Made by a program: the position numbers and the translations under genes
The notes under the pieces: model-generated
Told to the model about the DNA's origin: nothing
The model's input: the letters and a program-made list of their open reading frames with translations, nothing else
The model's database searches: none
Source: Lysinibacillus parviboronicapiens
Lineage (GTDB): Bacteria > Bacillota > Bacilli > Bacillales_A > Planococcaceae
Assembly (NCBI RefSeq): GCF_003049575.1
Contig: NZ_PYWI01000004.1
Coordinates: forward strand, 1 to 64,000
Reading direction: 5' to 3'
Length of the DNA stretch: 64,000 nt
Part shown: positions 1 to 64,000 of the stretch, one piece after another
Layout: each line of letters begins with the position of its first letter
How positions within the stretch are numbered: the first letter of the stretch is position 1

Positions 1-63
1 ATGCTTACTTTTGCTGCCATGAATTTAAAGAAACTGGCTACTTGGACGTGGCAGACAGCTTAA
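1..63 (+). pseudogene. C-terminal remnant of an IS transposase
   Basis: The first 63 bases are an open frame ending in TAA. The last residues read FAAMNLKKLATWTW, which resembles the C-terminal tail of IS1182-type DDE transposases. The body of the gene lies outside the window, so I cannot tell a complete element from a fragment. The assignment rests on about 20 residues and is therefore tentative. Confidence 0.4.
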
Positions 64-144
64 GAGAGCATCTATGCTCGAAGAGTATGTTGGATACGGC
101 AGTAATTTACCAAATATTAAAAATGAAAGAGAAAGAAAAATGAC

Positions 145-216
145 AAAAGCCATCGAGAGTGAACTTCTCGATGGCTTTTGTCTACAGTCTGAAGCGACTA
201 GCTTTCATCTAGTCGC
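145..216. terminator. Two hairpins between convergent genes
   Basis: A stem of about 15 bp (aaaagccatcgagag paired with its complement, 145-179) with A and T runs on either side can end transcription in both directions. A second short hairpin (gcgacta/tagtcgc, 194-216) follows. They separate the transposase tail from the leftward GNAT gene. Confidence 0.6.
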
Positions 217-241
217 GTACATTTTTCATTTTCGATTTAGT

Positions 242-700
242 TTAGTTTTTATCTGTTAACAAAGATTTTCGAAAAGAGTAGCACCATTTTTCATACCCTA
301 GTCTTTCTTCATAAAACCGATGTGCATCGTTTCTGTTGACGCCAGATTCTAAGGCAATATAATGAGCTCCATTTTCTTTGCCCCACTGATGAATAGCGCG
401 TAATAATTTTTCACCGTAGCCACATGAACGATAGGCTGCATCGGTTACTAAATCATAAACAAAAATATGACGTTCGCTATAAAAATTTACCCGCCAACTT
501 ATACCTGCTAGTGCAACGATTTGCTTGTTGTCGTAGAGGGCATACAATGTATAACCATCTTTTCGCATATCCTCGAGTAATAGAAGGTAACTTTCAAGTG
601 TTAGTTCTGTTCGTAGTTGATTCATGATAGGAAACGCTTGAATCCATTCCTCATAAGTGGTTAATACTTGAATCTTTTGTGCCATCACATTCACCATCAT
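242..700 (-). CDS. GNAT-family N-acetyltransferase
   Basis: The 152-residue protein has the single-domain GNAT layout. A beta strand ending in VYDLVTD leads into the acetyl-CoA pyrophosphate loop (AAYRSCGYGEKLL, residues ~88-100). The C-terminal motif ALESGVNRNDAHRFYEERLGY (shortened: NDAHRFYEE) is typical of the family. It should transfer an acetyl group from acetyl-CoA to an amine; the substrate cannot be read from the sequence. The start contains clustered ATGs behind AGGG, so Met1, Met2 or Met6 are all possible. A second GNAT gene lies 12 bases upstream on the same strand, which suggests a co-transcribed pair. Confidence 0.85.
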   Translation of the reverse strand: MMVNVMAQKIQVLTTYEEWIQAFPIMNQLRTELTLESYLLLLEDMRKDGYTLYALYDNKQIVALAGISWRVNFYSERHIFVYDLVTDAAYRSCGYGEKLLRAIHQWGKENGAHYIALESGVNRNDAHRFYEERLGYEKWCYSFRKSLLTDKN

Positions 701-712
701 TCCCTATCTCTG

Positions 713-1156
713 TCATTGCCAATACTTGGTGTAATGAAACACCTCGTTATCTATTTTCATCCCAAGCTTGTCATACAATTTTTGTGCCTGTACGTTGCTC
801 GTTGCTGTTTCTAGAGCGATATAGCGCGCATCATTGTCTTCACAATAATCATAACACCGCTCGATTAAACTCTGTGCTACACCTAGCTTTCGTGCATGTT
901 CGGCCACATATAAATCATTTAAAATATAAGCTTTTTTCATCGCAACTGATGAAAATGTAGGGTATAGCTGTACAAAGCCAACTGCTTGCTCATCCATATA
1001 AGCTAAAAATAAGATAGATTCCCTTTTTGTATAGCGATCTGTTAAAAATTGCTCGGACGCCTCATCGTTTGTTTGCTGTCCGTAAAAATGCCGATATGCA
1101 CTAAATAATGGCACAGCTTCTTTAATTGTTTCCGGTGTTAATAGACAAATTTTCAT
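713..1156 (-). CDS. GNAT-family N-acetyltransferase
   Basis: This is a 147-residue GNAT protein. The motif ARKLGVAQSLIERC (the acetyl-CoA-binding Q/R-x-x-G-x-A type loop) sits in the second half, followed by ALETATSNVQAQKLYDKLGM (shortened: NVQAQKLYDKLG). I moved the start inward to MKICLL because GAGGA lies seven bases before that ATG; the upstream ATG has no site. It is probably the first gene of a leftward pair with the neighbouring acetyltransferase. The substrate is unknown. Confidence 0.85.
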   Translation of the reverse strand: MKICLLTPETIKEAVPLFSAYRHFYGQQTNDEASEQFLTDRYTKRESILFLAYMDEQAVGFVQLYPTFSSVAMKKAYILNDLYVAEHARKLGVAQSLIERCYDYCEDNDARYIALETATSNVQAQKLYDKLGMKIDNEVFHYTKYWQ

Positions 1157-1267
1157 TAACATTTCCTCATTTCCTTTCATCTGTTATTCCTGTACTATAA
1201 TAGTGAAGATTCTGACATATAAAAAGAAACAATTTCAATCTTTTTAACATGTCAAGGAGGAGTTTTA

Positions 1268-2651
1268 ATGAAAGATTTTATCTTCCTATTTACCACTGGG
1301 GAAGCGAAATATAAACAAATTTATCAGCAGATCAAGACGTTAATTGAGCAGGGAAATTTGAAGTCCAATGATTGTCTACCTTCTATTCGAAAACTTGCCG
1401 ATACTCTTCAAGTCAGTCGCAACACCACATTAACTGCTTATGAACAGCTAGTTGCTGAGGGCTATATCCGTGGCGAAGGACGAAAAGGCTATTTTGTAAA
1501 TACCCTCGAAATGATCTTTTCGCAGGAAGAAATGATGCCCTATCAACCAGCACAAAAAGTGCGACAAGCTAGCATCGTAGATTTTCGGGCAGGCTCTGTC
1601 GATCAACAATATTTCCCTTTGAAAACATGGCGACAAATGGCTAATCAAATATTACAGCTAAAGGACAGTTATGTTTATGGAGATTCTTTTGGTGAACAAC
1701 GCTTAAAAGAACAGTTGGTGCATTACTTACTACAAGCACGTGGGGTAAAAATTAACGAGGAAGACATAATCATTGGTAGCAGTACACAGCAACTACTCGT
1801 GTATCTTGGTTTTCTACTAAAAGAGGATTTTGATAGCATTATTGTGGAGAATCCAGGGTATATCGGGGCAAGTAGAAGCCTTTCAACTTCACAATTTCAC
1901 CATGGAGCCATTGGCCGTTAATGAAAACGGCACACAGCTTCAGCAATTAGCTCACTTACAATCTCGCTTAATCTATGTCACACCCTCCCATCATTTCCCC
2001 TATGGTGTATCTATGTCGATTCAACAACGACAAGCGTTAATCCATTGGGCAAAAGAGGTAGATGGCTTTATTATCGAGGATGATTACGATAGCGAATTTC
2101 GTTATGCACAACAGCCGTTTCCTGCCCTCGCTTCTCTTGACAAATCACACGTCATTTATGTGGGGACATTTTCAAAATCCTTTTTACCAGGCATTCGCTT
2201 AAGCTATATGGTGTTGCCGAAATCGCTTATTGGTCGTTATAAGCGTTATTTTGCTCATTTTGAACAGAATGCTTCGTCCCTTCACCAATTAACAATGGCG
2301 TCATTTATGGAAAAAGGTGAATGGACACGTCATATCAAAAGAATGCGCCTCATTTATAAACACAAAATGAGCTTTTTGGTAGAAACTCTAAAAAAGCAAT
2401 TCGGTGACCACATTACAATCGTAGGAGAGCATTCTGGACTTTATGTATTGATAAAGTTTCATACACATCATACAGAACAGCAACTTATTCAGTCTGCCTT
2501 GGAGTATGGCGTAAAAGTATATCCTACTAGCCCATACTTTCTACAACAACCAAGTCATGAACCGATTATACAATTGGGTTTTAGTAATTTAAAGTTGGAT
2601 GAGATTCAACTTGGGATGCAGCTTTTAAAAAAGGCTTGGTGTACCAACTAA
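1268..2651 (+). pseudogene. MocR/PdxR-type regulator split by a frameshift
   Basis: The first frame (1268-1921) carries an N-terminal GntR winged helix with IRKLADTLQVSRNTTLTAYE (residues ~41-60) and the start of an aminotransferase-like domain. The second frame, open from before 1830 to 2651, continues the same fold: EDDYDSEFRY, then YVGTFSKSFLPGIRLSYM with the PLP-binding lysine in SKS. The homology moves from one frame to the other close to 1865-1872, in GGGGCAA, as expected for one extra base. Intact MocR proteins are about 460-480 residues, which the joined frames match. AAGGAGGAG precedes the ATG. It is either a recent pseudogene or a base-call error in the G run. MocR proteins often control the gene beside them; here the divergent GNAT gene is the candidate. 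Confidence 0.8.
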
Positions 2652-3141
2652 TCGCAGGCGAAGCGATATGGACCGGTTATCCAAGACATTATGTAAACGG
2701 TTTGGTTATGTTCCTAGCTACCTCTTTGTTGAGACCAGCCAATAGAAGTAAAAGCATGTGAAAATTGATAGGATGTAAGTTAACGCCGTAAGGAGACGGA
2801 TTGAGGAATATCCTTGTTTATAAGCCTTCTTTGTACCAGAATATTGACTAAAAAAAGCCTGATTTAATTTTGTGAAATCCATTTTGGTAGCACCAATTCG
2901 AACACTTTCAAATCAATATCGCCTACCATGCGGTTTTCAAATCCTAAAAAATCCCTAAAATCTTGGCTGTTCGAAAATCTCTAGGCATAAAACTAGGGCC
3001 ATCAAGAGTCGGAAGCGATGAATAATACTTCTCAAAATAATGTAAAGCTTCCTCAAATAAATGTGGTTCTATCACTTTTTTACATCTGGCGCGAAGATTT
3101 GCATATAGACATAAACGTTTCGGTTGAAGTGATCGTATAAG
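2652..3141. other. Stretch without a recognisable gene
   Basis: No frame with a ribosome site is seen. The minus strand between 2944 and 3153 is open, but its GTG start lies inside the terminator of the next gene. The composition suggests decayed coding sequence of unknown origin. Confidence 0.4.
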
Positions 3142-3173
3142 AAAAGCCTTCACACAGAAGATGGTGAAAGCCT
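3142..3173 (-). terminator. Intrinsic terminator of the CxxC protein gene
   Basis: On the minus strand a nine-pair stem (ggctttcac with gtgaaggct, two G-U pairs) is followed by TTTTC. It lies just past the stop of the leftward gene at 3183. Confidence 0.65.
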
Positions 3174-3182
3174 GAATATGTA

Positions 3183-3497
3183 TTATTTTTGTGCGTATTT
3201 TTGTAAATGCTTCGGTACTTCTCGCACATCCATTAAAAACGGCATCATGATGAGTAAAGACAATAAATACATAGCCACCCCTATTGCTACTGCCGAACCT
3301 TTCACTTCGTCATCAATAACATATGGCATTGTAATATACGGCACAAACACCAACAGTAAAATTGAAATACGTGTCATGGATGTCAGCATCTGCTTTTTCC
3401 CGCAATATGGGCATCCAATAAAGCGCGAAAACGTTACAATCGAACGCATCGACTGCTTCCAAGTCCACTTTTCCTTACATTCAATACATTTTGGCAT
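3183..3497 (-). CDS. Small membrane protein with CxxC-about 20-CxxC zinc ribbon
   Basis: The 104-residue protein begins MPKCIEC. CIEC and CPYC are separated by 21 residues with the KxxW and CGKKQ features of the TIGR04104 cxxc_20_cxxc family. Two hydrophobic segments (about residues 45-62 and 70-90) follow, so it is probably a membrane protein with a cytoplasmic zinc site. The start was set at 3497 because GGAGGGG precedes it by nine bases. The same zinc module occurs in the anti-sigma-like protein at 20450-21121. The function of the family is unknown. Confidence 0.8.
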   Translation of the reverse strand: MPKCIECKEKWTWKQSMRSIVTFSRFIGCPYCGKKQMLTSMTRISILLLVFVPYITMPYVIDDEVKGSAVAIGVAMYLLSLLIMMPFLMDVREVPKHLQKYAQK

Positions 3498-3567
3498 ACT
3501 ATAAATCCCCTCCATTCACTAATTATGCCACAAGTAAGAGCACTGAAACACTTATTTTATGGCAATT

Positions 3568-3610
3568 AAAAAAAGGAATCTACACAAAAATATCGTCGTG
3601 CAAATTCCTT
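3568..3610 (-). terminator. Intrinsic terminator after the Eis-like gene
   Basis: Read leftward, AAGGAAT with an extended stem closes over a loop and is followed by seven Ts. It lies between the stop at 3628 and the start of the next leftward gene. Confidence 0.7.
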
Positions 3611-3627
3611 CTATTATGAGCCATCTC

Positions 3628-4851
3628 TTAAAAGTAATCGATAAACGTTGGAATCCCAATAGGTAGCACAGCCTCTAACAATGCAATATCAAGCGCGTTG
3701 CCATGTAAACGTTCGATCTTCTCTAAATAGTATGGTCGTTTATATCCCAGTAACATCGTCGCAAGGGTTTGCACCGTTAGCTGCACTGCATTTTCGGATA
3801 ATAGTTCACTCAGCTTTTCGACCAATACTTCGCCATCCTGTACGGTTACAATAAACGTACCATTGTTCCAAGCGACAATGCGATCACTTACGGCTAAGCG
3901 CAGCTGAAAGTTATTACCTATAAATGGATATCGTAGTAAAAACTCCTTCACATCCACAATACGTGCCATAAAGTACGGTGATACTTTTTGAATAATCTCG
4001 CTATCCTCTAGTAAAAAAGCTACGGCTTCGTTCCCCGTTGTTTTGCCATACACATTGTAAACCATCGAGCTATGAGCAGATACGAAATTCCATAAACCTT
4101 TCCGCGCCTCTTCCTGCAAATAAACGATTTCATCGATATAATAATTTTCTTCCATGATGCGGTAAAACAAATACCCTTGGGGATTATCGTCTTCATCGTA
4201 ATAGACTGCTGCCTGTAGTTTGACATCACTATCAATGAATTTTTCCTCCCAGAAATCCTCTTGGAATTTCTCATTCCAAGCAATACTATTACGTACCATT
4301 ACACCATGTGTTTTTTTCGCATAGCGGGCATAAATCGTTACGACATCCTCATGTTTTGGGTCAACACGACGTATTTTACCGTTTAAACCTGGATAATGTG
4401 GTAGCTGCGTATCCTTGACTTGAAATTCCACAATATCACTCATAATTTCCCAACCCTTTTTGCGATAATACGGTATAGAATATGGAAATAAATAGGATAC
4501 ATATCGTTGTTCATTGCGCATTTGTTGTAGGCATTCCATAATGAGACTTTCCATTAAACCATGCCCCGAATACTCCGGATACGTACCTACGGCCGTAATT
4601 CCGCCCATTTCATAAAGCTTGCCATGAATATTTACTTGAAATGGTAGATTTAATATTTGTGACACTAATTGAGTGCCATCAAACCAACCAATGGCATGCC
4701 CCACATTAAACTGCTTACTTTTCGCATTTACAAAACGACGATCCTTATGGATAGACATTGACATTTGAAACACATAATTAAGTAAATCAATCGACTGTGC
4801 CATTTCATCTAGACGAATTTCTCTCATGACTAAGCCCTTACGTTGATTCAT
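3628..4851 (-). CDS. Eis-like GNAT acetyltransferase
   Basis: The 407-residue protein has the three-part Eis layout. An N-terminal GNAT domain has GITAVGTYPEYSGHGLMESL (residues ~83-102) as its acetyl-CoA loop. A second degenerate GNAT domain and a C-terminal SCP2-like domain follow. Eis proteins acetylate amines such as aminoglycosides or peptides at several positions; the substrate here is unknown. The length matches the family. Its ATG overlaps the stop of the upstream ATPase gene by four bases (ATGA) and has GAGGAGAGGG in front, so the two are translationally coupled. Confidence 0.85.
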   Translation of the reverse strand: MNQRKGLVMREIRLDEMAQSIDLLNYVFQMSMSIHKDRRFVNAKSKQFNVGHAIGWFDGTQLVSQILNLPFQVNIHGKLYEMGGITAVGTYPEYSGHGLMESLIMECLQQMRNEQRYVSYLFPYSIPYYRKKGWEIMSDIVEFQVKDTQLPHYPGLNGKIRRVDPKHEDVVTIYARYAKKTHGVMVRNSIAWNEKFQEDFWEEKFIDSDVKLQAAVYYDEDDNPQGYLFYRIMEENYYIDEIVYLQEEARKGLWNFVSAHSSMVYNVYGKTTGNEAVAFLLEDSEIIQKVSPYFMARIVDVKEFLLRYPFIGNNFQLRLAVSDRIVAWNNGTFIVTVQDGEVLVEKLSELLSENAVQLTVQTLATMLLGYKRPYYLEKIERLHGNALDIALLEAVLPIGIPTFIDYF

Positions 4852-5576
4852 GATTCCCTCTCCTCATCAAATAACTCAGCAAAAATTGTTTCGGGGGCAT
4901 TTAAAAATCGCTTCGTTACAACATAATGAATGGTGTCTTCATAGCGAATCGATTCAATTCCTCCATCATCAAAACTATATATGGTTGCATTTGGATAACC
5001 TAATAAAATCGGTGAATGTGTAGCAATAATAAATTGTGCTTCCTGCTCTAAATCCTTCATAATTTTAAGTAGACTTAACTGTCGTGTTGGTGATAATGCA
5101 GCTTCCGGCTCATCGAGTAAATAAATCGACTTATCTTTGAAGCGGTTCATAAACAGCGATAAAAACGACTCGCCATGGGATTGATGGTGTAAAGACTTGC
5201 CACCATATGCCGCATACTTATTCGGATGTTCTAACAAGTCAATGTGACTTGCAAATTGATAAAACGTCTCTGCTCTTAGAAAAAAACCGTTTGACACTTT
5301 TGGCCACCAAGATAAACGAATATATTCCCCAAGTGCAGATTCTGCCTTATGTACTTCATACATATTCTGTCGTCCGCCACCAGCTGTATTAAAATCGCAA
5401 CGATCCGCTATAGCTTCCAGTAAAGTCGATTTGCCGGAACCATTTTCCCCAACAAAGAACGTCACATTGGTTGGAAACTCTAGCTCTTGGAGATCCTGCA
5501 AACTCGCTATATTAAACGGATAACCATGTTTCCCACACATCTCATCTTTTAATACTTTACATGATTTCAAATACAT
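4848..5576 (-). CDS. AAA-family ATPase (SMC/RecF-like)
   Basis: This 242-residue ATPase has a Walker A motif FVGENGSGKSTLLEA (residues ~41-55) and a Walker B IYLLDEPEAALSP (residues ~151-163). A switch histidine lies in IIATHSPILLG. It matches the stand-alone AAA_21/AAA_23 ATPases, which lack a membrane partner. It is coupled by a four-base overlap to the Eis-like acetyltransferase. The two are often seen together in Bacillales, as far as I recall; a common function is not known. Confidence 0.85.
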   Translation of the reverse strand: MYLKSCKVLKDEMCGKHGYPFNIASLQDLQELEFPTNVTFFVGENGSGKSTLLEAIADRCDFNTAGGGRQNMYEVHKAESALGEYIRLSWWPKVSNGFFLRAETFYQFASHIDLLEHPNKYAAYGGKSLHHQSHGESFLSLFMNRFKDKSIYLLDEPEAALSPTRQLSLLKIMKDLEQEAQFIIATHSPILLGYPNATIYSFDDGGIESIRYEDTIHYVVTKRFLNAPETIFAELFDEERES

Positions 5577-6400
5577 CCAGTTTCACTCCCCTTAATCCTA
5601 TTATAACGCTCGCGCGCTCTCTGAAACCTTCCTTTTCTCCAAAACAAACGAAATTGCACTGAAAATATAGAACAGGCTACTGCCAATAGGTGACATATGC
5701 GTCTAGATCGGATTGGCAACAAGCATCCAGGCAAAAAAGTTAGAATATTAGGACAACGCATAAAATCATCATCTTTGTAATTTTAGAGCGATACCGAATA
5801 CCTAATCGCCAAAAACCTTTAAAAGCACGTAGAATACCGATATTACAGCCATTATACATCCTATATTTCCCGAGAAATAATTCGAAAACAAAATATAGCA
5901 TGCGAAAATCAATCATAAAATTATGCTGTGATAACAATGCACCCAAATCATAGATGCCATCCCTGTGGCTTCACTTTTTTTGACTGCCTTATGTAAATTA
6001 CTGCCTCCATTCCGCACCACCACTTACAACTAGCACTCATATACTGTAAATAACAATTCCATTTTTATCGCGAAGTTCTCGCTACAAACCATACACATGC
6101 CAATTATTCATGCAAATAATGCACCAATTACCATCTCTTCAACCATGATCTTGGCCTCTATTTCTTGGCAATAACTACGACAAGCAACTCAAAAAACATA
6201 CTAATTGCCATATCGAAAAGCTTACAATCCGCAACGCCGCAATTTTAAGCGGAAAATAACAGCTCATTAATGCTAGAAAAACGACAGATAGATTCCATTT
6301 CACAACCAACACAACATTCCTTGCCCCAGTTCGCTCTGTTATTGTTACGTGTAAAACAAGAAAAATAGACAGTCTTTACAATTATGACTGACCAAACCTT
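5577..6400 (-). pseudogene. Heavily decayed membrane-protein gene
   Basis: No intact gene is present in this stretch. Read leftward, several short frames in succession give hydrophobic peptides, for example VSFSIWQLVCFLSCL near 6170-6210 and FRMLYFVFELFLGKY near 5880-5920. They are broken by stops and frame changes, as expected for an old pseudogene of a multi-span membrane protein. I cannot name the family. Part or all of it could be chance; a protein-profile search of the stitched frames would decide. Confidence 0.3.
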
Positions 6401-6463
6401 TTAGCTAACATAGTTTTGTATCACCGTTAGTAAGTAGAGATTCCTTCCATCAAGCAATATAGG

Positions 6464-6754
6464 TCATCTTGTCATCCTCGCTAAAAAACAGAGCTGACTC
6501 TGCAGATGCGTAGAATCAACTCTTTCACTTTTAATATTATCAGTACAAGGATATTTCAAATAAGCCTTAGCGATTAATTTGATAAACTCCACATCCATGT
6601 CAAAATTACGACAATATAAGTGAATGAGATTGTTAACCATGTGGCAATGCTATTCTAAATCAACTTCAATTCCTACTAGAATTCTCTTCGCTTTATCCAC
6701 TAACATGATAGACATGTTGTATCCCTCATTGTCTGGCTTCGCTAGTTGAATCAT
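6464..6754 (-). pseudogene. Remnant of a small gene with an in-frame stop
   Basis: Leftward from an ATG at 6754 the frame reads MIQLAKPDNEGYNMS and then KAKRILVGIEVDLE, meets TAG at 6650-6652, and continues in the same frame with HCHMVNNLIHLYCRNF and further ordered sequence. It sits between two intrinsic terminators (6786-6838 upstream, 6483-6523 at its end), the layout of a single-gene unit. The product, about 75 residues, is not recognised. Confidence 0.4.
6483..6523 (-). terminator. Intrinsic terminator
   Basis: On the minus strand a 12-pair stem (agagttgattct with agagtcagctct, two G-U pairs) is followed by GTTTTTT. It ends the small decayed gene. Confidence 0.65.
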
Positions 6755-6785
6755 TGCTCCGTAGCAACATTGTATTCGTCGGAAA

Positions 6786-6838
6786 CAAATAAAATCAACT
6801 GAAAACAAAATAGATATTTGTTTTTAGTTGATTTTATT
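6786..6838 (-). terminator. Long AT-rich hairpin after the 87-residue gene
   Basis: An 18 of 19 base inverted repeat (6791-6809 with 6817-6835) lies 12 bases past the stop at 6850. The stem is AT-rich, so it is a terminator of uncertain strength. Confidence 0.5.
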
Positions 6839-6849
6839 ATGGCTCATGT

Positions 6850-7113
6850 TTAATTATTCACTATATTTAGGCACCAACAAAAATTATCCCAAGCAGAATA
6901 CCAGCCGTTGAAAATTTCAGATGAATCATCCCAACGTACTTCAAATTTCTTTTGACCGTCTACATCCACTAAATACAAAGTTAGCGTCTCATCCGCCTTA
7001 GAGACAGCTAGCTTCATACCGCTTTGAAGTTCTTCTTCAGTGAATGGTACGTCTGAAACCGAACGCAACTGTGCCTGTTCAAATACTTGTTTGTTAATGA
7101 TTTTGTAATTCAT
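6850..7113 (-). CDS. Hypothetical 87-residue protein
   Basis: The protein is soluble and acidic (MNYKIINKQVFEQAQL at the start, WYSAWDNFCWCLN at the end). Its start is supported by GGAGG seven bases before the ATG, and a hairpin follows the stop. I see no signal peptide, membrane segment or known motif. The tryptophan-rich C-terminus is its most distinctive part. It appears to be transcribed alone. Confidence 0.6.
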   Translation of the reverse strand: MNYKIINKQVFEQAQLRSVSDVPFTEEELQSGMKLAVSKADETLTLYLVDVDGQKKFEVRWDDSSEIFNGWYSAWDNFCWCLNIVNN

Positions 7114-7473
7114 AATAAACCTCCAATAAAACTTTCTATTAATTTTAAATTCCTACTTTATCTACAAATATGAAAATATAGGACTATAAAAGTATATACT
7201 ATATTCTTTCTGCATTGAAACAATAAAAAATGTACTTAGCTTTTTTTAATTGATGCCGACCTAAAAACGTAGCTATATTTAAAAAGTATCACAAAAATTA
7301 CAGTCTTTTTTGAACAGTCTCTACGCGTTAACTTCCTATTAAAAGTCACCTATTAATCTCACTAACCTGGCTTGTCCCGTTGATAGGTAAGTCCAATCCA
7401 AGCGCGCTAATCCTTTAAATAGTAACGCCCTATGACCGTATAGCTACAAGACGCTTAAACCTTTACTTTCTAG
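7114..7473. other. Intergenic stretch, no feature recognised
   Basis: This AT-rich stretch holds no plausible gene in either direction. It should contain the promoter of the leftward 87-residue gene, but no convincing -35/-10 pair was found. Confidence 0.4.
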
Positions 7474-7863
7474 TTATTTGATTAACTCTGTACCATATGA
7501 GTTGTCAATGGCACAAAGCCATGTACCGTGTGAATTTCTCTTAAATGCATATGTTGCCTTTCTATCCATAGCATAGTCATTTTCCTCTTTTTCTGCCTCA
7601 AGGAATGTTTGAGAAATTACTAACGCAGTATCTCCAGCTTCTAAAATAAGCATTTCCCCCTGAGTTGGTACAATACTGTGATTGAAGTATTTTGCAATTG
7701 CAATAAATGCATTTTTAATTTCTACCTTGCTCCGTGCAATCTTCGTTGGCTTTACAACTAGTATTGCATCATCAGTATAGTAAGTCATCAATGTATCAAA
7801 ATCCTCTTGCTTTATGGCAAGATCACACTTATGAATGACCACTTTTATTTCATGCTCCACCAT
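7474..7863 (-). CDS. SnoaL-like / DUF4440 NTF2-fold protein
   Basis: The 129-residue protein has the cone-shaped NTF2-like pattern. An N-terminal helix pair with [20 protein letters not shown] (residues ~13-32) is followed by strands ending in [15 protein letters not shown]. Members are small ligand-binding proteins or isomerases; no catalytic residue can be assigned. AGGAGGAAT lies before the ATG. It is downstream of the leftward TetR gene by about 70 bases and may share its transcript. Confidence 0.75.
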
Positions 7864-7936
7864 AGATTCCTCCTAGTTGGCATGCTTAGCGCCTTAAGTA
7901 AGGGTTCACCAACAACGTTGAATAGTAACGCTGTTT

Positions 7937-8467
7937 TTAATACTTGTTATTCGTAAAAAAGTTGCCAAAATCCAGCTCTTTTGACCAATTCGTTAATCCT
8001 ATCTTTAATAACTTCTCCGCTGCTTCAGCTGGGCTAATCGTGAAACCATCTTTTACCCAAAAACTTAAATAACCGTTAGTGCCATAACTTGCAAATATTG
8101 CGTAATCCTGGTCGCCAAATACTTGCATCAAATGAACGGTCAGTTTGTTGGATAACTTACGCATAGCATTTGAATCTTCAAACTCCACTTCATAAAAAGA
8201 GCGATATTTAATAATATGCTCACATAAATGTAGAGGGATTGGCTTTTCCCACTGGAGCTGTCTTTGTTGGTAAAACGATAAAAAACGGTCATTTAATTCT
8301 CTTCTCACTTCCTCCATTAGCTCATATTTGTCTGCAAAATGTAAATAAAAAGTCGATCGCGAAATTTTTGCTTTTTGCACAATTTCTTTTACTTTCAATT
8401 CTTCAAAGCTTTTCTCGTGTAATAACTTCAAAAGCACTTCGATGATTGTTTCTTTTGAAGTTTTCAA
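7937..8467 (-). CDS. TetR/AcrR-family transcriptional regulator
   Basis: The N-terminal helix-turn-helix covers residues ~8-50 (VKEIVQKAKISRSTFYLHFA, the classic TetR recognition helix). A ligand-binding C-terminal domain with the TetR_C_7-like pattern follows. Translation starts at a TTG with AAAGGAGTGA in front. The gene is divergent from the short-chain dehydrogenase at 8568, so it probably represses that gene and itself from the 100-base gap between them. Confidence 0.85.
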   Translation of the reverse strand: MKTSKETIIEVLLKLLHEKSFEELKVKEIVQKAKISRSTFYLHFADKYELMEEVRRELNDRFLSFYQQRQLQWEKPIPLHLCEHIIKYRSFYEVEFEDSNAMRKLSNKLTVHLMQVFGDQDYAIFASYGTNGYLSFWVKDGFTISPAEAAEKLLKIGLTNWSKELDFGNFFTNNKY

Positions 8468-8567
8468 TTAAGTCACTCCTTTGGACATTTCGGCTGAAAA
8501 TGTCTCGTTAGTGTCAATATGCATACCGTTTACAATATAGTTATCACAAGTTTAGGAGGAATGAAAT

Positions 8568-9389
8568 ATGGCAAAACACGTTTATGTGATTACAGGTGGT
8601 TCTGGTGGTATGGGGAAAGCAATTGCTGAATTAGTTGGTAAAAAAGGAACGGTACTATTAGCAGATATTTCTGAAGAGCGTTTAATTCAAACAAAAAAGG
8701 AGTTAGCCGCTAAAGGAATTACGGATGTTTATTATCAAACAGTTGAGATAACTTCAAAAGAAAACGTTGCTGCATTAGCAAAAAAAGCTTCAGAACTAGG
8801 GTCACTTAAAGGTTTAGTTCACACCGCAGGTTTATCACCAACAATGGCTGATTCTAAACGTATAACAGCAGTAAACTTAGTTGGTACGGGAATTGTCCTA
8901 GATGCGTTCCTCCCCTTTGCCACACAAGGTACTGCTGTAGTATGTATCTCATCAATGAGTGGTCATATGGCACCCCGTGTAGGCCCATATAGTGAAGTTT
9001 TAAAACAACCTTTAGCTGAAAACGTTATCGACAGAATGGAGCAATTTACGCAAGGTAACGCTGATGCAGCATATAGCTTATCAAAATTAGGTGTACTTTT
9101 AATTGTTGAAGACCAAGCTTGGACATGGGGCGAAAAAGGAGCTCGAATCACCTCAATCTCTCCTGGTACAATTAATACACCTATGGGGCGTCAAGAAGCT
9201 TCCCAACAAAAGGAAATGAAAACAATGCTGGATAACACGCCTTTACGCCGTGAAGGTGAAGCTTGTGAAATTGCATCAGCTGTGGCATTCCTCCTTAGCG
9301 ATGCAGCATCCTATATTACAGGCATAGACTTACGTGTAGATGGTGGGACTATTGCAAACTTAAATCGACTGCAAGCATTCCAATCGTAA
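8568..9389 (+). CDS. SDR-family oxidoreductase
   Basis: The 273-residue protein is a classical short-chain dehydrogenase. It has an NAD(P) loop TGGSGGMGKA (residues ~8-17), HTAGLSP in place of NNAG, a catalytic serine in CISSMSG and the YSLSK active-site pair near residue 171. GTINTPMG and the C-terminal SYITGIDLRVDGG pattern are also typical. It resembles 3-alpha-hydroxysteroid dehydrogenase-like members with a longer loop before the active site. The ribosome site is AGGAGG. Control by the divergent TetR protein is likely. Confidence 0.88.
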   Translation: MAKHVYVITGGSGGMGKAIAELVGKKGTVLLADISEERLIQTKKELAAKGITDVYYQTVEITSKENVAALAKKASELGSLKGLVHTAGLSPTMADSKRITAVNLVGTGIVLDAFLPFATQGTAVVCISSMSGHMAPRVGPYSEVLKQPLAENVIDRMEQFTQGNADAAYSLSKLGVLLIVEDQAWTWGEKGARITSISPGTINTPMGRQEASQQKEMKTMLDNTPLRREGEACEIASAVAFLLSDAASYITGIDLRVDGGTIANLNRLQAFQS

Positions 9390-9416
9390 CCTACACTTTT
9401 TAACAACTCCTGTAGT

Positions 9417-9452
9417 AGAGTTGGTTCACTTACATGATGAACCAACTCTTTC
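9417..9452 (+). terminator. Intrinsic terminator of the SDR gene
   Basis: A 13-pair stem (agagttggttca with tgaaccaactct) lies about 30 bases past the stop at 9389. The T run is short. Confidence 0.65.
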
Positions 9453-9607
9453 CAATGACTCGACGAAAGCACTTGTTTGATAATGGACTATTGTAGAAGA
9501 CTTCTTAGCAAGAATTGCTTAAGTGTAAAAGGTAATATTATACTCTAAGTTTTTTAATTCGCTCTACACTAACAGAATATTCCGTTAATTAATTTGTTAA
9601 CTATTAA

Positions 9608-10267
9608 TTAAGAAATGACTATTTGAATCTGCTCTTTAATATTTCCCTTAGTTAATCCTCCGTGGTAACAAACCACAGATTCAATGTCGAGTTCTAGGTA
9701 TTTCTTCAATGAGAGTTGAGCCTCATTTATATTGAGGACTGTCGGGACATGAATTCCAGCAATTATTCCGTCTACACTGTACATCGAATCGCCGGCAATG
9801 AGTGTTTTACTTTGTTTCAAATAAAGGCTGATATGGCCCGGCGTATGCCCTGGCGTATGGATGATACGAATTCCACCGCAATAAGGTAATTCTTGGCCGT
9901 CTTCCAAAGAAGCGTCCACTGTGCCCTTCGGAGGGTTCTCTATGTGCCCATCTTTCAATAGAGATAAATCCCCTTGAATATAAGGCTTATCCAAATCGTG
10001 AGCATACACTTTAATGTTACTACCACCCGCCTGTAATAGTTCAGGTAGATTCCCTATATGATCGATATCCTGATGTGTCAAAATGATCACTTTTAGTTCA
10101 TCGAACGACACTCCTACCTGAGCCATTGCCGCACATAATTCTTCAATTTGTCCAGGGAAGCCAGTGTCAATTAAAACAGTCATTTCTTGATCCCTTAAAA
10201 GAATAGGATGAATAACATTGCCATGAAAATCAAGTTGGAGCATTTCTACGCCTTTAGAAATTTCCAT
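9608..10267 (-). CDS. MBL-fold metallo-hydrolase
   Basis: The 219-residue protein has the metallo-beta-lactamase metal site LTHQDIDHIGN (HxxxDH form, residues ~65-75). IIHTPGHTPGHISLY holds the third histidine and IAGDSMYSVDG the bridging aspartate. It resembles glyoxalase-II or quorum-lactonase-like enzymes. The start is at MEISKG because GGAG lies nine bases upstream; the ORF extends a little further. It is a single leftward gene. Confidence 0.85.
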   Translation of the reverse strand: MEISKGVEMLQLDFHGNVIHPILLRDQEMTVLIDTGFPGQIEELCAAMAQVGVSFDELKVIILTHQDIDHIGNLPELLQAGGSNIKVYAHDLDKPYIQGDLSLLKDGHIENPPKGTVDASLEDGQELPYCGGIRIIHTPGHTPGHISLYLKQSKTLIAGDSMYSVDGIIAGIHVPTVLNINEAQLSLKKYLELDIESVVCYHGGLTKGNIKEQIQIVIS

Positions 10268-10569
10268 CACTGTGGTCTCCTTCAAAATTAGATTTTATTG
10301 ATGTCTAACAATGGGATTGACTTACACAAGAAGTAAAGAATGAAGCGAATTTTGATCGTTTAATATTGTTATTACGTAGTTTTAATACATATTCATGTTC
10401 ACCAGAGCCTACAAGATAAGTGAATTACCCATAATTTTTACTTCAACTTCCTCGTCACAAGTTCCTGCTAATTTTCATTAATATAGTCTGATTACTGAAC
10501 GAAATAAATCCAGTTCACGAATTAATAAATAAACTAATAACTGAATTTGTTCAACGTTGAACAACACAT
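10268..10569. other. Intergenic stretch, no gene
   Basis: No supported reading frame or RNA signature is visible. The next element rightward is the terminator of the zinc-ribbon gene. Confidence 0.4.
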
Positions 10570-10608
10570 AAAAAAATGCCAATTTCCCATTAATAGAAAT
10601 CGGCACTT
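10570..10608 (-). terminator. Intrinsic terminator
   Basis: Read leftward, a ten-pair stem (tgccgatttc with gaaattggca) is followed by seven Ts. It ends the small zinc-finger gene at 10626. Confidence 0.75.
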
Positions 10609-10625
10609 GTTTATAAGTTATGCAT

Positions 10626-10835
10626 TTAGCGTGACGCTTTTGGCGGTTGGCAGACGTCACATTTACGTTGGTTTTTATTTTTAAATTTCGTAAATGTTTT
10701 TTCAAAGTTGCTGCCACATGCACATTTAAATAGTAATTTCTGAGAATAACCGTGATATTCCGTCGTTAGCAACTTACTTTCTGAATTGTTCTCAACAAAT
10801 TCTTTAATTTTATCAATCGACCATTGTTTATTCAT
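10626..10835 (-). CDS. Small treble-clef zinc-finger protein
   Basis: The 69-residue protein has CACGSNFEKTFTKFKNKNQR (shortened to its first 20 residues), which leads to CDVC: two CxC/CxxC pairs about 20 residues apart. This matches the zinc-binding N-terminal module (DUF723-like treble clef) found on homing endonucleases. No nuclease domain follows, so it is a free-standing module or a fragment. GGAGGTGT precedes the ATG and a good terminator follows the stop, which argues that it is expressed. Confidence 0.65.
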   Translation of the reverse strand: MNKQWSIDKIKEFVENNSESKLLTTEYHGYSQKLLFKCACGSNFEKTFTKFKNKNQRKCDVCQPPKASR

Positions 10836-10963
10836 TGTTTTACACCTCCATATATTATCACTTTGCGGAGGCTATTCTTGGCATCCGTTCATTTATAATT
10901 AAAAGTCTTAATTATCTTAAGCGCTTTATTATAACATGCGCTAGCACACAATTAAACACATGG

Positions 10964-11056
10964 CGGATAAAAAGAGCTCACATTGATGCCCAGCCCAACG
11001 TGAATGACGGATAGAGTAGACAATGCGGCGGATAGAATGCTCGAACTGACGGATAG
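10964..11056 (-). repeat. 21-bp-period CTATCCGTCA repeat array
   Basis: On the minus strand, CTATCCGYC-type cores lie at 11050, 11029 and 11008 (plus-strand positions of CGGATAG), spaced exactly 21 bases. A looser copy is at 10964. The core is followed by an 11-base variable part. It is the same family as the arrays at 25281, 30037 and 52448. Confidence 0.7.
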
Positions 11057-11238
11057 AGTTCCCAAACCCTCCTTCTACCCGGATTTATTAAATCTCATTG
11101 GTTGCTAACTTTTTTCCTGGTTAAAACTGATGAACCGTAAAACGATGTACTGACGCTAAATGAACTTACTTCAAATGTTCTACATCCAAGGTACTCCTCA
11201 TAAATTGACTAAAATAAGCAATAAGGAGACCGTAAAAA

Positions 11239-11457
11239 ATGAATGTTGTACATTATTATGAAAATAAGATTGCCGTTTTAAATCAATTGTTAGTGCGTAT
11301 TCCCGCTATTGATGAGCAAATCCACATTAAAGGTCGTAAAGCAAAAGTTGTCGAGATTATTAAAATGGATGATCACAAATATCGTGTACATGTGATGTTT
11401 GAAAAAATTACAAAAAAACAACCATTAACCAAAGATTTGGGTAAGAAAAAAAGATAA
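11239..11457 (+). CDS. Hypothetical 72-residue basic protein
   Basis: A small lysine-rich soluble protein with alternating hydrophobic strands (KGRKAKVVEIIKMDDHKYRV) and a basic tail. AAGGAGA lies nine bases before the ATG and a hairpin follows the stop. The pattern suggests a small SH3-like or beta-barrel fold, but no family is recognised. Confidence 0.65.
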   Translation: MNVVHYYENKIAVLNQLLVRIPAIDEQIHIKGRKAKVVEIIKMDDHKYRVHVMFEKITKKQPLTKDLGKKKR

Positions 11458-11509
11458 CTACTTCCCTTTCCACTTTAAATCACTAGAATTCCCATTCAAA
11501 CTACATGCC

Positions 11510-11549
11510 AAAGCTATCATTTCATCATTAAATGAAATGATAGCGCTTT
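11510..11549 (+). terminator. Hairpin after the 72-residue gene
   Basis: A perfect 13-pair stem (gctatcatttcat with its complement, 11513-11543) lies about 55 bases past the stop. The T tract is weak. Confidence 0.5.
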
Positions 11550-11750
11550 GATAATTTACATGCTTAATCCTAATGTATTTAGTTTGCAGCGTTCCAATGT
11601 GGGGTATTACATAAACTAAAGCAAGTCATAATACATTGTCTTGTACGGATAATTTATGTGGCAAAACAGCTTAGACGTTCATCTAGCATTCGAGTTTATC
11701 AGCGATTGCAAACTATTCTCAATTAATTTGTAAATCTTCAACCAAAGTGA

Positions 11751-11786
11751 TTGACTTTTTAATTGATAACAATTATCATTATCAAT
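11751..11786 (+). promoter_or_regulatory. Promoter overlapped by a Fur box
   Basis: TTGACT (11751-11756) and TATCAT (11774-11779) are 17 bases apart. The 19-base stretch 11765-11783 (gataacaattatcattatc) matches the classic Fur consensus at 16 of 19 positions and covers the spacer and -10. Fur with iron should block this promoter, so it should fire under iron limitation. Confidence 0.8.
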
Positions 11787-11890
11787 AGATTATTTCTTTT
11801 CTCCAAATGCTTAATTCAGAATCCCCCTCTTTTTTGAATAAGCATGTATCAAACGGATATTCTTACATCAGACTAAGAATATCCGTTTTT
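11786..11890 (+). ncRNA. Candidate Fur-controlled sRNA, FsrA-like
   Basis: Transcription from the promoter at 11751-11779 should start near 11786. An 11-pair hairpin with one bulge (11807-11818 with 11835-11845) presents a 16-base loop containing CCCCCTCT. A perfect 15-pair stem (11851-11865 with 11874-11888) followed by Ts then forms an intrinsic terminator, 40 bases before fumC. The result would be an RNA of about 105 nt with an exposed C-rich loop able to pair with Shine-Dalgarno sequences. B. subtilis FsrA, a Fur-repressed iron-sparing sRNA, has the same general design. The alternative is an attenuated fumC leader. Confidence 0.6.
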
Positions 11891-11929
11891 AAATTTATAA
11901 ACTTACATAACTTGAAGGAGCTGTTATTA

Positions 11930-13321
11930 ATGGATTTTCGTATTGAAAGAGATACTATGGGTGAAGTTAAAGTACCGGCAGATAAAATTTGGGGCGCACA
12001 AACACAGCGCAGTAAAGAGAACTTCCAAATCGGTACTGAACACATGCCGATTGAGCTCGTGCAAGCCATGGCTATTTTAAAGAAAAGTGCAGCTATTGCC
12101 AATAACAAGCTTGGTAAGCTTTCAGATATCAAAGCGCATGCGATTGTGCAGGCGGCTGACGAAGTGTTAAACGGTCAATGGGACGATCAATTCCCGCTTG
12201 TCGTGTGGCAAACAGGCAGTGGTACACAATCAAATATGAATGTCAACGAAGTCATTGCGCACCGTGCGAACCAGATTTTACAGGATGCAGGTCAAGCTGA
12301 TCGCATTCATCCAAACGATGATGTTAACAAATCACAAAGCTCAAACGATACGTTCCCAACAGCCTTGCATATTGCCGCTGTGTTGAAAGTAGAAGATTAC
12401 TTACTGCCCCGCCTTCGTTTACTGAAAGCGACATTTGATGACAAAGCTGCAAACTTTAAAGATATTATTAAAATTGGCCGTACCCATCTACAAGATGCGA
12501 CCCCACTGACTCTAGGGCAAGAAATAAGCGGTTGGTCGGCAATGTTAGAAAAATCTGAGCGTATGATTAAACACAATGTTGAGTATATGAAAGAACTCGC
12601 TATTGGTGGTACTGCAGTTGGTACGGGTATTAATGCACACCCTGAATTCGGTGACCGTGTAGCAGCAGAAATTAGTGCGTTAACTGGAAAAAGTTTCACA
12701 TCAGCGGCTAATAAATTCCATGCACTAACAAGCCATGATGAGGCTGTTGTCGCACATGGTGCATTAAAAGCACTTGCTGCAGACTTAATGAAAATTGCCA
12801 ATGACGTTCGTTGGTTAGCCAGCGGTCCTCGTTCTGGTATTGGTGAAATCACAATTCCAGAAAATGAACCCGGCTCATCCATCATGCCAGGTAAAGTGAA
12901 CCCAACACAGAGTGAAGCCATGACAATGGTTGTAACACAAGTTGTTGGGAATGATGCAACCATCGCCTTTGCCGCTTCACAAGGAAACTTTGAGCTAAAT
13001 GTCTTTAAACCAGTCATCATTTATAACTTCTTACAATCCACTCGACTACTAGCTGATACCATGAAATCATTCAATGATCACTGTGCAGTTGGCATCGAGC
13101 CAAATAAAGAGGTTCTTGACCATAACCTGCAAAACTCATTAATGTTGGTTACAGCATTAAATCCATATATCGGTTATGAAAATGCAGCAAAAATTGCGAA
13201 GAAAGCCCATAACGAAGGCACAACATTAAAAGAAGCAGCTATTGCTACAGGCTTACTAACTGAGGAACAATTCGATGAATATGTTGATCCAGTTACAATG
13301 ATTTATCCAAACGCAAAATAA
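11930..13321 (+). CDS. fumC: Class II fumarate hydratase
   Basis: The 463-residue enzyme interconverts fumarate and malate in the citric acid cycle without an iron-sulfur cluster. It has [31 protein letters not shown] (substrate site), [10 protein letters not shown] with the catalytic histidine, and the signature [13 protein letters not shown] near residue 318. I start at MDFRIER because GAAGGAG precedes it; the frame runs on upstream through the sRNA region and is not a real extension. Placing an iron-independent fumarase behind a Fur box is logical. Whether its mRNA comes from readthrough or from a second promoter is open. Confidence 0.95.
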
Positions 13322-13331
13322 TTCCACCAAA

Positions 13332-13368
13332 AAAACCCAGCCAAGTTTCCTCTCTTTGCTGGGTTTAT
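13332..13368 (+). terminator. Intrinsic terminator of fumC
   Basis: An aaacccagc/gctgggttt stem flanked by A and T runs lies 10 bases past the fumC stop. It can also serve the leftward gene on the right. Confidence 0.8.
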
Positions 13369-13397
13369 TTAATTTTGACATTGTGGTACTTCAACGA

Positions 13398-13917
13398 TTA
13401 ATCCTTAAATCTACCCATTACAACTGTATGATAGTAATGGCCATCTGAAAGTATTTTATCATTTTTCAATAGTCCTTCTACTTCAAAGCCTAGCTTTTCA
13501 TAGAGCCTAATCGCTTTGTCATTCGTTTCTAAGACATGCAATGCCATTTTTTTAATATCGTTGGCATCTGCCCAATCAATGGATAGCTGTAAGAAGTTTT
13601 TTCCGATGCCGTACCCCAAATTCAACTTTATGAGAAAATCTTTTTAACGCAAAGCCTTCACATCTGGAAAACCCCACAATTCGATGATGAGCAACTGCCA
13701 CTAAAAATATGTTTCGAGGATGGTCAGTGTCCGCTTTAATCAATTGTTGAAAATCTTTCGTATCGATAATAGCCTCACCTTTTTCTCGGTCAAGGTTTTC
13801 AGTCTCCCCATCAATTTGCATCCTTAATGCTGATAATTCAAACGCATCTGTTTCAAATGCAGACCTGATTGTATAATGCAGCCCGTTTTGATAAAATTCT
13901 TGTTGGTTTATAAGCAT
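13398..13917 (-). pseudogene. GNAT acetyltransferase broken by a small deletion
   Basis: The N-terminal part (13917 to about 13620) ends ...FSHKVEFGV and a second frame (to 13398) resumes with GYGIGKNFLQLSIDW and the conserved NDKAIRLYEKLGFEVEG. Relatives have about seven more residues between FGV and WGYGIG, so a small deletion has both shifted the frame and removed the strand before the acetyl-CoA loop. GAATTT-type sequences on both sides would allow a microhomology deletion. AGGAGA precedes the ATG. The product is probably inactive. Confidence 0.75.
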
Positions 13918-13943
13918 AGTATCTCCTATCTTTGCTACGCCAG

Positions 13944-14474
13944 TTACAACTGAAAGCTAGTGCTTGGCTGAATTTTTACAAATCGATTATTCCATATAAA
14001 TTCATGATGCTTAATGATCTGTTCAGCATCCAACACAGGATTATTTATTGTGCTATGTGCACCTTCTATTAAAATATTACGGTGGTATCCATGGCTATAC
14101 GCACTGCGAATCGTAGTATCTAAACAAAATTCTGTTTGCGCACCGACAAAAATAAGCTGATCAATCTTAGAATCCTGCAAAAATTGCGCTAATTCCGTTT
14201 TATAAAAAGCATCCCAAGTTGTTTTGGTAATCACTTTGTCTTGCTGCTGTTTATGTAGTCCAAGATGTAGTTCCCATCCTGGCTTTCCAAAGGCCATTTC
14301 ATCATCTTGCCCTAAATCTGTATGCTGTATAAAAATTACCTGAATGTCTTTCGCTCTAGCCCATTGAATTAAGTGATTAATATTTGCTACAACTTGCTTA
14401 GATTCAAATAATTGATACTTCTTTTTTATAAAGAATACTTCTTGCATATCTACTACGACTAATGCCTGTTTCAT
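13944..14474 (-). CDS. Isochorismatase-family cysteine hydrolase
   Basis: The 176-residue protein has the family catalytic triad: Asp in VVVDMQEVF (residue ~9), a Lys in VITKTTWDAFY (residue ~85) and Cys in VGAQTEFCLDTTIRSA (residue ~118). Such enzymes hydrolyse amides or vinyl ethers, for example nicotinamidase-like reactions. The substrate is unknown. It lies 26 bases upstream of the broken acetyltransferase and may have shared a transcript with it. Confidence 0.88.
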   Translation of the reverse strand: MKQALVVVDMQEVFFIKKKYQLFESKQVVANINHLIQWARAKDIQVIFIQHTDLGQDDEMAFGKPGWELHLGLHKQQQDKVITKTTWDAFYKTELAQFLQDSKIDQLIFVGAQTEFCLDTTIRSAYSHGYHRNILIEGAHSTINNPVLDAEQIIKHHEFIWNNRFVKIQPSTSFQL

Positions 14475-14732
14475 ATTATCCCCCTACAAGTTTCTGCATT
14501 TTTTCTTTATTATTGTATACGAAAGGATTTTGAATTAAAAGAACCCCAAAGCACCGCTACCTATGAGAGTTTACAAAGGTCATGGTATCGACTGGGTTAC
14601 TCCACTACAATGACACATAGCGCTTTACATTTTCACTCACCGTACGAACAATGACCACATTAGTAAGTATGGGATTATCTCGACTCATGCCTTTCTTGCG
14701 CGTAATGCTGTCATTCGCTCATAAAAAAATCC

Positions 14733-14771
14733 AAAAACACCCTCCATTACATAATGCAAGAAGGGTGTTTC
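14733..14771 (-). terminator. Intrinsic terminator
   Basis: Read leftward, an aaacaccct-type stem is followed by a run of Ts just past the stop at 14778. Confidence 0.75.
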
Positions 14772-14777
14772 GGCTTT

Positions 14778-15725
14778 TTATTTCATTAATTCTTCAACGA
14801 ATTCTACAGGTACATAAGTTTTTGTTGGTTCTAATAAAGCTGGTGCCACTTCAAAGTGACGAAGAGCTTTATTGTAGCCGTATTCTTTTTGACCGCGTGT
14901 TATCGTATACGATAATGCGCCTTTTGATACGATTGCACCTTTTCCTGTTGATTCTACTTTATAGCCCAGTTCTTCAGCAATTAAACGTAAAGGCACCATC
15001 GTCGCACCCTCTACTTCATAGAAATCATTTTTGATAATTTCTTCTACAGCAGTTTGCGATGGGTCCACTTCACCTGGGTCCACTTCACCTGGCTCTTCCA
15101 CTATCGTATCTAAAACTACTACTTTTGATGGTGGCGTTTGTGCTGGGATGCTCATTGTTGTAATTGTATAGAACACAAGTAAATTTTGCTCTGCTAAATC
15201 TTCAACTGTCACATCTTTGCCAGATAAACTTTGTAGTTCCGTTTCTTTGCCAACATTTAATTTTAACGTATTATCAACGTTCACTAAATCTTTATTGAAA
15301 AAGTCAACTGTGGCACTGCCCATTTCCTCTGTTTCAACAATAAGTACTTCTGGGTTGTATTGTGGAGGATAAATCATTATCATCGGTTTATTTGCATACG
15401 TGTAAGCTGTTACTTTATCACCCTTTTGAAGTTTTACTTCTTTACCAGTATTATCGAAAACAAGCGTGTCCTCATTGACAACAAATACGTTAATTTTTTC
15501 GCCTTCTTTAACCGTATAATATGTAGCATTGTCACGTACTTCCACATTATCAACTGTGCCTGCCACTTGCATAAAGATTGGCTGTTCTTGAGGTTTTTGT
15601 GCTTCATCATTTTGTGCGTTCGTCACGACTGCCTCTCCTCCGTTTGCTGATACAGTTGGTGCGACTACTGCGCCTCCGATTAATAATGCTGACATTGCAA
15701 ATGGTACGACTTTCGTCATTTTCAT
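14778..15725 (-). CDS. Secreted protein with copper-amine-oxidase N-domain-like region
   Basis: The 315-residue protein has an N-terminal signal peptide (MKMTKVVPFAMSALLIGGAV, cleavage near PTVSANG). A middle region of beta strands is followed by a PGEVDPGEVDP spacer. The C-terminal domain has FYEVEGATMVPLRLIAEELG and TYVPVEFVEEL, the Cu_amine_oxidN1 pattern common in secreted wall proteins of Bacillales. No copper or amine oxidase activity is implied. The start at 15725 was chosen because AAAGGAG lies nine bases upstream; the ATG further out sits on the ribosome site. Confidence 0.8.
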   Translation of the reverse strand: MKMTKVVPFAMSALLIGGAVVAPTVSANGGEAVVTNAQNDEAQKPQEQPIFMQVAGTVDNVEVRDNATYYTVKEGEKINVFVVNEDTLVFDNTGKEVKLQKGDKVTAYTYANKPMIMIYPPQYNPEVLIVETEEMGSATVDFFNKDLVNVDNTLKLNVGKETELQSLSGKDVTVEDLAEQNLLVFYTITTMSIPAQTPPSKVVVLDTIVEEPGEVDPGEVDPSQTAVEEIIKNDFYEVEGATMVPLRLIAEELGYKVESTGKGAIVSKGALSYTITRGQKEYGYNKALRHFEVAPALLEPTKTYVPVEFVEELMK

Positions 15726-15847
15726 AAAAAGCATCTCCTTTATTTCACGAATTCATAGTAGTAGTCGATTTATAAAGCAAAAGGTTACAACATTACCAGT
15801 TTATTTTTCAATTTTATGATTACGAGAATAAACATCAGTAAATGCAG

Positions 15848-17623
15848 CTAAAAAATGAATTGAAGCCGATTTAATACTCGTTGTAAAAAATATTGATGTT
15901 CACTTTGCTTAGTCCTTATATCCAACGCTGTATCTGGATGATCCGTAATAACCCCTGCAACATTTTTTCCGATAAATTCTTGTAAAGAGCGATCTTTGTT
16001 TAAAGTCCACACAAATAAATCCATATCGCTTTGCTGTAATTCTGCAATTAAATTATCAGAAACCCAAGATTCCTCTAATGCTATAAAATCTACTGGCGTC
16101 TCAGTCATGGAGCCAACAGTAAGCGCATAGACAATGCCAACACGTAAGTTAGGGGCTAATTTTTTTAACTGTGTCATCAATTGGGAACTAGCAGACTGAA
16201 CATAATAAGTATCAAGTACTTGATAGGCTTTTAACTTCTCTACTAAGCTTGGTAACAGATTTTCGGTTTCATTGCCCTGCACCTTTAACTCGATCAGTAA
16301 GGCCACATCAAGAGCTTTTGCCATCTCAATAAAATCATCCAGTGACGAAATTTTATCGCTATAACCATCTGAATGAACTGTAATGGTCTCTAATTCACTT
16401 AGGGTCATATTCGTTACTACGCCATTTTTACCCGCTAATCTTCTTAATGTCCGATCATGGAACACGACAAAATCTCCATCAATTGTTTGCTGAATATCTA
16501 TTTCTACCAAGTCTGCGCCTGCAGCTGCCGCTCTCACAAGTCCACCAATGGTGTTTTCCACAGCTTCTGCCGTGTATCCTCGGTGGGCGATAATTTTTGT
16601 ATCAGGTGCATAAACACTTTTCTCTAAAGTCTTCACATTCAGTACACTCAATACGATAAATACAATGCAAACCACTATCGATAATCGTTTGTAGCGCTTT
16701 TTCACAAAGTTTGGTGAAATTTTTGCTTTCGATAAGAGCGGTGTATTATAGGTAATTGCTACCATTACCTGTGAAAACATTGCCTGTAACAAACTGAATA
16801 ACACTACAAAGGTGATTTCCAAAAATGCCAATGTCATACCGGCTGTTAAAAGAGCACTACTCGGCAACACACGTTCTAAGATATATAGTGGTAATGTACC
16901 GACAACGGTAATACCTAGTAATAATAGCAAGTGACCCGTTAAAACCATCGCCAATAATACGAGTAATTCAAACAAGCCTCTTTTTGAAAAGCGCCAACTT
17001 TGTACGAGCGATTGACGAATGGAAATCTTTGGTTGAATCGTAAATATTGGCAATGTCAGGACACTTCGTACGCCAACAATTACTAGTACACTTGCTACAG
17101 CAGCATAAAGTAGCTTTCCTGACCGACTAAGCATTAATTCATCTGTTATAAAATGAGGAATGGAAATGGCTTGAGTTAACGTCAGAGGTAGCATAAATGA
17201 AGCTAGTGGTAGCAACAGGGCAATATAGACAATCAAATAAATTACCTGAACGCTATAAAAATAAACGACTTTCCGATTAAGCTGTTGCCAAATTGTCCAA
17301 AATTGATAACGAATCCCACGTTGCTGATTAAATGCCATTAAAAATAGAAAACCCATTTCATAATAAATAAATAGTAGGACTACCATTATCCAAATAACAA
17401 TCATACCCATAACCAATGGATGCGCTAAAAAGCTTTGGATATTTTCCTCTGTAATATGTGTGTAGCCGGTTACTCGCAGCATTAGCTTAAAAATAAGCGT
17501 TGTGACTGGCACAATCAATAAAAATTGAAATAGCCGTATCAGTGCAAAAACTTGTATATAATCAATGCGATACTTATATATATTGTAGATGGCTAGTCTC
17601 ATAATTTGAACTGCCTTGTGCAT
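15848..17623 (-). CDS. Glycerophosphodiester phosphodiesterase with membrane domain
   Basis: The 591-residue protein has an N-terminal membrane domain of about 320 residues with six to eight hydrophobic segments (GPDPase_memb type). A GDPD domain starts at KIIAHRGYTAEAVENTIGG (residues ~344-362); LVEIDIQQTIDGDFVVFHD carries the metal ligands and catalytic histidine. It should split glycerophosphodiesters to sn-glycerol 3-phosphate and an alcohol at the membrane, and could act on lipids or teichoic acid fragments. The start has a GGGGGTGAG site. Confidence 0.9.
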   Translation of the reverse strand: MHKAVQIMRLAIYNIYKYRIDYIQVFALIRLFQFLLIVPVTTLIFKLMLRVTGYTHITEENIQSFLAHPLVMGMIVIWIMVVLLFIYYEMGFLFLMAFNQQRGIRYQFWTIWQQLNRKVVYFYSVQVIYLIVYIALLLPLASFMLPLTLTQAISIPHFITDELMLSRSGKLLYAAVASVLVIVGVRSVLTLPIFTIQPKISIRQSLVQSWRFSKRGLFELLVLLAMVLTGHLLLLLGITVVGTLPLYILERVLPSSALLTAGMTLAFLEITFVVLFSLLQAMFSQVMVAITYNTPLLSKAKISPNFVKKRYKRLSIVVCIVFIVLSVLNVKTLEKSVYAPDTKIIAHRGYTAEAVENTIGGLVRAAAAGADLVEIDIQQTIDGDFVVFHDRTLRRLAGKNGVVTNMTLSELETITVHSDGYSDKISSLDDFIEMAKALDVALLIELKVQGNETENLLPSLVEKLKAYQVLDTYYVQSASSQLMTQLKKLAPNLRVGIVYALTVGSMTETPVDFIALEESWVSDNLIAELQQSDMDLFVWTLNKDRSLQEFIGKNVAGVITDHPDTALDIRTKQSEHQYFLQRVLNRLQFIF

Positions 17624-17887
17624 TCACTCACCCCCAGTCGCATACTAATGTATTTCCCCAATAACGTACTTACTACACTTTTTCTCACTATCTATAAGAT
17701 ATGAATGGCAATATACTTTCAATTCCTTTCAAGGGAAAAGTCTTATCCATAAAACAATTTGTCCATTATAGTATGTCATTACATATCATGGGATTTATGC
17801 ATTAAGCACAAACATATAAATTTTTTGAAACTTATACCCATCTGATTCGGTAAATAGATATGAAAACTTATAAATGGAGGTATACAT

Positions 17888-18145
17888 ATGAAAAACTTTT
17901 ACATTGGCGACATTATAAGTACAATCATGATACTACTTGTTTTCGTAGTTATTTTTTACGTTATGATAAAAATGATAAAAAAATTAAAGCCTTTGTCTTC
18001 AGTGGCTTCTTCGCCCCCCGAAGACACACTCCTCCGACAAGTTGATAATCTCACTTCGCGTGTTAATAGCTTGGAACTACAAGTAAAAGAGTTGTCCGAA
18101 AGTCATCATGCAAATCAAGTCGTTAAGACAAAAAAATCGCCGTGA
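17888..18145 (+). CDS. Small single-span membrane protein with coiled coil
   Basis: The 85-residue protein has one membrane span (about residues 8-30, rich in I, V and F), a basic stop-transfer segment (KMIKKLK) and a C-terminal heptad-like helix (LRQVDNLTSRVNSLELQVKE). It lacks a signal for secretion. GGAGGTATACAT precedes the ATG. It is transcribed alone and ends in a strong bidirectional terminator shared with the amidohydrolase gene. No known family is recognised. Confidence 0.7.
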   Translation: MKNFYIGDIISTIMILLVFVVIFYVMIKMIKKLKPLSSVASSPPEDTLLRQVDNLTSRVNSLELQVKELSESHHANQVVKTKKSP

Positions 18146-18170
18146 AGATTACTCTTCACGGCGTTTTTTT
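18130..18170. terminator. Bidirectional terminator between convergent genes
   Basis: The stem cgccgtgaaga/tcttcacggcg has A6 on the left and T7 on the right. It overlaps the ends of both convergent genes. Confidence 0.85.
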
Positions 18171-19732
18171 GTTTTTGCATAGACAATTTGCCCCTCTATT
18201 ACTGTATATGCGACGTCTATATGGGGCACTTTTTCGATGTCTACCTTAAAAATATCTTCCTCACATACAGTAAAATCCGCCGTATAGCCCGCTTCAATCT
18301 TACCTCGCACATGGTGCTGTCCGATGATTTCTGCAGCCCCTACTGTATACAAGCGTACAGCTTCAAAGCGTGAAATTTTTTCCCTCGAACCATAGCCATC
18401 ATGCAATTCGCCAAAATTTCGTCTTGTCACAGCAGCGTAAATTCCATGTAACGGGTTGGGCTCTTCAATCGGTGCATCACTACCTCCTGCTACAATAAGC
18501 CCATGAGCCAGAAGCGATTTTAGTGGATGTAAACCTTCCGCCCGCTGTTTTCCTAACCTTGCGAGCTCCGCTTTATATTCGCCTTGAACAAACTGTGGTT
18601 GCATATCCACTGCTACAGGTAACGCTGCTAGCTTTTGTAAAATGTCCTTCTCAACCAAGCTACAATGAATAACGCGGTCTAATTGCCCCTCTTGCGGCGG
18701 ATATTTCGCAAACACCTCTACAATTGTCGTAATCGCTAAATCACCAATCGCATGCACAGCAACCGTTTGTCCATACTTTCTTGCAAGCTGCACATATGCC
18801 TCTAATTGCTCTGTTGAATGCACAAGCATTCCACTATTGTCAGGCTCATCACAGTATGGTTCACGGAGAGCCGCTGTTCGTCCACCAAATGCACCATCGA
18901 TGAAGATTTTCATCGCTCCAAACTCGACAAATAATGATGATTGTTCATGCAGTTGCACAACTTCCTCAAAAACAGCGTGATGTTGTAGTAAATGCACTTT
19001 AAAAGATCTCTGTTCCTCCACGATTTTTCGAAAAGCAGCAATAGGCTGAATCGGCGGTCCATAGTAGCTTAAATCCTCAGAATGCCCTCCGACAAGACCG
19101 TACGATTGTAGTGAGGTTACAGCTTTTCCAAGGGCATCTTCAAGATAAGCAGGCGTAATATGTGGCATCTGATTGACGATCATATATAACGCCGCATCCT
19201 TTAAAACACCCGTGACTTGTCCATTGACCTTGTCAATAATACCGCCCTCAGGTGAAGGTGTATCATTGGTAATCCCTGCAAAAGCAAGTGCCTTTGAATT
19301 AGCTAGTATTAAATGATGGCAGCTACGTTTGATAATAAGATGGGCTTTACCCAGTGCATCAAGCTCAGCTAATGTCGGAAAAACTGGTGCTAAAAATTGT
19401 GTTTCATTGAGCCCGATAGCTATGATCCATTCTTCTGGCGTCGCAGTAACCATACGTTGGCGAATAATGGCGAGTAGCTGATCCTTACTTTTCACGTTTG
19501 ATACATCAATATGCTTTAACTTTTCACCATAACCGATAATATGTAAATGACTATCGACAAATCCTGGGTACATCACACAACCATGTAATTGTTGGATAGA
19601 AGCAGCTTGTGGCAACAAGCCTTTTACTGAGCCTGTTGCCACAATTTTTCCGTCTTGTTCAAGCACAGCTTCAACTGTTTCGCCAACTTTTGCCATCGTG
19701 TAAATCGTTCCACCTGTCCATAACGTTGCCAA
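18149..19732 (-). CDS. Amidohydrolase family 3 protein (YtcJ-like)
   Basis: The 527-residue protein has the metal-binding FVDSHLHIIGYG (residues ~58-69), a central HAIGDLAI with histidine, and GGSDAPIEEPNPLHGIYAAV late in the chain. These are typical of the YtcJ/exoenzyme-regulatory amidohydrolases. It should hydrolyse an amide or cyclic amide in the cytoplasm; the substrate is unknown. Translation starts at TTG behind AGGAGGAGA. It lies 13 bases downstream of bioY and probably shares its BirA-controlled transcript, though no biotin role is known for this family. Confidence 0.85.
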   Translation of the reverse strand: MATLWTGGTIYTMAKVGETVEAVLEQDGKIVATGSVKGLLPQAASIQQLHGCVMYPGFVDSHLHIIGYGEKLKHIDVSNVKSKDQLLAIIRQRMVTATPEEWIIAIGLNETQFLAPVFPTLAELDALGKAHLIIKRSCHHLILANSKALAFAGITNDTPSPEGGIIDKVNGQVTGVLKDAALYMIVNQMPHITPAYLEDALGKAVTSLQSYGLVGGHSEDLSYYGPPIQPIAAFRKIVEEQRSFKVHLLQHHAVFEEVVQLHEQSSLFVEFGAMKIFIDGAFGGRTAALREPYCDEPDNSGMLVHSTEQLEAYVQLARKYGQTVAVHAIGDLAITTIVEVFAKYPPQEGQLDRVIHCSLVEKDILQKLAALPVAVDMQPQFVQGEYKAELARLGKQRAEGLHPLKSLLAHGLIVAGGSDAPIEEPNPLHGIYAAVTRRNFGELHDGYGSREKISRFEAVRLYTVGAAEIIGQHHVRGKIEAGYTADFTVCEEDIFKVDIEKVPHIDVAYTVIEGQIVYAKTKKRREE

Positions 19733-19745
19733 AACTATTCTCCTC

Positions 19746-20297
19746 CTATGCTATTGCTTCAATTAAATGCGCTCTTTCTAAGCGTTTACGTACAATAACA
19801 CCAAGCCATGCAGCTACTACCGCCTTCACAATCCCTACAACGATAAATGGAGCTACGCCGCCCATAAATGCAGCCGTCCATGATAAATCCGCTAAAATTT
19901 TTAACCATACTGTACCGAATGTCAATGTCACAGCCATTCCAATAATGTTTGCAATGATTGCTTGTACCAGCGTAATACCGAATTTATCTAAGTATAACCC
20001 CATAATAATAGCCGTTACGAGGAAACCTACAATATACCCGCCTGTTGGCCCTACTAAAATAGCAAATCCTCCTGACATCCCACTAAATACTGGCATACCC
20101 GCTGCACCTAGTAAAATATATAACAATACGGATATTGTACCAAGCTTTGTGCCCAAGATTGTAACGATTAAGCCAACTGCTAATGTTTGCCCTGTAATTG
20201 GTATAAGTGGTAGTGGAATCGTTACTTGCGCAAGTACGGCAATAATTGCTGCACCAAATGCCGCTAACACATAATTATATGTATGACTCTTCTTCAA
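19746..20297 (-). CDS. bioY: Biotin transporter substrate-binding subunit BioY
   Basis: The 183-residue membrane protein has six hydrophobic segments and the BioY signatures ITGQTLAVGL (residues ~34-43) and GPTGGYIVGFL (residues ~83-93). BioY binds biotin at the membrane, alone or with the shared ECF energy-coupling module encoded elsewhere. It starts at TTG with GGGAGG. A BirA-type operator lies 22-50 bases upstream of the start, so expression should fall when biotin is plentiful. Confidence 0.93.
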   Translation of the reverse strand: MKKSHTYNYVLAAFGAAIIAVLAQVTIPLPLIPITGQTLAVGLIVTILGTKLGTISVLLYILLGAAGMPVFSGMSGGFAILVGPTGGYIVGFLVTAIIMGLYLDKFGITLVQAIIANIIGMAVTLTFGTVWLKILADLSWTAAFMGGVAPFIVVGIVKAVVAAWLGVIVRKRLERAHLIEAIA

Positions 20298-20316
20298 ATG
20301 AAACTGCCTCCCTTTG

Positions 20317-20349
20317 TACGTTAACTAAATAATTAAATAAGTTAACACA
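20317..20349 (-). promoter_or_regulatory. BirA (biotin repressor) operator
   Basis: GTTAAC at 20320-20325 and GTTAAC at 20341-20346 are separated by 15 bases, with extended arms close to TTGTTAAC-N15-GTTAACAA. This is the known BirA operator of Firmicutes and lies directly upstream of bioY. Confidence 0.85.
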
Positions 20350-20400
20350 AAGATAAAGCAAATGAAAACTGTTGTCAATCCATTTTGAAAAATTGCTATA

Positions 20401-20434
20401 TAAAAAGAAATTGCTATAGTGAACTAGCAATTTC
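20401..20434 (-). terminator. Intrinsic terminator of the sigma/anti-sigma operon
   Basis: Read leftward, gaaattgct and agcaatttc form a nine-pair stem followed by TTTTTA. It lies 16 bases past the stop at 20450. Confidence 0.75.
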
Positions 20435-20449
20435 CTTCAGTGAACTTTC

Positions 20450-21121
20450 TTACCAAAGAGGCTCATTCATAGGATCATCTTCTTGTAAACCAAAGATATA
20501 TGGTGCTAATTGATAATAATAAATAAAGACACCTGCGCCAAAAAAGCCAATACCGAGGAAAAAGTTATCAAAAAGTTGATTCATGAAAATCATCATAGGA
20601 AAAGGGATATTAAGTATTCCAGCTAATTGGACAGATTTTTTCGTCCGATATTGTTTTTTCCCGCAGTACGGGCACTCTATTTGCCCATTTTTACGATAAA
20701 ATTTTCGTGCTTGTTTGGGGGTCCAAGTTTCTGCGCACTCGATACATACAGGTAAACCATACCCCTTTTTTCGCAACAAGCGTTTTATAATAGACGTGAC
20801 ACCAATAAATAAAAGAAAGAGTAATATACCTCTCACTAGGTCATAATCTAAAAATGTCCAAAAGCTCGCTGTTTCCGTTTCTTGCTGTAAGACAGCGGCC
20901 TGTTGGCTGCCAGCTGTACGCTTATCTTTGCCCTGCGATAATAAATATGTAAACGTAAGGGCAAACACAGTGAAAGTCGCAAGTACAATTCGATACTGCC
21001 ACTGGCCGCTACTTCTCGGCTTGCTTTTCCCGTGCACTTTTTGCACGATTGCTTGCTTTTTTTCGGCTGAAAGCTTTATATCCTGAAGCTCCGTTAACAC
21101 ATCTTCCTTAAATTGATTCAT
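20450..21121 (-). CDS. Putative anti-sigma factor with CxxC-20-CxxC zinc ribbon
   Basis: The 223-residue protein starts MNQFKEDVLTELQDI, a short helical cytoplasmic part. It has a membrane span (residues ~45-62), a second span (~95-112), then CIEC-20-CPYCGKK (residues ~128-155) and two more hydrophobic segments. Its gene overlaps the end of the ECF sigma gene by 14 bases, which fits an anti-sigma factor. The start was set at 21121 because GGGAGGTG precedes it. The zinc module is the same as in the small protein at 3183-3497 and could sense zinc or redox state. Binding to the sigma factor is inferred from the gene order only. Confidence 0.65.
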   Translation of the reverse strand: MNQFKEDVLTELQDIKLSAEKKQAIVQKVHGKSKPRSSGQWQYRIVLATFTVFALTFTYLLSQGKDKRTAGSQQAAVLQQETETASFWTFLDYDLVRGILLFLLFIGVTSIIKRLLRKKGYGLPVCIECAETWTPKQARKFYRKNGQIECPYCGKKQYRTKKSVQLAGILNIPFPMMIFMNQLFDNFFLGIGFFGAGVFIYYYQLAPYIFGLQEDDPMNEPLW

Positions 21122-21623
21122 GGCGTAACACCTCCCAGTCATAGTCACCAATTGCTGTAGCTAACTGTTTTCTAGCACGCTGTAATCTCGTTCGTACCGT
21201 TGCTTCTGGACAACGAACAAGCTGTGCAATTTCTACTGTGTTCATATCCTCGAAATAATAAAGAATGAGTACTTCTCTATATTGCACAGATAATGTAAAC
21301 AAGGCATCCACTAACTCTCGCTTTGTAGACTTAGCCAGTAATTCTTTTTCTGGCGTGATTGTCGTTGGGCGCCCCGTTATTTTTTCAAATAGTGACAGTC
21401 GTTTACTTTTCCAGCTGCGTAAATAATCGTGACTGCGGTTAACTGTCATTTTCACCAAATATGTACGTAATGATGATTCTTGCCGAAACTGCTGTTGTTT
21501 CTGATAAAAGGCGATAAACACATCCTGCACAATGTCCTCAGCGGTCGCTTCATTTTTCACATATAAATAAGCAACCTTTAGTAAATAATCACCGTGCTCT
21601 GTTATAACTTGTTCAATCTCCAT
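21108..21623 (-). CDS. ECF-type RNA polymerase sigma factor
   Basis: The 171-residue protein has sigma region 2 (AYLYVKNEATAEDIVQDVFI, residues ~19-38, with the -10 reading part after it) and region 4 (TVEIAQLVRCPEATVRTRLQ, residues ~130-149). There are no other domains. The start at MEIEQ has GAGG six bases ahead; the frame can extend four codons to a GTG. An ECF-like promoter (21653-21679) upstream suggests autoregulation. The subgroup cannot be assigned without comparison. Confidence 0.88.
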   Translation of the reverse strand: MEIEQVITEHGDYLLKVAYLYVKNEATAEDIVQDVFIAFYQKQQQFRQESSLRTYLVKMTVNRSHDYLRSWKSKRLSLFEKITGRPTTITPEKELLAKSTKRELVDALFTLSVQYREVLILYYFEDMNTVEIAQLVRCPEATVRTRLQRARKQLATAIGDYDWEVLRHESI

Positions 21624-21652
21624 CGCTGTCCTCACCTTCTTTCTAAACTACT

Positions 21653-21679
21653 GACGGATGCTAGTCGATTTACGATTCA
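21653..21679 (-). promoter_or_regulatory. Candidate ECF autoregulatory promoter
   Basis: On the minus strand TGAATC and CGTC lie 17 bases apart, close to the TGAAAC-N16/17-CGTC form used by several ECF sigma factors. It sits 30 bases before the sigma gene start. Confidence 0.5.
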
Positions 21680-21777
21680 TTTTTTTATCAAATTATTTTT
21701 CCTGATTTTTTTGTAAATAAAGCTTTATTCTGATAAAGTAAAAAAGTGACGAATTTTGTACGAGGAGTTGTAAAAAA

Positions 21778-22686
21778 ATGACCGTAAAACACCAAGTAAA
21801 GGCTATATTGAGGGAGCCGGACATGCACTTTGAAAATCGTGCACGTTTACTAGTCAAGTGCCCCGATCAACCAGGAATTGTGGCTGTACTATCTTCATTT
21901 TTATTTAATTATAATGCAAATATTATAGAGTCGAGCCAATATTCTAGCGATCCTGAGAATGGTACTTTCTTTATTCGGATTGAATTCCATTGTGACAACC
22001 TACAAGAAAAATCAACGAAAATGGAAGAAGAATTTACATATATTGCAAATGACTATGGTATGGAAGCTAAATTTTGTTATTTAAATAAGCGGGAACGTAC
22101 AGCCATTTTCGTATCAAAAGAGCTACACTGTCTGCAAGAGTTATTATGGGAATGGCAGAATGGTGATATAGAGACGGATATTGCAGTGGTCATTAGCAAT
22201 CATGAGGACGCTCGCGCGATTGTTGAGTCGTTTAATATTCCATTCCATTATATCCCTGCACATAAAGAGATTCGTCAACAAGTAGAGCAACAACAAATAC
22301 GTTTAATTGAAGCGTATGATGTGGACCTACTGATTCTCGCACGCTATATGCAAATATTAACACCTGAATTTGTGAATCATTTCAAAAATCGTATCATCAA
22401 TATTCATCATTCTTTCTTACCAGCATTCATCGGTGCAAACCCATACGAGCGTGCACATACGAGAGGCGTCAAACTGATTGGGGCAACTTCACATTATGTC
22501 ACAAATGACTTAGATGAAGGACCGATTATTGAGCAAGATGTAGAACGAGTGGATCATCGTGATACGATAGTAGATTTGAAAAAAATTGGCCGTCAAATTG
22601 AACGTCGCGTCCTGACGAAAGCCGTAAAATGGCACCTGGAAAACCGTATTATTGTTGAGGGCAACAAGACGATCGTTTTCCATTAA
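21778..22686 (+). CDS. purU: Formyltetrahydrofolate deformylase
   Basis: The 302-residue enzyme has an N-terminal ACT domain (LLVKCPDQPGIVAVLSSFLF, residues ~23-42) and a formyltransferase-like hydrolase domain with HHSFLPAFIGANPY (residues ~215-228) and the catalytic Asp in TNDLDEGPIIEQD. It splits 10-formyl-tetrahydrofolate to formate and tetrahydrofolate, balancing one-carbon pools and supplying formate. Length and motifs match the family. CGAGGAG precedes the ATG. It is a single gene with its own terminator. Confidence 0.95.
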   Translation: MTVKHQVKAILREPDMHFENRARLLVKCPDQPGIVAVLSSFLFNYNANIIESSQYSSDPENGTFFIRIEFHCDNLQEKSTKMEEEFTYIANDYGMEAKFCYLNKRERTAIFVSKELHCLQELLWEWQNGDIETDIAVVISNHEDARAIVESFNIPFHYIPAHKEIRQQVEQQQIRLIEAYDVDLLILARYMQILTPEFVNHFKNRIINIHHSFLPAFIGANPYERAHTRGVKLIGATSHYVTNDLDEGPIIEQDVERVDHRDTIVDLKKIGRQIERRVLTKAVKWHLENRIIVEGNKTIVFH

Positions 22687-22714
22687 TTCATCAATTGTAA
22701 TTTTTTGAAAACAA

Positions 22715-22744
22715 AAAAAGAGGGGTTTCAAAGCCCCTTCTTTT
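22715..22744. terminator. Terminator between purU and the GGDEF gene
   Basis: An A-rich left arm, agagggg/ccccttct stem and T-rich right arm lie between the two convergent stops. Confidence 0.75.
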
Positions 22745-22748
22745 AATT

Positions 22749-24200
22749 TTATTTTTTACCATTTACCACATCGCTATATTGGTTATAGAGTGTAATTTGA
22801 TTACGTCCATTGCGTTTTGACATGTAAAGCGCACTGTCCGCATGCTGTATTAATGGTTCAACTTGATTGATTTGCCCACAGTCATTCGTACTCACACCTA
22901 TACTAAATTCTAAATGTACAACCTCGTCATTGATCGTTAATGCTAATGACGTTAAAGTATGATAGAGCTTTTGTGCAATGCTTTGAACAGACTCACCTTC
23001 TTTTAAATGAGTAAGGATAATAAACTCATCCCCACCAAAGCGAGCAACGATTGCTTCATATGGTTGAAAATAATTTTGGAGAGTAGTAGCTGTTATGGTC
23101 AGTGCATCATCCCCAAATAAATGACCATTGGAATCATTAATCGATTTAAAATGGTCCAAATCAACCATCATTAAAGCCAGTTGGTATTTTTCCTGAGCAG
23201 CAGTTTTCACCATCTTCTCCGCATGTTCATCAAAATAGCGTCGATTATAAATATTTGTTAGCGGATCAATGTACGAATTTCGTTCAAATTGTTTTTTCTG
23301 CGCATTATACTCCATTTCAAATAAAACTTGTGTATAATTCTCCCTTTGAATTTCTAATAAAATGTTTATATATTCCTTTTGAATAGCGCACAAAATGATT
23401 TTATTCCCTTGGTCTTCGATTAACTTTACTAAGGAATTATAAATAATCTGAAGTAACGATAAGTCATTATTTTGCATGGCAAAATGCTTCGACTTTTGAT
23501 ACATATCAATCGCTTCACCTATTCGTCCCTGTTTTTCACAAAGTAAGGCATAGGCATTAAAAACTTCTAATTGCGCCTTACTATAAGGCGGTGCTTGAAT
23601 GGTCTCAAGTAAATGCTGTAATAGCGCATGAGCTTCATCAAATTCTTCCAACCAAATATGGGCTATGGCTAAATTTGTCTTCGAATGGATAATACCTTTA
23701 TAGGGTTGCACATGTTGCGTGTCAAATTCGTTGCCATAATAGAGACTCTTTATAGCAAGTTCCTTTGCCTTACCATATTTTCCTAGTTCAATTTCTAAAC
23801 CACTCAAATTATTATAGATTTTACCCATGCTCTCCACATGTTGAATACGCTCCGCAATTTCCAGTCCCTTCATCATAAACTCCTCTGATTTTTTCAGATG
23901 ACCAAATGTTCCCCAATAGATGGAGGCAAGTGAATAATACTGAATGACGTCGATATCATTGCCATACAAGAAGGTAAGTTCGCGATATTGCTCAAGTAAA
24001 TTAATGGATATTTGTAAATCTCCCACTTGAAAATAGCTCATACAACGGTACCTTAACAGATGCATTGCTTTATCGTATAAGGCTAGCGCATAGGCATTAT
24101 CAATTGCGGCACTACTTAATTCTATATATTCTAAATAGCGATTCGCACTATATAATTCGTCTAGAGTAATCATTAATTCTTCAAATTCTTGTGTCTCCAT
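22749..24200 (-). CDS. TPR-repeat diguanylate cyclase (GGDEF)
   Basis: The 483-residue protein has about 300 N-terminal residues of TPR-like helical repeats (for example the pairs around residues 30-60, 110-150 and 205-240) and a C-terminal GGDEF domain from residue ~310. The active site is intact, reading ARFGGDEFIIL. It should make cyclic di-GMP from two GTP in the cytoplasm, and the TPR part probably binds a partner. I do not see the RxxD inhibitory site at the usual place. AAGGAGGGG lies before the ATG. Confidence 0.92.
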   Translation of the reverse strand: METQEFEELMITLDELYSANRYLEYIELSSAAIDNAYALALYDKAMHLLRYRCMSYFQVGDLQISINLLEQYRELTFLYGNDIDVIQYYSLASIYWGTFGHLKKSEEFMMKGLEIAERIQHVESMGKIYNNLSGLEIELGKYGKAKELAIKSLYYGNEFDTQHVQPYKGIIHSKTNLAIAHIWLEEFDEAHALLQHLLETIQAPPYSKAQLEVFNAYALLCEKQGRIGEAIDMYQKSKHFAMQNNDLSLLQIIYNSLVKLIEDQGNKIILCAIQKEYINILLEIQRENYTQVLFEMEYNAQKKQFERNSYIDPLTNIYNRRYFDEHAEKMVKTAAQEKYQLALMMVDLDHFKSINDSNGHLFGDDALTITATTLQNYFQPYEAIVARFGGDEFIILTHLKEGESVQSIAQKLYHTLTSLALTINDEVVHLEFSIGVSTNDCGQINQVEPLIQHADSALYMSKRNGRNQITLYNQYSDVVNGKK

Positions 24201-24448
24201 ACCGCCCCTCCTTATAATATCTCTTATTTCTTTAATACTACCTCCCCCCTCAAAATATTACAATTCTTTGTACTCATTTATTTAATGACAACTGAGTAAT
24301 TTAACCTAAAACACTATTATAAATGGAAAACAAGCCCCTGTAACAGTGACTTGTTAGGAGTTCTGCCATTTTTCATGATGCTTGACTGCCAAACTCTAAT
24401 CGTTTCACCTGTACGTTTATTTTTTCAAAAAAGTATGACTAAATATCA

Positions 24449-24479
24449 TTGACCTTTGAGCATACTCCAATGTTATGAT
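24449..24479 (+). promoter_or_regulatory. MerR-type promoter with 19-base spacer
   Basis: TTGACC (24449-24454) and TATGAT (24474-24479) are separated by 19 bases, and the spacer holds the near-palindrome ttgagcatactccaa. Long spacers with a central dyad are diagnostic of promoters activated by MerR proteins; the gene that follows encodes one. Confidence 0.7.
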
Positions 24480-24499
24480 GCATACAGGAGGTGCTTATT

Positions 24500-24940
24500 G
24501 TGCAGATAAAACATTTTGCTAACAAATATAAATTAACAACTGATACAGTTCGCTACTATGAAAAGGAGGGTTTATTGACACCGACGAGACAAGATAACGG
24601 CTACAGAAAATATGACGTGACGTTCGAAAAAAAAATAAAATTCATTCTAGTACTAAGAAAATTAGGTTTTTCACTGCAAGAAATTAAACAGTTACTACTA
24701 TTGGAGAATAAACCAGTCTCTCCTACTTGCAATCAACAAACTGTTCAGTTATTCACAGCAAAAATTATGAACATAGAACAGCAAATTCATTTTTATCAGC
24801 AAGCGGTTCTGTCTCTACAACTCGTCCAAACATTGATGTATGACGGTAAGTACGAAGAAAACAAAGAAAAGATCGCATTACAGATAGAGAATATGTATAA
24901 AAATTTACAAGAAGGTCGTGACAATCATGAAACTCCGTAA
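24500..24940 (+). CDS. MerR-family transcriptional regulator
   Basis: The 146-residue protein opens with a MerR winged helix (KLTTDTVRYYEKEGLLTPTR, residues ~10-29; KLGFSLQEIKQLLLLE later), then a long dimerisation helix with one CNQ cysteine. There is no large ligand domain. I start at the GTG at 24500 because AGGAGG lies seven bases before it. Its end overlaps the start of the DUF4260 gene, so both come from the MerR-type promoter at 24449. Confidence 0.88.
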   Translation: MQIKHFANKYKLTTDTVRYYEKEGLLTPTRQDNGYRKYDVTFEKKIKFILVLRKLGFSLQEIKQLLLLENKPVSPTCNQQTVQLFTAKIMNIEQQIHFYQQAVLSLQLVQTLMYDGKYEENKEKIALQIENMYKNLQEGRDNHETP

Positions 24941-25280
24941 AGTTATTTATCTCGAATATTTTATTGCATTTTTATTATGTATTTATTTTTATTGGCATTT
25001 CGATTTTTCCATGTTACTGTTTATTCTGCTTTTATTAGTCCCTGATTTTAGTATGTTAGGTTATCTGTTCAATACAAAAATTGGTGCTTTATTTTATAAT
25101 ATCGGACATAGTCTCGTGCTTCCAGCCATCTTGTTAATGATTGCTTTTGCGTTAAACGCCTCACTACTACTAATGCTATCTATTATTTGGCTATCACATA
25201 TCTTTTTAGATCGCACGCTAGGATATGGCTTGAAATATAATGAAGCATTCAACAAAACACACCTACAACAAATCACCTAA
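24927..25280 (+). CDS. DUF4260 membrane protein
   Basis: The 117-residue protein is mostly hydrophobic, with four likely spans and the DUF4260 features DFSMLGYLFNTKIGALFYN (shortened) and a conserved WLSHIFLDRTLGYGLKY near the C-terminus. The function of the family is unknown. It begins inside the last codons of the MerR gene with GAAGG ahead, which indicates coupled translation and makes it the likely target of that regulator. Confidence 0.85.
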   Translation: MKLRKVIYLEYFIAFLLCIYFYWHFDFSMLLFILLLLVPDFSMLGYLFNTKIGALFYNIGHSLVLPAILLMIAFALNASLLLMLSIIWLSHIFLDRTLGYGLKYNEAFNKTHLQQIT

Positions 25281-25370
25281 CTATCAAAAGTAGTTGATGG
25301 TTCTAGCGTCTGTTGTTGCTATTCTAGCGGTGATTTTGGTCATGCTATCGGCGATGATTGCAATTTTATC
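25281..25370 (+). repeat. Diverged 21-bp-period repeat array
   Basis: Cores related to CTATCCG occur at 25303 (ctagcg), 25324 (ctagcgg) and 25345 (ctatcgg), exactly 21 bases apart. Weaker partners lie at 25281 and 25366. The spacing links it to the clearer arrays at 10964, 30037 and 52448. Confidence 0.5.
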
Positions 25371-25380
25371 AACTTTAGTA

Positions 25381-25417
25381 ACGTTAAAAGGGCCCCTCTT
25401 ACAGGGCCTTTTAACGT
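25381..25417. terminator. Terminator-like inverted repeat
   Basis: A near-perfect stem acgttaaaagggccc/gggccttttaacgt lies between convergent genes and covers the stop of the leftward one. Confidence 0.65.
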
Positions 25418-26361
25418 GTAGGCTGTAGGTCAGTGTATACCTTTGACAGGTTTGCTTTTATGCCATTTACACCTTGCCATTGTTGATATTGAATAGGTAT
25501 TTCAAAGTCAGCGATAAAGTCTTCACGTGTTATTTTACTATGATGAGCTTCTGTTGCTCTTTGAATTAATAAAGATAAATAATCTAATATTGTATTACAC
25601 ATGGCCATTCTCCCAATGCCCCCGTGACCGGGAACCATCATTTCGATATCCATTTGTTTGACTACCTGCAAAATAGACAAAAATTCCGTAGAGTCGTATA
25701 TCGGGACGTGTAAATCTTTTGTTATTAAATCACCCATAAATGCTATCTTTTCAGTGGGTAAATACATAAAGGTATCACTCGGTGAATGACCTCCACCTAA
25801 ACAATACAATTCTACACTTCGGCTTGCACCTTTTATTATCAATTTTTCCTCAAAGAGGACTGATGGTAGCAAAATGTTCATATTATGTAGGTCCCTTAAT
25901 ACTTTTGACATTTCATTAAATTGGTTTATTAAGCTCTTTTTTAAAATGGCATCATCTGTTACATCAATTTGATTGTTCAATTTTAGAAGGTGATGTTCCA
26001 TACCCCTCTCTTCCTTTTCTACATCATCCATCTTATTTTTTTCTTCACACCATTTATGGGTTAATGAAGTAGCTATGATCGTTGTGTCCATAAACACTTG
26101 ATTGCCAAAGACATGATCTCCATGGTAATGACTGTTGATAAGGTACTTTACTTTCTTGCCAGTTATGTTTTCAGCTTGACACCGTAATTCCTTCCCCGCT
26201 GAAGGTGTGCCAAGCGCGTCAAAAACAAGTAATTCATCCCCCAAATCAACAATCCCCGCATTGCTCCAAGCACCTTGACCTGGCTTTGCGATAGCCGCAT
26301 ATATGCCTTCACATAAAGAATGTAGCGTAAAATATTCTGTGTCTATCACCACATCCACCAT
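25411..26361 (-). CDS. MBL-fold metallo-hydrolase
   Basis: The 316-residue protein has the canonical metal site LINSHYHGDHVFGN (residues ~74-87). LGGGHSPSDTFMYLP carries the third His, followed by FMGDLI and a late VPGHG. It resembles the SoxH/beta-lactamase-like group. The substrate is unknown. Starts are clustered (ATG at 26361, GTGs at 26352 and 26349) behind a run of Gs; the true start may be one of the GTGs. Confidence 0.85.
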   Translation of the reverse strand: MVDVVIDTEYFTLHSLCEGIYAAIAKPGQGAWSNAGIVDLGDELLVFDALGTPSAGKELRCQAENITGKKVKYLINSHYHGDHVFGNQVFMDTTIIATSLTHKWCEEKNKMDDVEKEERGMEHHLLKLNNQIDVTDDAILKKSLINQFNEMSKVLRDLHNMNILLPSVLFEEKLIIKGASRSVELYCLGGGHSPSDTFMYLPTEKIAFMGDLITKDLHVPIYDSTEFLSILQVVKQMDIEMMVPGHGGIGRMAMCNTILDYLSLLIQRATEAHHSKITREDFIADFEIPIQYQQWQGVNGIKANLSKVYTDLQPTR

Positions 26362-26421
26362 CCCCCTATTCTGGCAACTATATTTTTACATATTATAGCA
26401 TTTGTTGCTTGGCGGTGAAGC

Positions 26422-26452
26422 AAAAAAACCCACTCTTATTGAGTGGATTTTC
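26422..26452 (-). terminator. Intrinsic terminator of the two-component operon
   Basis: Read leftward, aatccactc and gagtgggtt pair and are followed by seven Ts. Confidence 0.75.
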
Positions 26453-26458
26453 TCTTGA

Positions 26459-26680
26459 TTATATAAATCGTTTAAACATCTTCTCGTATAGTGCCACAAT
26501 AAGTATCCCACCTAGCAATGGAATCAGTGAGCTGAAGCTGAAATAAAAGCCTCCCTCATGAAATTCACCGACAAGTTGAAATTGTAGCCATGTAACGTTG
26601 TATGTTTCCCCTACTCCATATAAAAAACCTGTGCTAAATAAAAACAATGCCAGACATTTTATAAATTCAGCCTTCCGCAT
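26459..26680 (-). CDS. Small membrane protein
   Basis: The 73-residue protein has two hydrophobic segments (about residues 5-22 and 45-63) with a loop between. GAGGTGG precedes the ATG at 26680 by five bases. It is the last gene of the operon with the response regulator, kinase and lipoprotein, 10 bases after the lipoprotein stop. The fold is not recognised. Confidence 0.65.
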   Translation of the reverse strand: MRKAEFIKCLALFLFSTGFLYGVGETYNVTWLQFQLVGEFHEGGFYFSFSSLIPLLGGILIVALYEKMFKRFI

Positions 26681-26690
26681 ATATGCCACC

Positions 26691-27764
26691 TCACTGAACA
26701 ACAGTCATTTGTTGTGTATAAGCTAAAATATCCTCAGTTGTTAATTCTGGGTTTTCAATGATAATTCCATATTGATAGCCCTTTTCCTGCCAGCTAATAT
26801 AACGGAAATTTTCTGTATCCATTATTGTACCTTTTTGGCCACGCACTTCGATTTCTTTCTCACCTGGAATATTATCGAGTTCCGCATGGCTTGCGTCAAC
26901 TTTAAAAACTGAAACTGAAAATTGCTGTACCTCTTCCTTTACATATTCAAATGTAAACTCAGGGCGCTCCTCTAATCCTTTATCCAACGAAATTGTATGC
27001 ACTGTTAATCCCTCTGCTTCAGGTAACATTAAAAATTGACCTAGTTGCACTTTCGCTTCATCCAGTGTTACCGTCTCCGAAGCATAATCTTCCTCGCTCA
27101 TTTCCTCCACTGTTGCATCTTCTGGAATATCTACAGTAAATTGTGCGTCATCAATTTTTTTATCAACATCCAATTTTGTGTACTCGGTCGTCATTTTATT
27201 TCCAGCACTATTAGTTGTTGTTTTTAACGTCAGCCACGTTTTTTTATCAATCCATACTTCCATATCGCCAAGTAATGTATCTGTTTTTTTAGCCTTTGCC
27301 ACGATTCGATACGTATCTCTTCCTGCAATTTTTTCTTCACCTGCAATCGAAATATCATGAGAATCTTTCATCATTTTGAACAAAATTTCTGCCTGATCCT
27401 TTGGTGATTGGAGCCCATCGAATGCACCCTCAGCATAATTCATTTTATGCACAGTATTGCCTACTACATCATACGTAATTAGCTGTGAGCCATTATTGAC
27501 CGAAATAATATGCTCTCCATTTTCACTAGTCATCTCAATACGTCGTTTTCCATCCTTAGTCCACTCTTTAACTTGTGCTTTCCCACCAAGCTCGCCCATA
27601 TCCATTGTATATTCCCCGTAATACGTATCTGCTTCTTTTGTTTCCTGTAATGCTTGATCTATAATCTCCTGAGGTGAATAGGATCCTTGCGTATTACAAC
27701 CAACTAAGCTAAATGTCAGTGCAGTAACTAAGCCCGCTGCACGTAATGATTTTTTCCAATTCAT
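26691..27764 (-). CDS. LolA-like lipoprotein (YdcC-type)
   Basis: The 357-residue protein has a lipoprotein signal (MNWKKSLRAAGLVTALTF, lipobox LVGC, Cys ~24). A LolA/LppX-like beta domain follows (GEYTMDMGELGGKAQVKEW, then VWIDKKTWLTLKT) and a DUF4367-like C-terminal part. Such proteins sit on the outer face of the membrane. The gene follows the histidine kinase stop by two bases with GGAGAG inside the kinase gene, so its product may act with the sensor in envelope sensing. Confidence 0.8.
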   Translation of the reverse strand: MNWKKSLRAAGLVTALTFSLVGCNTQGSYSPQEIIDQALQETKEADTYYGEYTMDMGELGGKAQVKEWTKDGKRRIEMTSENGEHIISVNNGSQLITYDVVGNTVHKMNYAEGAFDGLQSPKDQAEILFKMMKDSHDISIAGEEKIAGRDTYRIVAKAKKTDTLLGDMEVWIDKKTWLTLKTTTNSAGNKMTTEYTKLDVDKKIDDAQFTVDIPEDATVEEMSEEDYASETVTLDEAKVQLGQFLMLPEAEGLTVHTISLDKGLEERPEFTFEYVKEEVQQFSVSVFKVDASHAELDNIPGEKEIEVRGQKGTIMDTENFRYISWQEKGYQYGIIIENPELTTEDILAYTQQMTVVQ

Positions 27765-27766
27765 TG

Positions 27767-29212
27767 TTAATTCTCTCCTATATATGGTGGTAACCAGCAC
27801 AGTACTGCTGTCCCGTAACCTTTTTGTGATACCAGTTCTACAGTCCCACCATGTTTTTCTATTATTTGTTTTGCAATATTTAAGCCCAAACCTGTACCAC
27901 GTTGCCCTACTACAGTACGAGCATTATCTACTTGGTACAGCGGTTCGAATAATTTTTTTATATCTTCTTCCTTCACGCCTTGTCCGCAGTTTTGCACAAT
28001 CATATACATGCCGTCTTGCTTCGTAAGAGCAGGTTTTACAAAATCAAAGCACCATGCAGGATACGTTCCAGCATTTACTGCAGCTAAACCAATTGTGCTA
28101 CCAATTTCACCGTAGCGCCAAGCATTGCTCATTAAATTATCTAACACACGCTGTAATTGCTTCGGATGAACGGCAACTATTCCATCTACCTCACAAATCA
28201 CATCGAGCGTATAGCCTTTATCCTTACAAAGTGTTTCATAATCTGAGAGCGCCATGTCAAAAAACTCTGTCCCATCGACCTCAACAAGTTCTAAATTATA
28301 GCTTGTCGACTGCAATAATGTATACATGAGTAAATCCTCTAGCATATGCTTCATTGTTTCAGCCTTTGTAAAAATAACTTGTTGATATTCGTCCTGCTGT
28401 TGTGCTGTCAATGCCTTGTTTTGCAAAGCTTCTGCATATGCTTGAATAGACGTTAGTGGCGTTTTCAAATCATGTGAAATACTTGCAATCATCAGTTCCT
28501 TTTGCTGCTGCTCCTCTTTTAAATGAGCACGGGCAATTTCAATCTCATTTTGCATAGCAAGAAATGTATTTGCTAGTTCACCGATTTCATCTTTCCTTAT
28601 CGCTAAATTATGCTCTACTGCTTCTCCCTTGGCAAAGGCACGCATTTGCTGCATTAATTTATGCAAAGGTCGATTTAACTTCCGGTTTAGCAGCAAAATA
28701 ACAGCTGTATAGATGGCAAAAAAAAGTGTAACAATGCTTGCTATTACTAGCCATAGGCGTTTTTCTACGCCTTGTACCCAGTCCGCCCTCACTAAGTGGA
28801 TTTCGTAAATGCCCACTAAATCCCCTTTTAGATACACAGGTTCTTTATACGTAAAGGCATTGTATTTTTGCTGTAATTCGTATAAGTCCTTTAAAACGAT
28901 ATCCTTTGAGATAAATGCGGAGGTCAATGGATTAGAGGAATAGAAAACAAAACCTGATTTAGAGTACAACGTAATTGCAAGTTGGTCATTTACAAGCGCT
29001 TCAACCACCTGCAAATCCGCTTTTTTTTCGTACAGTGTTGGCTCTGCTAATACCGACTTTACTTGATTGAGGGCAGTCCACTTTTCAATGTATTCCGCAA
29101 CATATTTATCGTGATAATAAGCATTGATCCACACATATAAGCCATATGCTCCACCAATCGGTACAATCATGACGATGAAAAAAGTAATCAATAACCAAGT
29201 TTTAATTTTCAT
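27767..29212 (-). CDS. Two-component sensor histidine kinase
   Basis: The 481-residue kinase has two membrane spans (residues ~5-27 and ~155-177) around an extracellular sensor domain, and a HAMP segment. The H-box SISHDLKTPLTSIQAYAEAL (His near 246), the N-box LMSNAWRYG and GQRGTGLGLNIAKQIIEK are all intact. Its ATG overlaps the regulator stop by four bases (ATGA). The ligand is not known. Confidence 0.92.
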   Translation of the reverse strand: MKIKTWLLITFFIVMIVPIGGAYGLYVWINAYYHDKYVAEYIEKWTALNQVKSVLAEPTLYEKKADLQVVEALVNDQLAITLYSKSGFVFYSSNPLTSAFISKDIVLKDLYELQQKYNAFTYKEPVYLKGDLVGIYEIHLVRADWVQGVEKRLWLVIASIVTLFFAIYTAVILLLNRKLNRPLHKLMQQMRAFAKGEAVEHNLAIRKDEIGELANTFLAMQNEIEIARAHLKEEQQQKELMIASISHDLKTPLTSIQAYAEALQNKALTAQQQDEYQQVIFTKAETMKHMLEDLLMYTLLQSTSYNLELVEVDGTEFFDMALSDYETLCKDKGYTLDVICEVDGIVAVHPKQLQRVLDNLMSNAWRYGEIGSTIGLAAVNAGTYPAWCFDFVKPALTKQDGMYMIVQNCGQGVKEEDIKKLFEPLYQVDNARTVVGQRGTGLGLNIAKQIIEKHGGTVELVSQKGYGTAVLCWLPPYIGEN

Positions 29213-29907
29213 AATGGTTCACCAATAAAGCGGTAGCCCTTGCCCCATACCGTTTGAATATAATGTGGCGTTTTGACTGGGTCTTTTAACTTTTCTCGTA
29301 GCGCCTTAATATGTACCGTTACTGTATGTGTTTCATCTACACTTGCCTGTTGCCAAATGTGCTGATAGAGCTCTTCCTTAGTAAATGTTTGACTTGGATT
29401 TTTCGCAAGTAACTTCAACAGGGCAAATTCCTTTTGTGTTAAAGCTATCTCCGTATTTTCAAGGTTCGCTGTTTCTCTTTGCCAATCAATCGCCAAGCCA
29501 TATGCAAATGCTGTGATGTCCTCGCTATCTTCTTTTTTGTTATAACGTTTCCAACGACGTAAATGGGAGGCCACACGTGCCTTTAACTCCTCTAAGCTAA
29601 AAGGTTTTGCGATATAATCATCAGCGCCCTGCAAGCCCTCCACCTTATCTGCCTCTTCCTTACGTGCGCTCATCATTAAAATTGGTACATCGCTGTCCCA
29701 ACGAATATTTTGGCAAACAGTCAGACCATCCATCTCAGGTAGCATCCAATCCACCAATACTAAGTCAAAAGTATCTGCATGAAAATCAGCTAGCCCCTCA
29801 AGCCCTGTTGTCGCCCAAGTGACCAGGTAGCCCTCTTGGACCAATGTATCCTTCACAATACGGCCTATGGCGGTATCATCCTCGATCAGTAATAGCTTTT
29901 CTGTCAT
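29209..29907 (-). CDS. OmpR-type response regulator
   Basis: The 232-residue protein has a receiver domain (LLIEDDTAIGRI acidic pair, phosphorylation Asp in DLVLVDWMLPEMDG near residue 54, Lys in YIAKPFSLEELKAR) and a winged-helix DNA-binding domain (residues ~135-230, ending in TVWGKGYRFIG). The start at MTEKLLL is supported by AGGAGG eight bases upstream; the open frame extends further without a ribosome site. It heads the four-gene operon with kinase, lipoprotein and small membrane protein. Confidence 0.92.
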   Translation of the reverse strand: MTEKLLLIEDDTAIGRIVKDTLVQEGYLVTWATTGLEGLADFHADTFDLVLVDWMLPEMDGLTVCQNIRWDSDVPILMMSARKEEADKVEGLQGADDYIAKPFSLEELKARVASHLRRWKRYNKKEDSEDITAFAYGLAIDWQRETANLENTEIALTQKEFALLKLLAKNPSQTFTKEELYQHIWQQASVDETHTVTVHIKALREKLKDPVKTPHYIQTVWGKGYRFIGEPL

Positions 29908-30036
29908 CTGTTTTCCTCCTGTACTAACCTTACTATGCGAAAAAGGTTTTTCTCCGAACTTTACACTTTCTTTATATTTACCATAGATGGACTTTCTTGC
30001 ATGCACAATCTGCTGGGCCCATGGATTTTGACGGGG

Positions 30037-30120
30037 CTATCCGCCATTTCAGTGGTTCTATCCGTCATTTCAGCGGGGCTATCCATCATTTGAGCAGCTC
30101 TATCCGCCACTCTCTCATTT
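30037..30120 (+). repeat. 21-bp-period CTATCCGTCA repeat array
   Basis: CTATCC cores lie at 30037, 30058, 30079 and 30100, all 21 bases apart, each followed by RYCATTT-like and variable bases. The array sits between the response-regulator promoter region and the terminator of the phosphate operon. Confidence 0.75.
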
Positions 30121-30130
30121 TCTCAAATAA

Positions 30131-30165
30131 AAAAAGGAATGCACACAAATTGTGCATTCCTTTAT
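30131..30165 (-). terminator. Intrinsic terminator of the pit operon
   Basis: Read leftward, aaaggaatgcaca and its complement form a strong stem followed by TTTTTTTATT, just past the stop at 30172. Confidence 0.8.
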
Positions 30166-30171
30166 TATATA

Positions 30172-31188
30172 TTAGAAAAACAAGCTTAATATAAAGTAAA
30201 TCGAAGCAGCCATTGCTGCTGAGATTGGCATTGTAATGACCCAAGTTGTCACAATTTTACGTGCCATGCCCCATTTGACACCCTTTACACGATGTGCAGT
30301 ACCCACACCCATAATAGAAGAAGAAATTACATGTGTTGTGGATACAGGTAAATGGATTAACGTTGCCCCAAAGATGATGGAAGCAGATGCTAGGTCCGCT
30401 GCCACACCATTCACTGGACGGATTTTCATAATCTTGCCACCGACTGTTTTGATGATTTTGTAACCACCCACCGATGTTCCAAGACCCATCGCAGTAGCCG
30501 CTGCAAAACGTACCCAGAATGGAATGTCATCCCCTTGATGCAAGCCACCTGCGATTAAAGCCAATGTAATAATCCCCATCGCTTTTTGCGCATCATTCGT
30601 ACCATGTGTAAAAGATTGCAAAGCCGCTGTCCCAATTTGCATTGTGCGGAAGCCCTTATTAGTACGGTATAAATTCATATCTTTGAATAACACTTTAAAG
30701 AGTGACATCATTAAGAAACCAGCTGCAAACGCAAGTAATGGCGAGAAAATAAGTGCTTGAAGAATTTTAATAAAACCTGTGTAATTTAATACACTAAAGC
30801 CAGCCGCCGCAATCGCCGCACCTGCCACTGAACCGATTAATGTATGAGAAGAACTTGAAGGTATCCCAAAGTACCATGTTAATAAGTTCCATGTTATAGC
30901 TGAAAGTAAAGCCGCTAAAATAACGACTGACCCTGTAATATCGCCATCATAGGCATTTAATGTAAACGGGTCAACAATGTCCTTCGTTAAAGCTTTTGCC
31001 ACACCAACAAACGTAATCGCACCAACGAAGTTCATAACAGCAGCCATATAGACAGCCGTACGTGGCTTTAGCGCACGTGTTGATACAGAGGTTGCAATCG
31101 CATTGGCAGTATCATGGAAGCCGTTAATAAAGTCAAAAATAAGCGCAAAAATAACGACTAATATTGTTATCAGTAATATCGTATCCAT
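30172..31188 (-). CDS. pit: PiT-family inorganic phosphate transporter
   Basis: The 338-residue protein has ten or so membrane spans and the two inverted PiT signatures: DFINGFHDTANAIATSVSTR (residues ~19-38) and QSFTHGTNDAQKAMGII (residues ~191-207). It imports phosphate, usually as a metal-phosphate complex driven by protons. It is the second gene of a two-gene operon behind the DUF47 protein. The short form without a large central loop is normal for Bacillales. Confidence 0.92.
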   Translation of the reverse strand: MDTILLITILVVIFALIFDFINGFHDTANAIATSVSTRALKPRTAVYMAAVMNFVGAITFVGVAKALTKDIVDPFTLNAYDGDITGSVVILAALLSAITWNLLTWYFGIPSSSSHTLIGSVAGAAIAAAGFSVLNYTGFIKILQALIFSPLLAFAAGFLMMSLFKVLFKDMNLYRTNKGFRTMQIGTAALQSFTHGTNDAQKAMGIITLALIAGGLHQGDDIPFWVRFAAATAMGLGTSVGGYKIIKTVGGKIMKIRPVNGVAADLASASIIFGATLIHLPVSTTHVISSSIMGVGTAHRVKGVKWGMARKIVTTWVITMPISAAMAASIYFILSLFF

Positions 31189-31203
31189 TTAGTACACTCC
31201 ATC

Positions 31204-31824
31204 TTACGCATTACGCATAATTATTGTTTCAATTGTATTTGCTACGGTTTGGCAGCTGTCTGCAATATCTTCAAATTGTTCGTAAATATCTTTGAACACG
31301 ATGAGGCGCATTGGATCTTTTTCTTGGATAAATAATTGCTTCATAGAAGAACGGAAAATTTCATCACATTCACGCTCATAATCTTTAATTTGAATTGCGT
31401 GTTTACGCATTTCCACAAGTTTTTTACTGTTTAATAATTCCATTGCTTGGACCATTTCATCCGTACTTTTCGCAATATATGTTAAGAACTGGCGCATTGG
31501 CTCTGTCACTTCTGTTAAGTTATACATATTAAAGTGTGCAATACAGCCTTCCATACCATCGATTACATCATCTAATTTATTGGCTAAAGCTAAAATATCT
31601 TCACGTTCAATAGGCGTCATAAATGATTTATTTAGCATAACGATAAGCTCATGGATTAGTTTATCTCCACTTGTTTCATATTGTTTCATCGTATCTGCTA
31701 TTTCTTTTAAGGCATCTATATCTTGAATGCGCGCATTATGTGCATAGTAGATTCCTTCTTTTACATTTTGAGAGATTTTTAATAACGCTTGAAAAAATGG
31801 ATCTTGCTTATTTGAGTTGAACAT
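31204..31824 (-). CDS. DUF47 PhoU-like phosphate transport regulator
   Basis: The 206-residue all-helical protein matches DUF47/PhoU_div proteins, which form PhoU-like helical bundles and pair with PiT transporters. ALANKLDDVIDGMEGCIAHF and ECDEIFRSSMKQLF are the characteristic acidic helix segments that bind metals. It lies 15 bases upstream of the transporter, so the two are co-transcribed. AGGAGG precedes the ATG. It probably adjusts PiT activity. Confidence 0.9.
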   Translation of the reverse strand: MFNSNKQDPFFQALLKISQNVKEGIYYAHNARIQDIDALKEIADTMKQYETSGDKLIHELIVMLNKSFMTPIEREDILALANKLDDVIDGMEGCIAHFNMYNLTEVTEPMRQFLTYIAKSTDEMVQAMELLNSKKLVEMRKHAIQIKDYERECDEIFRSSMKQLFIQEKDPMRLIVFKDIYEQFEDIADSCQTVANTIETIIMRNA

Positions 31825-32250
31825 AAAGTTCCTCCTGTTGAAAATAGATTGTCGATTTCTGCATCATCATAACAAAACCTTTACACAATTCTACAGAACT
31901 TTAAACATAAAAGAATTGAATTTACAAAATTGTAATATAAAAATCGCCACATTTACATTCGAAGGACTTCACTTTACTTAAAAAGTGTTAAATCCTCTAG
32001 CAAAAACACTGTTTTTGCTTTAAATATTACCGTTTTTTCTTTTATTTTTATAAAAATACTTGAAAAAAATTTTTTCATACTATTTTTGAATTATACGAAA
32101 TGTTAAGGAATTGTAAACGTCTTTTATTAGCGAAATATGTCGAAGCACCATTGTTATTTTTTACAAATCACAGTACGCTTAGTAGAAAGATGGTATTTTC
32201 CTGCCATCATGTAAATGAGCTCCACTATTTATAAAAGGATGTGAATACAT
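31825..32250. other. Divergent intergenic region with possible Pho box
   Basis: No gene is visible. At 31880-31907 TTTACA, CTACAG and TAAACA are spaced by five bases, which resembles the direct-repeat PhoP box (TTAACA repeats) and lies upstream of the phosphate operon. A small hairpin (agcaaaaac/gtttttgct, 31999-32019) follows. The Pho-box match is imperfect, so this is a suggestion. Confidence 0.3.
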
Positions 32251-33021
32251 ATGGACATCAATTTACTGTCTCTTGCTACACTTCTATTCTTTGGATTTAT
32301 CGCATCCTTTTTGAATGCAATCGTCGGTGGCGGTGGTCTTATTTCATTACCAGCCTTAATGGCGGTTGGTTTACCACCGAGCACAGCAATTGCCACAAAC
32401 AAACTAGCGAATACAATTAGCAATGGGACAAGTATGCTTACCTTTTTACGTGCTGGCAAAGTTGATGTTAAAAAAATCGGTAAAATTCTTCCGTTTATTT
32501 TTATCGGTTCTTTGATTGGTGCATACACGGTGCATCTTGTCTCACCAGCAATCTTAAAGCCACTCATGCTTGTTATGCTCGTCCTTGTAGCTACTTATAC
32601 CATTTTAAAAAAAGATTGGGGACATCATGCTGAGCAAAAGCTTTTAACTACAACGAAAAAAATCGCCTTTATTGCGGCCTTTGCTGTAGTCGGCTTTTAT
32701 GATGGTTTTTTTGGCCCGGGCACAGGCTCATTTCTCATTTTCATACTATTAATGATGGGCAATGATTTCTTGCAGGCGGCGGGCAACGCAAAAGCTTTTA
32801 ACTTTACATCTAATTTAGCAGCTCTTGCGATGTTTTTAGCGTTAGGTGAAGTTAATTTTCTATACGGCTTGCCAATGGGCTTCGTGATGATTTTCGGTGC
32901 AATTTTAGGCTCAAAATTTGCGTTAAAACGTGATACTAAAATTATGCGCATTATTTTCATCGCTATGACATGTCTATTAATTGTGAAGAATGCTTGGGAT
33001 TATTTTGGTCCAAATGAATGA
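32251..33021 (+). CDS. TSUP/TauE-type membrane transporter
   Basis: The 256-residue protein has about eight membrane spans and the repeated TSUP features LNAIVGGGGLISLPALM (residues ~20-36) and GFYDGFFGPGTGSFLIF (residues ~148-164). Family members export sulfite, sulfoacetate or related anions; the substrate here is not known. AAAGGATG precedes the ATG. It is a single gene with a strong terminator. Confidence 0.88.
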   Translation: MDINLLSLATLLFFGFIASFLNAIVGGGGLISLPALMAVGLPPSTAIATNKLANTISNGTSMLTFLRAGKVDVKKIGKILPFIFIGSLIGAYTVHLVSPAILKPLMLVMLVLVATYTILKKDWGHHAEQKLLTTTKKIAFIAAFAVVGFYDGFFGPGTGSFLIFILLMMGNDFLQAAGNAKAFNFTSNLAALAMFLALGEVNFLYGLPMGFVMIFGAILGSKFALKRDTKIMRIIFIAMTCLLIVKNAWDYFGPNE

Positions 33022-33029
33022 TTCGGTAT

Positions 33030-33071
33030 TAGAAAACGGTGGCGTGAAGACCATTCGCTACCGTTTTCTTT
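33030..33071 (+). terminator. Intrinsic terminator
   Basis: agaaaacggt and accgttttct form a stem with an inner ggcg/cgct part, followed by TTTAT, eight bases after the stop. Confidence 0.8.
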
Positions 33072-33140
33072 ATCCCACATTAACGAACAATCAGCGGAGG
33101 ATGAAGAAAACCATCACTTTATGACAGAATTTTCAATCAA

Positions 33141-33205
33141 TTGACAATATTTATTAGCGTGCTATAATACTTTTGGGCTTCACCGCATTGAAGCGCAGAA
33201 GTATT
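33141..33205 (+). promoter_or_regulatory. Consensus sigma-A promoter with downstream dyad
   Basis: TTGACA (33141-33146) and TATAAT (33163-33168) match the consensus fully with a 16-base spacer. Immediately downstream aatactt/aagtatt (33166-33172 and 33199-33205) encloses gcttca/tgaagc. Because the outer arm begins in the -10, the palindrome would act as DNA, so it could be an operator for control of the antiporter gene. Confidence 0.65.
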
Positions 33206-33221
33206 TATTAGGAGGATTAGC

Positions 33222-34604
33222 ATGTTTCGAATTGAAGCAAAAAGTAACCCTCGATTTTTGGAGGCAGGCTTCATTATACTATTAATTATTGCCGCTATGG
33301 CTATTAGCATTGGGGTTTTTCAAGCAACACCTCATATTCCAATTGTCCTTGTCATTTCAATTTTAATCGCATATGGACTAATGAAAAAAGTGCCGTTTCG
33401 TGAGCTCGAAGCTGGGATGATAGCTGGTGCAAGTGCCGGACTAGGCGCAGTGTTTATTTTCTTCTTCATTGGCATTTTAATTTCGAGTTGGATTATGGGT
33501 GGCACAATTCCAACGCTCATCTACTACGGCTTTCTAACAGTTTCACCAAGCTTTTTCTTTGCCATCGTTTTTCTTATTTGTAGCATCGTCGGCATTTCTG
33601 TTGGTAGCTCGTTAACAACAGTCGCAACTGTCGGAGTGGCTTTTATGGGGATTGCAGGTGCAATGGATATTTCACTAGCAATTACGGCAGGTGCCATTGT
33701 TTCAGGTGCTTTTTTCGGTGATAAAATGTCTCCCCTATCTGATACAACAAATCTAGCATCAGGTACGGTTGGTGTAGACCTTTTCGAGCATATAAAAAAT
33801 ATGGGCTGGACGACGATTCCTGCCTTCATCATTTCATTCGTGCTGTACGCCATTTTATCGCCATCTGGAGCAGATACTTCCTTTGAAACAGTTGAACATT
33901 TTAAAAATGGCTTGCTGTCAACGGGGCATATTCATTGGTATACGTTATTACCTATTGTTGTTCTTGTTATCATGACATTTTATAAAGCGCCTGCGCTCAT
34001 TACACTTGCTGTCGTATCGATGGTTGGTGTTGGACTTGCCTACATACAAGAACCACTTGCCCTTACGAATGTCTTCAACATGCTTTTTGAAGGCTATGTA
34101 TCTGAAACAGGCAATAAAGAAGTAGATGCATTACTTACTCGTGGCGGTATGAATAGTATGTTATTTACCATCGCGTTAGTATTACTAGCCTTAACTATGG
34201 GTGGATTACTGTTCACACTCGGCATTATTCAAAGCATTTTAGGAAAAGTTGAAAGCTTATTTAAAAGTGCAGGCTCCGTCATTACAGGTGCTGCAATTAC
34301 AGGAATAGGTATCAATACATTAATTGGGGAACAGTATTTGTCCATTTTACTTACTGGTGAGGCCTTTAAATCGCAGTTTGCGAAGGTTGGCCTTGCACCA
34401 AAAAACCTCTCCCGTGTGATGGAGGATGCTGGTACTGTTGTCAATCCGCTCGTACCTTGGAGTGTGTGTGGGATTTTCATCGCCAGCGTGCTAGATATAC
34501 CAACGACAAGTTACTTACCTTTCACCTTCTTCTGTTTACTCGGTCCGATTCTAACAGTGGCATTCGGCTGGAGTGGCAAAACATTAACAAAACTAGAAAA
34601 ATAA
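33222..34604 (+). CDS. NhaC-family Na+/H+ antiporter
   Basis: The 460-residue protein has 11-12 membrane spans and NhaC family features: GAFFGDKMSPLSDTTNLAS (residues ~165-183) and a late GTVVNPLVPWSVCGIF. It exchanges external protons for internal sodium, or in some relatives a dicarboxylate pair. AGGAGG precedes the ATG, and a consensus promoter with a dyad lies upstream. It stands alone. Confidence 0.9.
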   Translation: MFRIEAKSNPRFLEAGFIILLIIAAMAISIGVFQATPHIPIVLVISILIAYGLMKKVPFRELEAGMIAGASAGLGAVFIFFFIGILISSWIMGGTIPTLIYYGFLTVSPSFFFAIVFLICSIVGISVGSSLTTVATVGVAFMGIAGAMDISLAITAGAIVSGAFFGDKMSPLSDTTNLASGTVGVDLFEHIKNMGWTTIPAFIISFVLYAILSPSGADTSFETVEHFKNGLLSTGHIHWYTLLPIVVLVIMTFYKAPALITLAVVSMVGVGLAYIQEPLALTNVFNMLFEGYVSETGNKEVDALLTRGGMNSMLFTIALVLLALTMGGLLFTLGIIQSILGKVESLFKSAGSVITGAAITGIGINTLIGEQYLSILLTGEAFKSQFAKVGLAPKNLSRVMEDAGTVVNPLVPWSVCGIFIASVLDIPTTSYLPFTFFCLLGPILTVAFGWSGKTLTKLEK

Positions 34605-34606
34605 CA

Positions 34607-34640
34607 GTGGTAGCTGAGGAATACTTCAGCTACCTATTTT
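34607..34640 (+). terminator. Intrinsic terminator of the antiporter gene
   Basis: tggtagctgag and cttcagctacc pair with a short loop, followed by TATTTTCTT. Confidence 0.75.
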
Positions 34641-34724
34641 CTTGTCTATCCCGTTTCCCTAGTGATCTCCCATCCATTTTATAAAATATCTTGTCAATAT
34701 ATTCCACTGACTAACATTTGATTT

Positions 34725-34994
34725 GGTGTTATCGGGTGCAACGCTAATTCTTCATAATTTCAGGCTCATTAAGTCATCACATTATATGAGCGTCCAACGC
34801 CACTTCAAGGCGAAGATGGCTTACGCAATTGGTTAGTCATGTTTAGCAATAATATACTGCAGCATTTATCGGCCAATGACAAAGAACGAGTCTATACAAA
34901 ATGTCAGGAAATATTAAAGCCAAACTATTATCATGATGGTCAATGGATGATTGATTACTGGCGTTTACGATTTATAGCCTATAAACAACAGTAG
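34725..34994 (+). pseudogene. SAM-dependent methyltransferase remnant
   Basis: From 34773 to the TAG at 34992 one frame reads LYERPTPLQGEDGLRNWLVM and on to YWRLRFIAYKQQ, the C-terminus of trans-aconitate-type class I methyltransferases. In the same frame further left, past two stops, GVIGCNANSS resembles the motif-I strand region. The start and the central SAM-binding part are missing, so this is a decayed, internally deleted gene. Confidence 0.6.
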
Positions 34995-35151
34995 AATTAT
35001 CCATTCCCAAGGATTTTTCCGCCAGTAACAAGCAACCCCCACGGCTATTTGTGCCTGGGGGTCTTGGTTGGCTTTCGCACAGCAATTTATGTCATTAGAA
35101 ACAAGGGAGGTTACTTGCTGAACTGGTCTTGTAAGCCCGTAATCTCTGGAT

Positions 35152-35475
35152 TTATGCACGTGGAAATAATATGACCATCACGCCAACTAAGCATATCCCT
35201 GCGCCAACCCAATCCAAGACATCAGGTTTTTTCCCATCAATGCCCCATCCCCATAAAATAGAAAGTACAATGAAAACGCCACCATAGGCTGCATAAACTC
35301 TTCCAAAGGTTGGGAAAGACTGAAATGTAGCCACCACGCCATATAATGCTAAAGCCACACCGCCTAATACTCCCCAGTAAAAAGGTTTACCTTCTCTTAA
35401 CCACAGCCAAATTAAATAGCCCCCTCCTATTTCTCCAATGCCTGCTACTATAAATAAGATGATTGCATAAGTCAT
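35152..35475 (-). CDS. YnfA-family (UPF0060) membrane protein
   Basis: The 107-residue protein has four membrane spans and the family signatures [19 protein letters not shown] and [20 protein letters not shown]. YnfA proteins resemble small multidrug-resistance transporters, and their substrate is not settled. I start at MTYAII (35475) because AGGAAGTG lies nine bases ahead and the length then matches the family. The flanks are decayed sequence. Confidence 0.9.
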
Positions 35476-35834
35476 TTTTTGACACTTCCTATATAAAATT
35501 TTGTGTTGTTCATTACAAACAAATTGTAGCATTTTTAAACCAGTTGTAGTCCTGAGCATTGCAATCAAGATGGCGTTTTGCAAAAAAGCGGCGATTGCCA
35601 TAAGATTTGACGCAAAAAAATCCCGCCCTTTCCTGTAGGTGAACCACAGAAATAACGCGAAATTCTTTTGTTAATATTTTTTCAACCTTTATAAGGCAGT
35701 TTCAATCAAAGACAACAGGAAAGCACTAAATCAACCATCCCTTGCACATAGCATACGTTAGTTGACATGAATACAAACGATCTACTTTTGTGACCACGTG
35801 CCAAAACTAATATTTCGTCCACTATCCCCCTAAA
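35476..35834. other. Stretch without a gene
   Basis: Nothing codes here in a supported way. It separates the YnfA gene from the ccdA remnant. Confidence 0.4.
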
Positions 35835-36424
35835 TTAAAAACCTGAAAATCCATTAAAGAAAGGGCTTAGCCACATAATAATATAGGTCAAACCATCGAA
35901 AAAGAGCAGGAGCCCAAGCGCGATCATTATATAGCCACCGATTTTTGTTATCTTATGGCTGTATTTTCGAAGCCATGCAACTTTCGTAACAACTTGTGAT
36001 AGCAGGAAAAATGGAATGGCAAACCCTAAAACGAACGCAAGCATATAGAGCCTTCCTACATTTGGATTTTGTGATGCCATCATAAACACGGCACCTGTGA
36101 TGGGGCCAGTACACGGCGTCCACCCTGCCGCAAATGCAAGTCCAATGAAGAAAGAACCAATATAGCCTGTTGGTCGATTGTTAAACTGTATTCTTCCTGT
36201 CATTCATCAAGAATTTTGGTGAGATTACAACAATAATCATCAAACCGAAAATGACAATTAATATTGTACCCACTTGGCGTAGTAAATTTTGATATTGAAA
36301 GAAGAACCATCCGACAACTGACGAGCTGTAGCCTAAAAAATAAATATAATTGAAAATCCTAAAAGGAAAAATATTGTATGTAGCACGATCCGTTTTGACT
36401 TTTTATTGTCACCTTGTAATTGAT
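35835..36424 (-). pseudogene. CcdA remnant (truncated and frameshifted)
   Basis: Leftward from about 36424 the frame reads KRIVLHTIFFLLGFSIIFIF and on to SPKFLMNDR, the second and third spans of CcdA cytochrome-c biogenesis thiol transporters. It then shifts frame near 36195-36200 to IQFNNRPTGYIGSFF and runs to the stop at 35835 with AAGWTPCTGP, the second active-site cysteine region. The N-terminal span with the first cysteine (PCVLP-type) is missing. The left end abuts a LysR gene fragment. It cannot be functional. Confidence 0.8.
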
Positions 36425-36625
36425 GTTTTCCGCGTGCGTTAAAAAATGGGCCCCTACGCTATTTAACTTCACTTGCTTGCCATGCCGATCAAAAAGTTGT
36501 GTCTGCAAGGCCTTCTCTAGATGCTGTATATGCTTCGTAACTGTTGATTGCATGACAAAGCATTTTTCTGCTACCTCGCGAAAATTCTCTGTTTTTATGA
36601 AAGTCCGTAACCACTCTGTTTCCAT
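36425..36625 (-). pseudogene. LysR-family regulator fragment
   Basis: The first 67 codons encode a LysR winged helix (FREVAEKCFVMQSTVTKHIQ, then HLEKALQTQLFDRHGKQV) and reach FLTHAEN. They then run directly into ccdA sequence without the effector-binding domain. AAGAGG precedes the ATG. A deletion has joined the 5' part of lysR to the inside of ccdA. Confidence 0.75.
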
Positions 36626-36674
36626 AGTATGCCTCTTTTGTTTTTTCCCATTATAACGAAATTTTTGAGCGGCT

Positions 36675-36700
36675 TGAAACCTTTTCTAAAATCGTGCGTA
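36675..36700 (+). promoter_or_regulatory. Sigma-W-type promoter of spo0M
   Basis: TGAAAC (36675-36680) and CGTA (36697-36700) are separated by exactly 16 bases, a perfect match to the B. subtilis sigma-W consensus. B. subtilis spo0M is known to belong to the sigma-W regulon. The site lies 35 bases before the spo0M ATG. Confidence 0.75.
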
Positions 36701-36735
36701 TAAATAGCTATCTAAATGCTATAGGAGGAATTCAC

Positions 36736-37503
36736 ATGTCTTTATTCAACAAAGCACTTGCAAGTATCGGTATTGGAGCAGCAACGGTTGATACGAAATT
36801 AGAGAAGGCTACATACAGAGCGGGCAAAGTCATGCACGGGGAAATCATGGTACGTGGTGGGCATGTCGAACAGCAAATTGATGCCATCTATGTCTCAGTT
36901 CATACTACTTATTTACGAGAAGCGAACGATAAGAAGTATACAGACGTGGCCGCTATTCAAAAAATAAAAGTAACAGAACCATTTACAATAGCTGCTGGCG
37001 AACATAAAGTGTTTCCTATTTCATTGACACTACCGATTGATACGCCGATTACGGCTGGTAAAACACAAGTATGGGTTCAGACAGGGCTCGATATTAAAAA
37101 TGCTGTTGACCCGAATGACAAAGACTATATTCGTGTTCAGCCAACCAAGCTTGCTGAAAGTGTGCTCGATGCCGTAAGTGGCCTTGGCTTCCGTTTACGT
37201 GAAGCAGAATGTGAACAGGCTTCGACTCGCTTGCGTAGAAAGTTTCCATTCGTACAGGAGTTTGAATTTGTACCGACTGGTAGCTACCGACGCCATCTTG
37301 ATGAACTTGAGCTTGTATTTCTTGCACAATCTGATTATTCAGTCGAGCTATTATTGCAAATTGACCGAAAAGCTAAAGGGCTAGGTAGTTTATTTGCTGA
37401 AGCATTGGATATGGATGAAAGCTATGTAAGAACGACCATTACAACACAGGACTTACCAAATATACAAGCAAATCTACAACAAATCATTATGAAACATCTA
37501 TAA
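36736..37503 (+). CDS. spo0M: Sporulation control protein Spo0M
   Basis: The 255-residue protein has an arrestin-like N-terminal domain (KATYRAGKVMHGEIMVRGG, residues ~24-42; VWVQTGLDIKNAVDPNDKDY) and the Spo0M C-terminal part. Spo0M affects entry into sporulation and binds cell-division or envelope proteins in B. subtilis. Length is that of the family. I start at MSLFNK because AGGAGG lies eight bases ahead; the frame is open further up. The sigma-W-like promoter suggests envelope stress control. Confidence 0.92.
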   Translation: MSLFNKALASIGIGAATVDTKLEKATYRAGKVMHGEIMVRGGHVEQQIDAIYVSVHTTYLREANDKKYTDVAAIQKIKVTEPFTIAAGEHKVFPISLTLPIDTPITAGKTQVWVQTGLDIKNAVDPNDKDYIRVQPTKLAESVLDAVSGLGFRLREAECEQASTRLRRKFPFVQEFEFVPTGSYRRHLDELELVFLAQSDYSVELLLQIDRKAKGLGSLFAEALDMDESYVRTTITTQDLPNIQANLQQIIMKHL

Positions 37504-37578
37504 ACTTACAGCTGTTTTTATCCGTAGTGAGCCTAAGATTTAACAAGTTAATTCATATCAATATTTTATTTATACGAC

Positions 37579-37619
37579 AGAAGAAAGATTTACATTTTAT
37601 ATATATCTTTCTTTTTTTC
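37579..37619 (+). terminator. Intrinsic terminator of spo0M
   Basis: agaaagat and atctttct form a stem with an AT-rich loop and are followed by a run of Ts. Confidence 0.65.
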
Positions 37620-37712
37620 TTACGGTTGTTGAGAAACGATGTACGTAATATGGGGCTAGAATGAAGTAGAATATAATTAAGGAAAGCATAAATGCAAACT
37701 GGAGGTGATGAC

Positions 37713-37916
37713 ATGGATTCAAAAGAAACACCAGCAGAAAAAAGAGAACGGTTAAAACAAAAGGAGTTAAAAAATAATCCTAGTGGTTCACTAAACGATG
37801 CCTTTAATAGTGGAAATAGTGGTAATTTAACAGGTATGAATGTGAAAGATATAGGGATATTAATTTTAGTGTTATTTTTTGGATACCTAATATACAAAAT
37901 TATTTTTAATGAATAG
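37713..37916 (+). CDS. Small membrane protein, DUF6366-like
   Basis: The 67-residue protein has a charged N-terminal half (ETPAEKRERLKQKELKNNPS) and one C-terminal membrane span (about residues 47-64). The KRERLKQKELKNNPSGSL pattern resembles DUF6366 proteins of Bacillus. GGAGGTGATGAC precedes the ATG. The function is unknown. It lies alone between spo0M and the ABC operon. Confidence 0.75.
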   Translation: MDSKETPAEKRERLKQKELKNNPSGSLNDAFNSGNSGNLTGMNVKDIGILILVLFFGYLIYKIIFNE

Positions 37917-38010
37917 CAGTTTAAATTTACAGAATTTTCATTTTTAATAAACAAAAAATGCACGTTGTGTCGAAGATGCTAGTTTTGTTAGCGCGTTGTT
38001 TTTTATGATT

Positions 38011-38057
38011 AAAAAACGCAGTATGAAAATCGAAATTTTTCATACTGCATCTTTTTT
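38011..38057. terminator. Bidirectional terminator
   Basis: gcagtatgaaaat and attttcatactgc pair, with A6 on the left and T6 on the right. It ends both the DUF6366-like gene and the leftward ABC operon. Confidence 0.8.
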
Positions 38058-38994
38058 AAGCTGTTATATCACGTTTCATAAAGGATACGTAGCTAATCGC
38101 AAGGAAAATCACTGCGTAGATAGCGAGTATAGTAAGAGAGAATGGCATTGTGATACCTTCAATCATTAAACCACCAGTTTCATACTGCGTTAAATTCGAA
38201 TGTGTTAACCACACATATTTGACAATTTCATATTTACTTAAGAACATGACAATCATTGTCCCCGTAAATGATAAAAACATTGTTAAGCCGATTGCTAATG
38301 AGCTTGAACGGAAGACAGAGCCAATTAAGAAGGCAAACAATGTAGACATGACAAAGTCACCCGCAGACAGTAAATAATGATAAGCTAAATCGCCCCATAC
38401 TGCCTTTTCAACAATTTGACCATTCACCATTTCTAACTCCGTGCCCGTTGCTACACCAAATAGTACGAATCCTACAATTGCACTGACAATGACATTCACT
38501 AGGAATAAAAATAGTCCAAATAGGAAAGTAGTAACTAATTTAGAGGTTAATATTTTTGCGCGAGTCATCGGACGTGTTAACAACATTTTAATCGTACCTG
38601 TTGAGAACTCATTCGATACGATACTCGCTGCCGTAATCACTGTAAATAATGTCACTAAAGTCAGCATACTGCTAGTAAATGACATAAAACTTTCGAGGCT
38701 TCCTTCCGTTTGATTTGGTACATCATTTGCTAAACGATATTCAGCAAGGGCAATTTGCTCTTCGAAATATTTTTTATCTTCTACAGTAAGTTCTTCATTT
38801 GTTAGTGACTCTTTATAATTTGTAATCGTTTGTTGTTCATTTTCTTGCCATGACAAGTCTTCTGCAGTCTTTGATTCATAATACTTCATCATGATACCTG
38901 GTCCAATAATCACAACGATTAACAGCGCGACCATCGCCCAAGTTCCTTTTTTATGCCATAATTTCATCCATTCATTTTGAATTAGCTTCAACAA
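38056..38994 (-). CDS. ABC transporter permease (ABC-2 type)
   Basis: The roughly 312-residue protein has a first span near residues 18-37, a long extracellular loop with coiled-coil character (about 40-100), then five more spans with FSTGTIKMLLTRPMTRAKIL (residues ~130-150), the ABC-2 coupling pattern. The start is uncertain: AGGAGG lies eight bases before a TTG at 38994, while the GTG at 39003 touches the ribosome site. It is the last gene of the five-gene YtrA-type operon and partners the ATPase before it. Confidence 0.85.
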   Translation of the reverse strand: MLKLIQNEWMKLWHKKGTWAMVALLIVVIIGPGIMMKYYESKTAEDLSWQENEQQTITNYKESLTNEELTVEDKKYFEEQIALAEYRLANDVPNQTEGSLESFMSFTSSMLTLVTLFTVITAASIVSNEFSTGTIKMLLTRPMTRAKILTSKLVTTFLFGLFLFLVNVIVSAIVGFVLFGVATGTELEMVNGQIVEKAVWGDLAYHYLLSAGDFVMSTLFAFLIGSVFRSSSLAIGLTMFLSFTGTMIVMFLSKYEIVKYVWLTHSNLTQYETGGLMIEGITMPFSLTILAIYAVIFLAISYVSFMKRDITA

Positions 38995-39892
38995 TTTGCC
39001 CACCTCCTGTCATTTCCAAGAATTGATCTTCTAATGTTTTTTGATGTGGTTGTACAGCAAATAGCTGAATACCTTCATTTACGAACTGTGTCATAAGGTT
39101 AGGAATGTCTTCTTTCTTTATTTCCACTACGACACCATTATTGTCAACCGTAAAGCTGAGGTCCAGTTTTTGTAACTGTGCTGTAACCTGTTCACTCGGT
39201 GTTGCCTCAATATAATAAAATGAAGCTGTATCATTTTTTATTTCACGTATGTCAATTAATTGCCCATTTTGAATAACGGCTACGCGATCACACATGAGCT
39301 CAATTTCTGACAGTAAATGGCTCGATACAAAAACAGACACGCCATCTTCCGTTGCAATTTTACGTAAATACATACGAAACTCTCGAATCCCTGCAGGATC
39401 AAGGCCATTTGTCGGCTCATCTAATATTAAGAATTTTGGTCGGTGTAAAAGTGCCTGAGCTAAGCCCAGACGTTGACGCATCCCAAGTGAATACGTCGAT
39501 ACTTTTTCATGAATGCGGTTTTCTAATCCGACTTGTGTTACGACTTCATCAATACGCGCTTTTGACACGTTTTTATGCATTCGTGCAAAATGCAGTAAGT
39601 TTTTATAACCCGTCATATATTTATACATTTCGGGATTTTCTACAATGACGCCAACCTTACTAATAGCTTCTTCATAATGCTCTTGTAAAGATTGGCCGTC
39701 GATAATGACTTTTCCTTCTGATGGATGCATGAGTCCGGTCATCATCCGAATCGTTGTCGTCTTCCCTGCTCCGTTTGGTCCTAAAAATCCAGTAATCTGC
39801 CCTGGATATAAATCGATATTTAAATTGTGAATCAATTGCTTACCTTTTATGGTTTTTGATAAGTTTTGTAGTTGGACAATTGGTTGTTGCAT
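38972..39892 (-). CDS. ABC transporter ATP-binding protein (BcrA-like)
   Basis: The 306-residue ATPase has Walker A GPNGAGKTTT (residues ~37-46), signature YSLGMRQRLGLAQALL and Walker B FLILDEPTNGLDPAG, then a C-terminal extension of about 90 residues as in BcrA/antibiotic or lantibiotic exporters. It begins a few bases after the preceding ATPase gene with AAGGGTG ahead and overlaps the permease gene. The pair probably exports or detoxifies a peptide-like compound; the substrate is unknown. Confidence 0.88.
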   Translation of the reverse strand: MQQPIVQLQNLSKTIKGKQLIHNLNIDLYPGQITGFLGPNGAGKTTTIRMMTGLMHPSEGKVIIDGQSLQEHYEEAISKVGVIVENPEMYKYMTGYKNLLHFARMHKNVSKARIDEVVTQVGLENRIHEKVSTYSLGMRQRLGLAQALLHRPKFLILDEPTNGLDPAGIREFRMYLRKIATEDGVSVFVSSHLLSEIELMCDRVAVIQNGQLIDIREIKNDTASFYYIEATPSEQVTAQLQKLDLSFTVDNNGVVVEIKKEDIPNLMTQFVNEGIQLFAVQPHQKTLEDQFLEMTGGGQIVEANSK

Positions 39893-39897
39893 GGATT

Positions 39898-40593
39898 TCA
39901 CCCTTTCCTATAGTACGTTTTCATCCATTGTAGAGCATCATTATTTGTCACATCTCGAATAGTCTCCACTTCATCATGCGCAAGTATAGCGCCATTTTGC
40001 AAAAGGATGATTTGATCTAAAATTGGTTCAACTTCGTATACCTCATGAGTCGATAAAATAATGGTTTGGTGTTCAATATCTGTAAATTGGATCAGCCCTT
40101 TGATTAACTCTTCACGAACAATTGGGTCAAGACCCGCGAATGGTTCATCCATCACATAATACGGCACCTCTCGGCCAAGCGTTGCCGCCATTTTCATTCG
40201 TCCTCGGTTACCTTTTGATAAATTCCTTAACTTGGTATCCATATCAACATGCAAAAATTGTGCAACGATACAGGCCTTATCGTAGGAAAAATCTTCAAAC
40301 TGCGAGGCGTAGTGCTGAAATAGCTGCTCGCCCGTATAAAAATCAAAAAACAAATCGGTGTCTGGCAAATACGCAATCTGACCAGCACTTCTACGCGTAA
40401 CAGATTGCCCATTCAACAGTACTTCCCCACTCGATGGCAGCAACAAGCCTGTCAAAACTTTCAATAACGTCGATTTTCCACTGCCATTTTCACCAACAAG
40501 TCCGATGATTTGCCCCGTAGGAAAAGAAAAAGTCACGTCTTGAATAATAGGCTTTTTTAAATAACGGAAAGAAACATTGGATAACTGTAACAT
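39898..40593 (-). CDS. ABC transporter ATP-binding protein (YtrB-like)
   Basis: The 231-residue ATPase has GENGSGKSTLLKVL (residues ~35-48), the signature LRNLSKGNRGRMKMA and Walker B PYYVMDEPFAGLDP. The changed signature (SKGNRG) is usual for YtrB-like subunits. It follows the GntR gene by 10 bases. Its membrane partner is probably the permease encoded first in the operon. Confidence 0.88.
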   Translation of the reverse strand: MLQLSNVSFRYLKKPIIQDVTFSFPTGQIIGLVGENGSGKSTLLKVLTGLLLPSSGEVLLNGQSVTRRSAGQIAYLPDTDLFFDFYTGEQLFQHYASQFEDFSYDKACIVAQFLHVDMDTKLRNLSKGNRGRMKMAATLGREVPYYVMDEPFAGLDPIVREELIKGLIQFTDIEHQTIILSTHEVYEVEPILDQIILLQNGAILAHDEVETIRDVTNNDALQWMKTYYRKG

Positions 40594-40603
40594 TTATTTC
40601 ACC

Positions 40604-40960
40604 TCACGATTTCTTGTGTAAAACAACGAGCATTTCTTCCCTTGAAAACCCAAGTGCTTCAATGGAAGTCAAAAAATTTTGTGCTAATAAATTTTTCATA
40701 TCTTCTCGTAGTTCTACTATTCGCTCTTCATTGGTTGTAATAAATGTCCCCTGACCGCGTTTAGTTTCCGTTAAATCCATCGCTTCCAACTCCTTATACA
40801 CACGTTGTACGGTATTGACATTCACGCCCGTTTCCACCGCATATTCTCGAACAGAAGGCAGTCGGTCCCCAAGTAATAGCTTCCCTTTCAGAATATCGCC
40901 ACATATGCGATCTACGAGCTGACTATAAATTGGTTTGTCACGCGAAAAATCTAATGTCAT
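40604..40960 (-). CDS. GntR-family regulator (YtrA type)
   Basis: The 118-residue protein has a GntR winged helix (GDRLPSVREYAVETGVNVNT, residues ~32-51, then VQRVYKELEAMD) and the short YtrA tail of about 45 residues with no ligand domain. YtrA repressors bind inverted repeats upstream of ABC operons and respond to cell-wall antibiotics in B. subtilis. Its ATG overlaps the permease stop by four bases. The palindrome at 41751-41784 is the likely operator. Confidence 0.9.
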   Translation of the reverse strand: MTLDFSRDKPIYSQLVDRICGDILKGKLLLGDRLPSVREYAVETGVNVNTVQRVYKELEAMDLTETKRGQGTFITTNEERIVELREDMKNLLAQNFLTSIEALGFSREEMLVVLHKKS

Positions 40961-41736
40961 CGTAATATCACCTTCTCAAGCCATTTTGTTGCGACGATAA
41001 AAAGGAGTACAAGTACGATGATAAAAAACAATTCTTCAACAAAGTACAACGAACCAAGTTCAATTTGCATGGTTGGCACTTCAGCTTTTGGTAAATATCG
41101 CTCCAACCTACCAATTGGAATTTCACCGAATTGGAAAATTTTATCATAATATTTACTCTCTGTAAATCGGAACCATCCATCCATAATGAAGAAAAAGGCA
41201 GGTGTGGCAATGGCAATAGCAAAACGACCTATAAAGCGCTTCATTTGTAGATAAAAAGCTAAGAACAGTAGGAGCATCACAAATAACATAAATTGGAACA
41301 TCACGATCATTGCTACAATCAGCAACAGGAATAATAGTATTTGTCCAAAAGTTGCCACATAATTTTCTCTTACAAAATAAAGCGCGAGCGACGTAAAGAG
41401 TAGATTGAATATTGCATACCCGATTAATGTGAAAATAATTTTCACACCAACCAGTTGCGCTATGGAACTCGTTGAATGGAGCCACATTTCTTTCGCCTTT
41501 AAATCAAAACGCATACTCGTGAAAAACTGTAATACGGCATAAAAGTTACCCAGCATTAATACAAGTATTGTGAAGAGAAAGAATAATTGTTGATGCGCCG
41601 TTGTAAAACCGTCTCCAAAACGTAGCAATAAATAGGGAACTATGAGCGAAAGCGCAAGTCCTCCAATGATTGTGAAAAAAAGCCTCCCTCTATAAAGTAC
41701 CCATTCCTTCTTCATCAGACCTGAAAATTTTTTCAA
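40957..41736 (-). CDS. ABC transporter membrane subunit
   Basis: The 259-residue protein has six hydrophobic segments (first near residues 15-35, last ending in VLLFIVATKWLE). It is the first gene of the YtrA-type operon. GAGGTG lies six bases before a TTG at 41736, which I take as the start; a GTG at 41745 overlaps the ribosome site and an ATG at 41715 has a weak one. It probably pairs with the YtrB-like ATPase. Confidence 0.75.
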   Translation of the reverse strand: MKKFSGLMKKEWVLYRGRLFFTIIGGLALSLIVPYLLLRFGDGFTTAHQQLFFLFTILVLMLGNFYAVLQFFTSMRFDLKAKEMWLHSTSSIAQLVGVKIIFTLIGYAIFNLLFTSLALYFVRENYVATFGQILLFLLLIVAMIVMFQFMLFVMLLLFLAFYLQMKRFIGRFAIAIATPAFFFIMDGWFRFTESKYYDKIFQFGEIPIGRLERYLPKAEVPTMQIELGSLYFVEELFFIIVLVLLFIVATKWLEKVILR

Positions 41737-41750
41737 TGAAAACACCTCGT

Positions 41751-41784
41751 GTCATAGTGTACTAGACACATATTACACTATGAC
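41751..41784 (-). promoter_or_regulatory. Palindromic operator of the YtrA-type operon
   Basis: GTCATAGTGTA (41751-41761) and TACACTATGAC (41774-41784) form a perfect 11-base inverted repeat with a 12-base centre, directly upstream of the first gene. Its position and symmetry fit a dimeric GntR/YtrA repressor site. Confidence 0.75.
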
Positions 41785-41815
41785 GAAATAATTTGCAATA
41801 GCCAAAGAAAGGAAC

Positions 41816-41849
41816 AAGGAAGAGGCTGTCAAGAACAGTGCTCTTCCTT
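41816..41849. terminator. Hairpin between the ABC and patatin operons
   Basis: aaggaagag and ctcttcctt enclose a 16-base loop past the end of the leftward patatin gene. No clear T run is present on the minus strand. Confidence 0.45.
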
Positions 41850-41895
41850 CATCCTTTTACTATAATAATCACTTGCTGTTAGTTCATGGCAACTG

Positions 41896-42753
41896 TTATT
41901 TTAAAAATTGCTTGAGTGCTGCCATTTGCTGCAAGGCTTGTGCATAACCCATTTCATAATTGGAATGCATTTGTGTTGTATCCTTCTCAAAGCTATTTAA
42001 TGCTTCAGTAGGACGGAATATAAATGCCCTACCTTCCTCCTCTAGCTGCTCACAATACGCCAACGATGCATTATAATGATCGGCCCGTTTTTCCATACTT
42101 TTCACTAAACTCGGGTAACGCTTCGCAAGTAATCGCATTGCCCACTTGCTTTGCCTATCTAGCTTTTTTCGATAACCCTTTGGTCGCGTTAACACAAGCA
42201 CATGTTTGTCAAAGCCTCTCTCAATGCCATGCTGAATCGGTATAGGTTCAGCTAACCCACCATCATAATAGGCAGTATCATTTAGTTTTATTTCCGGAAA
42301 TAGGATAGGAATGGCACATGTAGCACGTAACATCATACATTGTCGATCCATTTCTCGAGCATCCATATACTCTACTTGCCCCGTCGTTGCATTCGTTACA
42401 CCAAAAAGTAATTTCCCCTTATATTGCTGGTACGTATCCCAATCAAAAATATCTAACTGATTCGGAATCACATTATAAGCAAAATCTAAGCCGAATAGGC
42501 TCTTCTCTTTAAGAAAATTTTTCAAGCCCATATAACGCTTATCATGACGATAATCCATCAATACACGTAAGGAACGTTCCTTTTGCTGTGATACATAAGA
42601 GCATGCATTGATGGCGCCTGCCGAAATTGCTACGACATAAGGCATCATAATGTCATGCTCTAAAAAGGCATCTAGAACGCCCGATGTAAACAACGTGCGA
42701 AACGTACCTCCCTCTAATATTAAACTCGCATTCTCCACATTGACCTGTAGCAT
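41896..42753 (-). CDS. Patatin-like phospholipase
   Basis: The 285-residue protein has an oxyanion loop LILEGGTFRTLFTSGVLDAF (residues ~10-29), the nucleophile Ser in VAISAGAINA (residue ~43) and the catalytic Asp in YYDGGLAEPIP. The second residue of the GxSxG motif is Ala-Ile here. It resembles RssA/YchK-like patatins and should hydrolyse acyl esters. I start at MLQVNV, the ATG at 42753; the open frame upstream overlaps the DUF2812 gene. It ends the PadR operon. Confidence 0.82.
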   Translation of the reverse strand: MLQVNVENASLILEGGTFRTLFTSGVLDAFLEHDIMMPYVVAISAGAINACSYVSQQKERSLRVLMDYRHDKRYMGLKNFLKEKSLFGLDFAYNVIPNQLDIFDWDTYQQYKGKLLFGVTNATTGQVEYMDAREMDRQCMMLRATCAIPILFPEIKLNDTAYYDGGLAEPIPIQHGIERGFDKHVLVLTRPKGYRKKLDRQSKWAMRLLAKRYPSLVKSMEKRADHYNASLAYCEQLEEEGRAFIFRPTEALNSFEKDTTQMHSNYEMGYAQALQQMAALKQFLK

Positions 42754-42782
42754 CCCATCACTCTTTCCTCTATATTCCCTAT

Positions 42783-43889
42783 TTACAGTCCTGCTTTGAT
42801 CATTTTCAATTCTTTGAAATAGCCAATTATTGCTCTGGAAAGTATTGTTACCCACAATGCCACACATAAAATCAACAGCACACGTAATACACCGTCAATC
42901 GACCATTCAAAAAAGGACTCTGTCATTCTATAAAAATTCGTATATAAAGAAAAACCAAGAACTAGGAGCAAATATCCCCCAATGCCTGCACTCATATATA
43001 ATGCTTTTTTCATACCACGAATCTTCTCTTTAGGATCATAGGTCAATGCCGGTGTATTCTCTCCATTTTCATATGGCATTGCCCAAATCGAATAATGGAG
43101 CCACGTGATGTTGGATGTAAACTTTAACTGCCAGCCCATTTCCTTATGGATGGTAAAGAAGCTACTATCAACCTTTGGCTCAAAGCTAACTTCATAAGCA
43201 ATGCATTTGCTTCCCGTTTCACGAAATGTAAAAATAGCTGCAGTCACACGTTCTAACTCTAATCCAAGTCGTGCTTGTTCCTCGAGCCATGCCTTCGTTT
43301 GCAGCGGCAAATACATCCAGCCAAGTTTCATTTTCCGCACCTTTCGCCCGCTGCCTATGTCAGGAACAGTCATATCCATTTCTTGTTTTTCAAACTTTCG
43401 GTATGCCCTGTACACATAAATTGATAAGCTAATGAAAAGTGTAATAATAGCAAGAGGTATCGCAATCGACCACCAGCTTATACCGCCAATCACGTTCGAC
43501 ATGATTGCCGTTATTAAAATTATATTCAACTGTGCTGTTACAAAAAATATGCCTATTAGGATAAATAAATACGTATGCAGTCTAGCTCGTTTTACAATGG
43601 TTTCCCGAGATGGATAGACAGGAGCCTCTGTCATTTGCTCATTTTTCATAAATTGCCATCGACTCGAAGACGTCACTACCTGCCATCCCGCCTGTCTCAA
43701 AGCATTGGGCAACATATTTTTATCCAAACGAATCGCATATGCTACTGCACTTGGTTCCCCCTCTTCAAAGGTAAACATACGTGTCACCGCATTAAAATCA
43801 CATAAATGATAGCCCTTACTCGCCATATCTGTTAGCCATTTTTCAGTTTTATCGATTCGATAGCTCCACAGCCATTTCATCCTCTTCAC
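42783..43889 (-). CDS. DUF2812 membrane protein
   Basis: The 368-residue protein has two DUF2812 domains (residues ~3-60 starting KWLWSYRIDKTEKWLTDMAS, and ~185-250 starting RKMKLGWMYLPLQTK), each followed by two membrane spans (about 100-150 and 295-355). It starts with a GTG that overlaps the PadR stop (GTGA) and has GGAGG in front. DUF2812 proteins are commonly encoded next to PadR regulators; their role is unknown, perhaps membrane stress. Confidence 0.88.
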   Translation of the reverse strand: MKRMKWLWSYRIDKTEKWLTDMASKGYHLCDFNAVTRMFTFEEGEPSAVAYAIRLDKNMLPNALRQAGWQVVTSSSRWQFMKNEQMTEAPVYPSRETIVKRARLHTYLFILIGIFFVTAQLNIILITAIMSNVIGGISWWSIAIPLAIITLFISLSIYVYRAYRKFEKQEMDMTVPDIGSGRKVRKMKLGWMYLPLQTKAWLEEQARLGLELERVTAAIFTFRETGSKCIAYEVSFEPKVDSSFFTIHKEMGWQLKFTSNITWLHYSIWAMPYENGENTPALTYDPKEKIRGMKKALYMSAGIGGYLLLVLGFSLYTNFYRMTESFFEWSIDGVLRVLLILCVALWVTILSRAIIGYFKELKMIKAGL

Positions 43890-44209
43890 CTAAAATCCTC
43901 CTCAAAGCGTAATACATGCGCATGTACTTCCTTTAAACGATTCATTTCAGCCTGCATTACTTGCTTGCCAATTGTCGTTACTTCATAGATGGTTTTTCTG
44001 CGTTCATCCGCAAAGACTGAAATCATTGCGTCCTGTTGCATTTTAGTTAGCGTACCGTATATGGTGCCCGAGCCAAGCTTTATACGACCGTTCGTTAATT
44101 CTTCTACGCGTTTGATAATGCCATACCCATGATGAGGCTCAGTAAGCGATAATAATATATAAAATGCGGTTTCAGTCATCGGTACATATTTTTTTAATAA
44201 CTTTTCCAA
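43886..44209 (-). CDS. PadR-family transcriptional regulator
   Basis: The 107-residue protein has the PadR winged helix (TETAFYILLSLTEPHHGYGI, residues ~11-30; KLGSGTIYGTLTKMQQD) and a short C-terminal dimerisation helix. The TTG start at 44209 has GGAGGTG six bases upstream. It heads an operon with DUF2812 and patatin genes and probably represses it from the palindromic region at 44222-44274. Confidence 0.9.
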   Translation of the reverse strand: MEKLLKKYVPMTETAFYILLSLTEPHHGYGIIKRVEELTNGRIKLGSGTIYGTLTKMQQDAMISVFADERRKTIYEVTTIGKQVMQAEMNRLKEVHAHVLRFEEDFR

Positions 44210-44221
44210 TTGTTCACCTCC

Positions 44222-44274
44222 ATATGTCACACTGTGACTATATCGTATCTCGACTATATCACATCGCGACATAT
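44222..44274 (-). promoter_or_regulatory. Operator region of the PadR operon
   Basis: atatgtc (44222-44228) and gacatat (44268-44274) form the ends of a 53-base imperfect palindrome that also holds gactatatc/gactatatc repeats. ATGT-ACAT ends are typical of PadR sites. It lies just upstream of the padR start. Confidence 0.6.
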
Positions 44275-44295
44275 TAGTTCAAATTAAATATTGGC

Positions 44296-44763
44296 ATAAA
44301 GTGAAACTTCAATCAGTGGGGGTTTTCTTCATCTCCCACTGATTGTTAGTTGAACCAATCGGGCTTTTACGGTCAGTTGTTCGACCACCTAGTTGACTCG
44401 TTCTCATCTTTCTACTTGAAGGTGGTTGTCTTACTGACCGTTAATGCGGGATAAAGTGAAACTTCAATCAGTGGGGGTTTTCTTCATCCCCACTGATTGT
44501 TAGTTGAACCAATCGGGCTTTTACGGTCAGTTGATCGACCACCTAGTTGATTCGTTCTCATCTTTCTACTTGAAGGTGGTTGTCTTACTGACCGTTAATG
44601 CGGGATAAAGTGAAACTTCAATCAGTGGAGGTTTTCTTCATCCCCACTGATTGTTAGTTGAACCAATCGGGCTTTTACGGTCAGTTGATCGACCACCTAG
44701 TTGATTCGTTCTCATCTTTCTACTTGAAGGTGGTTGTCTTACTGACCGTTATTGCGGGATAAA
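44296..44763 (+). repeat. Three tandem bcr1-like structured repeats
   Basis: Three nearly identical units of 149-150 bases (44301-44450, 44456-44604, 44610-44758) are each bounded by ATAAA (44296, 44451, 44605, 44759). Every unit starts GTGAAACTTCAATCAGTG and ends GCGGG. Each has a first hairpin (aatcagtggg with cccactgatt) and a long second one (acggtcag with ctgaccgt enclosing gaccacct with aggtggtt). The size, structure and TTTAT flank are those of the bcr1 elements of the Bacillus cereus group, as I recall them. Confidence 0.85.
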
Positions 44764-44863
44764 TTTCATTTTTGACAGCATTAAGTTAAGTTATTTTAAT
44801 AAAAATCATGTAAAATAAAAATAGAATTCTATTTTCAGTTATTCGTTAAGAGGGGAAACAATT

Positions 44864-45730
44864 ATGTTTGGCGAAAAAATTAAAGGTAACACAGCGAAAA
44901 AGATGAGAGAGAGCTTACAAGCAGATTGTCAGAACTGCTTTGGCCTTTGTTGCACGGCGCTCAATATTGTAGCATCTAGTGATTTTGCCATGAATAAGGC
45001 AGCGGGCACACCTTGCCAAAATTTGCAGGCAGATTATAGCTGTCACATTCACAGTAGTCTAAGAGAAAAAGGCTTTAAGGGTTGTACCGTATTTGATTGT
45101 TTAGGCGCTGGACAAATGGTTTCTCAAACGACATTTGGTGGACAAGACTGGCGAAAAAACCCGCAAGTTGCCGCAAAAATGTTTCGTGTATTTCCAATTA
45201 TGGAACAGTTATATGAAATGATTGCGTATTTGGCAGAGGCATTGTCTTATGAGGTATCAAGTTCCTTGTCTGAAAAACTAAACAGCCAATTAGCGCAACT
45301 ACAGCAACTAATAAGGCAAGATGCGGATACACTGTTAGCCATTGATATTATGAAATACCGAATGCCCGTCAATGCATTGCTTTTAGCAACAAGTGAACAA
45401 ATACGGCTTGGCGTAATGGCTAAGGCTTGTGAAGCTAAAAATAAGCGAAAATACAATTATAGAGGGGTCGATTGGGTTGGGAAAAACCTCAAGGGCAAAA
45501 ATTTGGCAGCGACTGACCTTCGAGGAGCCTATCTAATTGCCGCGAATTTGCAAAATGCGGATTTACGAGGCGTCGATTTTATTGGTGCAGATTTACGAGA
45601 TGCCGAGTTAAGCGGTGCAAACTTATCTACTAGTATGTTTCTTACGCAAATGCAAATTAACTCTGCTAAAGGCAATAGCAAAACAATATTGCCCGGTCAT
45701 TTGAAGCGACCCTCTCATTGGAACGACTAG
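44864..45730 (+). CDS. YkgJ-like cysteine-cluster protein with pentapeptide repeats
   Basis: The 288-residue protein has CQNCFGLCC (residues ~21-30), the YkgJ/CxxCxxCC-type metal-binding cluster, and further cysteines in CQNLQADYSC and GCTVFDC. A helical middle follows. The C-terminal part has pentapeptide repeats of the A(D/N)LxG type (LKGKNLAATDLRGAYLIAAN, residues ~208-227, and on to ~258). The YkgJ domain is annotated as a putative zinc- or iron-binding domain. A promoter (TTGACA at 44772, TTTAAT at 44795) follows the repeat array, and AAGAGGGG is the ribosome site. bcr1-like elements flank it on both sides. Confidence 0.85.
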   Translation: MFGEKIKGNTAKKMRESLQADCQNCFGLCCTALNIVASSDFAMNKAAGTPCQNLQADYSCHIHSSLREKGFKGCTVFDCLGAGQMVSQTTFGGQDWRKNPQVAAKMFRVFPIMEQLYEMIAYLAEALSYEVSSSLSEKLNSQLAQLQQLIRQDADTLLAIDIMKYRMPVNALLLATSEQIRLGVMAKACEAKNKRKYNYRGVDWVGKNLKGKNLAATDLRGAYLIAANLQNADLRGVDFIGADLRDAELSGANLSTSMFLTQMQINSAKGNSKTILPGHLKRPSHWND

Positions 45731-45734
45731 TGAA

Positions 45735-45879
45735 GTGAAACTTCAATCAGTAGGGATTTTCTTTGGCCCCACTGATTGGTAGTTGGAGCAATTGGGCTTT
45801 TACGATCAGTACATCGACCACCTACTTAATGTTCACCTTCCCACTTGAGGTGAGCGTCTTACTAACTGTTCGTGCGGGG
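45735..45879 (+). repeat. Diverged bcr1-like repeat
   Basis: A copy of about 145 bases begins GTGAAACTTCAATCAGTAGG five bases after the preceding stop codon and ends GCGGGG. The first hairpin (aatcagt with actgatt) is kept and the second has the ccacct/aggtg core. The ATAAA flanks have decayed to TAAA on the right. Confidence 0.8.
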
Positions 45880-45980
45880 TAAACATCGCTTCAACCTAAA
45901 TGCATTTTTCACAGCTATTAATCAATAAGCGTATTCAAGCTTTCATGCTCAAATACGCTTTCATTTCTAATAACCCAAAT

Positions 45981-46313
45981 TTATTCATAAGGCTTAAAGT
46001 GTTTTAATTGTTCTGTCGTAAGAGTCGTGCCATCAATTGTGTAATGCTCAAATTGCCCTACACGGTCTTTATTATGAGCAAAATAAAGATAGACGACATT
46101 TGGTTCATCCGCAAAAACAACGTTTAGCCAATAACTTGGAAGACCTGCAAAGTGCCATTTACATTCAATAGATTGTATTGCTTCCTTCCGATAAGACATA
46201 TCCTCTATCAAATAGTTTTCGATTCGTTTAGCATACAGTTGCTTGTTGATTTGTACTGTACAAAATGGAGCTAGTAACGCAATGACTAACGCAACAGTCA
46301 AAAACTTTTTCAT
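45981..46313 (-). CDS. DUF3139 protein
   Basis: The 110-residue protein has an N-terminal membrane anchor or signal (MKKFLTVALVIALLAPFCTV) and the DUF3139 pattern (YAKRIENYLIEDMSYRKEAI, then YLYFAHNKDRVGQF). The start at 46313 was chosen for GAGGG ahead of MKKFLT. The function is unknown. It is a single leftward gene outside the membrane or anchored to it. Confidence 0.82.
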   Translation of the reverse strand: MKKFLTVALVIALLAPFCTVQINKQLYAKRIENYLIEDMSYRKEAIQSIECKWHFAGLPSYWLNVVFADEPNVVYLYFAHNKDRVGQFEHYTIDGTTLTTEQLKHFKPYE

Positions 46314-46540
46314 TTTACATTCCCTCATCAAGTTCTGCTCAATGATTGATAAAAAAATTTTTCCATTTTCTCATTATAGCTTTCATTTTGACAATTATCC
46401 CCAAAATATTTATTACGCTATTAATTGCCTTATAGTATCGTAAAGTTCGTTTATACAGTCTGTACCTTCTTTTCGCTCAAGCTTGAAAAATAGGAAAGTC
46501 GTGAAGTGGCAGTTCCATCAAACAAAGCCTTTCCATAATA

Positions 46541-46570
46541 AAAAGCTGTGGTTTTGAGGCCACAGCTTTT
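46541..46570 (-). terminator. Intrinsic terminator of the efe operon
   Basis: aaaagctgtgg and ccacagctttt pair around a seven-base loop, immediately past the efeU stop. A and T runs make it bidirectional. Confidence 0.8.
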
Positions 46571-46572
46571 CG

Positions 46573-48291
46573 TTATTTCCTTGGTTTCTTCTTATATAGA
46601 ATCGTCACAATAACTAAAACAAGTAAAATCGTTTGTCCAATCATTGTTTCCACCGTTGGATAGAAGCCTATGAAGCTAACCACTGGCAGACCATCCACGA
46701 TTGTTGTAGAAATTTTATTTGTCAATTGTAAGGTATGCAAACTAACACCAATAATTTTAAATGCCAAGACATAAATTAACACCGTTGCTACGGCAAAAAG
46801 CTTATGAATTGGAATTTTGCCACTCGCTTTAAATAACACAATAGCTATGACAACTAAGATGACGAGTGCCACTACAATGCCTAACACAAATTGAGATGTT
46901 TCCATTTTAGGGGCAATTCCTGCATAAAATACCAATGTTTCTGCTCCTTCACGGAACACCGATAAGAAGCTGACAGAAGCCATTGCGAATACTGAGCCAC
47001 TCGAAATGGCATTGCCCATCTGTTTTGAAATATATCGATTCCAGCTCGTTACGCTTGATTTACTATGAAGCCAAATACCAACGCCAATCATCATTGCAGC
47101 AGCAAGTAGACCAACATAGCCTTCCATCATTTCACGATTCGCATCAACAGTAGCAGAGTTAAAAATCGTTGACATTAAAATAGCTGCTACAGCCGACAAT
47201 AATACCCCAACAAACGCCCCAACATAAATCCACTTACGCGTGGCTGTTTGACCGGATTTATTTAAAAACGAAACCAACGCTAAAATGATGAGCAGTGCCT
47301 CTAAGCCCTCTCGTAGCAAGATTAATGCAGAATCCCACAACGTATAGTCAGTATCACCTTGTATCAGTTCTATTTCAGTACGGAAAGTATCCAACTTACT
47401 TTTAACTCTTTCTTCATCGACTTGGCTTTTTAATAAGTCACTCACAAGTATTGGCATATCACTCTCGATTTTTGTATAGAGGCTACTATTGCGAGTTGAA
47501 ATTTCGATTTCTACGCTTGGCCAAATTGTAATGAATTCACGAATTTTATCGGATGCAGCCTTATAGTCGCCTGCATCAATGAAATCATTTGCCTCATCAA
47601 TATAGGCAATCAAAGTTGTGAGCGAATACTCGCCTTCTACAACTTGTGCTGTTTCTTCTCCCGCCACAAAATCCTCAATCGTTTGTTTTAGCTCAGCGTA
47701 TTGTGACTGCATTAATGCGATATCCGGCTCTTCAGCGGAAATTGTAATGCGTAAGAAGGCCATCTGTGTTTCGATTTGTCCGTACATAGCAATACTTTGC
47801 TCACGAACTGGCCGTTCGTTTTTATTCCATCTAACATTGAATTCCTTGTAAGCAGCATCGATTGCAGTGATGTCGCCACTAGCTAGAGCTTTCTCAAACT
47901 CTGACATAATGGGTTTAAATTTCGTGCCAAATTCTGCGCGCTGTGCCGCTTCATCCACTGGATTTTCTAACTTTTCTAGTGAACGTAAGGCATTCGATAA
48001 GGCCGATAAGGCCGATAAACGCTCTTCTTTAGATGTTGCTTCTATTGCTTGTGCTAGTATGCTATCAACCTTTTCTTGCGCTTCGGTTTGTTCAGATGTA
48101 ACGGCAGCCCAGTCGATTGTAAATTGTTTAAGTGCCTGCTTTGCTTCTGCTTCCTTGTCCTGCTTTGTATTCATAAGGGCATCACTAATAGAAATGTATA
48201 AGTGACTGTAAGACTGCGCTGCTTGCACTGGCACTGCAAGTACCACTAACAAACAAAGGATGATGCTACAGCGCGTTAAAAAGTGCTTCAC
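46573..48291 (-). CDS. efeU: Ferrous iron permease EfeU (FTR1 family)
   Basis: The 572-residue protein has a signal peptide, about 300 residues of extracellular helices, and an FTR1 permease domain with the two iron-binding REGxE motifs: LREGLEALLII (residues ~335) and FREGAETLVFYAG (residues ~455). It carries iron through the membrane after oxidation by the partner peroxidase. It starts with GTG inside the end of efeB (26-base overlap). It is the last gene of efeO-efeB-efeU. Confidence 0.93.
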   Translation of the reverse strand: MKHFLTRCSIILCLLVVLAVPVQAAQSYSHLYISISDALMNTKQDKEAEAKQALKQFTIDWAAVTSEQTEAQEKVDSILAQAIEATSKEERLSALSALSNALRSLEKLENPVDEAAQRAEFGTKFKPIMSEFEKALASGDITAIDAAYKEFNVRWNKNERPVREQSIAMYGQIETQMAFLRITISAEEPDIALMQSQYAELKQTIEDFVAGEETAQVVEGEYSLTTLIAYIDEANDFIDAGDYKAASDKIREFITIWPSVEIEISTRNSSLYTKIESDMPILVSDLLKSQVDEERVKSKLDTFRTEIELIQGDTDYTLWDSALILLREGLEALLIILALVSFLNKSGQTATRKWIYVGAFVGVLLSAVAAILMSTIFNSATVDANREMMEGYVGLLAAAMMIGVGIWLHSKSSVTSWNRYISKQMGNAISSGSVFAMASVSFLSVFREGAETLVFYAGIAPKMETSQFVLGIVVALVILVVIAIVLFKASGKIPIHKLFAVATVLIYVLAFKIIGVSLHTLQLTNKISTTIVDGLPVVSFIGFYPTVETMIGQTILLVLVIVTILYKKKPRK

Positions 48292-49525
48292 CTAAATAAC
48301 TCCCCTTTTGTACACCAGGGAAGCACGCAAACACTGCACTGCCTCGATGGGTAATATATTCATTCATTTTATCCATGCGCCCTAAACTATTTTGCACCGT
48401 AGTAAACTGAGCGGGATCTTTTTGGAATGATACAAACAATAGCCCAGCATCATGGGCACCTGTATTGGACATGACACCTGAAGCATAAGAATACGAACGG
48501 CGTAGTATCCGCGCACCTGATTTCCTTGCTAAATGGACATGGGATGTATCTGGCATTACATACTCGCCTTTGTCGTCCTTCGCTTCTACATCGAAATCTT
48601 CAAATTCCTTTGTTTTACCGAATGCGGCACCGCTATCACGATAACGACCAAATGTTGCTTCCTGGTCCTTTAAAGAAGTACGATCCCACGTTTCAAGATG
48701 CATTTGGATTTTACGTGCTACTAAATATGAGCCGCCCTTCAACCAGCCTTTATCCACCCACACAACTTTATTTAAATCTTTGTCATCTGTAATGGCAGGG
48801 TTTACCGTGCCATCCTTAAAGGCAAATAGATTACGAGGTGTCCCTCCACCTGCCGGGAATGAGTTAAAACCTGCCTGCGACCATTTAATCTCCACTTTGC
48901 CAGACGCAGCACGCACTAAATTACGCACAGCATGGAAGGCAACTTGCGGATCATCTGCACACGCTTGAATACACAGATCGCCACCCGTAAATTCTTTTTG
49001 TAACTGGTCTTTTGGGAAGTGCGGTAAATCTACTAGTTCTGCTGGTTTCAAGTGAGAGATGCCCAGTTTGTCAAAAAGTGACGGACCAACGCCAAATGTA
49101 ATAGATAAATAGGCAGCATCTAACCCTTCTGCCTCACCTGTATCCCCTGTCGGTATTCTTGTATTTGTCGTTAAATCCACGATTAATTCGCCATTCATTA
49201 AACGCACAACAAGAGGTGTCCATTTTTGGAACAACTCTTGTAACTCTTTCTTGGATGTAACTAAGACATTTAAAGAAGCAAAATAAATATGCGTTTGTAC
49301 AGGTGTAATAATGCCGGATTGATGCGCACCATAGAAATCTACTTTGTTACGTGCTGTTATACTATCTGCTACAGGCTCGAAGACACCATAACCCATAGCT
49401 TTCATAACCCCGCCAAAGCCAGAAGCACCAATAGCAACCCCTGCCACTCCGATGCCAGATAGCTTTAACATGTCACGACGAGATATTTTTTTATCGATCC
49501 ATTTTTCATCGTTTGACGCTGTCAT
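48266..49525 (-). CDS. efeB: Dye-decolorizing peroxidase EfeB
   Basis: The 419-residue heme peroxidase begins with a twin-arginine signal (SRRDMLKLSGIGVAGVAIG, residues ~15-33). The DyP GxxDG equivalent lies in FAFKDGTVNPA (residues ~226-236) and the proximal heme histidine region in TSHVHLARKSGARILRRSY. It oxidises ferrous iron or strips heme at the cell surface. GGAGTGATGAATA precedes the ATG. It is between efeO and efeU, all leftward. Confidence 0.93.
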   Translation of the reverse strand: MTASNDEKWIDKKISRRDMLKLSGIGVAGVAIGASGFGGVMKAMGYGVFEPVADSITARNKVDFYGAHQSGIITPVQTHIYFASLNVLVTSKKELQELFQKWTPLVVRLMNGELIVDLTTNTRIPTGDTGEAEGLDAAYLSITFGVGPSLFDKLGISHLKPAELVDLPHFPKDQLQKEFTGGDLCIQACADDPQVAFHAVRNLVRAASGKVEIKWSQAGFNSFPAGGGTPRNLFAFKDGTVNPAITDDKDLNKVVWVDKGWLKGGSYLVARKIQMHLETWDRTSLKDQEATFGRYRDSGAAFGKTKEFEDFDVEAKDDKGEYVMPDTSHVHLARKSGARILRRSYSYASGVMSNTGAHDAGLLFVSFQKDPAQFTTVQNSLGRMDKMNEYITHRGSAVFACFPGVQKGSYLGEALFNAL

Positions 49526-49531
49526 TATTCA

Positions 49532-50398
49532 TCACTCCAAAATAATTCCCATTTGGCTTAATGGTTCACCAAGTTGGTTAACTGCTGCTGCGAGAGCTTT
49601 TGTATGTTCTTCAGTTAATTCTTCATAAGAGATGTAGCCACCATCAGCTATTGCATGCTGTGCTAGTAAATCATCGACTGCTTTGAATTTTTCATCTAAT
49701 GTTGCTACTAACTCTTTATCTTTTGCTTCTAATTTAGGACGAAGAATTTCAAAGATTTTTTCTGCACCCTCAATATTTGCTTTAAAGTCATATAGGTCCG
49801 TGTGTGAGTAGATTTCTTCTTCACCCGTGATTTTAGAAGTCGATACTTCATTCAATAAGTCAACTGCACCTGTCATCATTAAATCTGGTGTTACTTCTAC
49901 CGTTTGTACAAGTGCGTGTAACTCTTTGGCGTCTGCAAGTAATTGATCTGCTACTGTTTCGTAACCCGCTGTTGTATTTTCTTCCCACAGCGCATATTCA
50001 AGCTTGTGGTAGCCAGTCCATTCTTCTTCACCTTTACCCTCTTCTTGGATATCAGCTAATCGACCATCAATGCGTGGGTCAAGGTCACCAAAGCTCTCAG
50101 CGATTGGCTCAGAACGTTCGAAATACATACGCGCAGGAGCATATGCAGCTTTTGCTCCTTCTATATCACCTGCTTTGAATAATTTCACAAAGTTCTCTGT
50201 TTCCATGAGAAATTGATCCATTTGTTCTAAAGCAAACTGTTGATAAGCTGTTAGCTCAGTAGTTAAATCAACCTCTGCTGTTGGTTGTGCCTGCTCTGTC
50301 GCTGGTTTTTCTTCTTTTTTGGCTTCTTCTGTATTACCACAACCCGTCATAATAATGCCACCTACCACTAATACTGACAGTAATGATTTGTTTTTCAT
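49532..50398 (-). CDS. efeO: EfeO/EfeM iron-binding lipoprotein
   Basis: The 288-residue protein has a lipoprotein signal with MTGCGN (Cys ~20), an acidic linker and an M75 peptidase-like helical domain whose metal-binding HxxE is YHKLEYALW (residues ~143-151). It binds extracellular iron and hands it to the EfeU channel. It is the first gene of the operon. The leader upstream carries a bcr1-like element, and a perfect Fur box overlaps the promoter. Confidence 0.92.
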   Translation of the reverse strand: MKNKSLLSVLVVGGIIMTGCGNTEEAKKEEKPATEQAQPTAEVDLTTELTAYQQFALEQMDQFLMETENFVKLFKAGDIEGAKAAYAPARMYFERSEPIAESFGDLDPRIDGRLADIQEEGKGEEEWTGYHKLEYALWEENTTAGYETVADQLLADAKELHALVQTVEVTPDLMMTGAVDLLNEVSTSKITGEEEIYSHTDLYDFKANIEGAEKIFEILRPKLEAKDKELVATLDEKFKAVDDLLAQHAIADGGYISYEELTEEHTKALAAAVNQLGEPLSQMGIILE

Positions 50399-50422
50399 GC
50401 TAAGTACCTACTTCCGAATTAG

Positions 50423-50575
50423 TTTATCCCGTACAAACGGTTGCTACGTCTACCACATCAAGCTGAAGTCCAGCTCGTTTAAAGTGACAGAGTAAGCACC
50501 CGGCAGTACCCGATTCGTTCGACTACTAATCGATAGGGTATAAAGACCTCTACAGCGATTTAAGTTTCACTTTAT
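50423..50575 (-). repeat. bcr1-like element in the efe leader
   Basis: A diverged copy (50428-50570, 143 bases) lies on the minus strand between TTTAT at 50423-50427 and TTTAT at 50571-50575. It starts GTGAAACTT and ends GGG next to the flank. Its sequence has drifted from the tandem copies but the two-hairpin fold is kept (tctgtcac with gtggtaga; cgggtgct with agcaaccg). Confidence 0.75.
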
Positions 50576-50581
50576 ATGTGA

Positions 50582-50610
50582 ATGATAATGATTATCATAA
50601 TTGATTGCAA
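50582..50610 (-). promoter_or_regulatory. Promoter and perfect Fur box of efeOBU
   Basis: TGATAATGATTATCA (50583-50597) is a perfect 7-1-7 Fur box. On the minus strand TTGCAA (50610-50605) and TATCAT (50587-50582) are 17 bases apart, so Fur would cover the spacer and -10. Transcription should begin near 50575, at the edge of the repeat element. Confidence 0.88.
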
Positions 50611-50630
50611 GAAGTATTTTTATTTAAAGA

Positions 50631-50686
50631 AAAAAACGTCATTTCGCAGTTGAATTTTATAAACAACTAGCAAAAAGACGTTTTTT
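50631..50686 (-). terminator. Terminator of the MFS operon
   Basis: aaaaaacgtc and gacgtttttt enclose an inner cagttg/caact stem just past the stop at 50708. The T run on the minus strand is good. Confidence 0.75.
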
Positions 50687-50707
50687 CCATGATATAATGA
50701 TTCTAAT

Positions 50708-51907
50708 CTATGAAATATTTGCTTGTTTCAAATTTTCATATTTTCCATATAAGAAATAATACAGCACAATTGACAGTAAAATAACAAATACCATAGTTAA
50801 GAAAATGGCGCTATAGCCGATTGTCGGCGCAAAAAACCCTAAGAAATAAGGCCCTACGCCTAATCCTAAATCATACAAAATGAAGTATGTCGATGTCGCA
50901 AGTCCTAGTCGTTCATTTGGTGTAACTTTAATAGCGATTGCTTGTGCTACTGAGTTGAAGTTCCCATAACCGACTCCAATACAAGCAGCCGCTATTAAAA
51001 ATACAACAGTACTCGTTGCGGCACTAAAGGCGTACATGCCAATGGCAAATAGCACAAGGCACGGATAAATAACAATATTTGCGCCTCTTGCATCGAGTAG
51101 TTTCCCTGTAAATGGACGAGTCGCTAAAATGACAATTGCATAAACGATAAAGAAGTAACTCCCCGCCGTTACTAAATCCAATTCTTTGGCATAGAACGTC
51201 ATAAACGACATAACGCCTGAATATGCAAAACCAATAACGAGCGCTACAAATGCAATTGGCACAGCACGCATTTCAATAAAGTTGGACACTTTGAAGCCTG
51301 TCTTCGCCGCAAGATCTTTTGCCTTGTTCGGTGCATCTGGCACTGTCACTATAAAATACATCATAAAGCAAATAATGGCTAAAACTGAATCGACCGCAAA
51401 AATCATGCGATAATCTGCAAATAACTGTGTTAAAAGAATTCCGACAAATGGCCCGATAGCCGTCGCTAAAATGGCACTTAAACTATAATAGCCAATCCCT
51501 TCACCACGTCGATCCGCTGGTAAAATTTGAGCAATAATTGTACCTGTAGCCGTACTTGCTACCCCTAGCGCAATGCCTTGCACTAAACGATTCAGCATTA
51601 ATAATGGTAAATTCCCTGCAAGAAAATAGGACATTGTTGATAACATAAATAATAAGAGTCCGCAAAATAATGTCTTTTTACTCCCCCAATCGCCAATAAT
51701 CCGTCCTGTACCAAGTCGCCCAAATAGCGTCCCTATTATAAAAATACTTGACACAAGTCCCGCGGTACTCGTTGAAGCCCCAAATTGTTCCACAGCGTAG
51801 CCCGCAATCGTCACCATTAATAAATAAAAAATTAACGTAATGGTAAAATTGATAAGTGAAACGATTAAAAAATCTTTTGTCCAAAGTTTATGTCTAGTTG
51901 CTTCCAC
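50708..51907 (-). CDS. MFS transporter
   Basis: The 399-residue protein has 12 membrane spans. The loop after span 2 reads GRLGTGRIIGDWGSKK (residues ~63-78), the MFS motif A. It resembles drug or metabolite exporters of the YfkF/arabinose-efflux type. It starts at GTG with AGGAGAGG. A MarR-family gene lies 12 bases upstream on the same strand, so it is a two-gene regulated export unit. Confidence 0.88.
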   Translation of the reverse strand: MEATRHKLWTKDFLIVSLINFTITLIFYLLMVTIAGYAVEQFGASTSTAGLVSSIFIIGTLFGRLGTGRIIGDWGSKKTLFCGLLLFMLSTMSYFLAGNLPLLMLNRLVQGIALGVASTATGTIIAQILPADRRGEGIGYYSLSAILATAIGPFVGILLTQLFADYRMIFAVDSVLAIICFMMYFIVTVPDAPNKAKDLAAKTGFKVSNFIEMRAVPIAFVALVIGFAYSGVMSFMTFYAKELDLVTAGSYFFIVYAIVILATRPFTGKLLDARGANIVIYPCLVLFAIGMYAFSAATSTVVFLIAAACIGVGYGNFNSVAQAIAIKVTPNERLGLATSTYFILYDLGLGVGPYFLGFFAPTIGYSAIFLTMVFVILLSIVLYYFLYGKYENLKQANIS

Positions 51908-51919
51908 TTGTTTCCTCTC

Positions 51920-52339
51920 CTACTGATGAATGTTTGCACAAATTCTTGCTAAAACTTGTGTAGCAATTTCAATATCTTGCGTTGGCACTCCTGCCAATGC
52001 CTTTTCTAAAAAAGGTTTTAAATGTTCCTGAATTTCCTGCACGATAGTTTCACCATGAGCGGTTAATTGTACAAGCTTTTCTCGCTTATCCTTGCCTGCC
52101 ACTGTTTCAACATACCCAAGCTCCCCAAGCTTTTGTACAAGTCTCGTCACACTTGGCTTCTCAATGAACATAAAGTTCGCAATTTCCACAAGCGAATGTG
52201 GCCCTTTATCGATCAACAATCGCAGGACAGCCCACTGAGAACTATACAGCTGATATTTCTCCAACTGCACATTAAGCTGATTTGTAAACGGTCGGTACAT
52301 CAGTCGGTACTCATTAAAAAAATTCTGTTCAATCGTCAA
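51920..52339 (-). CDS. MarR-family transcriptional regulator
   Basis: The 139-residue protein has the MarR winged helix (SLVEIANFMFIEKPSVTRLVQ, shortened: IANFMFIEKPSVTRLVQ, residues ~50-66) and the wing DKREKLVQLT. It starts at TTG behind AAAGGAGTGA. It leads the leftward unit with the MFS transporter and probably represses both until a small phenolic or antibiotic ligand binds. Confidence 0.9.
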   Translation of the reverse strand: MTIEQNFFNEYRLMYRPFTNQLNVQLEKYQLYSSQWAVLRLLIDKGPHSLVEIANFMFIEKPSVTRLVQKLGELGYVETVAGKDKREKLVQLTAHGETIVQEIQEHLKPFLEKALAGVPTQDIEIATQVLARICANIHQ

Positions 52340-52447
52340 AGTATCACTCCTTTACTTTTCTTAGCACTACAAATTAAATTAGTTAGCCTAGGTAACTATA
52401 TACCCAACTTCGCCTTTTGTCTAGCCTAAAGTTAGGATACGGGCTCG

Positions 52448-52560
52448 CTATCCGCTAGTTTTAGGGGTCTATCCGTCACTTTTGGGGTTCTATCCGTCAC
52501 TTTTGGGGTTCTATCCGTCACTTTTGGGGTTCTATCCGTCACTTCAACCGTTCTATCGGC
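52448..52560 (+). repeat. 21-bp-period CTATCCGTCA repeat array (best copy)
   Basis: Six cores at 52448, 52469, 52490, 52511, 52532 and 52553 are spaced exactly 21 bases. The central four are near-identical units of CTATCCGTCAC followed by TTTTGGGGTT; the end copies have drifted. No gene overlaps it. Confidence 0.85.
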
Positions 52561-52580
52561 CTCCTCCTTGCCCGAACAGA

Positions 52581-52610
52581 AAAAAACTGAACAGCGCGAG
52601 CCGTTCAGTC
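52581..52610 (-). terminator. Intrinsic terminator of the siderophore operon
   Basis: Read leftward, actgaac and gttcagt with an inner ggctcgcgct part pair and are followed by seven Ts. It overlaps the last codons of the permease gene. Confidence 0.8.
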
Positions 52611-53612
52611 ATTTTTGCGTAATAAATATAAAAAATAAGGGGCACCGATGCATGCTACCACAATTCCTGCTGGCACAGTTGCCGTTGAAATCGCCACGCG
52701 TCCGATTGTATCGGCAAGCATTAATAAGCTAGCCCCAATACATAGTGTTAACGGTAAAAAGAATTGATAGCGTGGTCCTACGAGCTGTTTCGCGATGTGG
52801 GGTGCCATTAAACCGATAAAGGCAATTCCACCAGTCACTGATACAGCCGCCGCAGCTAATGCTACAGCCACCACTAATAATTGTAGTCGCTCACGGCCAA
52901 TATTCATGCCTAAGCCGATTGCTGTTTGCTCGGTCATGGCCAGTACATTTAACACATTCGCTTTATAGAAAATGAATGGGATGCCTAGCACGAGCCACGG
53001 CACTAATGCCCAAAAGAACGGCCAATCGGTACCCCATACACTGCCTGCCAACCATTGTGCGATAAACTGCACATCACTGCGCTCCGCAGAGGAGATTAAA
53101 ATAATCATCACACCCGATAACGCAGAAGCCACACCTACCCCGACTAAAATGAACTGTATGGGTTGAACGCCTATATTCCGTTTATACGAGAAAAAGTAAA
53201 TACATAGTGCTGTGAACATTGCACTTAGAAACCCAACGACTGGTAGTACATAGGCAAAGTTAGGTAAATTCCCGTTGACAATTAAGTAGAACAATGTAAT
53301 CCCAACACCAGCACCCGCATTAATACCAATAATACCAGGGTCTGCCAAATCATTACGTGTTACCCCCTGCAATACGGCACCTGCAAGTGCTAGCGCCATC
53401 CCTGCCGCTGCCAAGACAAACATTCTTGGCAATCGCACAGAAAACAAGACGAATGATTCTTTAAAACTACCGTCTCCAAGTAAAATCGGTAGTATGCGAT
53501 CAATGGAAACCGAGGCAGCCCCCAGTGAAATGCCTAATACAAAAATAGCTAGCGTTAATATCAGCCACACAAATAGCCAAATTCGTTGCTTTTTTCGACC
53601 TGCATTAAGCAA
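52605..53612 (-). CDS. FecCD-family iron-siderophore ABC permease
   Basis: The 335-residue protein has about ten membrane spans and the FecCD patterns RLPRMFVLAAAGMALALAGA (residues ~58-77) and GFLSAMF, with GGIAFIGLMAPHIAKQLVG as the ATPase-coupling loop. The TTG start at 53612 overlaps the end of the preceding permease gene and has GGGAGG ahead. It is the second membrane subunit of the importer and the last gene. Confidence 0.92.
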   Translation of the reverse strand: MLNAGRKKQRIWLFVWLILTLAIFVLGISLGAASVSIDRILPILLGDGSFKESFVLFSVRLPRMFVLAAAGMALALAGAVLQGVTRNDLADPGIIGINAGAGVGITLFYLIVNGNLPNFAYVLPVVGFLSAMFTALCIYFFSYKRNIGVQPIQFILVGVGVASALSGVMIILISSAERSDVQFIAQWLAGSVWGTDWPFFWALVPWLVLGIPFIFYKANVLNVLAMTEQTAIGLGMNIGRERLQLLVVAVALAAAAVSVTGGIAFIGLMAPHIAKQLVGPRYQFFLPLTLCIGASLLMLADTIGRVAISTATVPAGIVVACIGAPYFLYLLRKND

Positions 53613-54606
53613 ATTGACGACCTCCCTTACGAACAAGTAAAAGGAAGAACGGCAGTCCGATAATAGAAACGATGGCTACAACAGGCGTTTCGAATGGTGC
53701 ATTAATCATCCGGCCAAGGAAATCTGCCGTTAACATAAACCAACCGCCAACAAGTGCACTCATCGGTAACACCAAACGATAGTCTGTGCCAACAAAGGCA
53801 CGTACAATATGTGGCACCATTAAGCCGACAAACGCCAAATTTCCTACAAGCGCCACGGCAGCACCGGCTAGAACGACAACAACCACCATCAGAACACCTT
53901 TAATGACAGTAGTATTTTGTCCTAAGCCAACTGCTACATCTTCATTTAAGCTTAAAATCGTTAACTGACGGCTATAAGCAAACGCAACAACTAGCCCTAC
54001 TACAATAAACGGTACAATGATGAGTGCTGTCCATGTCGTACCAATAAAACCGCCGCTCGTCCACATGGATACATCTTTAGCGATATTAAATAAAATCCCC
54101 GTGCCATCTGCAACGGCCTGTAATAGCGCAGAAACAGCCGCCCCTGCTAGCACCAGCTTCAACGGCGAAAAACCGCTCTTCGTCGATGTGCCAATCCCAT
54201 ATACAATCATCATCCCTATGCCCGCTCCGATGAAGCATGCAAAAATTAGGATATAGTATGAGATATTTGGCACAAAAGCCATGGTTACAGCAAGTGCAGC
54301 ATTCGCCCCTGCTGTAAGACCAAGAAGCCCTGGGTCTGCTAAAGGATTCCTGGTAACCCCTTGCATAATGGCCCCAGCCACTGCTAGTGCACTGCCGACA
54401 AAAATTGCTGCAATGATACGTGGAAATCGAATTTCCCGTAACACTGCATAATGCTTGCCACCACTTTGTCCAACAATGGCTTGATAGACATCTTGAATGC
54501 TCGTATTTGCTGCACCAACGCACAGTGAAATACTAGCCGTTGCTAGTAATAAAATCAGTGCAAGCAACATCTGAAGCCAAAATGGTAATTGTCGAAACTT
54601 TGTCAT
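53605..54606 (-). CDS. FecCD-family iron-siderophore ABC permease
   Basis: The 333-residue membrane protein has RFPRIIAAIFVGSALAVAGA (residues ~60-79) and the coupling loop GNLAFVGLMVPHIVRAFVG (residues ~255-273). It pairs with the next permease as a heterodimer for ferric siderophore uptake. The ribosome site is weak (GAAGG), 24 bases after the binding protein gene. Confidence 0.92.
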   Translation of the reverse strand: MTKFRQLPFWLQMLLALILLLATASISLCVGAANTSIQDVYQAIVGQSGGKHYAVLREIRFPRIIAAIFVGSALAVAGAIMQGVTRNPLADPGLLGLTAGANAALAVTMAFVPNISYYILIFACFIGAGIGMMIVYGIGTSTKSGFSPLKLVLAGAAVSALLQAVADGTGILFNIAKDVSMWTSGGFIGTTWTALIIVPFIVVGLVVAFAYSRQLTILSLNEDVAVGLGQNTTVIKGVLMVVVVVLAGAAVALVGNLAFVGLMVPHIVRAFVGTDYRLVLPMSALVGGWFMLTADFLGRMINAPFETPVVAIVSIIGLPFFLLLVRKGGRQFA

Positions 54607-54629
54607 TGCCTTCGCTACTCTCTACTGAT

Positions 54630-55556
54630 TTATTGTAAAAACTTCTCTTCAAAGAAATCGAGTTGATAATCTAATGTTATCGGATCATTAAAGTAAAATG
54701 CATTGGCATTGACCTCAAATAAACGACCATTTTTCACTGCTTCTAAATCTTTAAACCATGTAGCTTCTGTAAACGAAGTATCTTGGTCCATAAACATACT
54801 GAAAATAACATAATCACCAGCGTAGTCACCTAATACCTCTTGAGAAATCGCGAAATAACCTGGTTCCAACGCCACTTCTTTCACTTTTTCAGGCATCTTT
54901 AAGCCCATTGCTTGATATAAAATTTCTGTTCCACGACCCCAGTTATCTCCATAAAGATACAATTGTTTATTGAAGTTTTCTGCGACAGTAACGGTTGCGT
55001 CCTCACCGATTTTCTCTTTAATTTTAGTACCTACCTCTGTAGCACGTACTTTAAAATCTTCTACCCATGCTGTTGCTTCTTTTTCTTTATTTACTACCTT
55101 ACCAATTTCAATAAATTGCTGTAAATAATCCACTTTGCCGTAAGTAAATAACACTGTAGGAGCGATTTCAGCTAATTTATCAGCATTTTCAATACCACTT
55201 AAACCAAGAATTAAATCGGGTTCTAGCTCAAGAATTTTTTCAATATCTGTATTTTCAACAACCACTGCATCTTTAATGTCATCTTGGAAGTTTGGGTTTT
55301 TTGTCGCCCATGAATCAACACCAACGACATTAACATCAAGTTTTAATAAATCTCCAACAAATGAAGATAACACAACTACTCGTTTTGGATTAGCTGGTAC
55401 TTCCACAGGACCTGTTTCAGATTCATACGTAATCGTCTCTGCTGAAGAAGCCTCTTTAGAACCCTCACCCGATTTTTCAGCACTTTCTTCTTTGTTGCCG
55501 CATGCTGCTAGCACGAGTACAACCATCATAAACATTGGTAAAAGCCACTTTTTCAT
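54630..55556 (-). CDS. Iron-siderophore ABC substrate-binding lipoprotein
   Basis: The 308-residue protein has a lipoprotein signal (MKKWLLPMFMMVVLVLAACG, Cys ~19), an acidic linker, and the two-lobe periplasmic binding fold of class III. PKRVVVLSSFVGDLLKLDV starts lobe one and LEPDLILGLSGIENADKLAE is typical. I start at MKKWLL because AAAGGGGA precedes it; the frame extends upstream. It captures a ferric siderophore, probably hydroxamate or carboxylate type, for the permeases. Confidence 0.92.
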   Translation of the reverse strand: MKKWLLPMFMMVVLVLAACGNKEESAEKSGEGSKEASSAETITYESETGPVEVPANPKRVVVLSSFVGDLLKLDVNVVGVDSWATKNPNFQDDIKDAVVVENTDIEKILELEPDLILGLSGIENADKLAEIAPTVLFTYGKVDYLQQFIEIGKVVNKEKEATAWVEDFKVRATEVGTKIKEKIGEDATVTVAENFNKQLYLYGDNWGRGTEILYQAMGLKMPEKVKEVALEPGYFAISQEVLGDYAGDYVIFSMFMDQDTSFTEATWFKDLEAVKNGRLFEVNANAFYFNDPITLDYQLDFFEEKFLQ

Positions 55557-55569
55557 GTGTAAATCCCCT

Positions 55570-56358
55570 TTAAATTGTTTGTAATAAGTTATATGTAATG
55601 CACATTGGTTTGTCCGTTCTAGGATCCTTGCCAATGACCGCATCAATATTAAACACTTTCTGTAAAACTTCTGGTACAACCACTTCTTCTGCAGTACCGA
55701 ACTTCACAAGCTCTCCGTTTGACAGCGCCACAATATAATCAGAAAAACGTGCTGCTTGGTTTAAATCATGTAGCACCATGACAATCGTGCGTCCTTCATC
55801 CTCATTTAACTTGCTTAGTAATTCTAATACTTCTAGTTGATGTGCCATATCCAAATAAGTAGTTGGTTCATCTAAAAATATAATATCCGTTTCTTGTGCT
55901 AATGCCATCGCAATCCACACACGCTGACGTTGTCCACCAGATAGTGCATCAACCGTTTGTTGGCGAAATGCATCCGTTTTAGTTACCTGCAAGGCCCACT
56001 CAATCATGTCTTTGTCCTTTTGCGATAAATTGCCAAAGCCTTTTTGATAAGGGAACCGACCGTAAGAGACAAGCTCTTCCACCGTTAACCCATGCGCACT
56101 TTCAGGACTTTGTGGTAAAATGGCCAACTGTTTGGCCAATTCTTTTGTTTTCATCTTTGAAATATCTTGGCCGTCCAAAACGACATGTCCCTGATCATGC
56201 TTCAATATTCTCGTAATAGCCTTTAATAGTGTGGATTTACCACAGCCATTTGAGCCAATAATAGTTGTAATTTTTCCATCTGGAATTTGTAATGATAGAT
56301 CGTGCACAATCGTCTTGTTATCATAACCAACACGAATCGATTCAATTTGTAAACGCAA
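55570..56358 (-). CDS. Iron-siderophore ABC ATPase (YusV/FecE-like)
   Basis: The 262-residue ATPase has Walker A IGSNGCGKSTLLKAI (residues ~35-49), signature DALSGGQRQRVWIAMAL and Walker B IIFLDEPTTYLDMAHQ. It powers the siderophore importer. It starts at TTG (56358) with GAGAGG seven bases ahead. It is the first gene of a four-gene leftward operon (ATPase, binding protein, two permeases) under the Fur box at 56417. Confidence 0.92.
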   Translation of the reverse strand: MRLQIESIRVGYDNKTIVHDLSLQIPDGKITTIIGSNGCGKSTLLKAITRILKHDQGHVVLDGQDISKMKTKELAKQLAILPQSPESAHGLTVEELVSYGRFPYQKGFGNLSQKDKDMIEWALQVTKTDAFRQQTVDALSGGQRQRVWIAMALAQETDIIFLDEPTTYLDMAHQLEVLELLSKLNEDEGRTIVMVLHDLNQAARFSDYIVALSNGELVKFGTAEEVVVPEVLQKVFNIDAVIGKDPRTDKPMCITYNLLQTI

Positions 56359-56409
56359 ATCGTAACCTCTCTTTCTTTTTACTTCTCGACATGCTATGAT
56401 AATCAAAGT

Positions 56410-56468
56410 TTGTTAATGATAATCATTATCACTAAAATTAGTCTAGTTATCAGATAAGGTTTTGTCAA
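56410..56468. promoter_or_regulatory. Divergent promoters around a perfect Fur box
   Basis: TGATAATCATTATCA (56417-56431) is a perfect 7-1-7 Fur box. Rightward, TTGTTA (56410) and TAAAAT (56433) with a 17-base spacer enclose it. Leftward, TTGACA (complement of 56463-56468) and TAGACT (complement of 56440-56445) with a 17-base spacer place the start next to it. Fur should therefore control both the siderophore operon and the reductase gene. Confidence 0.85.
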
Positions 56469-56506
56469 ATACTTTTTTATTATTTTTTAAGGATGTGGCG
56501 ATAAAA

Positions 56507-57556
56507 ATGCAAGATGTATACGATGTAACAATTATCGGCGGTGGGCCTGCAGGTCTATATAGTGCCTTTTATAGTGGTTTAAGGGGATTAAAAACGAAGC
56601 TTATTGAAAGTCAGGATCAACTCGGTGGTAAAGTCTTGCTTTACCCAGAAAAGCTTATTTGGGATATTGGTGGTCATCCGCCAATTTTAGGTGAACAATT
56701 TGTCAAACAATTAATTGCGCAAGCAAAGACTTTTGACCCTACCATTCTAACTGGAACAAAGGTTGACTACATTGAGCGTCAAGAAGATAATTTTGTCATA
56801 CATACAGCTCTAGGTGACAAGCATTACTCGAAAACAATTCTTTTAGCGGTTGGTGGTGGCATTATTAACCCTCAAAAACTTACGCTCGAAGGCGCTGAAA
56901 AATATGAGATGACAAACTTACACTATACGGTACAGTCCTATCAGCGCTTTGTAGACAAGGAAATTATTATTTCTGGTGGTGGTAATGCAGCACTTGACTG
57001 GGCAGTTGAACTTAGCCCTATTGCCAAAAACGTAACCGTTGTATACCGTAAAGAAACACTTTCTGCGCATGAAGCAACTATCAAAGAGGCGCTGGCAGCC
57101 GGTGTCCAAATTGAATGTAATACAACCATTACAAAATTATCCGCCAATACCGATAAAACAGCTATTCAATTAGTCACATGTGAAAATTCAAAAACTAAAC
57201 AAAGTTATACACGTCAAATAGATGAAGTTATTGTCAGTCATGGCTATAATCGTGAGGCATCGTTAACTTTTGAAGAATCTATGACGATACCGAAGAAAGA
57301 TAATTATTATTACGAGGGAAAAGCGACTGGTGAAACTGCACAACCAGGTATTTTCGCAGCAGGCGACATTCTTTCATTCGAAGGGAAAATACATCTCCTA
57401 TTAGGTACTTTCCAAGATGCCGCAAATGCGGTCAACTCGGTGAAAACTTACCTAGAACCAACAGCCTATCGTAATGCGGTCGTATCTTCTCATAATGAGA
57501 TGTTCAAAGAAAAAAATCGTTCAATTATTGAAAAACAACTTGTACATTCAAAATAA
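56507..57556 (+). CDS. Ferredoxin/flavodoxin-NADP reductase-like flavoprotein
   Basis: The 349-residue protein is of the YumC/YcgT/IruO type. It has an FAD loop TIIGGGPAGLYSAFYSGLRG (residues ~8-27), an NADPH loop IIISGGGNAALDWAVEL (residues ~155) and a late FAD contact GIFAAGDI. IruO-like enzymes reduce siderophore-bound iron or support heme oxygenases, and B. subtilis ycgT is in the Fur regulon. The position beside a Fur box favours an iron-release role. I start at MQDVYD; the frame extends 15 codons upstream without a site. Confidence 0.88.
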   Translation: MQDVYDVTIIGGGPAGLYSAFYSGLRGLKTKLIESQDQLGGKVLLYPEKLIWDIGGHPPILGEQFVKQLIAQAKTFDPTILTGTKVDYIERQEDNFVIHTALGDKHYSKTILLAVGGGIINPQKLTLEGAEKYEMTNLHYTVQSYQRFVDKEIIISGGGNAALDWAVELSPIAKNVTVVYRKETLSAHEATIKEALAAGVQIECNTTITKLSANTDKTAIQLVTCENSKTKQSYTRQIDEVIVSHGYNREASLTFEESMTIPKKDNYYYEGKATGETAQPGIFAAGDILSFEGKIHLLLGTFQDAANAVNSVKTYLEPTAYRNAVVSSHNEMFKEKNRSIIEKQLVHSK

Positions 57557-57632
57557 TGACACTGAGCATTGTAACCTTCAACAAACCCCAACTCCTACTT
57601 GTTTGATGGTTGCAGCTTATTTCAAGCAAAGG

Positions 57633-57667
57633 AAACCCTCCTAAGATTATTTCTTAAGAGGGTTTTC
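57633..57667 (+). terminator. Intrinsic terminator
   Basis: aaaccctcctaag and tcttaagagggttt pair and are followed by TTCTT. It ends the reductase gene. Confidence 0.75.
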
Positions 57668-57935
57668 TTACACTGCTGTTTTTTCTATCCTCCAGTATAG
57701 AAGAGTTTTATACGTTCGTTAGCTCGTATCCGTAAAAGCCCGTTCATATTTTTAGACACATAAAATGCCACAGATGACTCCACCGGTTCATCTAGATACT
57801 ATTGAGTTTATTGACAGTCTGGCTATTAGCAAGACTTTACAGCTCTGAACGTTGACAAATTTATAGCAATCGTCACATGCATTTTTTACGCACATCACTT
57901 ACTCGTTAGCTGCTTGCTCCCTATTATTTTGGTTC
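57668..57935. other. Intergenic stretch, no feature
   Basis: No gene or RNA signature was recognised. Confidence 0.4.
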
Positions 57936-57975
57936 ATAAAAAAGGCACATCAACTATATTTCCATTGATATGCCT
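57936..57975 (-). terminator. Intrinsic terminator of the yppG-like gene
   Basis: Read leftward, aggcatatcaa and ttgatgtgcct pair and are followed by six Ts. Confidence 0.75.
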
Positions 57976-58003
57976 AATGATATTCGTTTTCCAGCAAGCT
58001 AAA

Positions 58004-58246
58004 CTATTTAAATAAACTTAACAATGACCCCATTTGCCTTAACATATTAACCCCGTTTGTTATTGTTCCCGCATGGCCCATTATTGCATTTAGACTATCT
58101 GGTAAATTTCCAAATTTAAAAGCCTGCGGTTGTTGCATAGGGTAAAAGAAAGGTTGCTCCTGTCTACCTTGATAAGAAGAGCCAAAACCTTGTCTATATC
58201 TTTGTGGGAGTGGTCTCCTTCTAGGATTGGGCGGATAAAATGGCAT
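58004..58246 (-). CDS. YppG-like small protein
   Basis: The 80-residue protein starts MPFYPPNPRRRPLPQRY, is rich in proline, glutamine and arginine, and ends with a hydrophobic ITNGVNMLRQMGSLLSLF helix, the YppG pattern. The B. subtilis relative is a small protein linked to spores or the cell surface; the role is unknown. GGGGGTG precedes the ATG at 58246. Confidence 0.8.
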   Translation of the reverse strand: MPFYPPNPRRRPLPQRYRQGFGSSYQGRQEQPFFYPMQQPQAFKFGNLPDSLNAIMGHAGTITNGVNMLRQMGSLLSLFK

Positions 58247-58539
58247 TGATTCACCCCCTATCAAATTGCGTTAAGATAGTATATGTTTGTATTTTTTTAT
58301 GGATTAGACATTCGGAGAAGTACTGATAAAGAATATCGTTATGTGGCCTAAAAAATATTAAATTCTAGTGATTTATGTCACTTGTATGTTGCCCTAGAGA
58401 GCATATAATGGCTCCATGATAGGCAATATTTGAAGCGACGCTTACGCCTGCAAAGGTTCTTTTTTCATGTCAACTTTATCGTTTGCAGGAACCATACTAT
58501 TTTTCATTTCATATGATAGAAATAAGAAAAATAAAGAAG

Positions 58540-59247
58540 GTGGTTGTAATTGCAAAATCCAAATATCTAGACTTTTTGTCCAGATTTGGTGTTGGGGGTG
58601 CACATCCTGGTGGTATTAATTTAACAAAGGAAATTTTTAAATCTGAGAACATTAGCACAACGTCTCATATTTTAGATGTAGGGTGTGGTACAGGCCAAAC
58701 TGCTGCCTATATAGCGCACAAATATGGAGCAAAAGTAACGGGCATCGATATCAATTCAATTATGGTAGCTAAGGCTACAGAGAGAATGAAAAAAAAACGT
58801 CTGCCAGTAACTATCAGGCAAGGTTCCATCGAACAAACTTTGTTACCGGCAAATACATTTGATTTTGTTATTTCTGAATCCGTGCTTTCTTTTGTCCATA
58901 AAGCTAGTGCCATTAAAGAAATCTTTCGTTTATTAAAGCAAGGTGGTCGCTTCATTGCCATTGAATTTACCATTAACCAACAGCTCGGCGCAAAGATTGA
59001 AGAGGAAATCAAACAATTTTATGGATTTGATTCCTGCTTTATGAAAAAGGATTGGATTGCTTTATTTGAACAAGCTGGTTTTACAAATATTCGTATACAA
59101 AAAAACAAATCCATCTCTTCGATACCTGAATATCACTACTCAAAGAATATAGAACCTGAACTTTACGAGCTAATGGAAACGCATTATGACATGAACTTGA
59201 AGTATAAAGAGGTTTTGGACTATAGAATTTATACATGTACTAAATAA
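58540..59247 (+). CDS. Class I SAM-dependent methyltransferase, 5' end damaged
   Basis: The roughly 235-residue protein has motif I LDVGCGTGQTAAYIA (about residues 47-61), the acidic ribose contact VTGIDINSIM, and LKQGGRFIAIEF after the catalytic core. The substrate is unknown. No in-frame ATG has a ribosome site. An excellent AAGGTGGTTGTAA-TTG start lies at 58550 but is one frame off and meets TAG at once. A single missing A in the AAA near 58562 would restore a start reading MQNPKYLDFLS. The listed start (GTG at 58540) is the best in-frame choice. Confidence 0.7.
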   Translation: MVVIAKSKYLDFLSRFGVGGAHPGGINLTKEIFKSENISTTSHILDVGCGTGQTAAYIAHKYGAKVTGIDINSIMVAKATERMKKKRLPVTIRQGSIEQTLLPANTFDFVISESVLSFVHKASAIKEIFRLLKQGGRFIAIEFTINQQLGAKIEEEIKQFYGFDSCFMKKDWIALFEQAGFTNIRIQKNKSISSIPEYHYSKNIEPELYELMETHYDMNLKYKEVLDYRIYTCTK

Positions 59248-59309
59248 TGAGTAGACATGAAGTGACTATTTAATGCAGACCTCGTTAGCATTGTTAAAAA
59301 TCTACGAGG

Positions 59310-59423
59310 TTATCTTTGGTTTATCGGAGCATTTTGCTCGTGTTCAGCGATCCATCTAGAAACCTGCTCAGGTTTTTTTCCATAATCATCAGGCAACGCT
59401 TCCCCAAACATTACAATCTTCAT
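59310..59423 (-). CDS. Possible 37-residue small protein
   Basis: Leftward from an ATG at 59423 the frame reads MKIVMFGEALPDDYGKKPEQ and ends in a TAA after NAPINQR. The composition is protein-like and the sequence is free of low complexity. The ribosome site is weak (GAACGGA). It may be a real microprotein or the tail of a lost gene. Confidence 0.3.
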   Translation of the reverse strand: MKIVMFGEALPDDYGKKPEQVSRWIAEHEQNAPINQR

Positions 59424-59505
59424 TTATGTCCGTTCTAATAGTATGCCCAGCGTTCACTGTTTTGCTGTTTTTTTTGACAGGTTGTCTACGTTATTTACAC
59501 CTTCC

Positions 59506-60039
59506 CTATAATTTCTTTTCTAATTGTTTTAATTTACGTAGGACAGCCTCTCTATTTTTTGCTAATTTTATATAGCCAGGTAGTGCATGTGATGCTGTTT
59601 TACCTGTAAAGTTTTTAGTTCGGAGTTTATCTGTCACATAGTCTATTAAATACTCTAGATGACTAGCGTTTAACGCCCAGATGGGTTGATTTGGCCCTAA
59701 GCTTGTTAAAAGGTAGTAGTCTAGTAAAAATACTGGATCTGTCCCTTGTGCATTTGACACCTTCGGATAGTAAACTTGTGTTGGATTAATTTTGATATGA
59801 CATTGGACAAGTTTTGTACAATAAGGGCATTCCTTATTGAGCTTACGATATTGACGTTCTTTTTCTTCCAGTGGAATATTGACATGTCGTTGACAGGCGT
59901 TGCATTGGCCTTGCGCAAAGGTTTTTACTAAATAGTGCATATCTTTCGTGTTACGGAAAGTACAACTTTCGCATTGTACAATATAGGTATTGTCCATTCT
60001 TTTCATGTGCGCACATTTCGTACATTTAGGACATTGCAC
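59506..60039 (-). CDS. Zinc-ribbon protein with four CxxC pairs
   Basis: The 177-residue protein has CPKCTKC (residues ~3-9), CESC (~24), CNAC (~47) and CPYC (~74), two ribbon-like pairs in the first 80 residues. A helical C-terminal part with HLEYLIDYVTDKLRTKNF and a basic tail follows. It is soluble. Translation starts at GTG with GAGG about 13 bases ahead. It resembles small Bacillales proteins with unknown nucleic-acid or metal roles; no named family is recognised. Confidence 0.75.
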   Translation of the reverse strand: MQCPKCTKCAHMKRMDNTYIVQCESCTFRNTKDMHYLVKTFAQGQCNACQRHVNIPLEEKERQYRKLNKECPYCTKLVQCHIKINPTQVYYPKVSNAQGTDPVFLLDYYLLTSLGPNQPIWALNASHLEYLIDYVTDKLRTKNFTGKTASHALPGYIKLAKNREAVLRKLKQLEKKL

Positions 60040-60141
60040 TAATACGGTATTTCCTCTTGACGTAAAGCTATAAAAATCAAAAGAAAAAGAATGGTGGATC
60101 TATAAATTTCGCCATAAAGGAACCTCCCTATGAATATAAAT

Positions 60142-60178
60142 AATCGCTAAAGTATAGGATAAATACTTTAGCGATTTT
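60142..60178. terminator. Bidirectional terminator
   Basis: aatcgctaaagta and tactttagcgatt form a 13-pair stem with T runs at both ends, between the DUF5713 gene and the zinc-ribbon gene. Confidence 0.8.
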
Positions 60179-60190
60179 ATATTATCTATT

Positions 60191-60508
60191 TTACCAATCT
60201 CTATTTCTAATTGCTTCTTCTATATCAATATCTATGTTATAAGCCTTTAAAACTAAAAAAACCGTATCTGCAATGGATTCTCTGGCAACTGTTTCAATTT
60301 GGCTACCGTTTTCTTCAAATTCTTCCGCAAGCTCATTCAGTTTATCGGTCATCTCATCTAATTTTTGTTGAACTGTTTCTTCCGTATATGCACCATGTTC
60401 AAGATAATGAGCAAATACCTCGATTGTTGCTTTCATCTTATCTACTAAAAAATCAGGGAAATACAAATCTCTATACATGTCCACTAAGTAATTCATTTCT
60501 TTCGTCAT
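60191..60508 (-). CDS. DUF5713 protein
   Basis: The 105-residue protein is acidic and helical (YRDLYFPDFLVDKMKATIEV, residues ~12-31, then DEMTDKLNELAEEFEENGSQ), the DUF5713 pattern. No catalytic motif is visible. AGGAGGG precedes the ATG at 60508. It is a single gene with its own terminator. Confidence 0.82.
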   Translation of the reverse strand: MTKEMNYLVDMYRDLYFPDFLVDKMKATIEVFAHYLEHGAYTEETVQQKLDEMTDKLNELAEEFEENGSQIETVARESIADTVFLVLKAYNIDIDIEEAIRNRDW

Positions 60509-60612
60509 AGAAAACCCTCCTAAATTAGGTTTTTTCACCAAAATTTATGGCTCAATTAATAGAGTAACATATTACATTATGTGTTATTCAAAGAATCTTG
60601 TGAATCCTGTAG

Positions 60613-61230
60613 TTATTTTATTTTTTCTATAAAATGCTTTAATATCCTAGCTGTTAAACCCCAAATTGTATACTTGTCATAATCAAAAAACCATTCCTCC
60701 ATGGTACGCGTCCTCCATTGATATTGTGTACCGTTGACGATTTTATCAAACGGAAAGTCTAGTGAAGGCACTGGTTCCACAGATACTAAGTGCATATAAG
60801 GCTCATACTTCAATAGCCATTGAAGTGGTACCGTAAATACCTCCTCAACCTCTTCTTTGTTGTAAGAATGCATAATTTGGTTAGTATCAATAGTTGCTAC
60901 AAATGGGTAGATAACAAATGAGGAAGAAGCAATATAAGGGCTTAATTGCCCTACAATAGTAATCGTTTTTGGATCAACACCTAATTCTTCAGTTGTTTCT
61001 CGTACAGCTGCTGCCATTGGGGATGCATCTGTTGCGTCGATTCGACCACCAGGAAAACTAATATCACCTGGCTGTTTTCTCATGGTGAATGACCGTACTT
61101 CGAAAAGGATATGCCATTCTTCATTCACCAGCACTAATGGAATCAAAATCGCTGAACGATAAGCTGTTTCCTCTCCTATAAATAGGGATTGATTTTGATT
61201 TAACTCTTTCTTCAGTTTATCTAGGAACAT
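60613..61230 (-). CDS. Nudix hydrolase, CoA pyrophosphatase type
   Basis: The 205-residue protein has SFPGGRIDATD followed by AAAVRETTEELGV, the Nudix box (residues ~57-82), preceded by MRKQPGDISFPGG of the CoA diphosphatase UPF0035 signature. It splits CoA or its disulfide to phosphopantetheine and 3',5'-ADP. GAGGGGAATTTT precedes the ATG. Confidence 0.9.
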   Translation of the reverse strand: MFLDKLKKELNQNQSLFIGEETAYRSAILIPLVLVNEEWHILFEVRSFTMRKQPGDISFPGGRIDATDASPMAAAVRETTEELGVDPKTITIVGQLSPYIASSSFVIYPFVATIDTNQIMHSYNKEEVEEVFTVPLQWLLKYEPYMHLVSVEPVPSLDFPFDKIVNGTQYQWRTRTMEEWFFDYDKYTIWGLTARILKHFIEKIK

Positions 61231-61360
61231 AAAATTCCCCTCACTTCAATATTTATATTCGTTTTTATCGTATCACTATTAGTTTGATGGATAAAGAATG
61301 CTTTCATAATTTTTTAAGCTTATGTACGCCAAGAAATGGATAGCCCAAACAGACAACGCA

Positions 61361-61660
61361 CTAGCTCCTAATCGTCTTTAACGAAAAGACATCCACAGTA
61401 GAATTGTAATGCTTTACTTCAATACCTGAGCTTTTTAAAAAATTATTTGCTCTGGGCCACCTTACTGAAATAACTGTACCTACTTCTTACTTAGCATAAT
61501 TTGGTTTACTAACAGGAACGTTTTCCATACATTTCGACCCTCGAAATTTCCACTGACAATCCTTAAAAAAACCAAATAATAGTCCTTACTTTGATTTCTT
61601 GGGTCATTTAACCATTCCTCGGTAGATGCGTTATCATAACCTACTTTATATTAAAAAAAG
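61361..61660 (-). pseudogene. Decayed gene of unknown family
   Basis: Leftward, one frame gives [20 protein letters not shown] and on to VSGNFEGRNV. A second frame continues with VPVSKPNYAK, a stop, then EVGTVISVRWPRANNFLKSS and on to a TAG at 61361. The ordered amino acid sequence across two frames and a stop suggests a pseudogene; its family is not recognised. Confidence 0.4.
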
Positions 61661-61673
61661 AAGGAGCGATAAA

Positions 61674-62333
61674 ATGGTTAATTTCCCAGGAGGATTTCCG
61701 GGCGGTATACCAGGAATGCCAAGTGGTTTCCCAGGCGGAATGCCAGGAGGGATGCCAGGCGGAATGCCAGGCGGTTTCCCAGGTGGGATGCCAGGTGGTT
61801 TCCCAGGCGGAATGCCAGGTGGTTTCCCAGGCGGAATGCCAGGTGGTTTCCCAGGCGGAATGCCAGGTGGTTTCCCAGGCGGAATGCCGGGTGGTTTCCC
61901 AGGTGGGATGCCGGGTGGTTTCCCAGGTGGAATGCCAGGTGGTTTCCCAGGTGGGATGCCAGGTGGTTTCCCAGGCGGATTCCCAGGCGGTACGCCAGGT
62001 GGTTTCCCAGGCGGGATGCCGGGTGGAACACCTAGACCTGGTCAAGGGGGGCAAATGAACCCACCAGCACCGTCTCAACAAATGATTAGTAGATTTCAAT
62101 TTCTAAGTCAAAATCCTTCACAGGCGCAAAGTATGTTACAATCACAAGGCCCAACAGCATTTGCAGCTGGCTGTGATGGTAGATGGACCATTGTGCTCTT
62201 ACGAAATGGTCAGCTCTTTTTAATGTTTGTTTTCTCAGCAAGTGTAACTGGGAATACTACAGGAATTATATGGCCAAACTTCACGTTTGCTTCATTCCCA
62301 TCTTCCGCTATATTAGCGTATTCTTGTAATTAA
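61674..62333 (+). CDS. GG(F/M)P-repeat protein with a globular C-terminal domain
   Basis: The 219-residue protein has about 115 residues of tetrapeptide repeat, mostly alternating GGFP and GGMP (residues ~4-120). A proline-rich linker and a C-terminal domain of about 90 residues follow ([20 protein letters not shown]; then strands ending in AILAYSC). The repeat is coded by near-identical 24-base units. It has no signal peptide. It looks like a spore-coat or surface structural protein, but I can name no family. GAAGGAG precedes the ATG. Confidence 0.75.
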
Positions 62334-62383
62334 TTTAAAAAATACTCATTTACTATGAATCTGTGATGAATCACATTTGACAA

Positions 62384-62424
62384 TAATAAATGATCCCACT
62401 GAAAATTGCAGAGGGATCATTTTA
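62384..62424 (+). terminator. Intrinsic terminator
   Basis: aatgatccc and gggatcatt pair around a 15-base loop, followed by TTATTATT. Confidence 0.75.
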
Positions 62425-62553
62425 TTATTGCATTTTTGATGAACCTAAATAACTCAATTAACCCATATTTTTATAATTGATATAGTGGATTCAAATAATA
62501 GATAATTAAGTAGTTAAAATCTATTTTATAGGAAGGTATGAATAATAAATAGT

Positions 62554-64000
62554 ATGAATAACAAATTTAAAAAATATGTTCTAATCCCCGCTCTGTTAAC
62601 TACATTATTAGCCTCTCCATTTAGTGTTGATGCCTCAGTAAATGACATACATATGTCTTATTTATATGGTGGAACTGCTAGCTCCTATTTAGAAAATATA
62701 GATATGACTTTAGGTGCGTTAAATACAGCTACGCCAGGATTCTATGAGTTAAACGCTGACGGTAGTTTAAAATCTTCAATTGATAAAAATTTAATAGCAG
62801 AGTTACACAAAAGAAAATTAAAAGTCGTTCCATATATTACGAACAACTGGGATAGAAATTTAGCTCAAATGGCTATGAAAAATAGAGAAGTTTTATCTAC
62901 TCAATTAGTAGATTCTGTAGTAAAAAATAACTTGGATGGCATAGATATTGATATTGAGAATTTAAACTATACCGATAAGGAAGTATTTACAGATTTCATT
63001 AGACTATTAAATGAAAAAATGCCGAATGATAAAACAATATCTATAGCAGTTGCTGCAAATCCACATGGATGGACGGTAGGATGGCATGGTTCTTATGATT
63101 ATTTAAAACTAAGTGAATATAGTGATTACCTAATGTTAATGGCCTATGATGAAAGTTGGAATGGTGGTCCAGTAGGTCCTGTCGCTAGTTTATCATTTGT
63201 TGAAAATTCTATTATATCTTTATTAAATCAAGGTGTTGATTCCAAGAAAGTAGTTTTAGGTTTACCATTTTACGGGCGAATTTGGAATGATGACGAGGAA
63301 TTAGGTGGATATGGTGTAGCGAATAAATCTGTAAAAAGCATAGTTAATAATCATAACGGAACACTATATTTTGATGATACCTCAAAATCAGCTTATGCTA
63401 AATTCACTGTGAGAGAAAACGATTTGCCAACTTATATTGGTGGTAAAAAACTTTCAACGGGCAATTATACTATTTGGTATGAAAATGATTTATCTTTAAA
63501 ATATAAATTAAGATTAGTAGAGAAATACAATTTAAGAGGAACTGGTAGTTGGGATTTAACACAAGCAGATAACGGGATATGGAAATTTTATATGTCTTGG
63601 GCGAATGGACAACATAATTTTATAGATGCAGAAAATCATTGGGCTGAAAATGATATTATGTCTCTTTATAGAAAGGGATGGATAAGTGGGAAAAATGAGT
63701 ACATTTTTGGCCCTAATGGTGATCTAACAAGGGCACAAGCTGTTACTATCCTTACAAACGCGATTGGTTTAAAAGACAAAAACGAAACAGTACCTAATTA
63801 CTTTACAGATGTTCCAACTGACCATTGGGCAAAACAGGCTATTGAACTAGCACATAAGTATAATATTGTTAATGGACCGAAACCAAACGTCTTTGAACCG
63901 AATTCTCGAATTACAAGAGCTCAATTATCAGCAATATTATCGAGAATACTAGATTACCCATTAGATAATACGAATGACTTACCTTTTTATGATGTACAAA
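62554..64000 (+). CDS. GH18 glycosidase with SLH domains (runs off the window)
   Basis: The first 482 codons are present. A signal peptide (MNNKFKKYVLIPALLTTLLA, cleavage near VDASV) leads to a GH18 barrel with the catalytic DxxDxDxE in LDGIDIDIENL (residues ~128-138) and LMLMAYDESW. S-layer-homology domains begin near residue 352 (ENHWAENDIMSLYRKGWISG) and again near residue 427. It resembles spore-germination or wall N-acetylglucosaminidases of the YaaH/chitinase type, held to the wall by the SLH domains. The end is outside the window. The ribosome site GGAAGG is 17 bases from this ATG. Confidence 0.88.
   Translation, partial: MNNKFKKYVLIPALLTTLLASPFSVDASVNDIHMSYLYGGTASSYLENIDMTLGALNTATPGFYELNADGSLKSSIDKNLIAELHKRKLKVVPYITNNWDRNLAQMAMKNREVLSTQLVDSVVKNNLDGIDIDIENLNYTDKEVFTDFIRLLNEKMPNDKTISIAVAANPHGWTVGWHGSYDYLKLSEYSDYLMLMAYDESWNGGPVGPVASLSFVENSIISLLNQGVDSKKVVLGLPFYGRIWNDDEELGGYGVANKSVKSIVNNHNGTLYFDDTSKSAYAKFTVRENDLPTYIGGKKLSTGNYTIWYENDLSLKYKLRLVEKYNLRGTGSWDLTQADNGIWKFYMSWANGQHNFIDAENHWAENDIMSLYRKGWISGKNEYIFGPNGDLTRAQAVTILTNAIGLKDKNETVPNYFTDVPTDHWAKQAIELAHKYNIVNGPKPNVFEPNSRITRAQLSAILSRILDYPLDNTNDLPFYDVQ

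Follow-up and report, generated by a model that had tools for sequence, protein, structure and literature searches.

Between positions 11751 and 11893 of the DNA stretch analysed here (64,000 nt, referred to as the window), we confirmed a Fur-box promoter followed by a short 5' tail, a hairpin with a C-rich loop and an intrinsic terminator, located upstream of fumC. With moderate confidence, we favor the interpretation that this element is a Fur-repressed small RNA arising from the fumC leader which silences fumA, and that read-through of the terminator gives rise to fumC. The following features were assigned in this region of the window:

11751-11779, plus strand: sigma-A-type promoter TTGACT-17-TATCAT, with the -35 TTGACT at 11751-11756, a 17-nt spacer and the -10 TATCAT at 11774-11779
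11764-11778, no strand: Fur box TGATAACAATTATCA, conserved, overlapping spacer and -10
11786-11893, plus strand: proposed small RNA or terminated fumC leader of about 105 nt, based on predicted fold and conservation
11796-11807, plus strand: 5'-tail seed CTTTTCTCCAAA, complementary without mismatch to 12 nt at the start of fumA (codons 5-9)
11807-11845, plus strand: hairpin 1, bulged stem carrying the C-rich loop (predicted fold)
11823-11830, plus strand: C-rich loop CCCCCTCT, probability of being unpaired 1.00, C run of at least 4 in 31/31 genus sequences
11851-11893, plus strand: intrinsic terminator, perfect 15-pair stem (11851-11888) and short T run
11915-11920, plus strand: fumC ribosome-binding site AAGGAG, assigned by sequence
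11930-13321, plus strand: fumC, class II (iron-free) fumarase of 463 aa, ATG at 11930, TIGR00979 equivalog

Both the promoter and a Fur box matching at 16 of 19 positions had been proposed in a sequence-only reading of the window, and their coordinates were confirmed. The promoter hexamers alone were not significant, with 14 promoter-like sites between 11000 and 14500 compared to 11.8 +/- 3.7 in shuffled sequences. The combined pattern of -35, Fur box and -10 was present in all 31 genus sequences. The 16 matching positions are those of the 19-mer at 11765-11783 aligned to GATAATGATAATCATTATC, which we take to be the Fur consensus, and the dyad over spacer and -10 scores 13/14 against TGATAATNATTATCA, presumably the corresponding dyad consensus. 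Dyads scoring at least 13/14 are rare, occurring at six sites in 457,675 positions of the source genome, and 20 Markov-shuffled versions of the window contained no such site. By sequence, the element has the Fur box over the promoter that is typical for Fur-controlled iron-sparing sRNAs. The only other sites in the window scoring at least 13/14 (50583 and 56417) precede genes of the iron-uptake type:

50583-50597: perfect Fur dyad (14/14) before genes for an imelysin-type lipoprotein and a Dyp-type peroxidase (minus strand)
52605-56406, minus strand: FecCD-type ABC operon
56411-56431: overlapping Fur dyads (site 56417) between the FecCD-type ABC operon and an oxidoreductase gene
56462-57556, plus strand: pyridine nucleotide-disulphide oxidoreductase

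We assume the imelysin/Dyp-peroxidase pair by 50583 to be EfeO/EfeB-like. An imperfect dyad, TTGCAAACTATTCTCA, which resembles a degenerate Fur-family box, is located upstream of the -35 of the fumC-linked element at 11706-11721 and is kept in most of the 30 aligned Lysinibacillus loci.

With the RNA start placed at approximately 11786 from the position of the -10, the predicted fold had an energy of -29.7 kcal/mol (z -7.6), and none of 200 shuffled sequences was as stable. The predicted product, a short and structured RNA with an intrinsic terminator at its 3' end, has the form seen in the Fur-controlled iron-sparing sRNA class. The hairpin displaying CCCCCTCT in its loop, claimed previously, was found again; however, the claimed loop size of 16 bases did not hold, as the minimum-energy fold closes three extra pairs and leaves a loop of 10 nt. 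Covariation in hairpin 1 was limited to two base pairs in which both partners had changed. The perfect 15-pair terminator before the fumC ribosome-binding site was likewise verified; only four of its pairs are G-C. Terminators were detected by script in 7/7 genus leaders.

We searched 101 genomes, 32 of them from the same genus, and identified the element in 31 of these 32, always before fumC. Named loci (L289-L295) identify this genus as Lysinibacillus, as the sequence-only reading had suggested, and its proposal of a Fur-controlled, C-rich small RNA is supported as a candidate. Identity in 30 genus relatives was 77-99%. The match began at query position 10-12, i.e. within two bases of the -35 (position 12), in 21 of the 30 relatives, and ended at position 149-160, 0-11 nt beyond the end of the terminator stem (position 149), in 21 of the 30; nine of the 30 matches extended nearly to fumC. 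All 30 oriented loci, among them that of the window, have fumC behind the element, at a distance of 170-362 nt from -35 to ATG, and the part from terminator to fumC aligns poorly. The 31st genus genome (G013) has an altered stem and an unchanged layout. A search of G029, the sole genus genome lacking the element, returned no FumC at E <= 1e-190; this genome does carry fumA and the second RNA described below.

The fumC product scored 778.5 bits against TIGR00979 (cut-off 664.75). In the source genome, 41 nt separate the terminator stem from the fumC ATG, and no promoter-like site was detected in this gap at the threshold of the scan. As this leaves little room for a separate fumC promoter, a single Fur promoter may be the source of the terminated RNA and, when the terminator is read through, of the fumC transcript as well. 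Leakage of the terminator is plausible given that it is A-T-rich and has a short T run. It is fairly unlikely, in our estimate, that the element is instead a stand-alone, trans-acting Fur-controlled RNA which precedes fumC by accident, with fumC being transcribed from farther upstream or otherwise. The gap to fumC, which varies from about 30 to more than 200 nt and is not alignable, the existence of an unlinked second RNA of like style and the conserved dyad upstream of the -35 would be in accordance with such an independent gene. However, element and fumC are syntenic in all 31 fumC-bearing genus genomes and are both missing in G029.

The distribution of Fur boxes outside the genus also argues against an accidental neighborhood. 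The fumC upstream region was read in 90 of 91 genomes sampled from the family, with G154 omitted. A Fur box of at least 12/14 within 420 nt before fumC occurred in 32 of these regions, all with class I fumarase, corresponding to 32 of 68 genomes with and 0 of 22 without this enzyme, where relatives are not independent and two of the 68 (G126 and G145) are counted on a shorter ORF alone. In 21 of the 32 Fur-box genomes, the Fur box was followed by a C run of at least 5 (Lysinibacillus 7/7, g11 4/7, g14 6/6, g15 1/1, g19 3/3). Terminators were detected by script in 17 (strict setting) or 21 (loose setting) of the 32 Fur-box leaders, one of the 21 (G059) being the C-loop hairpin itself, and in 12 or 15, respectively, of the 58 leaders without Fur box. 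In a set of 80 named loci, 27 had a Fur box before fumC; those of Solibacillus and Ureibacillus share the layout of Fur box and C-rich RNA before fumC, and some of Brevibacillus, Paenibacillus, Aneurinibacillus and Ectobacillus have the Fur box without a C run. Loss of loop and terminator with retention of fumC and Fur box, named in the sequence-only reading as counter-evidence, did not occur within the genus (C run in 31/31) and was encountered in Caryophanon (g16) and in g7, where the fumC Fur box is kept without a C run. In g7, about 50 nt separate the beginning of the Fur box from that of fumC, an interval that holds no RNA. In g18, fumC is located directly behind a siderophore-binding-type (Peripla_BP_2) gene in the two loci translated (L084 and L088, one of them also scanned), which suggests that fumC joined an iron-uptake operon. 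The g7 and g18 layouts suggest that Fur-type control of fumC predates the RNA; this and the Fur boxes preceding fumC in some Brevibacillus, Paenibacillus and others speak against a stand-alone RNA. In a g11 genome, group II intron pieces (Rfam) occur just downstream of fumC (L090 2908-4054).

The suggestion that FumC can replace an iron-sulfur fumarase is supported by the coexistence of both enzymes, as fumA, encoding the class I [4Fe-4S] fumarase, was found in 32/32 Lysinibacillus genomes. No class I fumarase was found in the B. subtilis control. Both fumA and the second RNA lie outside the 64,000-nt window. The fumA start reads ...UAUGGGGGGCAAU...AUG AAU CUA CAA ACU UUG GAG AAA AGU, and the unpaired RNA tail CUUUUCUCCAAA (11796-11807) is perfectly complementary to 12 nt of it, which run from the final base of codon 5 to within codon 9. 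Among 367 gene starts, which were picked mechanically from about 458 kb of the source genome so that some will be wrong, fumA (TTTGGAGAAAAG) displayed the longest match to the fumC-linked RNA. Ranked by duplex energy, fumA was second of the 367 with the 5' tail and 122nd with the C-loop alone. This rules out the C-loop, emphasized in the sequence-only reading, as a specific fumA seed in the source genome. For the second RNA, fumA ranked second with the mid segment and 84th with the C-loop alone. Whole-molecule RNAduplex placed fumA 36th (fumC-linked RNA) and 19th (second RNA) of 367, a ranking that was uninformative.

The predicted target site is under constraint at silent positions. Of 241 four-codon windows of fumA from 20 Lysinibacillus genomes, a single one, codons 6-9 (LEKS), is codon-invariant throughout. 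Overall, 66 of the 413 degenerate codons with an invariant amino acid in these genes are also invariant in codon, with the caveat that the beginning of a gene may be constrained in other ways. In 4.75 Mb, the 11-nt seed TTGGAGAAAAG was counted 10 times and the reversed control four times. One seed site is opposite the RNA itself, one is in fumA, one is in the aconitase leader and seven are elsewhere, including one within the opening codons of a different ORF and two located 60 and 103 nt before ORFs. The exact 12-mer of the tail is present in 16 of 31 genus RNAs. When RNA tail and fumA start were read from 19 genomes, 11 showed 10-12 perfect pairs and eight showed 5-9, three of the latter reaching 11-12 once G-U pairs were counted. 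The fumA codon site also occurs in g18 (4/4), G046 (g16) and G112 (g7), with no seed of this kind in their fumC leaders, so that the site may be maintained by the second RNA or by another factor. Taken together, fumA is the best predicted target of the fumC-linked RNA.

A search of the source genome with the element revealed a second place matching only its promoter, Fur box and 5' end:

G000:C10:126074-126133, minus strand: second RNA, unlinked (L002 / L037), with Fur promoter, 5' hairpin, ACUUUUCUCCAGAAGUUUG, CCCCCC loop and terminator

This RNA carries the segment ACUUUUCUCC and most of the fumA seed, and its 11-nt fumA match is the second longest among the 367 gene starts for that RNA. Both core segments were exact in 19/19 Lysinibacillus loci read. 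In the predicted fold, the fumA-matching segment is largely paired in a hairpin and the loop is exposed. No Rfam match was obtained for the three loci tested. The second RNA may be a stronger regulator of fumA than the fumC-linked RNA. Its longest match among the 367 gene starts belongs to another gene (L213 7020-8247, minus strand), the Shine-Dalgarno (SD) region of which, AAAATGAGGGGGG, is a perfect 13-nt complement of the C-loop; by the look of its sequence, we take this gene to be M20-peptidase-like.

To compare RNA and target across genera, the genomes' own fumA starts were examined for 30 of the 32 Fur-box genomes. In the other genera, it is the C-loop that matches the fumA SD. In g14 and g15, UUCCCCCCAG stands opposite CUGGGGGGAA of the SD. 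Within g19, G106 and G121 have UCCCCCCAGAA opposite UUCUGGGGGGA and G049 has UUUCCCCCUAGA opposite UCUAGGGGGAAA, and the difference between G049 and G106 looks like a compensatory change. In g11, CCCCCCAAAAAA is opposite UUUUUUGGGGGG in G041, and another segment differs on both sides in G147 (UUUCUCUAAA/UUUAGAGAAA). When own and foreign fumA partners were permuted, 28 of 40,320 permutations reached the observed sum for eight representatives chosen by us, as did 228 of 362,880 in an SD-only test without Lysinibacillus (nine representatives, also chosen by us). This specificity across genera was gone when G-U pairs were allowed (77,510 of 362,880 permutations), and the RNAs of G013 and G021 match foreign fumA better than their own.

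It is also conceivable, though we rate the chance as rather low, that the RNA is real and Fur-controlled but targets other mRNAs, and that its complementarity to fumA arose by chance, as C-rich loops match many SD sequences. AGGGGG occurs 300 times at 4-12 nt before an ATG compared to 121 times for the reversed pattern, loop matches better than that of fumA exist, and the 12-mer is missing from 15 of 31 genus RNAs. Against mere coincidence stand the rarity of the seed, the codon invariance of the fumA site and the retention of the fumA-matching segment of the second RNA in 19/19 genomes read. Among other candidates, the aconitase leader has a 12-nt match in 4/5 genus genomes and one of 11 nt in the fifth. 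By eye, GGAGAAAA was recognized in 37/44 aconitase leaders (L267-L271, L369-L407), with CTTTTC slightly downstream, and it also occurs in genera without the fumC-linked RNA and in genomes without class I fumarase. Start picks were wrong for three of these loci (L378, L383 and L385), and the motif was taken directly from the sequence. As the seed is a family-wide feature of this leader, the match is no evidence of co-evolution. It may be exploited by the RNA, and GGAGAAAA/CTTTTC possibly forms a leader hairpin with its own function. Two further candidates were rejected: leuC, with matches of at most 9 nt in five genomes and no support, and sdhC, the SD of which matches the second RNA over 8 nt in 5/5 genomes, too short to count.

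A purely cis-acting fumC leader attenuator, in which a ligand, protein or RNA regulates termination and trans targets do not exist, appears improbable. The terminator does precede fumC, the tail is predicted to pair weakly with the 5' arm of the terminator before the 3' arm is made, and the Burkholderia fumC is also reported to be preceded by a terminator-like hairpin (PMC7377471). However, this pairing of tail and terminator arm is weak, the conservation of tail and loop exceeds what a terminator requires, and an attenuator leaves the fumA match and the codon constraint unexplained. No curated riboswitch or leader attenuator family matched the window at gathering score or the fumC leaders, and a relaxed threshold yielded nothing plausible. 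The attenuator offered earlier as an alternative is, in one respect, nearly the same thing as the RNA, which is probably fumC's own terminated leader. A true start at ATG 11807, by which the region would encode a longer FumC or a leader peptide, is next to impossible: the ORF 11807-13321 is open in the source genome, but the spacing between element and fumC varies by lengths that are not multiples of 3, and the match to the class II fumarase profile begins at residue 3 of the protein starting at 11930.

In the favored scheme of a leader-derived RNA, Fur would leave the promoter when iron is scarce, and transcription would start. Most transcripts would end at the 15-pair terminator, yielding the RNA of about 105 nt, the 5' tail and C-rich loop of which would pair with mRNA starts of iron-rich enzymes, fumA first, and block translation. 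Some polymerases would read through the terminator and produce fumC mRNA, so that the iron-free fumarase replaces the iron-dependent one, and the second Fur-box C-rich RNA, with most of the fumA seed, would reinforce the shut-off of fumA. We infer from sequence that the element is transcribed, that Fur binds, that read-through and pairing take place in the cell, and that the effect on fumA is repression. More tentatively, one Fur promoter might command a full swap: the leader RNA turns off the iron-sulfur fumarase (with aconitase and succinate dehydrogenase as possible further targets), read-through makes the iron-free enzyme, the strength of the terminator sets the ratio of silencing to replacement, and RNA and fumA start have co-evolved across Lysinibacillus, Solibacillus and Ureibacillus. 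If true, these genera possess a new iron-sparing RNA of compact design, in which the gene encoding an iron-free substitute has a leader that itself acts as the RNA silencing the iron enzyme. Such a system would be suited to studying the co-evolution of RNA-mRNA pairing and the origin of regulatory RNAs from leaders.

None of the titles retrieved from a limited literature collection dealt with a Fur RNA of Lysinibacillus or with an RNA from the fumC leader, and a search of this collection found nothing joining Lysinibacillus and FsrA. FsrA of B. subtilis (Rfam RF02273) is an 84-nt RNA under Fur control that contains C-rich regions (PMC12871923), and its targets include aconitase and SdhCAB (PMC11257911). 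The fumC-linked RNA had been described as FsrA-like, which applies to its mode only: both are C-rich and known (FsrA) or predicted (the Lysinibacillus RNA) to be Fur-controlled, whereas the Lysinibacillus RNA precedes fumC and its main predicted seed is the 5' tail. Membership in the FsrA family was ruled out, as RF02273 gave no match in the source genome and 24 genus relatives under strict filters with a positive B. subtilis control, a relaxed Rfam scan returned only weak unrelated matches and no FsrA or riboswitch, and direct comparison with one FsrA revealed no significant similarity. FsrA homologs are described in Bacilli, Staphylococci and Listeria (PMC12871923), which does not readily fit the Rfam result obtained here. 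IsrR of Staphylococcus is likewise a Fur-regulated iron-sparing RNA with C-rich single-stranded regions and occurs genus-wide (PMC9410917). Compared by description, IsrR has three C-rich regions, three stem-loops plus terminator and two Fur boxes (PMC9410917), whereas the Lysinibacillus RNA has one C-rich loop, one hairpin plus terminator and one strong Fur dyad. A functional parallel is the proteobacterial BrrF (RyhB / BrrF), a low-iron RNA lowering Fe-S fumA while iron-free fumC rises; BrrF is not described as a fumC leader, and fumC lacks a Fur box in the BrrF species (PMC7377471). In Streptomyces, s-SodF, an RNA derived from the mRNA of one isoenzyme, silences the isoenzyme using another metal under a Fur-family regulator (PMC3919588). 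It differs in being a 3'UTR processing product concerned with superoxide dismutases and nickel, in contrast to a terminated 5' leader concerned with fumarases and iron. Leader-derived RNAs with their own role are exemplified by Rli51 before mpl and the rhlI 5'UTR RNA (PMC11394854, PMC6786874), which appear to belong to virulence and quorum-sensing genes and not to an iron isoenzyme pair. Iron-sparing RNAs are known in a few lineages, and several of them share neither sequence nor position (PMC9410917).
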